Assembly (NCBI GenBank): GCA_949292795.1
Contig: CASFBR010000035.1
Location: 1-39,102 of the forward strand
From: an uncultured Eubacteriales bacterium
GTDB taxonomy: Bacteria > Bacillota > Clostridia > Lachnospirales > Lachnospiraceae
Reading direction: 5' to 3'
DNA: 39,102 nt
Shown: one piece after another, positions 1 to 39,102 of the stretch
Numbering within the stretch: the stretch's first letter is position 1
How the letters are laid out: each line of letters begins with the position of its first letter
Notes under the pieces: model-generated
What the model was told of the DNA's origin: nothing
The model's input: the letters and a program-made list of their open reading frames with translations, nothing else
The model's database searches: none
Position numbers and translations under genes: made by a program

Positions 1-254
1 GCCGCATCTACTGCACATGATTCCGTGTAGCTATCGGGCTTCATCTTGATTGGCAGACTCACCCTCATGTACAGCCTTATATACGATTTCTGTCCGTCAG
101 ACCAGAGGTTTGCCCGTGGGTTAGTAGGTTCCCCACATCCAGCTTCCTTCAGATTCCACTTCACAATGGACACCCTTGCCTTCGGCTATATCCTTCCCAC
201 TACCGGGCGGATTTGGGACTTTCACCCTTAAGAAACGTGCGCCGCCAGGCGCAC
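1..254 (-). mobile_element. Group IIC intron, 5' portion (domain I), truncated by window edge
   Basis: Read on the minus strand from 254, the sequence starts GTGCGCC and continues with AGGGTGAAAGTCCC, GCAAGGGTGTCC, GGAATCTGAAGGAAGC and GGCAAACCTCTGGTCTGA. These blocks occur in the same order in domain I of well-studied bacterial group IIC introns such as the Oceanobacillus iheyensis intron (comparison from memory). No reverse transcriptase or domain V is visible because the element runs off the left edge. It begins about 10 nt after the stem of a rho-independent terminator, the usual target of IIC introns. The exact 5' nucleotide (254 or 257) is inferred. The small ORFs in this stretch are spurious. 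Confidence 0.78.
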
Positions 255-261
255 CACCACT

Positions 262-294
262 AAAAAGGACTGCTGTCTTTATACAGCAGTCCTT
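262..294 (-). terminator. Rho-independent terminator of the sugar-ABC ATPase gene
   Basis: Perfect 12-bp stem (265-276 with 283-294), 6-nt loop, followed on the minus strand by TTTTTA. It lies about 40 nt after the ATPase stop codon. The group II intron starts just beyond it. Confidence 0.85.
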
Positions 295-331
295 GCATAT
301 CATCCTTATAAACACGTTTTTGTAAAACGGA

Positions 332-1438
332 TTAGTTGCAGATTGTAACCTGAGTTTCTTTATCAAAGATATGAATCTTATCAACATCAAAGCAGATGTC
401 CACTTCATCGCCAGGTTTAACAACTGTACCCGGAGCCTCACGAACAGTAACATCAACGCCTTCAACCGTAACATATACGAATACTTCGGCACCGAGCATT
501 TCGTATACACGAACTGTGGAATGAACTGTGTTGTTTGCGTTTGCCTTCGGATAGGTAACAGCAGCATAAATGCACTCCGGACGAATACCAAATGTAACTT
601 CCTTGCCGATGTAATCCTTAACCTTCTCAGCCTTTTCAGGAACAACGGTAATCTTGTTCGGTCCGAATACAAGGTATGTATTGTTGCCTTCCTTCTGAAG
701 TGTGGCATCGATAAAGTTCATCTGAGGAGAACCGATGAAACCGGCAACGAATAAGTTACCCGGTCTGTCGTAAAGGTTCTGCGGAGAATCTACCTGCTGG
801 ATCACACCGTCCTTTAATACAACGATACGAGTACCAAGTGTCATAGCCTCTGTCTGGTCATGGGTTACATAGATGATCGTTGTCTGAAGTCTCTGATGCA
901 GCTTGGAAATTTCAAGACGCATCTGAACACGGAGCTTTGCATCCAGGTTTGATAACGGCTCGTCCATAAGGAATACCTTAGGCTCACGGACGATCGCACG
1001 ACCCATAGCAACACGCTGTCTCTGACCACCGGAAAGAAGCTTCGGCTTTCTGTCAAGCAGATGCTCGATGTCAAGAATACGGGCAGCTTCTTTAACACGC
1101 TTGTCGATTTCGTCCTTCGGAGTCTTTCTTAACTTAAGACCGAAAGCCATGTTATCATAGATCGACATATGCGGATAGAGAGCGTAGCTCTGGAATACCA
1201 TTGCAATATCTCTGTCCTTAGGCTCTACATCGTTCATAAGCTTGCCGTCAATGTAAAGCTCGCCCTTGCTGATCTCTTCAAGACCGGCAATCATACGAAG
1301 TGTTGTGGATTTACCACATCCAGATGGGCCTACGAAGATGATGAACTCTTTATCTTCGATCTCGAGGTTGAAATCCTTAACCGCGTTAAAGCCATTTGGA
1401 TAGATTTTGTAGATGTTCTTCAATGATAAACTTGCCAT
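332..1438 (-). CDS. ugpC: Sugar ABC transporter ATP-binding protein, UgpC/MsmX type
   Basis: Cytoplasmic ATPase that energises CUT1-type carbohydrate importers; MsmX-like proteins in Firmicutes often serve several permease pairs. Visible motifs are Walker [10 protein letters not shown] (about residues 37-45), signature LSGGQRQRV (about 134), Walker B VFLMDEP with D-loop SNLDAKL, and switch His in [12 protein letters not shown]-terminal regulatory TOBE/OB region follows (FGIRPECIY). At about 368 aa the length is normal. I start at ATG 1438 ([11 protein letters not shown], the usual family N-terminus), 10 nt after AAGGGGG; a TTG two codons upstream is possible. It stands alone between its own promoter and terminator, with no permease genes beside it, which fits a shared multi-system ATPase (inference). 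Confidence 0.93.
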
Positions 1439-1494
1439 TATCAAATATCCCCCTTGTGGTTTAATAAGAAGTATGTTCTTCTGTTTTCGATAGA

Positions 1495-1523
1495 TATATA
1501 TTACACTATTTATGCCCGTTTAA
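1495..1523 (-). promoter_or_regulatory. Candidate sigma-A promoter for ugpC
   Basis: On the minus strand TTAAAC, 17 nt, TATATA, with the start site roughly 50 nt upstream of the ATG. The match to consensus is only moderate. Confidence 0.35.
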
Positions 1524-1757
1524 CCATAGCGCATTTAGACAAATAATTTTTAGGGATTTTGTTTACTTTGCCGATTCACCCATTTCTTGAACAGGTTGCC
1601 CAAACTTTTATTTCACCGTTAAAGTCTTTTATAGCAAATTGTCATTATTTTTACGAAAATATATACAAACTCTTACAAAGTGTGTAGTTTCAGCGCCCAA
1701 TTTTATCCGGAACACGTCTCAAAAACATGGAAAATCACAAAATAGAGGGGCAAATTT
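1524..1757. other. AT-rich intergenic stretch, nothing recognised
   Basis: This part of the 319-bp gap between ugpC and the DUF3878-like gene is AT-rich. I see no convincing ORF, RNA gene or terminator hairpin in it. It may hold further promoter elements for ugpC. Confidence 0.5.
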
Positions 1758-3011
1758 TTACTTGACAAGCTCCATGATAAAGTCATGCGTAAGGTCCATA
1801 ACCTGCCCTTCATCCATATCCGGGTCAATCACAAGCGCCGGGCCGATCTGGCAGCGCCGGCGGCCCTGCTCCGTAAAGCATCCGTCAATGGCGGTCATGG
1901 ATGTATCGTAAATATCCGTCTTGCGCCGTCCGAGGATCGTGCCGTGCAGCGCGGTCACTGTCAGGCAGCCGCCCACGATGCTCTCCACAAAGCTTATAAG
2001 CTCCAGCTTCTTTTTTTCATTAAGATAGGTATATTTCCGTTCATAAACCTGGGAAATCTCAATAAACTGCGCTTTTTTCTCTTTGCGGAAATCGGGATAG
2101 CTTCCCTCATATCCGCAGTCATGCATAACCGAATCAATACTGGTGCATATGATCCGGTGATTGCCCGCGTACACCGGAAGTACCTGCTTTAGCCGCGGAT
2201 ATTCAGAGGTCGCCGCCGAAAGGTTTGTTTTCAGCCATGTATAGAGAGTCTTGCCTTCTTTTTGGGTCAGCTGGCGTACAAAGCACTTAAAAAAGGCTTC
2301 CTTGTCCGTATCAAAATGCAGAAACTTCTGCTTGGACTCAAGCCATCCAAACTGCTCCATCAGGGCAATGCCCGCCTTTTTCTCGTTCTCGTTAAATTCC
2401 ATAGAATCAAGAACTTCTTTATCATAGTAAATATTGCTTCTGCCATATGCGATGACCGTCTTTTCGTGCAAAAACACGCCAAAGATCACATCAAGGAAGC
2501 GAACGGCCGGAAGTATCTTTTTTTCATATTCATTCAGCGAATCACTTCCAAGATACGACGCCTTTCCCAAAAGCGCCCGCATGGGCTCATCCATAAGACA
2601 CCACGGAATCTTTTGTGATCCCGGAACAATCTCCTGCGTATAAAAATTATAATTCCACAGCAGGATCGCTGAGCCGAGACTGTCGAAAACGAAAGAGCTC
2701 TCCCTCGGCGGGTCTTCATTTTTCAATATGTTATGAAATTTCAGCCTGAATACGCCCTCTCCCCGCTCAATACGGATATGATCCATCATGATCTCTGCCG
2801 GATGACGGCCATCCTCGATCAGAACATTATGAAATACAAGATTCAATGTAAAGGCTGTTGTGGATGCCACTTCGATTGAAAAATCTTTATTGCGTATTTT
2901 ATAGGGGATCACCTGACGGCTTTCCACAAGCTTTGAAAACAGCAGGATCGCCTGACGGTTCGCCCCCGTATAAAATCTGGAAAAATCCTTCAGAGTAAAT
3001 TCCATGCTCAT
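1758..3011 (-). CDS. Conserved protein of unknown function (possibly DUF3878)
   Basis: A 417-aa soluble-looking protein with no signal peptide and no obvious membrane segment. I do not recognise catalytic motifs. The overall character (FTLKDFSRFYTGANRQAI at the N-terminus, a cysteine-containing central part) recalls Lachnospiraceae proteins labelled DUF3878, but that assignment is from memory and tentative. Its start codon overlaps the maf stop as ATGA (3008-3011), so the two genes are probably translationally coupled and co-transcribed. An alternative ATG two codons downstream (3005) is better spaced from GAGG. No function should be inferred beyond association with Maf. Confidence 0.8.
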   Translation of the reverse strand: MSMEFTLKDFSRFYTGANRQAILLFSKLVESRQVIPYKIRNKDFSIEVASTTAFTLNLVFHNVLIEDGRHPAEIMMDHIRIERGEGVFRLKFHNILKNEDPPRESSFVFDSLGSAILLWNYNFYTQEIVPGSQKIPWCLMDEPMRALLGKASYLGSDSLNEYEKKILPAVRFLDVIFGVFLHEKTVIAYGRSNIYYDKEVLDSMEFNENEKKAGIALMEQFGWLESKQKFLHFDTDKEAFFKCFVRQLTQKEGKTLYTWLKTNLSAATSEYPRLKQVLPVYAGNHRIICTSIDSVMHDCGYEGSYPDFRKEKKAQFIEISQVYERKYTYLNEKKKLELISFVESIVGGCLTVTALHGTILGRRKTDIYDTSMTAIDGCFTEQGRRRCQIGPALVIDPDMDEGQVMDLTHDFIMELVK

Positions 3012-3613
3012 ACATCCTCACTCTGTCCAATAATATGCCACAGCTTTGCCAGGGGCAAGCCTACGACATTATAATAATCTCCCTCAATACCGCGGATAAA
3101 TACCGCGCCACGTCCCTGAATACCGTACCCGCCGGCCTTATCCATCGGTTCTTTGCTGCGGATATACCACTGCGCCTGTGCCTCTGAGATCGGATACATG
3201 TCCACTTTTGTACATTCACAAAACACCTGCCGCTGCGTCACGCCGTCCCTGCGCGTGTAAATAGCCACACCTGTGTACACCTCATGCCGGCGGCCGCTAA
3301 GACGCTTGAGCATTGATCGTGCATCGGCCGCATCTTTAGGCTTTCCGAGCCGGTCACCGTCACACACAACAATCGTGTCCGCACCGATCACCATAAAATC
3401 CCCGCCGTCTGTGATGTCTGCCAGCCGGGGCTCCTGACACAGCTTTTCAAAAATATCGCCCGCTTTCTGCTCCGCCAGAGACATAACGATTTCTTCCGGC
3501 GTATCTCCCCTCATCACCTCTTCTAAGGTGCTTGGAATGACCTGAAACGAAATCCCGGCCTGGCTAAGCAGCTCCCGCCGCCGCGGCGACGCTGATGCAA
3601 GTATAATCTTCAC
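3008..3613 (-). CDS. maf: Maf-like nucleoside triphosphate pyrophosphatase
   Basis: Maf proteins hydrolyse non-canonical or modified nucleoside triphosphates (dTTP/UTP, m7GTP and related classes) and were first linked to septum-formation inhibition. The N-terminal signature LASASPRRRELL, the central GADTIVVCDG loop and LGKPKD, and the C-terminal DKAGGYGIQGRGA are all present. Length (201 aa) is typical. The start is GTG at 3613, 9 nt after AAAGGAG. It is followed by the DUF3878-like gene with a 4-nt overlap. A promoter probably lies in the 120-nt gap upstream, but no element there is close to consensus. Confidence 0.93.
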   Translation of the reverse strand: MKIILASASPRRRELLSQAGISFQVIPSTLEEVMRGDTPEEIVMSLAEQKAGDIFEKLCQEPRLADITDGGDFMVIGADTIVVCDGDRLGKPKDAADARSMLKRLSGRRHEVYTGVAIYTRRDGVTQRQVFCECTKVDMYPISEAQAQWYIRSKEPMDKAGGYGIQGRGAVFIRGIEGDYYNVVGLPLAKLWHIIGQSEDV

Positions 3614-3736
3614 CTGTCAAAACTCCTTTTATGTGAAACATGTCCGGCCGCCCTGTCCGCTTCTTTTCCGCGCACGATTGCGGCCAGACTGTAATGAACA
3701 GATACATTCTATCATAAAATACGGCAAAAAAGAAGC

Positions 3737-4510
3737 TTAAAGTTTCAGTTCTGTCAGGTTTCTCCAAAAGCGTTTCGGCATCATCTGTATCTGAAGCTTT
3801 GGATTTGCCCGCTCAGAAATTTCGATATGTCTGAAAAATGTTTTCCACAGCGCGTCGAAGGACTGTTCCGCATCCGACAAACGGTTGATTGCCCCGGGAT
3901 TGACCGGCACATCCTTTGCGACAGCAAAGCCCTGTCCGGCTCTGTGGATGCAGGCCATCCGGCGCAGCTCGTCATAAATCACCCAGTTTTCTTCCGGAAA
4001 CCGGTCGGAAAAATGCTCGCCAAGCAGATACAGCTGCTGATGCTTTGGCGCGATCACAGCAAAAAGGATGCCGGATTCCAGCTCCCGAAACCGCACAAAG
4101 CCCATAAGCTTATCCGCCTCCCGGGCAACCTGACGCCACAGCCGGTATACGGCAAGCACATGATCATTGGCCAGCCGCTGGCATACCTGCGGGCCGGCGG
4201 CAAATCCGACATTTAAGAAACGATAAATAGCCTGGGCTTTTCCAGGCTCAGCAGCCATAGACGCATGGCGTACCCAGGACCATGCTTCCATGGAAAGCTT
4301 TTCCATCACCGCCCGCGCCACCGATTCCGCCTTTTTAATGTCCACAGGCACCTCAAAGGCATCCAAAAAAAGCGATGGTTCGTAGCTGTCCTTAAGCTCA
4401 ATTGTTATATATTTATGTCCGTATCGTGACAGATATGCGCTGTGAACAGCAGACAAAATGCCCTCCGTACTGTCGCTGCATAAAAGAATACGCGGTTTCT
4501 TATCTTCCAT
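3737..4510 (-). CDS. DUF4130 / TIGR03915-family DNA metabolism protein
   Basis: About 257 aa. The sequence (ILLCSDSTEGILSAVHSAY, then a middle with VCQRLANDHVLAVYRLWRQV, and C-terminal MPKRFWRNLTEL) matches my memory of TIGR03915, 'probable DNA metabolism protein', containing DUF4130. In proteobacteria this domain is often fused to a uracil-DNA glycosylase-like domain; here it stands alone. It lies 112 nt downstream of the radical SAM partner TIGR03916, the conserved gene pair. The start is placed at ATG 4510 (MEDKKPR), 5 nt after GGAGG; the in-frame upstream extension is a low-complexity stretch rich in N, Q and R and is unlikely to be translated. Biochemical activity is unknown. Expression is likely controlled by the LexA-type promoter upstream of the partner gene. 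Confidence 0.85.
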   Translation of the reverse strand: MEDKKPRILLCSDSTEGILSAVHSAYLSRYGHKYITIELKDSYEPSLFLDAFEVPVDIKKAESVARAVMEKLSMEAWSWVRHASMAAEPGKAQAIYRFLNVGFAAGPQVCQRLANDHVLAVYRLWRQVAREADKLMGFVRFRELESGILFAVIAPKHQQLYLLGEHFSDRFPEENWVIYDELRRMACIHRAGQGFAVAKDVPVNPGAINRLSDAEQSFDALWKTFFRHIEISERANPKLQIQMMPKRFWRNLTELKL

Positions 4511-4622
4511 AAGCTCCTCCGGTTGATTTCCCTGATTACGTTGATTTCCCCGATTACAATATATCCTGGCCATATGCCTGGCCGTAGCTTTCCCGTCTGC
4601 TAAAGCACACGGACATATCTGC

Positions 4623-6026
4623 CTATAGCTGGCCGGTGCAGGCGCTTTGCCGGTCCTGGACCGCTACCGGCGCTGTCACATGAAAATCGTCAAAAAGCGA
4701 CATCTGCCGGTAGGTCATCCCGCCGTCCCTTAAAGCGGCCGGAAGCCGCTCTCCGGCCTGTATCAGACTTTGGGCGACTGCATCCTCATCTATGCGGAAC
4801 CGGCCAAACATCCGGCCGCTGCAGGTAATGAAATAAACGGCGCGCTTAAGGACAACACCAAGCTTCTTAAGGTCTGCAAAATCAAGGACTGCCGACCGCC
4901 GCGCCTGGCATATTCTGCGTGCCGAGCGCACCCCGATACCGGGCACGCGCAGCAGCGTATAGTAATCCGCCCGGTTGACCTCCACCGGGAAGCCTTCCAG
5001 ATGGCGCACCGCCCAGTCACACTTCGGATCAAGCAGTGTATTAAAATTCGGCCGCGCCTCATCCAAAAGCTCGGATGCCTTAAAGCCGTAAAACCGAAGC
5101 AGCCAGTCCGCCTGATACAGCCGGTGCTCCCGAAGCAGCGGCGGCCCCTGAGGCAGCGCCGGGAGCAGGGCATCATTATTGACCGACACATAAGCGGAAT
5201 AAAAAACGCGCTTTAGTGAAAAGCGTTCATACAACGATTCGCTGACCTGCATGATCTGAAGGTCTGTCTCCGGTGTCGCCCCGATAATCATCTGCGTACT
5301 CTGCCCGGCAGGAACAAACTTCGGCGCATGACGGTACACGGTCAGTTCATTTTTGTTCTGGGTGATCCGGTTTTGAATCTGGCGCATCGGCGTCAATATC
5401 TTTTTGCGCGACTTCTGCGGCGCCAGCTTCATCAGGCTCTCGGCAGTCGGCAGCTCCAGATTGCAGCTCATGCGGTCGGCATAATAGCCGGCGCGTTCAA
5501 TGAGCATAGGGTCGGCTCCGGGAATGGCCTTTACATGAATATAACCGAAAAAATGAAACGTTTCCCGAAGCATCCTGACGGTCTCACAGATCAGCTCCAT
5601 CGTATGATCGGCATTTTTAACGACACCGGAGCTTAAGAAAAGCCCTTCAATATAATTTCTCCGGTAAAATCCCATCGTCAGCTCGCATATCTCCTCCGGC
5701 GTAAACGTAGCTCTTGGAACATCATTGCTGCGGCGGTTGATACAGTACCGGCAATCATAGACGCAGTCATTGGACAAAAGAATCTTAAGCAGAGAGATAC
5801 AGCGCCCATCCCCCGCAAAGCTGTGACAGATTCCGGCCGCCGCAGCGCTGCCGGTCCCCCTGCGTCCGTTTCTCCGGTCCACACCCGATGATGTGCAGGC
5901 CACATCATACTTGGCCGCATCCGCCAAAATTGCAAGCTTCTCCTGTATGTCCATCGTCTGCTGTATAGACGCCGCTCTTTGTATGTTTACCGGTTGTTGT
6001 ATATTTACCGCTTTTCCCGCATCCAT
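4623..6026 (-). CDS. Putative DNA modification/repair radical SAM protein (TIGR03916)
   Basis: About 467 aa. The radical SAM cluster motif CVYDCRYC (C-x3-C-x2-C, about residues 87-94) binds the 4Fe-4S cluster that cleaves S-adenosylmethionine. A C-terminal helix-hairpin-helix, VPGIGVRSARRI (about 360-372), suggests DNA binding. The segment DAAKYDVACTSSGVDRR near the N-terminus is typical of TIGR03916. The start is ATG 6026 (MDAGKA), 8 nt after GGAGG; longer in-frame starts would lie upstream of the predicted transcription start. The N-terminus carries a four-fold six-residue repeat. It is the first gene of an operon with the DUF4130 gene and is preceded by two LexA-type boxes. The substrate of the family is not known; a role in DNA repair is inferred. 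Confidence 0.88.
   Translation of the reverse strand: MDAGKAVNIQQPVNIQRAASIQQTMDIQEKLAILADAAKYDVACTSSGVDRRNGRRGTGSAAAAGICHSFAGDGRCISLLKILLSNDCVYDCRYCINRRSNDVPRATFTPEEICELTMGFYRRNYIEGLFLSSGVVKNADHTMELICETVRMLRETFHFFGYIHVKAIPGADPMLIERAGYYADRMSCNLELPTAESLMKLAPQKSRKKILTPMRQIQNRITQNKNELTVYRHAPKFVPAGQSTQMIIGATPETDLQIMQVSESLYERFSLKRVFYSAYVSVNNDALLPALPQGPPLLREHRLYQADWLLRFYGFKASELLDEARPNFNTLLDPKCDWAVRHLEGFPVEVNRADYYTLLRVPGIGVRSARRICQARRSAVLDFADLKKLGVVLKRAVYFITCSGRMFGRFRIDEDAVAQSLIQAGERLPAALRDGGMTYRQMSLFDDFHVTAPVAVQDRQSACTGQL
5937..6008 (-). repeat. 18-bp coding repeats in the radical SAM gene N-terminus
   Basis: Four diverged six-residue units (VNIQQP, VNIQRA, ASIQQT, MDIQEK) precede the conserved family N-terminus. 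They look like a local tandem expansion. Confidence 0.65.
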
Positions 6027-6049
6027 CGCTTCATCCTCCAGTGAATTTT

Positions 6050-6063
6050 CAAACATGTGTTCT
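6050..6063 (-). promoter_or_regulatory. LexA (SOS) box 1, downstream of -10
   Basis: Minus strand AGAACACATGTTTG matches the Bacillus/clostridial LexA consensus CGAACRNRYGTTYG at 13 of 14 positions; only the first C differs. It overlaps the predicted transcription start of the radical SAM operon. Confidence 0.7.
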
Positions 6064-6069
6064 GTTTTT

Positions 6070-6098
6070 AGTATAACATTAGAACATATGTTTGTAAA
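6070..6098 (-). promoter_or_regulatory. Promoter of the radical SAM/DUF4130 operon
   Basis: Minus strand TTTACA (6093-6098), 17-nt spacer, TATACT (6070-6075): a good sigma-A promoter. The predicted start is near 6063. One LexA-type box fills the spacer and a second sits on the start site. Confidence 0.75.
6081..6094 (+). promoter_or_regulatory. LexA (SOS) box 2, in the promoter spacer
   Basis: AGAACATATGTTTG on the plus strand matches CGAACRNRYGTTYG at 13 of 14 positions. Its centre is 31 bp from that of box 1, about three helical turns, so both would face the same side of the DNA. Confidence 0.75.
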
Positions 6099-6120
6099 CA
6101 TCTTTTTTAGAATTTCGCTT

Positions 6121-6145
6121 ACGCAACGCAGTTTCCGATACATAT
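6121..6145. repeat. Degenerate copy of the hairpin repeat
   Basis: GTTTCCGATACATATAAATA resembles the right arm of the element at 6240-6281 (GTTTCCGATGCAATAAAAAA). The left arm is not preserved. Confidence 0.4.
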
Positions 6146-6172
6146 AAATAAAAAGTTCCGCCTGCGGAACTT
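6146..6172 (-). terminator. Terminator of the rimP-to-ribF operon
   Basis: 8-bp stem AAGTTCCG/CGGAACTT with a 4-nt loop, followed on the minus strand by TTTATTT. It lies about 180 nt after ribF, beyond a hairpin repeat. Confidence 0.65.
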
Positions 6173-6239
6173 AAGCGCCAAGCGCGGTCGCTTACGCGAC
6201 AATTTTCTTATCGCGCGCGTGCGCATCCCTGGCGAAGCC
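6173..6239. other. GC-rich intergenic hairpins
   Basis: Contains the perfect small hairpin GTCGC-TTAC-GCGAC (6187-6200) and an alternating GC run (about 6211-6224). It forms part of the 327-bp gap between the radical SAM operon and ribF. No gene is evident. Confidence 0.45.
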
Positions 6240-6281
6240 TTTTTTATTGCATCGAAACGCGGTTTCCGATGCAATAAAAAA
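6240..6281. repeat. Long hairpin repeat, copy 1
   Basis: T6 then ATTGCATCG pairs with CGATGCAAT then A6. An inner AAAC/GTTT stem is offset by one bulged base and the loop is GCG. Because A residues, not T, follow the stem on both strands, it is not a standard terminator. Homologous to 37555-37596, where the stem base pairs differ in a compensating way. Confidence 0.75.
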
Positions 6282-6353
6282 CATACCTGCAAATGTATCA
6301 CTATCGTACCTTTACAGATATGTCTTTATGGCATTTTTTAACGTATGGTGCGG

Positions 6354-7349
6354 TCACAGCTTTTCCTGTGCATCCGTGCAGACATCGCTTTTATGCTGCT
6401 TCATATATTCCAGAGAATTTTTCATATCCCGGTGCATCTGTGCTTTCAGTGCTTCCAGGCTTTCAAATTTTTTCTCAGGCCGCGCAAAGTGGTAAAGCTG
6501 TACCTCGATCTGACGGCCGTAAATATTTCCATCAAAGCCATGGACATAGGTTTCCACCCTCCGGTTCTGATGCGTTGCTACGGTAGGGTTATGCCCGATA
6601 TTTGTAACCGCCGGATAAAGTCTGCGGTTGATGGTCGCCGCGGAAGCATAGACACCGTTGGGCGGCAAAAGCTTGGACGGCGCCGGCTCAAGATTGGCCG
6701 TAGGCATCCCGATCGTCCGTCCGATCTCACGGCCGTGGACGACCTCTCCGATAATGGTATATGGCATTCCAAGCATCTGGTTGGCCGTCTCAATCTCCCC
6801 CCGGGAAATCGCCGCACGGATGAGCGTCGCACTGATTTCCACTTCATCCTCCACGGTCCGGCCATCGGCATCCTTTTGAGACAGGATCGTGCGCACCTTC
6901 GGACAAATATGCGCGTTATAGCCAAGCGGCAGGCTCATTCCCAGCAGCAGGTCCGTATTACCCCGGCGTTCGCGGCCAAACCGGAAATCTTCTCCAACGA
7001 CAATGTGACGGGCTCCAAGACGTTCAATGAGCACTTCCCGGATAAAATCCGCAGCCTCCATATGTGCCGTTTCCTCCGTAAAAGGGTACTCGATGAGCAC
7101 ATCCACACCCATGCGCCCGGCCAGCACCCGGCGCTCATCCGAAGTATAGATCAGCTCCGGCTCTTTGCCACTGAGCATACAGGCAGGATTATAATTAAAC
7201 GTCAGGACAACGGATGTCATTTTATGGCTTTTATAGCTGTTGATCTTTTTGATCAGCGATTGGTGGCCAAGATGCAGACCGTCAAACTTGCCGATGGCCA
7301 CGGCTGTATTTTCCATACGAATCTCTTTCGTACCTGAAATAAAAATCAT
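6354..7349 (-). CDS. ribF: Bifunctional riboflavin kinase/FAD synthetase
   Basis: Converts riboflavin to FMN and FMN to FAD in the cytoplasm. The N-terminal nucleotidyltransferase has GKFDGLHLGHQ (about residues 20-30). The C-terminal flavokinase has GREIGRTIGMPTANL and PPNGVYA (from about residue 205). Length (about 331 aa) is near normal. The start is ATG 7349 (MIFISGTKEI), preceded by GGAG at 10 nt; the upstream in-frame extension overlaps truB and is rejected. It is the last gene of the operon, 13 nt after truB. The rpsO gene that often follows ribF is absent here. Confidence 0.94.
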   Translation of the reverse strand: MIFISGTKEIRMENTAVAIGKFDGLHLGHQSLIKKINSYKSHKMTSVVLTFNYNPACMLSGKEPELIYTSDERRVLAGRMGVDVLIEYPFTEETAHMEAADFIREVLIERLGARHIVVGEDFRFGRERRGNTDLLLGMSLPLGYNAHICPKVRTILSQKDADGRTVEDEVEISATLIRAAISRGEIETANQMLGMPYTIIGEVVHGREIGRTIGMPTANLEPAPSKLLPPNGVYASAATINRRLYPAVTNIGHNPTVATHQNRRVETYVHGFDGNIYGRQIEVQLYHFARPEKKFESLEALKAQMHRDMKNSLEYMKQHKSDVCTDAQEKL

Positions 7350-7362
7350 AGCTCTTATGCTC

Positions 7363-8391
7363 CTATAAAAACATTTTAACGACTTTAAATGTCCGGGACT
7401 TTTGCTGATAGCAGTAGATCGCCGTAAAGCCTCCGCCGCTGTCATACACGCGCACCCTGGCACCGTCCCCGGGCTCTCCGCCTTCTCCGTCTGCACACAG
7501 GCTGTCCCATCCGTCCCGGATTACATTCACCGGCAGCGGATTTCCATTATGCAGCAGCCGGCTTCCGGGCTCTGTGACAAAAACCCGGGGCAATGAAGAA
7601 AACATGGCATCCACCGGGCAGACAAGTGCTTCAAACGAATGATCCGCCACACTGCGGGCGATCTGCTCAAGTGTCCGGGCGCCGTCCAGCGTAAAGCTTC
7701 CCGAGCGGGTACGCGTCAGTGCGCACATTGCAGCGCCCACGCCCAGCTTTTTCCCAATATCCTCACACAGCGTCCGTATGTAGGTGCCCTTGGAGCAGCG
7801 CACCCGCAGCGTCACGGCAAGCTTCGGAAAAAGAACCGGCAGAGTTTTAAACGGAATCCCGGCAGCCCGTGTATCCTCCCGCTGCAAAGCTTCCCGGTCG
7901 GCAAGCATTTCCGGCCCGGAAATGTACTTAAACGACAGTATTTCAATCGCATGGATCATAACCCGGCGGGCCGGGCGTTCGACCTGCCGTCCTTCGCGCG
8001 CCAGCTCATAAAGCTTTTTTCCCTGAATCTTTATGGCCGAATACATCGGCGGTATCTGATCATAAGCGCCCGCAAAGCTTAAAACGGCCTCCCAAATACG
8101 CTCCCTGGTCAGTTCTGCCGCACATTCAGACAAAAGTGTACCGGAAGAATCCTGGGTATCGGTGGTCATGCCAAGGAGCATCGTTGCTTCATATTCTTTA
8201 TCCGTATCTGTCAGCATATCACACAGCCGGGTACCATTTCCAAGGCATACCGGAAGTACGCCAACCGCATCCGGGTCCAGCGTCCCTGTATGCCCGATCT
8301 TTTTCTGATGAAGGATGCCCCGCAGCTTTGCCACAACATCGTGGGACGTAAAGCCCTTCTCTTTATAAACATTAATAATCCCGTTGATCAT
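7363..8391 (-). CDS. truB: tRNA pseudouridine(55) synthase
   Basis: Makes pseudouridine 55 in the T-loop of tRNAs. The N-terminus GIINVYKEKGFTSHDVV and the catalytic motif GHTGTLDPDAVGVLP, with Asp39 as nucleophile, are intact. KGTYIRTLCEDIG is also conserved. At 342 aa it is about 40 residues longer than usual; most of the excess is an insertion at about residues 155-190, rich in charged residues, just before the KGTYIR strand. The start overlaps the end of nrnA by 20 nt, indicating coupled translation. ribF follows after 13 nt. Confidence 0.94.
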   Translation of the reverse strand: MINGIINVYKEKGFTSHDVVAKLRGILHQKKIGHTGTLDPDAVGVLPVCLGNGTRLCDMLTDTDKEYEATMLLGMTTDTQDSSGTLLSECAAELTRERIWEAVLSFAGAYDQIPPMYSAIKIQGKKLYELAREGRQVERPARRVMIHAIEILSFKYISGPEMLADREALQREDTRAAGIPFKTLPVLFPKLAVTLRVRCSKGTYIRTLCEDIGKKLGVGAAMCALTRTRSGSFTLDGARTLEQIARSVADHSFEALVCPVDAMFSSLPRVFVTEPGSRLLHNGNPLPVNVIRDGWDSLCADGEGGEPGDGARVRVYDSGGGFTAIYCYQQKSRTFKVVKMFL

Positions 8392-9346
8392 AGGCTTCCA
8401 GCTGCTCCTCGATCAGACGTGTCAGATTATTAATGACATCATACTTTGTTCCGGACATGGAACAGCCTGCCGCCCGGACATGTCCGCCGCCGCCAAAATG
8501 TCCGGCGATCCGTGCCACATCCACAACGGTATTGGAACGCATACTGATCTTATAGGACAGCTCTCCAACTTCTGTCAGAAGTATCGCTACCTCCACGCCC
8601 TTTGTAACGCGCATCTGATCGATGACGCCTTCCAGATCACTGTAAGATGCCTGATAAAAATCCATGACCTTCCGGTCCGCCACTGAAATAATACAGCGCT
8701 TTGAAAACATCAGAAAGCTCTCCAGCAGGCAACGCCCGAGCAGCTGATTCTGGGTGTAGGTTTTCTGGAAAAATACCTCATCGATCAGCTTTGAATGGCG
8801 GACGCCCATGGACATCAGCCGGCCAGCGGTCTGCATCGTCTTTTCCGTTGTATTGGAATGCTTAAAACAGCCGGTATCGCAGATAATACCGATATAAAGC
8901 GCTTCCGCGATCCCCCGGTTAAGCTGCTCCATATCCATCAGACCGGCCAGCACTTCACAGGTTGAGCTTGCGGACGGCACGATCACATTATCGCCGGCAT
9001 AGCCTTTGTTACTGATGTGATGGTCAATGCACAGCGTACGCGCTGCCCGGTCAAAATACGGCGCAGCGCCGCAAAGCCGCTCACGGTCGCTGGCATCCAG
9101 CGCAATAAACAGCTCACTGTCAAGTGCATCGCACGGCTCACTGATGATGTCCCCGGTATTTTCAATCACAGCATAGACCGGATCGACCGGCTCCAGATAT
9201 ACATGGGCGCGGATATGAGGATAGTTACGGACAATATAATTGTATAAAGCCATACAGGAGCCCACACAGTCCCCGTCCGGCCGGGTATGGCCGGCAATGG
9301 TCACAGAGCTTACATTTTCAAGATATAGGCCAAGCTTATCCTTCAT
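8372..9346 (-). CDS. nrnA: DHH-family bifunctional oligoribonuclease/PAP phosphatase
   Basis: NrnA-type enzymes degrade nanoRNAs and dephosphorylate pAp. DHH-domain motifs are present: GHTRPDGDCVGSCMAL (about residues 19-34), IDHHIS, and the DHHA1 motif GGGGHVRAAGC near the C-terminus. Length of 324 aa is typical. I place the start at ATG 9346 (MKDKLGLYLEN), 6 nt after AGGAG; the first 11 nt overlap the end of rbfA. The much longer in-frame reading upstream runs through the rbfA repeat in another frame (KAATRLAKAATRPAKA) and is not credible. Position between rbfA and truB is standard in Firmicutes. Confidence 0.92.
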   Translation of the reverse strand: MKDKLGLYLENVSSVTIAGHTRPDGDCVGSCMALYNYIVRNYPHIRAHVYLEPVDPVYAVIENTGDIISEPCDALDSELFIALDASDRERLCGAAPYFDRAARTLCIDHHISNKGYAGDNVIVPSASSTCEVLAGLMDMEQLNRGIAEALYIGIICDTGCFKHSNTTEKTMQTAGRLMSMGVRHSKLIDEVFFQKTYTQNQLLGRCLLESFLMFSKRCIISVADRKVMDFYQASYSDLEGVIDQMRVTKGVEVAILLTEVGELSYKISMRSNTVVDVARIAGHFGGGGHVRAAGCSMSGTKYDVINNLTRLIEEQLEAYDQRDY

Positions 9347-9845
9347 GGCGCTCTCCTTCTTCTGCGTCACTGCTTTCGCCGGCCGCGTTGCTGCTTTCGC
9401 CAGCCGCGTTGCTGCTTTCGCCGGCAGCGTCGCTGCTTTTACCGTCAGCTCCGGCGTCCTCTGCATCCGGTTCAGATACAGCCCGGGCTTCATCCTCACT
9501 GATGACTTCACTGATCTTTTTCGACATATTGACGCCATATTCAATGGACTGATCCATCACAAAAATCAGCTCCGGCGTATTGCGCAGGTTGACACTGCGT
9601 GCCAGCTCTTTGCGGATAAAGCCCACCGCGCTTTTCAGCCCGGCCATTGTATCTTCCTGAGCCTTTTCATCGCCCAGCACACTGATAAATGCCTTGCAGT
9701 ATTTTAAATCCGGCGTCACCTCTACCTCCACAACACTTGTCATGGGATGGATTCTGGGGTCCTTGATCTCCCTGGAAATGATCCGGGACAGCTCCTTGTG
9801 GACCTCTCCGTTGATACGGGTATTTTTTATACTGTTTTTTCGCAT
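9336..9845 (-). CDS. rbfA: 30S ribosome-binding factor A with repeated C-terminal tail
   Basis: RbfA binds immature 30S subunits and helps 16S rRNA 5'-end maturation. The KH-type core spans about residues 1-118 (RINGEVHKELSRIISREIKDPR; SVVEVEVTPDLKYCKAFISV; TPELIFVMDQSIEYG). The C-terminal 45 or so residues are an extension of low complexity with GESSNAA-like heptads, acidic and Ser/Ala rich, not seen in ordinary RbfA (about 120 aa). Start ATG 9845 lies 11 nt after the infB stop. The end overlaps nrnA by 11 nt. Confidence 0.93.
   Translation of the reverse strand: MRKNSIKNTRINGEVHKELSRIISREIKDPRIHPMTSVVEVEVTPDLKYCKAFISVLGDEKAQEDTMAGLKSAVGFIRKELARSVNLRNTPELIFVMDQSIEYGVNMSKKISEVISEDEARAVSEPDAEDAGADGKSSDAAGESSNAAGESSNAAGESSDAEEGERHEG
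9372..9434 (-). repeat. Three 21-bp tandem repeats in the rbfA tail
   Basis: Units at 9372-9392, 9393-9413 and 9414-9434 differ at a few bases. Each encodes seven residues of the GESSNAA type. A fourth, degraded unit follows. Confidence 0.85.
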
Positions 9846-9856
9846 CCGTGTCCCTC

Positions 9857-12598
9857 CTATCTTGGAACCTCTTCCATAACGAACATCTCAATCTGGTCGC
9901 CCTCTTTGACATCATTATATTTCTCAAGAGACATACCACATTCATAGCCGGCATTGACTTCCTTCACATCGTCCTTGAAACGCTTTAAGGAAGCTAGCTC
10001 GCCTTCATAGATCACCACGTTATCGCGCAGGAGACGTGCCTTGCAGTTTCTCTGAACCTTTCCGTCAAGCACATAGGCGCCAATTACAGTACCCACACCG
10101 GAAACCTTGTACGTCTGACGCACTTCGGCATGACCGATGATCTTCTCCTCAAAGGTCGGGTCAAGCATACCCTTCATAGCAGCTTCCACATCTTCGATGG
10201 CATTGTAAATGACGCGGTACAGACGCATATCGACATTTTCCTGCTCTGCCACGGTTTTTGCCATATTATCCGGGCGCACGTTAAATCCGATGATGATCGC
10301 ATTGGAGGCAGCGGCAAGCGTCACGTCGCTTTCATTGATGGCGCCGACACCGCCATGGATCACCTTCACGGCAACCTCGTCATTGGAAAGCTTGACAAGA
10401 CTTTGCTTCACAGCTTCCACAGAGCCCTGGACATCGGCCTTAACGACAATATTAAGCTCCTTGATCTGTCCGGCCTGAATCTGGTCAAACAAACCATCCA
10501 GGGATAATTTCGTCTTTGTATCAGCCAGCAGCTTTTCACGGTTGTTGGCAATAAATGCATCCGCCATGGAGCGGGCTTCTTTTTCGTTATTTGTTACAAT
10601 AAATACCTCACCGGCCTGAGGCACTTCATTAAGACCGAGGATTTCCACCGGTGTGGACGGGCCGGCTTCCTTCACGCGGCGTCCCTTGTCATCGATCATG
10701 GCACGGACCTTACCAAAAGCGGTTCCCACAGCCAGGCAGTCGCCGACCCGCAGCGTTCCCTTCTGAACAAGCACCGTAGCCACAGGGCCGCGGCCTTTAT
10801 CAAGCTGTGCCTCCAGCACAAGACCTCTTGCCTTGCGGTTGGGGTTTGCCTTAAGCTCGCGCATCTCGGCAACTAAAAGGATCATATCCAGAAGCTCCTG
10901 TAAGCCTTCGCCGGTATGCGCCGATACGGGAACCATGATCGTCTGTCCGCCCCAGTCCTCGGCAACAAGCTCATACTCTGTCAATTCCTGTTTTACACGG
11001 TCAATATTGGCGCTTGGCTTATCGATCTTGTTGATTGCAACGATAATCTCGATGCCTGCTGCTCTTGCGTGGTTGATCGCCTCGATTGTCTGAGGCATCA
11101 CGCCGTCATCGGCGGCAACAACAAGAATTGCAATATCCGTCGACTGAGCGCCTCTTAAACGCATGGCCGTAAACGCCTCATGGCCCGGTGTATCTAAGAA
11201 TGTAATCTTCTGTCCATTGACATCGACCACATAAGCGCCGATGTGCTGGGTAATGCCGCCGGCTTCACCTGCGGTAACGCTCGTCTTGCGGATTGCGTCA
11301 AGGATTGATGTCTTACCGTGGTCTACATGACCCATAACGCAGACAACCGGAGGACGCTCTACAAGATCTTTTTCATCCTCTTCCTCCTCACGGAGCAGCT
11401 CCTCGATCACATCCACGACAACCTCATGCTCGCAGAGGATGTCATAATCCAGAGCGATCTCCTCGGCCTCATCATAGGAAATTTCGGAATTTAAGCTGAC
11501 CATCTTTCCGGCCATAAAAAGCTTCTTCACGATCTCGGCACCGGGAACCTTCATCTTGTCGCCAAGCTCTTTAAGAGTGATTGTCTCAGGAAGCACGATA
11601 TTGGTAACCTTTTCCACAACCGGCTTTGGCTTTGGCGCCGGAGGCGTCAGCGGCTTTTTGGTCTGAGCCATGTTTCTTCCTCTTGACGGCTTCTTTTCAT
11701 TATCTCTGTCGCGGCTGTTTCTGTCCTTGTCGCGATTGTCCTTATTATAGCTTCTGCGGTTTTCGCGGGTATTATCCTTGGTAACGACAACCTCTTTATT
11801 GATCGCTGAGTCCAGATTAAATCTGCCGTCACGGCCTGTGCGTCCGCCGCCTCTGTTATCGCCGCCGCGATTATTATTAAAGGAACGGCCTGTGCGGTTA
11901 TCGCCACGGTTATCGCTGCGGCCGTCTCTGCCTCCAAAACGGCTGTTCCCTCTGTCGCCGCCGCGGTCATTGTTCCGGTCATTTCCGCCGTTTACGCGGT
12001 CACTGCCGCGGTCGCCAAAGCTTCTCTGGCCGTCATTACGGCCGCCCCGGCGGTTATCTCTGCCGCCAAAACGGTTATTTCCTCTGTCGCCGCCACGGCT
12101 ATTGTTCCGGTCATTTCCGCCGTTTGCGCGGTCGCCCCGGTCATTATTGCGGTCACCGTTGTTTCTCTGGCCATCGCTGCGGCCGCCCCGGCGGTTATCT
12201 CTGCCGTCTGCGCGGCCGTCACAGCCCTCGCCGCCACGGTTTCCATTATTACGGCCCTCGCGTTTTTCATTGCTGCGTCCTTCGCCGCCGCGTCCGTTTG
12301 TGCGGCTGTTTGCGCGTTCTGCATCCGAACGCTCTGCGCCCGGACGGTTATTCTCTTTTTGTACTGTATTCATACGCTGTTCTCCACGTCCATTTTCACT
12401 TTTATGTGGCTCCGGTCGGTTCTCCGGCTTCGGAGTCTTATCTGAGGTAAAATATTTTCTTATTTTATCCGCACTGTCCGACGTGATCGTGCTCATATGG
12501 CTTTCCACATCGATTCCATGGCCTTTCAGGGCATAGATCACGTCTTTGCTGCTTTTTCCCAATTCTTTTGCCAATTCATGTACTCTGATCTTTGACAT
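9857..12598 (-). CDS. infB: Translation initiation factor IF-2 with Arg/Gly/Asn/Asp-rich linker
   Basis: GTPase that places initiator tRNA on the 30S subunit and promotes subunit joining. The N-terminal IF2_N domain is residues 1-55 ([21 protein letters not shown]). A second IF2_N-like region lies near 340-385 ([23 protein letters not shown]). The G domain has GHVDHGKTS (about 418), DTPGHEAF (about 466) and NKID (about 520), then domains II-IV. Between residues 68 and 305 is a disordered RGG/GDR/NDR-rich linker built partly from a roughly 44-residue duplication. Total 913 aa; the extra length lies in this linker. The factor follows ylxQ by 17 nt. Confidence 0.96.
11934..12206 (-). repeat. Imperfect 132/141-bp tandem duplication in the infB linker
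   Basis: Two copies, with matching boundaries at 11934 and 12066 and at 12065 and 12206. They encode near-identical blocks such as NGGNDRNN followed by GGDRGN and RFGGRD. They differ by a 9-bp indel. The reading frame is kept. Confidence 0.8.
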
Positions 12599-12615
12599 AT
12601 GATGACCTCCGTTCC

Positions 12616-12930
12616 TTACGATTCCGGGTTAACAAGTTTCAGAATGGATCCGGCAAAGCCCCGGTCCAGCACTGCCAAAGAAGCGCGCAGCTCCTTGCCT
12701 ATGGCATGGCCAAGAGAGGCTTTTGTTCCGTAGACCCGCATCGGCACCTGATAATAGGCACACATATTTTCAAACATCTTTTTCGTATTCTCTGACGCAT
12801 CACCGGCAACCAGTACAAGAACGGCCCTCCCGCGTTTTACGGCTTTTTCTGTGGAAAATTCGCCGCTGGTCACCTTACCGGCGCGCATGGCAAGGCCGAC
12901 CATCGACAGGACTTTATCCTTATCTATCAA
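12616..12930 (-). CDS. ylxQ: L7Ae-family K-turn RNA-binding protein (YlxQ)
   Basis: A 104-aa protein of the L7Ae/L30e/S12e fold that binds kink-turn RNAs. Visible features are [23 protein letters not shown], the central [12 protein letters not shown] motif and a C-terminal GHAIGKE segment. It overlaps the ylxR 3' end by 11 nt and precedes infB by 17 nt, the classical Firmicutes order. The cellular RNA target is not established by the sequence. Confidence 0.92.
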
Positions 12931-13195
12931 TACTCTCCATCTCCTTTGTCAGATGTTCGTAGACCTCCTGCGGAATGCTCACCTTTAATGAACGTTCAAG
13001 CCCTTTATTTTTGATGGCTTTTTTCAGGCAGTCCGGATTTTTGCAGATGTAAGCACCCCGGCCGTTTTTGCGGCCCGTCGCGTCAAGCATAATCGTATCT
13101 TCGGGTGTTTTGATCACACGGAGCATTTCCTTTTTGCTCTTCATTTCACCGCATCCGATACATTGTCTAAGGGGGATTTTTTTCATACCCATCAT
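12920..13195 (-). CDS. ylxR: YlxR family RNA-binding protein (RnpM)
   Basis: A DUF448 protein of 91 aa. The motif PLRQCIGCGEMKSKKEMLRV with two cysteines and the later GRGAYICKNPDCLKKA with two more are typical. The family binds RNA, and in Bacillus subtilis it has been described as modulating RNase P (recall). The start could be ATG 13195 or one of the in-frame ATGs just after it; spacing does not decide. It lies 15 nt after nusA and overlaps ylxQ. Confidence 0.92.
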   Translation of the reverse strand: MMGMKKIPLRQCIGCGEMKSKKEMLRVIKTPEDTIMLDATGRKNGRGAYICKNPDCLKKAIKNKGLERSLKVSIPQEVYEHLTKEMESIDR

Positions 13196-13210
13196 CTCAC
13201 ATCCTGTGTT

Positions 13211-14389
13211 CTATTCTTCATAGTGATCGTCATCAAAATATTCCTTACCGTCATCATAGCGGTCATCCTCATAACGATCATCATCGTCGTAGCGGTTGCC
13301 CTGTTCATCATAATATGAATGATCGCTTAAAAGCGTATCGTCATAGCGGGGCTGAGCCTGGCTCTGGCTCTTAATATCGATCTTATAACCCGTAAGGCGG
13401 GCTGCAAGGCGGGCGTTCTGTCCTTCCTTGCCGATTGCCAGGGATAACTGATAATCCGGGACAATGACGCTGGCGCTCTTTTCATCCTCGCTGACGGAAA
13501 CAGAAATCACTTTGGCAGGACTTAAGGCATTTTCAATAAGAATCTGAGGATCATCGCTCCAGTTGATAATATCGATCTTTTCTCCGCGCAGCTCATCCAC
13601 AATGGCATTGACACGGGAACCGTTGACACCGACACATGCGCCCACCGGGTCTACATTCGGATCATTGCTCCATACAGCGATCTTTGTGCGGGAACCGGCC
13701 TCACGGGCAATGCTCTTGATTTCTACGGTACCGTCCTTTACTTCCGTCACTTCAGCCTCAAAAAGACGCTTTACAAGCTCCGGATGTGTGCGCGATACCG
13801 TGACCTTCGGTCCTTTGGTCGTATCCTTGACATCGACAACATACAGCTTCACACGCTCGGTCGGACGGAATACTTCGCCCTTTACCTGTTCGCTCTCCGT
13901 GAGCAGGGCGTCCACCTTGCCAAGATTGACACTGATATTTTTCCCGACATAGCGCTGCACGATACCGGTGACAATATCCTTTTCCATGCTGTAATAGCGG
14001 TTATAAAGGGATTTGCGCTCTTCCTCGCGGATTTTCTGGACAACGACCTGCTTTGCCTTCTGCGCGGCAATGCGGCCAAAATTCCGGGGAGTGACTTCTA
14101 CCTGAACAATATCGCCCAGCTCATATTTTGCATCTTTAAGCTTGGCGTTGGCCAGACTGATCTGTGTCGCTGCATCCTCCACGTCCTCAACAACGGTCTT
14201 TTCAGCATATACAAGCACCTTGCCGTTATCACGGTTAATATTGACACGGATGTTATCGGACTTACCATATTCATTTTTACATGCAGCCACAAGCGAGCTT
14301 TCAATGGCTTCAAGAAGAATGTCCTTGCTGATTCCTTTCTCCTTCTCGATCTGCGCCAGAGCCTCGATCAATTCACGTCCTTCATTCAT
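13211..14389 (-). CDS. nusA: Transcription termination/antitermination protein NusA
   Basis: Binds RNA polymerase and nascent RNA and controls pausing, termination and antitermination. The N-terminal polymerase-binding domain is followed by S1 (about 130-200) and two KH domains (about 200-345, with VGACVGVNGSRV and LAIGKEGQNARLAARL). No C-terminal acidic repeat domains of the E. coli kind are present. Instead the last 40 or so residues are a Tyr/Asp-rich tail of repeated YDDD, DDRYED and DDRYDD type. Length 392 aa. The start is ATG 14389 with GGAGG 11 nt upstream. It lies 21 nt after rimP. Confidence 0.95.
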   Translation of the reverse strand: MNEGRELIEALAQIEKEKGISKDILLEAIESSLVAACKNEYGKSDNIRVNINRDNGKVLVYAEKTVVEDVEDAATQISLANAKLKDAKYELGDIVQVEVTPRNFGRIAAQKAKQVVVQKIREEERKSLYNRYYSMEKDIVTGIVQRYVGKNISVNLGKVDALLTESEQVKGEVFRPTERVKLYVVDVKDTTKGPKVTVSRTHPELVKRLFEAEVTEVKDGTVEIKSIAREAGSRTKIAVWSNDPNVDPVGACVGVNGSRVNAIVDELRGEKIDIINWSDDPQILIENALSPAKVISVSVSEDEKSASVIVPDYQLSLAIGKEGQNARLAARLTGYKIDIKSQSQAQPRYDDTLLSDHSYYDEQGNRYDDDDRYEDDRYDDGKEYFDDDHYEE

Positions 14390-14410
14390 TTTAATCGTTT
14401 CCTCCTTTTG

Positions 14411-14875
14411 CTAATAAAAGAATGCCAGTCTTATCAGAGCAATCGCTGTCTTTTCAAAGGTCATCTGTCCTCCGTCCTCAAGCGCGATAGTCACTGTATT
14501 TTTATCATACCCTTCCAGGGTGCCAACAAATTCCTTCTTTTTATCAATCGGCCGGTAGAGCCGTATCTCCACAGCCTTTCCAAGGCTGCGCGCATAATCC
14601 TTCTCTTTCTTTAGCGGACGGTCCAGGCCCGGGGAGCTGACTTCAAAAATATAGTTTTCGGAAATGTAATCCTTCTCGTCAAGGACATCGCCAAATTCCC
14701 GGTTGATCACTTCACAGTCATCGACTGTGATCCCGCCTTCTTTATCAATGTATACCCGCAGATACCAGTTGGAGCCTTCCTTGACCCACTCCACATCCAC
14801 CAGCTCAAAATGGTGCTTTTCAATGATCGGAGTGATCAGTTCCTCTGTGGTCTGTTCGTAATCCTTCTTTGCCAA
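14411..14875 (-). CDS. rimP: Ribosome maturation factor RimP
   Basis: Needed for assembly of the 30S subunit. At 154 aa it has the usual N-terminal domain (LVDVEWVKEGSNWYLRVYIDKEGGI; DCEVINREFGDVLDE) and the motif YIFEVSSPGLDRPLK. A C-terminal SH3-like domain follows (FVGTLEGYDKNTVTIAL). The start is a TTG at 14875 (TTG GCA AAG AAG), 7 nt after GGAAG, which could limit its expression. It is the first gene of the operon, behind a strong promoter and a leader hairpin. Confidence 0.95.
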   Translation of the reverse strand: MAKKDYEQTTEELITPIIEKHHFELVDVEWVKEGSNWYLRVYIDKEGGITVDDCEVINREFGDVLDEKDYISENYIFEVSSPGLDRPLKKEKDYARSLGKAVEIRLYRPIDKKKEFVGTLEGYDKNTVTIALEDGGQMTFEKTAIALIRLAFFY

Positions 14876-14900
14876 AATTTCACTTCCTTTACAACAACAA

Positions 14901-14922
14901 AGAGTGGACTTACGTCCACTCT
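14901..14922 (-). promoter_or_regulatory. Leader hairpin upstream of rimP with GNRA tetraloop
   Basis: On the minus strand AGAGTGGAC-GTAA-GTCCACTCT: a perfect 9-bp stem with a GUAA tetraloop, followed by TTTGTTGTTG. It lies between the promoter start site and the rimP ribosome binding site. It could be a weak attenuator or a stabilising leader. Confidence 0.65.
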
Positions 14923-14951
14923 TCTAGTATCATCCTATTGCTATCTTTGTC

Positions 14952-14980
14952 ATTATAGCACTTCTCACCTAAAGATGCAA
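14952..14980 (-). promoter_or_regulatory. Promoter of the rimP-nusA-infB operon
   Basis: Minus strand TTGCAT (14975-14980), 17-nt spacer, TATAAT (14952-14957). The predicted start is near 14945, giving a leader of about 70 nt. Confidence 0.8.
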
Positions 14981-14997
14981 GATTAATTTTCACAACT

Positions 14998-15158
14998 ATT
15001 CAGCCATGCGAACGGACAGACAATCAGACTGTGCAGGCTTGCCTGCCACAGGCAGATCGTCTGGACGAACATACGGCGTTTAGCCGTAACCGAGCGTTTA
15101 AGCCGCAATGCGGAAAAAAGCTGCGCCAGCAGCGCAAACGCGAGGTGCATGGCTGAAT
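14998..15158. repeat. 161-bp multi-hairpin intergenic element with 12-bp inverted ends
   Basis: The ends ATTCAGCCATGC (14998-15009) and GCATGGCTGAAT (15147-15158) are exact inverted copies. Between them lie several smaller hairpins: CTGTGCAGGC/GCCTGCCACAG with a TT loop, ACGGC-GTTTA-GCCGT, and GC-rich snap-backs. It fills most of the gap between lacZ and rimP. No transposase is present. It resembles a MITE or REP-type element; the small ORFs across it are not credible genes. Confidence 0.65.
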
Positions 15159-15179
15159 CATTTCCCCTGCCATGCGGCG

Positions 15180-18344
<3,165 letters not shown>

Positions 18345-18409
18345 TCATACCTCCTCATTCAAAAGCTGTCTCACACATGATTCTTTTCTAATCTGGAAAC
18401 AAACAGGAC

Positions 18410-18438
18410 TTGTCCCCGGATCATAAGATCATTATAAT
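18410..18438 (+). promoter_or_regulatory. Candidate promoter of the lacZ-divergent araC gene
   Basis: TTGTCC, 17 nt, TATAAT on the plus strand. The leader would be about 100 nt. Its -10 overlaps the -10 of the lacZ promoter on the other strand. Confidence 0.5.
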
Positions 18439-18459
18439 AATGACAGCAGATTTTATAAA
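18431..18459 (-). promoter_or_regulatory. Candidate lacZ promoter
   Basis: Minus strand TTTATA, 17 nt, TATAAT. The poor -35 fits dependence on an activator such as the divergent AraC protein. Confidence 0.45.
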
Positions 18460-18541
18460 TGATTATAATGGTTATTTTTTTATCTAAAATGGCAGCGTCC
18501 GTATACGAAGGGCAACGCGCTGAATATTCAGGAGGCAAAAC

Positions 18542-19375
18542 ATGATCAAAGATGTCATCTACCGGTGTATCGGAAATGATTTTGATGAGGGGATTATGGC
18601 CTGCGGCTACATGCCAAAGCCCACCGCCCGCAGTTCACAGCATAACTTTATCATCGGATATTATAGCTGTTTTATCCTTCTTTCCGGCAGCGGAACCTAC
18701 AGTGATGACAGCGGCTCCATACCACTGCGTCCCGGATGCTTTGTCCAGCGCATTCCGGGAAGGATACATACCACAGCGGTTCAGCCCGATGGCCAGTGGC
18801 TAGAGTTTTTTATCTCATTTGGAAAAAGCGTTTATCAATACATGCATCATCTAAAGCTTCTTCCAAAAGCGCCGGTAAGCCTGGGCGGCTTTAACATTAC
18901 AGACCGCGATTTTACAGATGATCTGCTCTTTAAACTAAAGCACGCGGGGGAAGCTGAGCTGCCCTTTCTCCTGTCGGATCTGACCAAAGCTGTGCTGACC
19001 CTCAGCCAGCCGGAAGTTCATTCTGGAAACCATAAAAAATCACCTTCCTATATAATAGAAGAAGCGAAGAAAATACTGGACAGCGATCTTCAGGCACAGA
19101 TTGCTTTACCTGAAATTGCAGAGCAGCTTCATATAAGCTATGAAAGCTTCCGAAAACAGTTTACTCATTTCACAGGCATGTCTCCCGGAAGCTACCGCCG
19201 GCGTCAGCGTCTGCGCCAGGCGGCGTTAATGCTGCGTTCCGGCATGTCCGTCAAAGAAACCGCCGCCCTCACCGGTTACGCCGACACCTATGCGTTTACC
19301 CGGGAATTTAAAAAAGCCATGGACATCACTCCGGGAAAATACAAAAAAGATAATATTTACCCATTCAAAAGTTAA
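18542..19375 (+). CDS. AraC-family transcriptional regulator (lacZ-linked)
   Basis: 277 aa. The N-terminal half is a cupin-like ligand domain (FIIGYYSCFILLSGSGTYS; LRPGCFVQRIPGRIHTT). The C-terminal two-helix-turn-helix domain begins near residue 170 (EIAEQLHISYESFRKQFTHFTG) and ends with GYADTYAFTREFKKAMDITPGKYK. The start is ATG 18542, about 7 nt after AGGAGG. It is divergent from lacZ and upstream of a solute-binding lipoprotein gene with its own promoter. It most likely activates lacZ in response to a beta-galactoside; the ligand is not deducible. Confidence 0.92.
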   Translation: MIKDVIYRCIGNDFDEGIMACGYMPKPTARSSQHNFIIGYYSCFILLSGSGTYSDDSGSIPLRPGCFVQRIPGRIHTTAVQPDGQWLEFFISFGKSVYQYMHHLKLLPKAPVSLGGFNITDRDFTDDLLFKLKHAGEAELPFLLSDLTKAVLTLSQPEVHSGNHKKSPSYIIEEAKKILDSDLQAQIALPEIAEQLHISYESFRKQFTHFTGMSPGSYRRRQRLRQAALMLRSGMSVKETAALTGYADTYAFTREFKKAMDITPGKYKKDNIYPFKS

Positions 19376-19383
19376 GATTTTTA

Positions 19384-19412
19384 TTGAATACATTTCTGAA
19401 AAAGCCTATAAT
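19384..19412 (+). promoter_or_regulatory. Promoter of the solute-binding lipoprotein gene
   Basis: TTGAAT, 17-nt spacer, TATAAT, located 9 nt after the araC stop codon. The leader is about 60 nt. Confidence 0.75.
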
Positions 19413-19478
19413 TTACCTAACCATCCGGAAGGTAACCGTACGAAAAACATTTAAAGAAAAATTGGAGGGACAGATAAT

Positions 19479-21125
19479 ATGTTAAAGAAATTTACGGCAT
19501 CACTGCTCGCGGGAACACTTGCGCTGTCAACGGTTCTTGCCGGCTGCGGCAACAGCGAAAACAGCGCCTCCGGTACAAGCGGCACGGAAGCGGCCGGATC
19601 TGCCGCAGCAGGAGATTCTTCCGCCGAAGCCGGAAGCACAGCCGATAATGGCGCAGCGGACGAAAATACAGCGCCTGAGGAGATCGTTACTATTGAATAC
19701 TATGGCATCGATCTTTCCGGAACCAATGATATTACCGATGTTGCCGAAAGAGTCAATGAGATCAGCGAGGCAAAGATCGGCGTTCATGTAAACTTCAATC
19801 TTCTGGACTTCGGTTCCTACCTTCAGCAGATAAGCCTGAAGATGTCCGGTCAGGAACGTATGGATGTGATTCTCTTTGCTCCCGCGCCTCCGGCAACCTT
19901 TTCCAGCATGACCTCTCAGAACCAGCTAATGGATATTACTGATCTTCTTGAAGAATATGCACCCAACGCTCTTGACGCTGTAGGCGAATTCGTCAAAGGC
20001 AATACGGTCAACGGCAAGATTTATGCAGTTCCTACCATTGCCGGCTTCTCCACGCAGATGTATGTGATCATGCGCAAAGATATTCTTGAAGCTCTTGATC
20101 TTGTGGAAAAGGCAGAAAATCTGTCCTCCTGGTCCGAATATGAGGAAATTATGGCGGCAGTATACGAAGCCAATCAGAACGGCACCCTGCCCGAGGAGCT
20201 TCAGACCGTCTGCTGCTTAAGCAATGCCGACCTTTCCGGCCGTGTTTACCCGCTCCAAGGCGTTATGCTTGGAAGCGACAGTTGGGATGAAAACTACGGC
20301 GTGGACATACTTGGCGATACCTACGGCATCATCTACGCAGATCCAGAAACCGATACGGTTAAACCCTACTATGAGTCTGAGGATTATCTTGAAACGCTTA
20401 AGCGGGTTCAAAGCTGGTACGAAAAAGGCTATATTTACAAGGATTCCGCCATTACTGAAGACAGCGGCGATACGCTGATGGCCAACGGCGTCACCTTCTC
20501 CTTTATTGCCACCGGCCAGGTTGGCATCGATGACAACCGCCGTTCCGTAACCGGCTATGACGTTGTAGCCAGCGAAGTTTTGTCCATCCCTATGGGCAGC
20601 AGCGTATCTCAGACCTGGGGCATGTGTATTCCCGTAACCTGCCAGGAGCCTGAGGCCGCCGCAAAATTTATCGATCTGATCTACTCTGATGCCGAGGTCA
20701 TGAACCTTCTGACCTGGGGTATCGAGGGCCGGGATTACACCCTCAATGAGGAAGGAGAGGCGGTTAAGGCTGAGGATGCTGTATATTCCAGCAATATGTA
20801 CCTGTGGGGCAACGGCTTCCTGACTTATCCGGCACAAGGCCAGGGCGGCGACTTTATGGAACGTCTCCAGGCTTCCGACGATGCCGCCGAAGTCTCCAAA
20901 TATATTGGTTTTTCTGCAGATACATCCCAGTTCACCAATGAGCTGACCGCTATTAACAATGTGATCAACCAGTACCGTGCGATCCTGGAATCCGGTTCCT
21001 CCACAGACCTTGAGGGCCAGTACGAGGAATACTGCCAGGCAATGGAAAATGCCGGCATCCAGAAAGTGATCGATTCCTATCAACAGCAGCTTAATGACTG
21101 GCTTGCCAATAACGCCGCTGAATAA
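19479..21125 (+). CDS. ABC transporter substrate-binding lipoprotein (sugar type), orphan
   Basis: 548 aa. A lipoprotein signal peptide (KKFTASLLAGTLALSTVLAGC) places the lipidated Cys at residue 23. A Ser/Gly/Ala-rich tether of about 45 residues follows, then a bacterial type-1 extracellular solute-binding domain from about residue 68 (VTIEYYGIDLSGTNDITDV; GKIYAVPTIAGF; WGMCIPVTCQEPEAAAKFIDLI). This class binds oligosaccharides outside the membrane for CUT1 importers. GGAGGG precedes ATG 19479. No permease genes follow; a terminator ends the unit. It may act with permeases and an MsmX-type ATPase encoded elsewhere (inference). The antisense 331-codon frame is a shadow. Confidence 0.9.
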   Translation: MLKKFTASLLAGTLALSTVLAGCGNSENSASGTSGTEAAGSAAAGDSSAEAGSTADNGAADENTAPEEIVTIEYYGIDLSGTNDITDVAERVNEISEAKIGVHVNFNLLDFGSYLQQISLKMSGQERMDVILFAPAPPATFSSMTSQNQLMDITDLLEEYAPNALDAVGEFVKGNTVNGKIYAVPTIAGFSTQMYVIMRKDILEALDLVEKAENLSSWSEYEEIMAAVYEANQNGTLPEELQTVCCLSNADLSGRVYPLQGVMLGSDSWDENYGVDILGDTYGIIYADPETDTVKPYYESEDYLETLKRVQSWYEKGYIYKDSAITEDSGDTLMANGVTFSFIATGQVGIDDNRRSVTGYDVVASEVLSIPMGSSVSQTWGMCIPVTCQEPEAAAKFIDLIYSDAEVMNLLTWGIEGRDYTLNEEGEAVKAEDAVYSSNMYLWGNGFLTYPAQGQGGDFMERLQASDDAAEVSKYIGFSADTSQFTNELTAINNVINQYRAILESGSSTDLEGQYEEYCQAMENAGIQKVIDSYQQQLNDWLANNAAE

Positions 21126-21143
21126 TAAGCAAGCCTGAACGCC

Positions 21144-21188
21144 AAATCCCCGGAACGATTTCTCCTTCATCGCTCCGGGGATTTTTTT
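21144..21188 (+). terminator. Terminator after the lipoprotein gene
   Basis: 11-bp stem AAATCCCCGGA/TCCGGGGATTT followed by a run of T. It lies between convergent genes and could also act weakly on the araC gene to its right. Confidence 0.85.
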
Positions 21189-21208
21189 GCAGTCCATAAA
21201 CATTGTAT

Positions 21209-22057
21209 TCAAACAGTCCGGCTTAAATCACCGTACTGGGATATGGCGTGACGCTGGCGCACCTGCGAGGGCGTCGCCTGGTAGCGTTTAAAGAAATACT
21301 TCCGGAATACCTTGGAATCATAAAAGCCATGGCGGCGCATGATTTCTCCTACCGGATCACTGGTATTTACCAGATCCTGATAGATATTAATGATCCGGTA
21401 CTCGTTGAGATATTCCATAAAGCTCATCCCGGTCACTTTTTTAAAAAACCGGCAGAAATAATTTGTCTGAAGGTGCAAAAGCCCCGCCGCCTCCTCCAGA
21501 GTTACCGGCTCACGGTAGTGCTCCTCCACAAAGCTGCTTAACTGCTCCAGCCGCTGCTTCTGTGTTTCAGTCATAGCGATCTGATCCAGCCGGGCGTCCT
21601 TAATACGCAGCTCATACAGATAGGAGAGAAAATAAAACAGCTCGCCGAAAAATGCCAGTGAATTGCCTTTTAAGCCCGCTTCATAAAGCTCATTGCAGTA
21701 CCGTATTCTGCGGTTGATCTCCGCTTTTTGCTCTGGCGGGAATACATTGGGAAATACGGGCAGAGGACTATTTGGCGCAAACCTCCGGAAAAAATCGCTG
21801 GGAATGATCATGGTTATGGAGGTATCCCCTGTTTTCGACTCAAAGGAATGAAATTCCCCGGGATTTGTGGCAAAGAAATCCCCCGGCCCGGCATCATATT
21901 TCACATGATTAATAAATATCTGAAAGCTTCCTTCGATTTCAAAGTTAAATTCATAGGCATCGTGCCAGTGATATGGCACATATCCCGGCGGAACGACCCT
22001 TGGACTGAAGATGAGCTCCAGCGGGTCCTTTGTTCCCCATATTTCCTGACGGGCCAT
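21209..22057 (-). CDS. AraC-family transcriptional regulator
   Basis: About 282 aa. The N-terminal cupin (YVPYHWHDAYEFNFEIEGS; GDFFATNPGEFHSFES) carries the His/Glu pattern of AraC_binding/cupin_2 sensors. The C-terminal HTH_18 domain contains EEAAGLLHLQTNYFCRFFKKV and a second helix-turn-helix (GFYDSKVFRKYFFKRYQATPSQVR). I start at ATG 22057, 7 nt after GGGGAG; an in-frame ATG at 22111 would extend it by 18 residues but lies at the -10. It is convergent with the sugar-binding lipoprotein gene and may regulate it, though this is only proximity. A 9-bp inverted repeat flanks its promoter. Confidence 0.9.
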   Translation of the reverse strand: MARQEIWGTKDPLELIFSPRVVPPGYVPYHWHDAYEFNFEIEGSFQIFINHVKYDAGPGDFFATNPGEFHSFESKTGDTSITMIIPSDFFRRFAPNSPLPVFPNVFPPEQKAEINRRIRYCNELYEAGLKGNSLAFFGELFYFLSYLYELRIKDARLDQIAMTETQKQRLEQLSSFVEEHYREPVTLEEAAGLLHLQTNYFCRFFKKVTGMSFMEYLNEYRIINIYQDLVNTSDPVGEIMRRHGFYDSKVFRKYFFKRYQATPSQVRQRHAISQYGDLSRTV

Positions 22058-22060
22058 AAT

Positions 22061-22133
22061 ACAGCTCCCCTTTCCTATGTTCTGAAAGCAAATCTGTCTT
22101 TTTACTATCATAGCATACTCATGAGGGAGCTGT
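22061..22133. promoter_or_regulatory. 9-bp inverted repeat flanking the araC leader
   Basis: ACAGCTCCC (22061-22069, at the ribosome binding site) and GGGAGCTGT (22125-22133, touching the -35) are exact inverted copies about 55 bp apart. It may be an autoregulatory operator pair. Confidence 0.4.
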
Positions 22134-22136
22134 CAC
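22107..22136 (-). promoter_or_regulatory. Candidate promoter of the second araC gene
   Basis: Minus strand GTGACA (22131-22136), 18 nt, TATGAT (22107-22112), about 50 nt upstream of the start codon. Confidence 0.55.
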
Positions 22137-22162
22137 TTTTTTTATACCGTATGTAGCTGTGT

Positions 22163-22519
22163 TTATTGTTCGCCGGAAACTGCCGCGTCTCCCGTTTCTC
22201 CGGTGCGGATTTTTACAGCATTGCGTATCTCATAGGAAAATATCTTACCATCACCCACTGCTCCGGTATAAGCCGCCTCCTTAATGGCTTTTAGTGTCTT
22301 TTCCTCCCATTCCTCCGAGGAAACGACGATCTCAAACTTAATCTTCGGAAGCATCTGAAGCTCCGTCTCCACGCCCCGGACGACCTCCCGGTATCCCCGC
22401 TGAGCTCCGCAGCCCATCACCTGATAAACGGTGATCCCGTTGACGCCAATGGCATTTAAAGCCGCTTTAACCGCTTCAAACTTTTCTTCCCGCACAATCG
22501 CTTCGATCTTGATCAGCAT
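22163..22519 (-). CDS. glnK: P-II family nitrogen regulatory protein (GlnK type)
   Basis: 118-aa trimeric sensor of 2-oxoglutarate and ATP/ADP that usually gates the adjacent ammonium channel. The N-terminus MLIKIEAIVREEKFEAVKAAL, the GVNGITVYQVMGCG strand and GKIFSYEIRNAVKIRTGE are typical. At the T-loop site where many P-II proteins carry the modified Tyr51, this one reads YREVVRGVE, with Val in place of Tyr, so uridylylation in the classical way is unlikely. It follows amtB by 15 nt and is probably co-transcribed. Confidence 0.94.
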   Translation of the reverse strand: MLIKIEAIVREEKFEAVKAALNAIGVNGITVYQVMGCGAQRGYREVVRGVETELQMLPKIKFEIVVSSEEWEEKTLKAIKEAAYTGAVGDGKIFSYEIRNAVKIRTGETGDAAVSGEQ

Positions 22520-22534
22520 TACCCATACCTCCCA

Positions 22535-23773
22535 TCAATCAAATCCATTAAAGCTTGGATATGCCTGTTCGCCGTGCAAAGACATATCCAGTCCGGTCAG
22601 TTCCTCCTGTACCGTCACTCTGAACGTTGTAAATATACGGACAATACCGTAGCAGATCAGCGTTCCGGCCACAGCCACTACGATGGTGATGCCGATGCCG
22701 GCCAACTGCGCCGCAAACAGCCGCACATCACCAAAGATAAGTCCGTCCCACCGGGCTACACTATTAATGGAGGACTGTGCAAAAAGCCCGGTGGCAATGC
22801 CGCCCCAGATGCCGCCGATGCCGTGGCAGCCGAAAGCGTCCAGTGCATCATCGATCTTTAATACCTTCTTTACAAGGATCACTCCAAAATAGCAAATAGG
22901 GCTCACCAGCAGACCGATAATAAAAGCTGCCCATACCGGCACAAAACCTGCTCCCGGGGTAATGGCCACAAGCCCCACCACAAGACCCGTGGACGCGCCC
23001 ACAACGGTTGGCTTACCGTCTCTTACGGCTTCAATAAACATCCAGGATAACAGAGCGCAGGCGGCGGAAATTCCCGTCGTCATAAACGCGTGTGCCGCCA
23101 GTCCGTCAGCGGCCAGAGCACTTCCGGCATTAAAGCCGAACCAGCCGAACCATAAAAGGGACGCCCCTAAAACAACAAAGGGGATATTGTGAATGCGGTA
23201 GGTCATACGGGCATAGCCCCGGCGCTTTCCAACAAGAATCGCCAGCACAAGGGCGCTGACACCGGAACTGATGTGGACGACATTTCCTCCGGCAAAGTCC
23301 ACGGAACCGATCGCCGCCAGGAATCCGCCTTCGCCCCAGACCATGTGAGCCATAGGATAATAAACAATCAGGCTCCATAAAGCAATAAAGAAAAATAACG
23401 CCTTAAATTTTACACGGCCCACAAGAGCGCCCGTGATAAGCGCCGGTGTAATCATGGCAAACATCATCTGGAAGGCGCAGTACACAAGATGCGGAATGCT
23501 GTCGGAATAAGGCCCTGCCTCCATACCGACGCCGTTTAAGCCAAGCCATCTAAAATCGCCGATGATGCCGGCGTGATTGCCGCCAAAGGAAAGAGAGTAT
23601 CCAAAAAGCGCCCACATGACTACGGACAGTCCCATGATCGCTACACAGGCCATCATTGTATTACATACATTTTTCCGGCGCACAAGACCGCCGTAGAAAA
23701 AGGCCAGACCCGGCGTCATAAAAAATACAAGAGCCGCACAGACAAGGATAAACGCAGTATCTCCACTGTTCAT
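22535..23773 (-). CDS. amtB: Ammonium transporter
   Basis: Membrane channel for ammonium, about 412 aa and about 11 transmembrane helices. Conserved features are TPGLAFFYGGLVRRKNV, the first pore His in GNVVHISSGVSAL and the second in AFGCHGIGGIWGG. The start is ATG 23773 (MNSGDTAFIL), 8 nt after GGAGG; the longer frame adds a non-hydrophobic stretch not found in the family. glnK follows directly. A near-consensus promoter and a terminator-like hairpin lie within the 100-nt leader, suggesting transcriptional attenuation. Confidence 0.95.
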   Translation of the reverse strand: MNSGDTAFILVCAALVFFMTPGLAFFYGGLVRRKNVCNTMMACVAIMGLSVVMWALFGYSLSFGGNHAGIIGDFRWLGLNGVGMEAGPYSDSIPHLVYCAFQMMFAMITPALITGALVGRVKFKALFFFIALWSLIVYYPMAHMVWGEGGFLAAIGSVDFAGGNVVHISSGVSALVLAILVGKRRGYARMTYRIHNIPFVVLGASLLWFGWFGFNAGSALAADGLAAHAFMTTGISAACALLSWMFIEAVRDGKPTVVGASTGLVVGLVAITPGAGFVPVWAAFIIGLLVSPICYFGVILVKKVLKIDDALDAFGCHGIGGIWGGIATGLFAQSSINSVARWDGLIFGDVRLFAAQLAGIGITIVVAVAGTLICYGIVRIFTTFRVTVQEELTGLDMSLHGEQAYPSFNGFD

Positions 23774-23834
23774 AACAAATTCCTCCAATCTCATTTTCAG
23801 GTCTGCCCATGTGCGCACAGGGTGAAACAACAAA

Positions 23835-23867
23835 AAGGCGTCAGATACGATACATATCTAACGCCTT
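23835..23867 (-). promoter_or_regulatory. Terminator-like hairpin in the amtB leader
   Basis: 13-bp stem (23835-23847 with 23855-23867, one G-U pair), 7-nt loop, followed on the minus strand by TTTGTTGTTT. It begins only a few nucleotides after the predicted transcription start. It is a candidate attenuator or 5' stabilising structure. Confidence 0.65.
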
Positions 23868-23880
23868 TGTTATGTGTGGG

Positions 23881-23909
23881 ATTATAGCATGGTTTCAGGA
23901 AACATGCAA
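23881..23909 (-). promoter_or_regulatory. Promoter of amtB-glnK
   Basis: Minus strand TTGCAT (23904-23909), 17-nt spacer, TATAAT (23881-23886). It has the same -35, spacing and -10 as the rimP operon promoter. Confidence 0.8.
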
Positions 23910-24203
23910 GTATTTTTTCAGGTACAATTTTCCGGACGGCAGTGATTTTACCGCAGCGGTGACGTGGATTGCTTGTCTTTGTAAAACGGCCTTCTGCCGT
24001 TAATTGAATTGGAATGTGACAGTATTTTGAGCCCGGGACTTTTATCATCTTTTCTGAAAACCTGCACCCTGCGCTGCGGCCTGGAATATGTCAGCCAATG
24101 GCGTTTTGAAATCTGTATCGCCTCACAGTCATCTACAGCTTATGTACGTTTTTTAAAATGCCCGGTGCAGCCGCAGCTTCCGGCCGTATTCAAATTTTTC
24201 CGC
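23910..24203. other. Intergenic region with no recognised gene
   Basis: Between the amtB promoter and the degV terminator. The only structure seen is a small hairpin AACGGC-AGAAG-GCCGTT (about 23985-24001). An open frame of 140 codons on the plus strand runs into degV antisense and has no recognisable protein features. Confidence 0.5.
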
Positions 24204-24245
24204 AAAAAACTGCCGTATCGGAGATATTATTCTTCGATACGGCAG
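24204..24245 (-). terminator. Terminator of degV
   Basis: 11-bp perfect stem CTGCCGTATCG/CGATACGGCAG followed on the minus strand by TTTTTT. It lies about 120 nt after the degV stop. Confidence 0.85.
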
Positions 24246-24258
24246 TGTAAATTTCCTA

Positions 24259-24296
24259 TATTAAATTTTCCTGCTGCTATTAAATTTTCCTACTGC
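24259..24296. repeat. Two 19-bp tandem repeats
   Basis: TATTAAATTTTCCTGCTGC followed directly by the same unit with one base change. It lies in the degV 3' untranslated region. Confidence 0.75.
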
Positions 24297-24363
24297 TATC
24301 CGGCAGCTAGCCATACTACAGCAAACGGCTACGGCCGGATATGGCAAATGCATGGGCACAAGC

Positions 24364-25245
24364 TTAAGCATCATACTTCTTTACGAACGCAAACCCAAGC
24401 GCATAAGGCCCCGTATGTGTTGCCACAGTAGCGCCAATCTGCCACACCGGCACATCCTCGCTGAGCCAGAAAGCATCCTTCACCTGCTTTGCCAGAACCT
24501 GCGCTTCATCATGGTCAATATTCATGCCGATACAAAACCGGTAGTCATTGGGATTCTCCCCTGCCTTTTCAAAATAATCTCTGGCGATCTCCAGAAGCTT
24601 CTTTAAAGCTTTTGCCTTGTTGCGGGCAATGCCGCCGGAAAAAATCTCGCCGTCCTTCATGACGATCAAAGGCTTAATGCCAAGCGCAGACCCTGCAATA
24701 AAAGCCACCTTGCCAATACGGCCGCCCCGCTTTAAATGCTCAAGGTTGCCAACAGTAAAGCATATCCGTCCGGTCGCAAGAAGCTCCTTAAGTTTTGTCA
24801 CTGTATCTTTATACGAACATCCTGCATCCCGCATACGCGCAGCTTCCAGCACAAACAGACCTTCCTCGACGGTACACATCTTGCTCTCGATCACCTTGAT
24901 ATGCGCTTTCGGATACGTCTCCAGCAAAATATCCCTTGCAGTCTTTGCCGCCTGATGAGAACCGCTGAGCTTTCCCGACATACAGATACAGATGATCGCC
25001 TTGCCTTCTTCAAGTACCGGTGTAAATGCTTCGATATAATCCTGGACAGAGGGCAGAGAGGTCTTTGGAAAAGCGTTTTCATCGATCATTTTTTTATAAT
25101 AGGCTGTCGTGTCCACCTGAAGCTTCTCTTTCTTATAGGTGTCCCCGTCAAAGGACACATAAAAATAAACCGGATGGATGTTGAGCTGTCTCATCATCTC
25201 CACAGGAATATCGCAGCCGCTGTCGGCAAAAATTTCAAATGTCAT
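24364..25245 (-). CDS. DegV family fatty-acid-binding protein
   Basis: DegV/FakB-type proteins bind a fatty acid and present it to the FakA kinase for phosphorylation. At 293 aa the features are ADSGCDIPVEMM at the N-terminus, KTSLPSVQDY, CICMSGKLSGSHQAA and NLEHLKRGGRIGKV. The ligand-binding Ser of the TS/SG loops is present. The start is ATG 25245 (MTFEIFADSG), 5 nt after GGAGG. It has its own promoter downstream of polC and its own terminator. Which fatty acid it binds is not deducible. Confidence 0.92.
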   Translation of the reverse strand: MTFEIFADSGCDIPVEMMRQLNIHPVYFYVSFDGDTYKKEKLQVDTTAYYKKMIDENAFPKTSLPSVQDYIEAFTPVLEEGKAIICICMSGKLSGSHQAAKTARDILLETYPKAHIKVIESKMCTVEEGLFVLEAARMRDAGCSYKDTVTKLKELLATGRICFTVGNLEHLKRGGRIGKVAFIAGSALGIKPLIVMKDGEIFSGGIARNKAKALKKLLEIARDYFEKAGENPNDYRFCIGMNIDHDEAQVLAKQVKDAFWLSEDVPVWQIGATVATHTGPYALGFAFVKKYDA

Positions 25246-25328
25246 AATAGCCTCCAAAACAATCCGGGCAGCCATTTACATGTCCGGAATATAAAACATA
25301 GTTTTTAATACCACATTTAACTTTCACC

Positions 25329-25337
25329 ATTATAACA
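25329..25337 (-). promoter_or_regulatory. Extended -10 promoter of degV
   Basis: Minus strand TGTTATAAT matches an extended -10 (TGnTATAAT). No good -35 is present at the expected distance. Confidence 0.5.
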
Positions 25338-25398
25338 CAGGATTTCAAGGAAGCATAGCCCTATTTTTTCCAACGGTTCAGCCAGCCTGACGCCGCCC

Positions 25399-28300
25399 TT
25401 ATAATCCCAGATCAAAAATTGATAACTGGTTGCTTTGAGGCAGCCCGTCTAAAATATGCTGAGCCGCCAGTGTCTCGATGACCGACGCCCCCACGCCGGA
25501 GCGCTGCCGGATGTCATCGCGGGAAATGTATTTTCCCCCTTTCCCGGCCTCGTAGAGAAGCTCTCCCGCAGAATCCGCGATCCCTTCAATCGAAGAAAAC
25601 GGCGGGCGCAGCTTGCCGTCCTCGATCAAAAACTTTGTTGCCGCAGATTTATATAAGTCTACCGGAAGAAATTCAAAGCCCCGGGCATACATTTCCTGAA
25701 CAAGACGCATATCCTTTAAGGTTGCCTCCTCCTTTTGGGAAAGCTTCGGATTCGACTTGTAATTTTTGATATTCCGGTCAAGAACCTCCTTGCCCTGGCA
25801 CATGAGCTCATAGTTAAAGGATGTGGCACGGATACTGAAAAAGGCTGCGTAAAAGGCCAGCGGCTCATGGATTTTAAACCAGGCGATACGAAAGCCCATC
25901 ATAACATAGGCTACCGCATGTGCTTTCGGGAACATATATTTGATCTTTTTGCATGACCAGATATACCAGTCCGGCACATCGTGCTCCTTCATAGCCGCCT
26001 CCCACTCCGGCGTCAGTCCTTTGCCCTTTCGCACACTCTCCATGATCTTAAAGGAAAGCTCCGATTCCAGCCCCTTATTGATCAGGTAGATCATAATATC
26101 GTCACGGGTACAGATCGCCGTGGAAATCGTCGCTGTCCCGTCCATGATCAGCTTCTGGGCATTGCCAAGCCATACATCGGTGCCGTGGGAAAGCCCCGCG
26201 ATACGGGCCAGGTCGGAAAAGGCCGTCGGATGGGTATCCTTAAGCATCTGCATGGCAAAATCGGTGCCAAACTCCGGCACTCCAAGGGAGCCAAGCTCTG
26301 TGCCCCCGATGTCCTCCGGGCTGATCCCAAGTGCATCCAGTCCATGAAACAATGACAGTACGTCGGGGTCATCCAGGCGGATTTTTGTGGCATCCACTCC
26401 GGTAATGTCCTCAAGCATACGGATCATTGTGGGATCATCGTGCCCGAGTATATCAAGCTTTAACAGGTTATGGTCAATGGAATGGTAATCAAAATGGGTC
26501 GTTACTGTGGTCGTCGTCATATCATTGGCCGGATGCTGCACCGGAGTAAAGGTATAAATCTCCATTCCCATAGGCAGCACGACAATACCGCCGGGATGCT
26601 GACCGCTTGTACGCCGCACGCCGACGCAGCCCTTGGACATGCGCTCGATCTCACAGCTTCGCTTATACATATCGTGATCTTCACAATAGTGCATCGCATA
26701 GCCGTAGGCCGTCTTATCAGCCAGGCCGCCGACGGTTCCCGCGCGGAAGGTCTGGCCGTAGCCGAAAATAACCTCCGTATAGCTGTGGGCTTTACTCTGA
26801 TATTCTCCGGAAAAGTTCAGGTCAATGTCCGGCTCCTTGTTCCCTTTAAAGCCAAGAAACGTCTCAAATGGAATATCATGGCCCTCCTTGGACAGCGGCT
26901 GCCCGCATACCGGACAGAGCCTGTCCTCCATATCGCAGCCGGAGCGTCCGGAAAAGCTTTTTACATAATCCGAATCAAAGTCCACATATTTACAGTTTGG
27001 ACACAGGTAATGGGCCGGCAGGGAATTAACCTCTGTGATACCGGCCATATAGGCCGCAAAGGACGAACCGACCGAACCGCGGGAGCCGACCAGATAGCCG
27101 TCGGCTACGGATTTCCACACAAGCTTCTGGGCAATGATATACATCACCGCAAAGCCATTGCTGATAATGGAGTTTAATTCCCGCTCCAGGCGCTCGGACA
27201 CAATATCCGGCAGCTTTTCCCCGTAAAGCTCATGGGCCTTCTCATAGCAGATCGTTCTTAAGTTTTCATCGGAATTTTCAATGACCGGCGGGCACTTATC
27301 CGGACTTACCGGTGATATTTTTTCGACCATATCGGCGATGAGATTCGTGTTGGTCACAACGACCTCCTCCGCCTTTTCAGCGCCCAGATACGAAAACTCC
27401 TCCAGCATTTCCTCCGTTGTGCGCAAATACAGCGGCGGCTGATGATCCGCATCGTCAAAGCCCTTGCCGTACATGATCAGACGCCGGTACAGCTCATCCT
27501 CGGGATTTAAAAAATGTACGTCGCAGGTGGCGCATACCGGCTTTTCAAACATTTCCCCAAGCTTTACGATCTGCCGGTTAAACTCCCTTAAGTCTTCCTC
27601 ACTGTGAACATCCGGATGCTTCGGATCATCGATCATAAACTGATTATTGCCAATAGGCTGTATTTCCAGATAATCGTAAAAACGAATAATCCTTGCAATC
27701 TCCTGCGGCGGACGTTTATCCACCAGCGCCCTGAAAAGCTCCCCGGCTTCGCAGGCCGAGCCGATGATCAGACCGTCCCGGTATTTTAAAAGCAGGCTTT
27801 TGGGAATCCTCGGGCGCCTTGCATAATACGTCAGATGTGCCTCCGATACAAGCCGGTAAAGATTGATCCGGCCGGTCTCATTTTTCACAAGAATAATACA
27901 GTGAAACGAGCGTGCCTTCTGGATCGCATTGACCGACATATGGCTCATGTCATTTAAGGCTGTCAGGTCGCAGACATTCTGCTCTTTCAGCCGTTTGATA
28001 AACTTTACAAACACATGGGCTGTCGCCTCGGCATCATCCACCGCCCGGTGATGATTTTCAAGGACACAGTCCATCGCCTCCACAACAGTGTCCAGCTTGT
28101 AATTTTTAAGATCCGGAAGCAGCGCGCGGGCAATCCCCAGCGTGTCCACCGTCACGAAGGGCCGGGCGATCCCAAGCTGCTCACAATTATAGCGGATAAA
28201 GCTCATATCAAACTCGGCATTGTGCGCAACCATCATGCAGCCCTCGCAAAATGCCATAAACTCCGGCAAAACCTGAGAAATATCAGGGGCATCCACAACC

Positions 28301-29910
28301 ATGGCATCATTGATGCCTGTAAGCTTTTCGATTTCCAGAGGAATGGGTACGCCGGGATTGACAAAGGCCGAAAAGCGGTCCACGATCTGCCCCTCAACGA
28401 CTTTGACAGCACCGATCTCGATAATATGGTCATTCATATAGCTAAAGCCTGTTGTTTCTATATCAAAAACAACAAAATCACTGTCCAGGCTTTCCCCGTG
28501 TCCATTATCCACGATGGGCTTTAGGTCGTCCACAAGATAAGCCTCACAGCCATAAATCACCTTAAACGGATTTTTTACAGCAGCCAGCTCTTCCTTTGTG
28601 GCATCCGGGTGAGCTTTTTCATATTGTTTTTTATAATCCTTATCCAGATCTTCAATAGCATGATTGGCATCAGGAAATGCCTGCACAACGCCATGATCGG
28701 TAATGGCGATGGCCGGATGCCCCCAGGAGGCAGCAGTTTTTACCATCGTCTTGCAGTCCGCCACACTGTCCATATCACTCATCATCGTATGGGCGTGCAG
28801 CTCCACGCGCTTTAGGGCACATGTGTCCATGCGCTTTTTCCGAAAATCCGGGATCGTCTTGATCCCGACGACCGAACCGATGGAAATCTCCCGGTCATAT
28901 TTATCGTAAACTGCCATTCCTTTAAGCTTTAAAAAGGCATTGGTTTTTACATGGGACAGCACATCGGGCAGCATATCATTTTTCACAAACAGCTTCACCT
29001 TGATCGTATCGGTAAAATCCGTAAGCTTAAAGATCACAAGCGTCTTTTCATTGCGGATTTCACGGGTCTCTACCTTGTCATCTTTTGTAAAGGCAAACAC
29101 CTGTCCGTGTACGACCACATCGCCGATCTCATCGGTAATATCGCTGATCGGCGTAATATCCCCCTCAAAGCCCCGGCCATAGAAAATATCCTTATCATCC
29201 ACAGCCTTTTTCGGCGTATAGCTTTCCCTGCGAACAAAAGGCTTTTTCGCCTCCGCTGCCTTTTTCGCCCCGCCGTCGCTGCCTTGCTCTGTTTCCTGTG
29301 CCTGCGCGTGTGCACTCTCCTTTTTCGCCTTTTCATAATCGCTGACGATCTGGGCGATTTCTTTTGCGAGGGATGCCTCCGCCATCTTTTTATGGCGGCT
29401 CTCCTCCCCGGGCGTCAGCTCCACACGCACGTCCAGATTAAAATCAAAGCGCTCCTGATAGATCGTAATGAGCTTTGTCTTTACCTTTTCCAGCTTTGTC
29501 GCTGTGATAAAATTATCCTCTGAGGTCAGCTTCAGCGATGAATTGCTGACAAATTCTTTTTTGGCCCAGTGAAAAATATTGGCCTCAAGCTCGCTGTCCT
29601 CCCGCAGCTCATCCTCAAAGGAATCCTCGTAAAGGAAAAACAGCCGTTCCGGCGTGTACATATCCGACAGCCGGTAATGCTCGATCAGGCGTATCTCGAT
29701 CTGGGCATCGTTAAACATCTGGGCCTTTATCTCCTGCTCCACCTGATGAATACTTTTTCTGTCGATCAGGTATTCGCTTTCGATATGCACCTTCAGACGT
29801 TTTTTAACCTTTGCCGCGGTCACCTTATCAATGGTGACCCGTTCAAACACATCGGTCAGAGCCGGCGGCAGCAAAAGGTCCGGAAAAACCTGAAAAAACG
29901 GTGTGCTCAT
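25399..29910 (-). CDS. polC: DNA polymerase III alpha subunit, PolC type
   Basis: Main replicative polymerase of low-GC Gram-positives, 1503 aa. Order of domains: N-terminal domain; OB fold near 267 ([18 protein letters not shown]); PHP domain from about 365 ([15 protein letters not shown]); DEDD proofreading exonuclease inserted from about 478 ([20 protein letters not shown]); remainder of PHP; a four-cysteine zinc site (CPNCKY...CPVCGQ, about 968-1006); palm with [15 protein letters not shown] (about 1025); and a C-terminal helix-hairpin-helix and tail. A lysine/alanine-rich linker lies near 190-225. The start overlaps the ispG stop as ATGA, with GGGGAG 7 nt upstream, so the two genes are coupled. 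Confidence 0.97.
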
Positions 29911-30974
29911 CGCGCATCTCCCCAGTGATCCAGTTCATCCTTAAGCGCCGGAAGCAGTTCTTCTTCCGGAAGCTTGCGCACAATCCGGCCTTTTTTAATG
30001 AGCAGCCCCTCTCCTTTTCCGCCGGCAATGCCAATGTCCGCTTCCCGGGCTTCTCCGGGTCCATTGACGACACAGCCCATCACCGCGACCTTGATATTCA
30101 GGTCATAGGACTGAACCATATTTTCTACGGCATTGGCCAGACCAATCAGATCGATCGAGGTGCGGCCGCAGGTCGGGCAGGATACGACTTCGATACCGCC
30201 CTTGTACAATCCAAGCGATCGCAGGATCAGCTTGGCCGACTTAATCTCCTCTATCGGGTCACCGGTTAAGGATACACGGATCGTATTGCCGATGCCCTCA
30301 TGGAGCATGATCCCAAGGCCGACAGCCGACTTAATATTGCCGGAAATCAGTGTACCGGATTCCGTGATCCCAATATGGAGCGGGTAGTCTGTCTGACGGG
30401 CGATCAGCTCATGTGCCCGGACACACATAAGCACATCGGAGGATTTTATGCTGATGACGATCTGGTCATAGCCCAGCTCTTCGATCATCCGCACTTTGTC
30501 CAGCGCACTCTCTACAATTCCTTCTGCGGTCACATGGCCGCCGTACTTTTCAATAAGCTCCTTCTCTAAAGAACCGCTGTTGACACCGACGCGGATGGGA
30601 ATCTGACGGGCCTCGGCCGCCCTTACGACCGCACGGATTTTGTCCGGGCCGCCGATATTTCCCGGATTGATGCGAATCTTATCCGCACCGTTTTCAATGG
30701 CGGCCAGCGCCAGACGGTAATCAAAGTGAATATCCGCCACAAGAGGGATATGAATCTTACGCTTAATCTCAGAAATTGCCCCGGCAGCCTCCATCGTCGG
30801 CACGGCCACGCGGATGATCTGGCAGCCCGCAGCCTCCAGGCGGTGAATCTGAGCCACCGTCGCCGCCACATCCTCTGTTTTTGTATTACACATGGACTGA
30901 ATGGCAATGGGATTGTCCCCGCCAATCTTTACGCCCCCGATATTGACAACCTTTGTACGTTCTCTTAATAACAT
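29907..30974 (-). CDS. ispG: 4-hydroxy-3-methylbut-2-enyl diphosphate synthase
   Basis: Penultimate enzyme of the MEP isoprenoid pathway, a 4Fe-4S protein converting MEcPP to HMBPP. The N-terminal TIM barrel begins [19 protein letters not shown]. Cluster ligands are in [11 protein letters not shown] (Cys near 267 and 270) and [15 protein letters not shown] (Cys near 302). Length 355 aa is normal for the short bacterial form. GGAGG lies 6 nt before ATG 30974. It is followed by polC with a 4-nt overlap. The dxr and rseP genes that often precede ispG in Firmicutes are not here; a sugar kinase is upstream. Confidence 0.95.
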
Positions 30975-31058
30975 CCTGCTCCTCCTTTGCCGGAAAACAA
31001 AGACCCCGCCGCAAGCTGACAGGGCCCTGAAATCTTTCGTTTCAGCTATTCATCTGTT

Positions 31059-31087
31059 ATTTTAGCACAGTTAGCCGTCCGGGGCAA
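31059..31087 (-). promoter_or_regulatory. Candidate promoter of ispG-polC
   Basis: Minus strand TTGCCC (31082-31087), 17 nt, TAAAAT (31059-31064). The leader of about 80 nt contains a small CTGAAA/TTTCAG hairpin. Confidence 0.55.
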
Positions 31088-31124
31088 TATGCTCCTGTCT
31101 CCGCCCGCGCGGCGGCCTGTACAC

Positions 31125-32048
31125 TCACTGTCCCACAGCGCGGCAGTCTGTGCGTTCATAAACCGACATAATGGCGGCCCGGTCTGCCAGACCTTCTGAG
31201 AATGCGCTGGCGCTTCCCGCCGCGAGCCCCATCTTAAAAGCATGGGCATAGCTGCCGGATTCCATCCATCCGGCAATAAATCCGGCCACCATGGAATCAC
31301 CGGCTCCCACGGCGTTGATGAGCTTTCCTTCCGGCGCCTCTGCCATAAAAAGGCCGCCCTGTGCATCCAGCAGCACTGCGCCCCTGCCGCCCATGGATAC
31401 AAGCACATTTTGCGCGCCCATTTCCTGAAGCCGGCGTCCATAAGCAATCACATCCGCCTTCCCGGAAATGCAAACGCCAAAAAGTTCTCCAAGCTCATGG
31501 TGGTTTGGCTTGATTAAAAACGGCCGCAAAGGCAGGACATTAAGAAGCGCATCCTTTTCGGCATCCACAACGGTCAATACATCCCGGCATTTCAGCCGCT
31601 TTATAATATCCCGGTAAATGCCGGAGGGCAGGCTTCCCGGAATACTTCCGGCAAGCACGAACACATCGCCGCTGCCGGGCACATCCAGCATTTCATATAA
31701 TCTGTCCAGCGATTTTTTGTCAATATCCGGCCCTTTGGCATTAATTTCCGTTCCGTCAATATTTTTAAGCTTCACATTGATCCTGGACATGCCTTGCGGC
31801 AGGGTAATGAGGCGGTGGCCCATCCCCATGGCTTCCAGCCGGCGGCGTATCTCCTCCCCGGTAAATCCCGCAATAAATCCGAGGACTGTCGTTTCGATGC
31901 CGAGATTATGCAGCACCGCAGAGACATTGATCCCCTTGCCTCCGGGCAAAAGCTGTTCGGACTCTGTCCGGTTTGTCATTCCTGTCCTGAAATTTTTTAC
32001 GGAAACAATATAATCCAGCGACGGATTAAATGTCACTGTATAAATCAT
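31125..32048 (-). CDS. fruK: 1-phosphofructokinase-like PfkB kinase
   Basis: PfkB-family kinase of about 307 aa; FruK phosphorylates fructose 1-phosphate to fructose 1,6-bisphosphate. Motifs are TFNPSLDYIV, PGGKGINVSAVLHNLG (sugar-binding) and NAVGAGDSMVAGFIAG with the catalytic Asp. The start is ATG 32048 (MIYTVTFNPS), 7 nt after AGGAGG. The usual fruA and DeoR-type regulator partners are not adjacent, so the related tagatose-6-phosphate kinase (LacC) activity is an alternative. It is divergent from an ABC exporter with interleaved promoters. Confidence 0.87.
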   Translation of the reverse strand: MIYTVTFNPSLDYIVSVKNFRTGMTNRTESEQLLPGGKGINVSAVLHNLGIETTVLGFIAGFTGEEIRRRLEAMGMGHRLITLPQGMSRINVKLKNIDGTEINAKGPDIDKKSLDRLYEMLDVPGSGDVFVLAGSIPGSLPSGIYRDIIKRLKCRDVLTVVDAEKDALLNVLPLRPFLIKPNHHELGELFGVCISGKADVIAYGRRLQEMGAQNVLVSMGGRGAVLLDAQGGLFMAEAPEGKLINAVGAGDSMVAGFIAGWMESGSYAHAFKMGLAAGSASAFSEGLADRAAIMSVYERTDCRAVGQ

Positions 32049-32098
32049 AAACGAACCTCCTGTTTTTTGCTCCGGTAAATTTCTTTGTCTCCCGCCCT

Positions 32099-32126
32099 GT
32101 TTTAAAGCGTTGACAGCTTCCGTCAA
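32099..32126 (-). promoter_or_regulatory. Candidate fruK promoter
   Basis: Minus strand TTGACG (32121-32126), 16 nt, TAAAAC (32099-32104). Its -35 and that of the divergent promoter form TTGAC-N7-GTCAA, a short palindrome that could be an operator. Confidence 0.45.
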
Positions 32127-32139
32127 AAGCTGATAATAT
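32110..32139 (+). promoter_or_regulatory. Promoter of the ABC exporter gene
   Basis: Consensus -35 TTGACA, 18 nt, TAATAT. It lies about 35 nt before the GTG start. Confidence 0.6.
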
Positions 32140-32172
32140 AGGGTATATTGATCATACGAAGGGAGAATTGAT

Positions 32173-33906
32173 GTGGATACCTTAAAAAAATTTATCGGGT
32201 ATTACCGCCCATATAAGGCGGTCTTTTTTATCGATCTGATCTGCGCCGCCATCATCAGCCTTGTGGACCTGGCCTATCCTCAGATTCTGCGGACAGCGAC
32301 CAACACGCTGTTTAAAGAAAGCTCATCGGTCATTATGAACGCATTGCTGCCTCTGGCTGCCGGACTTTTGATCATGTATATCGTGCAAAGCCTGTGCAAA
32401 TATTATGTCAGCTACCAGGGACATATGATGGGCGCAAATATGGAAAGAGACATGCGCCAGCAGCTTTTCGATCATTATGAAAAGCTTTCTTTTTCTTATT
32501 ATGACCAGAACAATTCCGGCCAGATGATGAGCAAGCTTGTGTCGGACCTTTTTGATATTGCAGAGTTCGCCCACCACGGGCCGGAAAACCTGTTTATCTC
32601 CGTGATTAAGGTTGCCGGTTCTTTTATTTTCCTGTTTCTGATCAACTGGCGCCTGGCCATTCCTCTTGTCGTTCTTGTCATATGTATGCTGGCCTTTTCC
32701 ATCAGCCAGAATAAGAAAATGCAGGAGACCTTTATGGATAACCGGCGCAAGATCGGCGAGGTCAATTCCAGTCTCCAGGACACGCTGGCCGGCATCCGTG
32801 TTGTCCAGTCCTTCGCCAATGAAGATATTGAACGGCAGAAGTTTTTCAAAAGCAATCACGGTTTTTTAATGTCCAAGGATGCCAACTATAAATGCATGGG
32901 CAATTTCATGGGCAGCAACCTGTTTTTTCAGGGCATGATGTATCTCGTAACTCTGGTCTTTGGCGGTTATCTGATTGCCCGCGGACAGATGGATGTCAGC
33001 GACCTTGCTATGTATGCCCTGTATATCGGAATCTTCATCAGCCCGATACAGATTCTCGTAGAGCTGACCGAAATGATCCAAAAAGGGCTTTCCGGTTTCC
33101 GCCGCTTTCTCGATGTCATGGAAACCGACCCGGATATTGAAGATGCCCCGGATGCCCGGGAACTGACCGGTGTTAAAGGCGAGGTTTCCTATGAACATGT
33201 GTCCTTTCACTATTCCGATGATGACACTCCTGTTTTATCCGATGTGTCCTTTAATATCCCGGCCGGAGAATCCATCGCCCTGGTCGGCCCCTCCGGCTCC
33301 GGAAAGACGACCATCTGCAATCTGCTGCCCCGGTTTTATGACATTACCGGTGGCAGGATCACCATCGACGGCAAAGATGTGCGCAAGCTGACATTAAAAT
33401 CACTGCGCAGCCAGATTGGCATCGTCCAGCAGGATGTCTATCTGTTCTGCGGCACCGTGCGGGAAAACATCGCCTACGGCAAACCGGATGCCACGATGGA
33501 GGAAATCGTTGAGGCCGCCAAAAAAGCCAACATCCACGAATTTATCCAGTCATTGCCCGACGGCTATGACACCTTTGTGGGCGAGCGGGGCACCCGCCTG
33601 TCCGGCGGACAGAAGCAACGCATCTCCATCGCCCGGGTATTTTTAAAAAATCCGCCCATCCTCATTCTTGATGAGGCTACAAGCGCGCTGGACAATGAAA
33701 GCGAACGATGGATTCAGCAAAGCCTTGAAGCCCTGGCAAAAAACCGGACGACCATCACCATCGCCCACAGGCTCTCGACCATACAAAATGCAGATGAAAT
33801 CCTCGTTGTGTCTGACAATGGCATTGCCGAACGGGGCAATCACGAAGAACTGATGAAGCTGGACGGAATCTACGCCCATTACTATAAAATGCAGTTCCGG
33901 CAATAA
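32173..33906 (+). CDS. ABC half-transporter, ATP-binding/permease protein
   Basis: 577 aa exporter of the MsbA/LmrA type. The N-terminal membrane domain has about six helices (residues 1-310). The ATPase domain has Walker A GPSGSGKTT (about 375), Q-loop IVQQDVYLF, signature LSGGQKQRI, Walker B ILILDEATSALD and switch His in IAHRLST. It starts at GTG 32173, 7 nt after GGGAG; the overlapping ATG at 32171 is out of frame. It stands alone between its promoter and a strong terminator, so it probably works as a homodimer. The substrate (drug, lipid or peptide) is unknown. Confidence 0.93.
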   Translation: MDTLKKFIGYYRPYKAVFFIDLICAAIISLVDLAYPQILRTATNTLFKESSSVIMNALLPLAAGLLIMYIVQSLCKYYVSYQGHMMGANMERDMRQQLFDHYEKLSFSYYDQNNSGQMMSKLVSDLFDIAEFAHHGPENLFISVIKVAGSFIFLFLINWRLAIPLVVLVICMLAFSISQNKKMQETFMDNRRKIGEVNSSLQDTLAGIRVVQSFANEDIERQKFFKSNHGFLMSKDANYKCMGNFMGSNLFFQGMMYLVTLVFGGYLIARGQMDVSDLAMYALYIGIFISPIQILVELTEMIQKGLSGFRRFLDVMETDPDIEDAPDARELTGVKGEVSYEHVSFHYSDDDTPVLSDVSFNIPAGESIALVGPSGSGKTTICNLLPRFYDITGGRITIDGKDVRKLTLKSLRSQIGIVQQDVYLFCGTVRENIAYGKPDATMEEIVEAAKKANIHEFIQSLPDGYDTFVGERGTRLSGGQKQRISIARVFLKNPPILILDEATSALDNESERWIQQSLEALAKNRTTITIAHRLSTIQNADEILVVSDNGIAERGNHEELMKLDGIYAHYYKMQFRQ

Positions 33907-33909
33907 GAT

Positions 33910-33947
33910 ACCGTTTCGGCAGTCAGACACCGTTTTGGCAGTCAGAC
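33910..33947. repeat. Two 19-bp tandem repeats before the terminator
   Basis: ACCGTTTCGGCAGTCAGAC is repeated directly with a single C-to-T change. It lies between the exporter stop and its terminator. Confidence 0.8.
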
Positions 33948-33948
33948 T

Positions 33949-33991
33949 AAAGGCCGGGCCGCTCCATTTTAAAAGCGGCCTGGCCTTTTTT
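33949..33991 (+). terminator. Terminator of the ABC exporter gene
   Basis: Long stem AAAGGCC-GGCCGCT paired with AGCGGCC-GGCCTTT with one mismatch, then TTTT. It sits between convergent genes and may serve both. Confidence 0.85.
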
Positions 33992-33997
33992 AATCTC

Positions 33998-34525
33998 TCA
34001 TCTTACAATCTTATAATAATTATCCTTTTTTGCCAGTGGGCCCGGATAGCCGTTCGCAGGATAACCTAAAATACAGGAGCCCACACCGATATATTCGCCT
34101 TCATAGCCACACTCCTCAAGCAGCTTTTTGCCAAGCTCTGTCTCAAAGGTCTGGCGTATACGGTTGATCCAGCGGGTGCCAAGGCCAAGGGCATATCCGG
34201 CATTGAGCATATTTCCCACAACAAGGCTGCCGTCCTCTACCGGGTCACCAACGCCTTTTTGAGCCAGAACAAGAATAACCGTCGGCGCTCCATAAAACGG
34301 ATCAAAGCCTTCCGGCGCTCCGGCAATCTTTGCGTTAAGCTCAGAAAGCTTATGAATCCACTCCGGATTCTGTACAGCGATAATGATCGGTGACTGCTTG
34401 TTTCCGCCAGTCGGCGCATTCATCCCGGCCTTGATCACTTCCATTAATTCCTCGTCGGTCACCTGCTCTTTTTTAAATTCCCTGACACTCCGGCGGTTTT
34501 GTAAATCAATTACAGTTTCTCTCAT
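33998..34525 (-). CDS. Nitroreductase family protein
   Basis: FMN-dependent oxidoreductase of about 175 aa. The N-terminal motif NRRSVREFKKEQV and MNAPTGGNKQSPIII supply the flavin-binding Arg/Ser and Asn/Gln residues. GYALGLGTRWINRIRQ and the C-terminal LGYPANGYPGPLAKKDNYYK are typical. It lacks a ferredoxin domain. The start is ATG 34525, 7 nt after AAGAAGG. A perfect 7-5-7 palindrome upstream may bind its regulator. The substrate is not deducible. Confidence 0.92.
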   Translation of the reverse strand: MRETVIDLQNRRSVREFKKEQVTDEELMEVIKAGMNAPTGGNKQSPIIIAVQNPEWIHKLSELNAKIAGAPEGFDPFYGAPTVILVLAQKGVGDPVEDGSLVVGNMLNAGYALGLGTRWINRIRQTFETELGKKLLEECGYEGEYIGVGSCILGYPANGYPGPLAKKDNYYKIVR

Positions 34526-34567
34526 AAAAATACCTTCTTTCTGCATCAATATATTTATGGTTCATCA

Positions 34568-34586
34568 CTCTTACGATATGTAAGAG
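34568..34586. promoter_or_regulatory. Perfect palindrome upstream of the nitroreductase (operator candidate)
   Basis: CTCTTAC-GATAT-GTAAGAG, arms of 7 bp exact. It lies about 43-61 bp upstream of the start codon, near the likely promoter. No T run follows, so it is not a terminator. Confidence 0.6.
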
Positions 34587-34623
34587 GCGCTCCATCCTCA
34601 TGAATTTGACGCCGCACTGCCCT

Positions 34624-35442
34624 TTACAGCAGTCCGGCTTTTTCAAAAGCTTTATAAAGCCCATCCGCTTCCAGATCATCTGTGATCATATCCGCAGCCG
34701 CTTTCACTGCCTGCGTTCCATTTCCCATTGCGATCCCAAGTCCCGCAAACCGGATCATCTCCAGATCATTTTCGCTGTCGCCGATTGCTATGGTATCGGA
34801 CACCGAAGCGCCTGCTGCAGCCAAAATTGCTTTCATGCCCTCCGCCTTATTGACCGATGCTAAAGAAATCTCACCGCCATAGCGCATCGCATTTGGAAAG
34901 GACACCGGTACGACATAAAGTGCATCGCCCCAGCGCCGCTTTAGATCATCATTGGAAAAGCAGTCCGAAAAGTAAATAATCTTCTCCACCCGGGCAAGCG
35001 CGCCGGCATTCTCCACAATGTCCGGCATCTCCACGAGCTTCTTTGCCCCGGGGCCCAAAAGAGCCTGTATCTTAATTGCCAGCGCTTCAAAGCCGGAAAG
35101 CTGCTCTTTTAATATGCAGCTTCGGTCATAGCATTGAAGCTGGATAATGCAGTCATTATCTAAAAGCGTCTGTGCCAGCTCCTTATAAAGCTCTGCCGGG
35201 AAATACTCATGACGCACACATTTTCCTTCGTAAAGGACATAGCTGCCGGAGCCCGAAATAATCCCGTCAAACCCAATATCGATGATCCCCGGCTCAATCT
35301 GACACAGCGGGCGCCCGGAACTGATCAGAACCTTATGTCCCGCGGCCCTGGCCTGCCGGATCGCCGCTGCCGCTGAATCCGGCACATGGCCGTCAAAACC
35401 GCGGATCGTGCCGTCAATATCTAAAAATACAATCTTACCCAT
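34624..35442 (-). CDS. Cof-type HAD-IIB phosphatase
   Basis: 272-aa HAD superfamily hydrolase. Motif I is FLDIDGTIRG with the nucleophile Asp8 and acid/base Asp10. Motif II is ISSGRPL. Motif III Lys lies in the SVNKAEGMKAIL region. Motif IV is AIGDSENDLEMI. The C2B cap sits between motifs II and III. Likely substrates are sugar phosphates or related phosphorylated metabolites. The start overlaps the PRD regulator stop by 8 nt with GGAGGA upstream, so the two are translationally coupled, which hints at a sugar-phosphate role (inference). Confidence 0.92.
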   Translation of the reverse strand: MGKIVFLDIDGTIRGFDGHVPDSAAAAIRQARAAGHKVLISSGRPLCQIEPGIIDIGFDGIISGSGSYVLYEGKCVRHEYFPAELYKELAQTLLDNDCIIQLQCYDRSCILKEQLSGFEALAIKIQALLGPGAKKLVEMPDIVENAGALARVEKIIYFSDCFSNDDLKRRWGDALYVVPVSFPNAMRYGGEISLASVNKAEGMKAILAAAGASVSDTIAIGDSENDLEMIRFAGLGIAMGNGTQAVKAAADMITDDLEADGLYKAFEKAGLL

Positions 35443-37396
35443 TGTTTTCCTCCATTAATATTCGATAAAAGCTGCCGATATACGCCATCTCCCGTTCATT
35501 TATGATCATCAGGATCACCCTGCGTATCGTTTTGTTCTGCTCCCATGTGACTGCATAACGGCAGCTTGCACAGGTCATCACGGTGTCCTGACCGTTATCA
35601 CCGATCCCGTAAACAAATAAACACTCCGGGCTAAGCATCGCATAGCTGCACTGCTTCCAGTCCAGCGCAAACAGCTCGCTGACAAACAGGCTGCTTCTGA
35701 GATTTTCTTCCATCAGAGCCAGAATTTGTGAAAGCTCCATGCGCCGCTCCACAAAAAATTCCAGCTGCTCATGGCGAAAATAGGCCGTTCCCCTGGGCGG
35801 GTCCGGAAACATCATGCGCGCAATGCTTCTGGTGATGCACTGCCTGATCTTTTTGCACTCGCCTTCAGACATCGGAACAGATACCGTGATGACCGGGATC
35901 GGATATTTTCTAAACGCATCCATGCGCGCGGTGGCAATAATCAGCGACGGGCCAAGCCTGTCGATCCGGCTGCGGTCATAAATCGGGAAAGGCCCCTCGA
36001 TACTCATCCACGCACCGAATCGTGTGCGAAGCTCATCTAAAAGAATCGCGGAAAGGCCGAAATTCAAATGGCTCACAAGCACCGCCCGTATGCCATCCTT
36101 CGTCTGTTCCCGGGCCATCCGTTCCCAGGCGCTGATAAAAAGCGGCAAAATAAAATCTTCATCATCCCTGCCCATCAAAATACCGCAAAGCTGCTCCAGG
36201 CGCTGGCAAAACCAGCGCGCGATCTCTCCCAGAAACGGATATGTAAGCCGCAGATCATCGATCACATATTTACTCTGGGTCTGAACCGAAACCATGCTGT
36301 TCATCATCGCCTGAATATGCAGGATCAAATCCGTCTCAAACCCGTTATCCACAGAAAAATCAACGCCAAACCGCGCTTTAATGCCGTCAAGGAGCGTCCC
36401 GGCAAAGCTTTTGCAGGAGCGGTCGGTCATCGCCGCCAGGGACACTTTGTTGGCGCCGCTTAAATTTAAGATCACAAGCTGGCGTAAAATATCCTCCAGC
36501 CAGCAATACTCTGCGGCTTCCGGAACGATATGCCACTCCTGCCCCATCCGGTTCCAGAACAGCTCGACTGCCTGACGTATCTGATCCGCAACCGCTGTTT
36601 CTTCTGAAAAGCAATGTTCCCGCAGCACATGACTATCGGACAGCGCCTGCCCCTCCGGCCGTGCATGACCATCAGACGGCGCCTGTCCCTCCGGCAGCAC
36701 ATGACCTCCCAGCAGCCGTCCGTGCGCCACGGCGGAGGCCATCACGATATAGATCAGTCCAAAATCATCCAGCTCAAGACCGTACCGGCGGAGCACCGAT
36801 TTCCATACGCTGCGCAGCTCCCCGAGAGCCTCCGGCTCCAGCACCTCATCTTTAAGAAGAATCCCGTCGCGGGAATCATAATCCCAGTTTTCACTGTAAA
36901 TACGCACCATGATATTGCGCCGCTTCACCTCATCGTCTCCAAGACGCACACGGCTGCCCTCCCGCATCAGCGGCAGATAAGGCTGATGCTTTGTAATGCG
37001 ACGGCGTATTTCCTTCAGATCATTTTCAAGCGTTGTCCGGCTGACAAACAGATCATCCTCAAGCTGAAGCAGGTCACACCAGCCATCCTCACGGACAAGC
37101 TTTAAGATCAGGAAACGTATCCGGTCCTCCCGCGTAACGATGAGGTCCTGCTCCGAAAACAGTTCATGAAAAACTTTACGGCTGCCAACCTTCAGGTCGT
37201 ACCCTTTTCCCCGGGTTGCAAGAATCTTCACCTTATATTCCGACATTTTTTCATTGATCTCATTGACATCATTGCGCACAGTACGCTCAGAAATTCCAAG
37301 CCGTGCTGCCAGATCTTTTCCGGTCACCAGGCCATGCTCACAATTAAGTAAATATAACAGCTTCCGCTGCCGGTCGTGCAATCCGTATTTTTCCAT
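35435..37396 (-). CDS. BglG/LicR-type PRD transcriptional regulator
   Basis: About 653 aa. The N-terminal HTH is HGLVTGKDLAARLGISERTV (about 20-40). A second HTH lies near residues 85-125 (LEDDLFVSRTTLENDLKEI). Two PRD domains follow (about 190-320 and 335-440), then an EIIB-like segment and a C-terminal region that may be degenerate EIIA. Such proteins are controlled by PTS phosphorylation of PRD histidines. A low-complexity insert of repeated PEGQA/SD units interrupts PRD1 near residue 240. The start is ATG 37396 (MEKYGLHD), 6 nt after GGAGG. No PTS genes are adjacent; the nearest upstream gene is a GPH sugar permease, a possible target. Confidence 0.88.
   Translation of the reverse strand: MEKYGLHDRQRKLLYLLNCEHGLVTGKDLAARLGISERTVRNDVNEINEKMSEYKVKILATRGKGYDLKVGSRKVFHELFSEQDLIVTREDRIRFLILKLVREDGWCDLLQLEDDLFVSRTTLENDLKEIRRRITKHQPYLPLMREGSRVRLGDDEVKRRNIMVRIYSENWDYDSRDGILLKDEVLEPEALGELRSVWKSVLRRYGLELDDFGLIYIVMASAVAHGRLLGGHVLPEGQAPSDGHARPEGQALSDSHVLREHCFSEETAVADQIRQAVELFWNRMGQEWHIVPEAAEYCWLEDILRQLVILNLSGANKVSLAAMTDRSCKSFAGTLLDGIKARFGVDFSVDNGFETDLILHIQAMMNSMVSVQTQSKYVIDDLRLTYPFLGEIARWFCQRLEQLCGILMGRDDEDFILPLFISAWERMAREQTKDGIRAVLVSHLNFGLSAILLDELRTRFGAWMSIEGPFPIYDRSRIDRLGPSLIIATARMDAFRKYPIPVITVSVPMSEGECKKIRQCITRSIARMMFPDPPRGTAYFRHEQLEFFVERRMELSQILALMEENLRSSLFVSELFALDWKQCSYAMLSPECLFVYGIGDNGQDTVMTCASCRYAVTWEQNKTIRRVILMIINEREMAYIGSFYRILMEENNG
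36625..36706 (-). repeat. 36-bp tandem repeats in PRD1 of the regulator
   Basis: Two full 36-bp units (36625-36660, 36661-36696) with several substitutions, plus the start of a third. They add 12-residue blocks of PEGQ.PSDGHA type. Confidence 0.8.
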
Positions 37397-37481
37397 AAAA
37401 CACCTCCCTGCCGCCAAAGCATCGTCCTGTATCGCTCCTGGTTTCACATAGTCCTGCCGGTAAAAGCCGGCGCTTACTGTT

Positions 37482-37510
37482 ATATTAACATATTTTGGGG
37501 AAATATCGAA
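37482..37510 (-). promoter_or_regulatory. Weak candidate promoter of the PRD regulator gene
   Basis: Minus strand TTCGAT, 17 nt, TAATAT. The -35 falls in one of two direct ATTCGAT repeats spaced 12 bp apart (37505-37511, 37517-37523), which could be an operator. Confidence 0.35.
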
Positions 37511-37554
37511 TAGACAATCGAATATATTTTGTTTATTTCACAGAAATGCAAAGC

Positions 37555-37596
37555 TTTTTAATTGCATAGAAACGCCGTTTCCTATGCAATTAAAAA
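37555..37596. repeat. Long hairpin repeat, copy 2
   Basis: TTTTTAATTGCATAG pairs with CTATGCAATTAAAAA; inner AAAC/GTTT pairing with one bulge; loop GCC. Same layout as 6240-6281, but the C-G pair there is replaced by A-T here. A partial third arm (GTTTTCTATGCAATAAAAAA) follows at 37602-37621. Confidence 0.75.
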
Positions 37597-37613
37597 AGGC
37601 CGTTTTCTATGCA

Positions 37614-37647
37614 ATAAAAAAAGTTGTCCGGCCATTGCCGGACAACT
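37614..37647 (-). terminator. Terminator of the GPH permease gene
   Basis: 11-bp perfect stem AGTTGTCCGGC/GCCGGACAACT with a 4-nt loop, followed on the minus strand by a run of T. It lies about 150 nt after the permease stop. The hairpin repeat abuts its T run. Confidence 0.9.
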
Positions 37648-37797
37648 AAAAGCTTTATATTTTTATAATCTGACTGGCGGCGTCCCGGACCATTTGCTGA
37701 TCCGGCGCCCGCCGGCAGGAGGAGGCTCAGACAATAATCATTTCTCCTGCATATGATGATCTTCCAGGATCATCCTCCTGATGCCAGAAACTAAGCA

Positions 37798-39102
37798 TTA
37801 TTCAGAAAGAGAACCAACATTCTTTTTCGCTCTTTCAGCAATTTCCGCACGCATTTCATCAACGCGCTTGTTGGACAGGTTCAGCATGATATAAAAGATT
37901 CCGCTGACAACAAGTGCAAGTCCTGGAACGGTTAAGAACATATGCTCGATTGCTGATACAGCGCCTGCAGCGATCATATCCGAACCACCCTGATAGCCTA
38001 CAGCTGTAAGGATGATACCAAGGATAGCCGTTGCTGCGGCAGACATGATCTTTTGCATAACGGAAGAACCAGAGAATGCAAGACCGTCAATACGGTAGCC
38101 AAAACGCCACTCACCATAGTCAATAACTCTTGCAGTCATATCGCTGGCGATTGCCATAACAAAACCGGTACCGATCTGGCGTACAAAGAGGCCTGCATAG
38201 AACAGGAACAGGTTGTTAAACACAAGAATACCAAGTGCGGAAATACCCATACCGGCAGCTCCGATAAAGCTTCCCACAACGCCGACCATACGGGAATCCA
38301 GCTTTACGATCACCGGTGCGGCGATAAAGATACCGGCCATCATACCGATGGACATGGTTCCGTAAATACCGGATAAAAGAGCAGTGTTTCCGAGAACATA
38401 TTTTGCAAAGTATGTTGCCACACCAAACATAAAGCCGATACCAACACCGTTGGCCAGAACGGTTCCCATGTTGATAACCCAGTATTTGTTTGCAAAAAGC
38501 ATAAAGAAATCCTTCAGGACATTTCTCTTCTTTTTCTTTCCGTCCGGCTGTCTGCTTTCGTTCTCCATAATTGTTGCAATAACTTTGGCAGCTTCCTCGC
38601 CTTCGGTTTCACGGACGTTCTCTAAAGCAGCCTTAGAGCCGACAACCTCTTTGGTCAGATACCATGCGCCCAGAATCAGGATAATACCGATACCGACACT
38701 GATGATCGATGTCTGCGTATAGGCAGCCGCAGTGGAACCGAGAGCCACAAGCACCAGAGGGATTCCGGAAGTCAGTACGGTCTGAGAAATCTGATTTAGG
38801 AAACCTGAGACAACGTTCGCCTGCTGACGTGCTTCTGTATTATTAAAGCACAGAGAGATGGCTGTTGTTTTAGCCATACGGACAGCGGTCAGGAATGTAC
38901 AATAAAGGTTATACACAATAAACAGCCAGATCAGCTTGCCCATATTTGAAAGTGATCTCGGACATAAAAAGATCGCTACGGTTGCAATCGCTGTTGGAAA
39001 AACCGCCCACAGATACCAGTGACGGATACGTCCCTGTTTTGTCTGGAAATGGTCAATGATAATACCCATGATAATATCCGAGCCGCCGTCGATGATCATA
39101 CC
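37798..39102 (-). CDS. GPH-family sugar:cation symporter, N-terminus cut by window edge
   Basis: At least 434 residues. It belongs to the glycoside-pentoside-hexuronide:cation symporter group (MelB-like, MFS fold). The first visible part, DIIMGIIIDHFQTKQGRIRHW, corresponds to the conserved loop after helix 2 (usually NDPIMG..VDKT.TKWGK.RPW), so roughly 50 N-terminal residues including helix 1 lie outside the window. An ATG at 39099 is internal, not the start. About ten further helices follow. The central cytoplasmic loop contains ENESRQPDGKKKKR. The substrate is unknown; beta-glycosides, pentosides or hexuronides are typical. A terminator follows. Confidence 0.88.
   Translation of the reverse strand, partial: GMIIDGGSDIIMGIIIDHFQTKQGRIRHWYLWAVFPTAIATVAIFLCPRSLSNMGKLIWLFIVYNLYCTFLTAVRMAKTTAISLCFNNTEARQQANVVSGFLNQISQTVLTSGIPLVLVALGSTAAAYTQTSIISVGIGIILILGAWYLTKEVVGSKAALENVRETEGEEAAKVIATIMENESRQPDGKKKKRNVLKDFFMLFANKYWVINMGTVLANGVGIGFMFGVATYFAKYVLGNTALLSGIYGTMSIGMMAGIFIAAPVIVKLDSRMVGVVGSFIGAAGMGISALGILVFNNLFLFYAGLFVRQIGTGFVMAIASDMTARVIDYGEWRFGYRIDGLAFSGSSVMQKIMSAAATAILGIILTAVGYQGGSDMIAAGAVSAIEHMFLTVPGLALVVSGIFYIMLNLSNKRVDEMRAEIAERAKKNVGSLSE

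Follow-up and report, generated by a model that had tools for sequence, protein, structure and literature searches.

In the window, by which we mean the whole 39,102-nt stretch of DNA analyzed here, we identify two LexA-type operators upstream of a gene pair encoding a radical SAM protein (TIGR03916) and a DUF4130 protein (TIGR03915). The best explanation of the evidence as a whole, and one that we consider very likely, is that a LexA-repressed SOS promoter drives a two-gene DNA-damage cassette (Table 1). An earlier reading made from the letters alone (hereafter the sequence-only reading) had proposed SOS control of this operon, a proposal that is supported by conservation of the operators, by other LexA-type motifs at 15 alphaproteobacterial loci and one betaproteobacterial locus, and by a host LexA of intact appearance.

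Table 1. Features of the gene pair and its predicted control region (positions in the window)
Feature	Position	Strand	Remarks
TIGR03916 radical SAM protein	4623..6026	-	467 aa from ATG 6026; CxxxCxxC (C88, C92, C95); C-terminal helix-hairpin-helix-like stretch
TIGR03915 / DUF4130 protein	3737..4573	-	278 aa; second gene of the pair
Maf family nucleotide pyrophosphatase	3008..3613	-	123 nt downstream of the pair
LexA-type operator 1, AGAACATATGTTTG	6081..6094	+	in promoter spacer and over -35 edge; center about -25.5 from predicted start
LexA-type operator 2, AGAACACATGTTTG	6050..6063	-	over predicted start site; center about +5.5
-35-like element TTTACA	6093..6098	-	pattern match
-10-like element TATACT	6070..6075	-	17-nt spacer; preceded by TG; pattern match
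Shine-Dalgarno-like GGAGG	6035..6039	-	read by eye
Terminator-like hairpin and T-run	6153..6172	-	between ribF frame (ends 6354) and the pair's promoter; pattern match

Operators 1 and 2 each agree at 13 of 14 positions (one mismatch apiece) with the 14-bp Gram-positive LexA consensus CGAACRNRYGTTYG, and their centers lie 31 bp apart, confirming the coordinates and mismatches of the sequence-only reading. A second C. difficile LexA study, besides the one cited below, reportedly provides background on the motif. The promoter on whose spacer and start site the two sites had been placed was also found, with its -35 and -10 elements matching 10 of 12 consensus positions as the only promoter-like match listed between 3500 and 6400; it is to be read as a pattern match with an unmapped start, because shuffles of this region average 2.6 matches. 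The longest open frame of the TIGR03916 gene begins at 6143, a start that would put both operators within the gene and that we rejected. The gene start is best placed at the ATG at 6026, as this codon follows the GGAGG at 6039-6035 and the TIGR03916 match does not start until 5948, and both operators therefore lie upstream of the gene. They cover the spacer/-35 region and the start site of the predicted promoter, the placement looked for in a LexA regulon member, and this arrangement is best read as LexA repressing by occlusion of the promoter. Elsewhere in the window, we observe a palindromic element, GCATNGAAACGNNGTTTCCNATGC, in two exact copies at 6249-6272 and 37564-37587 (none in 100 shuffles). 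Genome-wide, it recurs with up to two mismatches at 29 places versus none for the backward pattern, and it resembles a family of dispersed hairpin repeats.

Both proteins score well above the cut-offs of the families to which the sequence-only reading had assigned them, at 683.2 bits for TIGR03916 (cut-off 343.5) and 235.7 bits for TIGR03915 (cut-off 112.25), the latter also matching PF13566 at 176.2 (cut-off 27). The Pfam models Radical_SAM (24.4, cut-off 29.5) and HHH_3 match the first protein below their cut-offs. Among solved structures, its helix-hairpin-helix (HhH)-like stretch aligns with a ComEA-related chain at E 4.1e-5; this chain and a weak match of the thiamin-synthesis type were all that was found for the radical SAM protein, and no credible solved relative was found for DUF4130 (best E 0.041). 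The three cysteines of the CxxxCxxC motif and further residues, including C67, H68 and C76, are invariant across 22 aligned radical SAM sequences, as are nine columns, among them E152, R161 and R191, in 23 DUF4130 sequences. We rejected membership in the spore photoproduct lyase (SplB) family, as no SplB model appears among the NCBIfam matches at E 1e-3, where only TIGR03916 and a weak ThiH match are listed.

TIGR03916 exceeds its cut-off in 57 of 100 genomes of the family Lachnospiraceae and in 109 of 291 genomes of the class Clostridia; the Caulobacter crescentus genome included as a control has a match as well. In the family, TIGR03915 is over cut-off in exactly the same 57 genomes (compared by eye), and the remaining 43 have neither over cut-off; the exceptions below cut-off are a TIGR03916 fragment in one genome (G025, 231 bits) and a weak TIGR03915 match in another (G073, 77 bits). 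The coordinates place the two genes adjacent on one strand in 56 of these 57 genomes, with the pair split across contig ends in G031. A tblastn neighbor survey found DUF4130 on the same strand at 118 of 141 parsed radical SAM loci, the remainder including contig ends and diverged partners. None of the 100 family genomes has UdgX (TIGR03914) over cut-off (weak matches in three, none in the genome of the window). The pair is thus not classed as a UdgX-type uracil-DNA cassette, and uracil binding is suggested to lie outside the shared core.

Matches to the consensus taken one at a time are uninformative as a judge of the operators. With up to three mismatches to CGAACRNRYGTTYG, the window holds 96 matches versus 84.3 ± 10.4 in shuffles, and a genome-wide scan with up to one mismatch returns 30 rows, at 27 distinct places, versus 70 rows for the backward pattern. 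A derived pattern, AGAACANRTGTTYG, matches the genome 15 times versus 16 for its backward form. We rejected a ranking of sites by AGAACANRTGTTYG as circular, because the pattern was built from the two sites themselves, and all conservation counts use CGAACRNRYGTTYG, the consensus of the original finding. As single matches are unenriched, significance rests on the presence of a pair of sites at a single promoter and on conservation.

Recurrence of the motif upstream of orthologues was among the checks that the sequence-only reading had named for its proposal, and it holds in both the family and the class. For the family, we fetched 58 loci and scanned 250 nt before the domain start in 57 of them, including the window's own; the 57 represent 56 genomes (G045 appears twice), and one locus (L057) was dropped as its contig ends inside the gene. 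A box with up to two mismatches is present at 56/57 loci (55/56 without the window) and with up to one mismatch at 47/57 (46/56). Two or more boxes at least 12 nt apart occur at 49/57 (48/56 without the window), two of the 49 pairs overlapping by a base. By comparison, ten rounds of dinucleotide shuffling average 1.7/57, 30 permuted patterns give 1.5/57, and a box is present in 2.5% of 837 segments, mostly coding, taken from elsewhere in these loci.

The boxes also occupy preferred positions relative to the promoter. Using a simple promoter finder that is blind to boxes, and position bins set after the positions were seen, we find an operator over the start site of the best predicted promoter at 50 of 57 family loci (8.5 by uniform random placement), in the spacer at 24 (4.6), and at about -51 at 18 (1.6). 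The start-site operator is combined with a spacer operator at 21 of the 57 loci, a layout to which the window belongs, and with the operator at about -51 at 17. An alignment of 56 family loci on the proximal box retains only 0.18-0.28 bits per position in the surrounding sequence; the high conservation within the box is uninformative here, because a match was the criterion for choosing the boxes.

In undamaged cells, LexA dimers on both operators would exclude RNA polymerase from the spacer/-35 region and the start site, and upon DNA damage RecA filaments would trigger self-cleavage of LexA and so turn the operon on. LexA might instead bind while expression comes mainly from other promoters or from read-through out of ribF, which lies upstream on the same strand, so that SOS control amounts to modest tuning. 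The promoter and terminator scans leave room for this reading in that both return pattern matches only, the terminator-like scan giving 10 sites in the region versus 3.2 in shuffles, with several of them within genes. We nonetheless regard it as improbable given the hairpin and T-run between ribF and the promoter, the lack of a second promoter-like site between 3500 and 6400, and the recurrence in the family of double operators around the predicted promoter. The Maf gene may be co-transcribed with the pair, as no terminator-like site is listed between them; it lies outside the cassette as claimed.

Across the rest of the class, a box with up to two mismatches is found at 93 of 104 loci outside the family (78 with up to one mismatch), compared with 2.8% of 1544 control segments. 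The 104 loci include two from one genome (G302); two loci were dropped from the count, one with only 126 nt upstream (L134) and one of the same family as the window (L071), and matches in two genomes were left out, one starting at the first base of its contig (G365) and one in two pieces (G119). A majority of loci carry a box in 35 of 39 class families, many of them represented by single loci. Only 14 of the 104 loci have two or more boxes, and the double operator is therefore largely a family trait in this sample. Eleven loci have no box; four families account for eight or nine of these (1/6 with a box in one, 0/4 in three others). LexA is over cut-off in 7 of 12 box-less and 12 of 14 box-bearing genomes of a set that we chose; absence of LexA as the reason for box-less loci is thus suggestive only, the association not being significant (p = 0.19). 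In a named set that overlaps the others, 61 of 80 contigs carry a box and 19 do not.

Among three clostridial plasmid records, those of Acetoanaerobium and Pusillibacter have Gram-positive boxes and that of Subdoligranulum has none. We also observe radical SAM genes in two records labeled as phage. One (MT835514.1) has two Gram-positive LexA-type boxes upstream of the gene, and the label of the other (CAKLQH020000003.1) is doubtful because the flanking genes are annotated glyS and glyQ.

These counts bear on the reading that the operators are chance matches or functionless relics, for which it can be said that single matches are no more common than those to the backward control. Boxes occur at 55 of the 56 remaining loci of the family and at 93 of the 104 in the class, cluster at particular positions and lie within hardly conserved surroundings, all of which makes this reading exceedingly improbable.

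Outside the Clostridia, the radical SAM gene is found with other LexA-type motifs. From 158 plasmid records we drew 15 alphaproteobacterial loci and one betaproteobacterial locus, a biased set with usually a single locus for each genus. The 200 nt upstream of the gene contain an exact GTTC-N7-GTTC at all 15 alphaproteobacterial plasmid loci, positioned between -17 and -108; this is the LexA motif of the class (PMC8565304). In control segments, taken from the first nine of these loci only, the exact motif occurs in 1 of 217 and a form with up to one mismatch in 22 of 217. The next gene is annotated UdgX at 11 of the 15 loci, with no next gene annotated in view at the other four. Two second-gene proteins, one alphaproteobacterial and one betaproteobacterial, are DUF4130-UDG fusions by HMM, and both match TIGR03914. 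In Caballeronia, the sole betaproteobacterium examined, CTGTATAAACATACAG lies at -29 and is of the E. coli type, presumably the LexA motif that this organism uses. The E. coli-type consensus is given in work on C. difficile LexA (PMC4234289), which also serves as background on the motif. No box was found by any motif tried in Bacteroides finegoldii, Spirosoma or an Acinetobacter record labeled as phage, and a Gemmatirosa locus (L265) was rejected as invalid for this test because the match began inside the gene. In our view, the occurrence of one gene family under mutually unrelated LexA-type motifs in different lineages is the strongest single argument for functional SOS control.

The genome of the window has a single match to TIGR00498 (LexA) at 227.9 bits, and the protein looks intact in its cleavage and catalytic motifs as judged by eye. 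Upstream of lexA, five LexA-type boxes with up to two mismatches lie within 100 nt (L031 1324-1423, G000:C132). Box clusters also occur at lexA in two further genomes of the family (L273, L278) and at some lexA loci outside the family (L270, L275, L276, L280). The lexA boxes fall within an opposite-strand frame of 173 aa. Judged by eye, however, this frame offers a start about 70 nt before the first box that has a GGAGG-like site, which suggests a divergent gene whose start falls short of the boxes.

We inspected 21 of the 27 genome places with up to one mismatch, 15 of which are within open frames and six outside. The other six comprise the two operators studied, one site within the window frame 25399-29910, and three upstream of lexA. 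Among the outside-frame sites, one is 43 nt before a RecA-like frame and another precedes a UvrA-like frame by about 300 nt (both named by eye), and two (L322, L326) have no recognizable target. A site with one mismatch to AGAACANRTGTTYG abuts a RuvA-like frame, also named by eye. In addition, a box at L325 1501-1514 (G000:C130) lies 69 nt ahead of a GyrB/ParE-type topoisomerase gene (HMM); parE is under LexA control in Streptomyces (PMC9380542) and parCE in Bacteroidetes (PMC8565304). Another box, at L327 681-694 (G000:C131), is 16 nt ahead of a DUF1848 frame (HMM) that reaches the contig end, a possible further SOS target.

The motif alone cannot name its reader, and several class genomes have more than one LexA-like match, so the palindromes could in principle be read by another repressor of similar specificity, such as a LexA paralogue or a phage-type member of the S24 family, with the operon then not driven by SOS. 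We consider this very improbable in light of the single TIGR00498 match in this genome and the same-type boxes that precede both lexA and the RecA-like gene; nor would a shared non-LexA reader explain the other LexA motif types at the alphaproteobacterial and betaproteobacterial loci. As judged from these comparisons, the pair is in all probability under LexA control.

What the pair does in the cell is a separate matter from its regulation. The products would act on damaged DNA, which we infer from the regulation, the HhH-like stretch and the UDG fusion and hold to be probable. The radical SAM enzyme, with its HhH-like stretch, would most likely use an adenosyl radical to reverse or trim a lesion, be it of a base or a cross-link, and DUF4130 would be its constant partner; that the chemistry is radical-based repair rather than something else is a guess from sequence motifs that fits the family and to which we give somewhat less than even weight. 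An SOS-regulated pair might instead install a DNA base modification, or act on nucleotides or RNA under stress. The NCBI family name says merely 'putative DNA modification/repair', the literature that we found records no activity, and the matches at E 1e-3 include no SplB model, all of which agree with a role other than repair. Such a role appears unlikely when set against the HhH-like stretch (below the Pfam cut-off, but at E 4.1e-5 to the ComEA-related chain), the presence of the partner domain and a UDG-family domain in one polypeptide in both proteobacterial proteins tested, and the three kinds of LexA-type motif at the radical SAM gene. The occurrence of different LexA-type motifs at one gene points to lesions present during the SOS response, and we regard it as very probable that the pair serves in the cell's emergency response when DNA is damaged, a reading that turns the vague label of the family into a testable one.

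The idea of SOS control is not new, and our analysis extends a published prediction. It is less novel than the sequence-only reading had implied: LexA control had already been predicted for a C. acetobutylicum gene pair and SOS control of a COG1573-COG4277 operon published. We found no functional study or biochemical activity of this pair in the literature, widespread as it is. New here are the breadth of the comparison, the stereotyped double operator and the cassette without UdgX. The apparent counterpart in Clostridium acetobutylicum is CAC3343-CAC3344, of which CAC3344 would be the DUF4130 partner. LexA control of CAC3343-CAC3344 was proposed in 2013 from footprinting and expression data (PMC3828012); the portion of that work available to us concerns one species and combines prediction with microarray data, without a double operator or a cross-phylum comparison. 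DUF4130 was linked to radical SAM and UDG genes in a 2013 paper on SRAP and ImuB-C (PMC3765255), by gene-neighborhood inference and, in the accessible part of the text, without operator analysis of the pair. Streptomyces has a LexA-controlled gene, vnz_31145, known here only as radical SAM (PMC9380542). Genes bearing the name of the radical SAM family are up on desiccation in Acinetobacter Tol 5 (PMC13130816), listed at 1.585 in a table that compares coculture with monoculture for F. nucleatum (PMC9848294), and included in a table of repair genes of a Sphingomonas (PMC9611098); the accessible part of PMC1839093 yielded nothing on the gene.

Tentatively, and as a possibility that we would not put above about one in three, radical SAM-DUF4130 may be a core SOS enzyme independent of uracil glycosylase, performing radical repair of a lesion missed by SplB and by excision repair and controlled by LexA in at least three lineages through unrelated operators. 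For comparison with known systems, we take COG4277 to be the TIGR03916 family. The COG1573-COG4277 operon, in which COG1573 is a uracil-DNA glycosylase, is SOS-regulated in Bacteroidetes, and a UDG system is cited for Verrucomicrobia and Alphaproteobacteria (PMC8565304). The two operons have in common SOS control, exerted via unrelated motifs, of what appears to be one radical SAM family. They differ in the partner, as COG4277 there is paired with the UDG, whereas in the present family DUF4130 is the sole partner and UdgX is over cut-off in 0/100 genomes. The window protein is set apart from SplB (spore photoproduct lyase, COG1533) by its lack of an SplB model match at E 1e-3, and SplB and COG4277 are separate entries in PMC8565304; the likeness is that SplB, too, is a radical SAM DNA-repair enzyme that is SOS-regulated in several species (PMC8565304).
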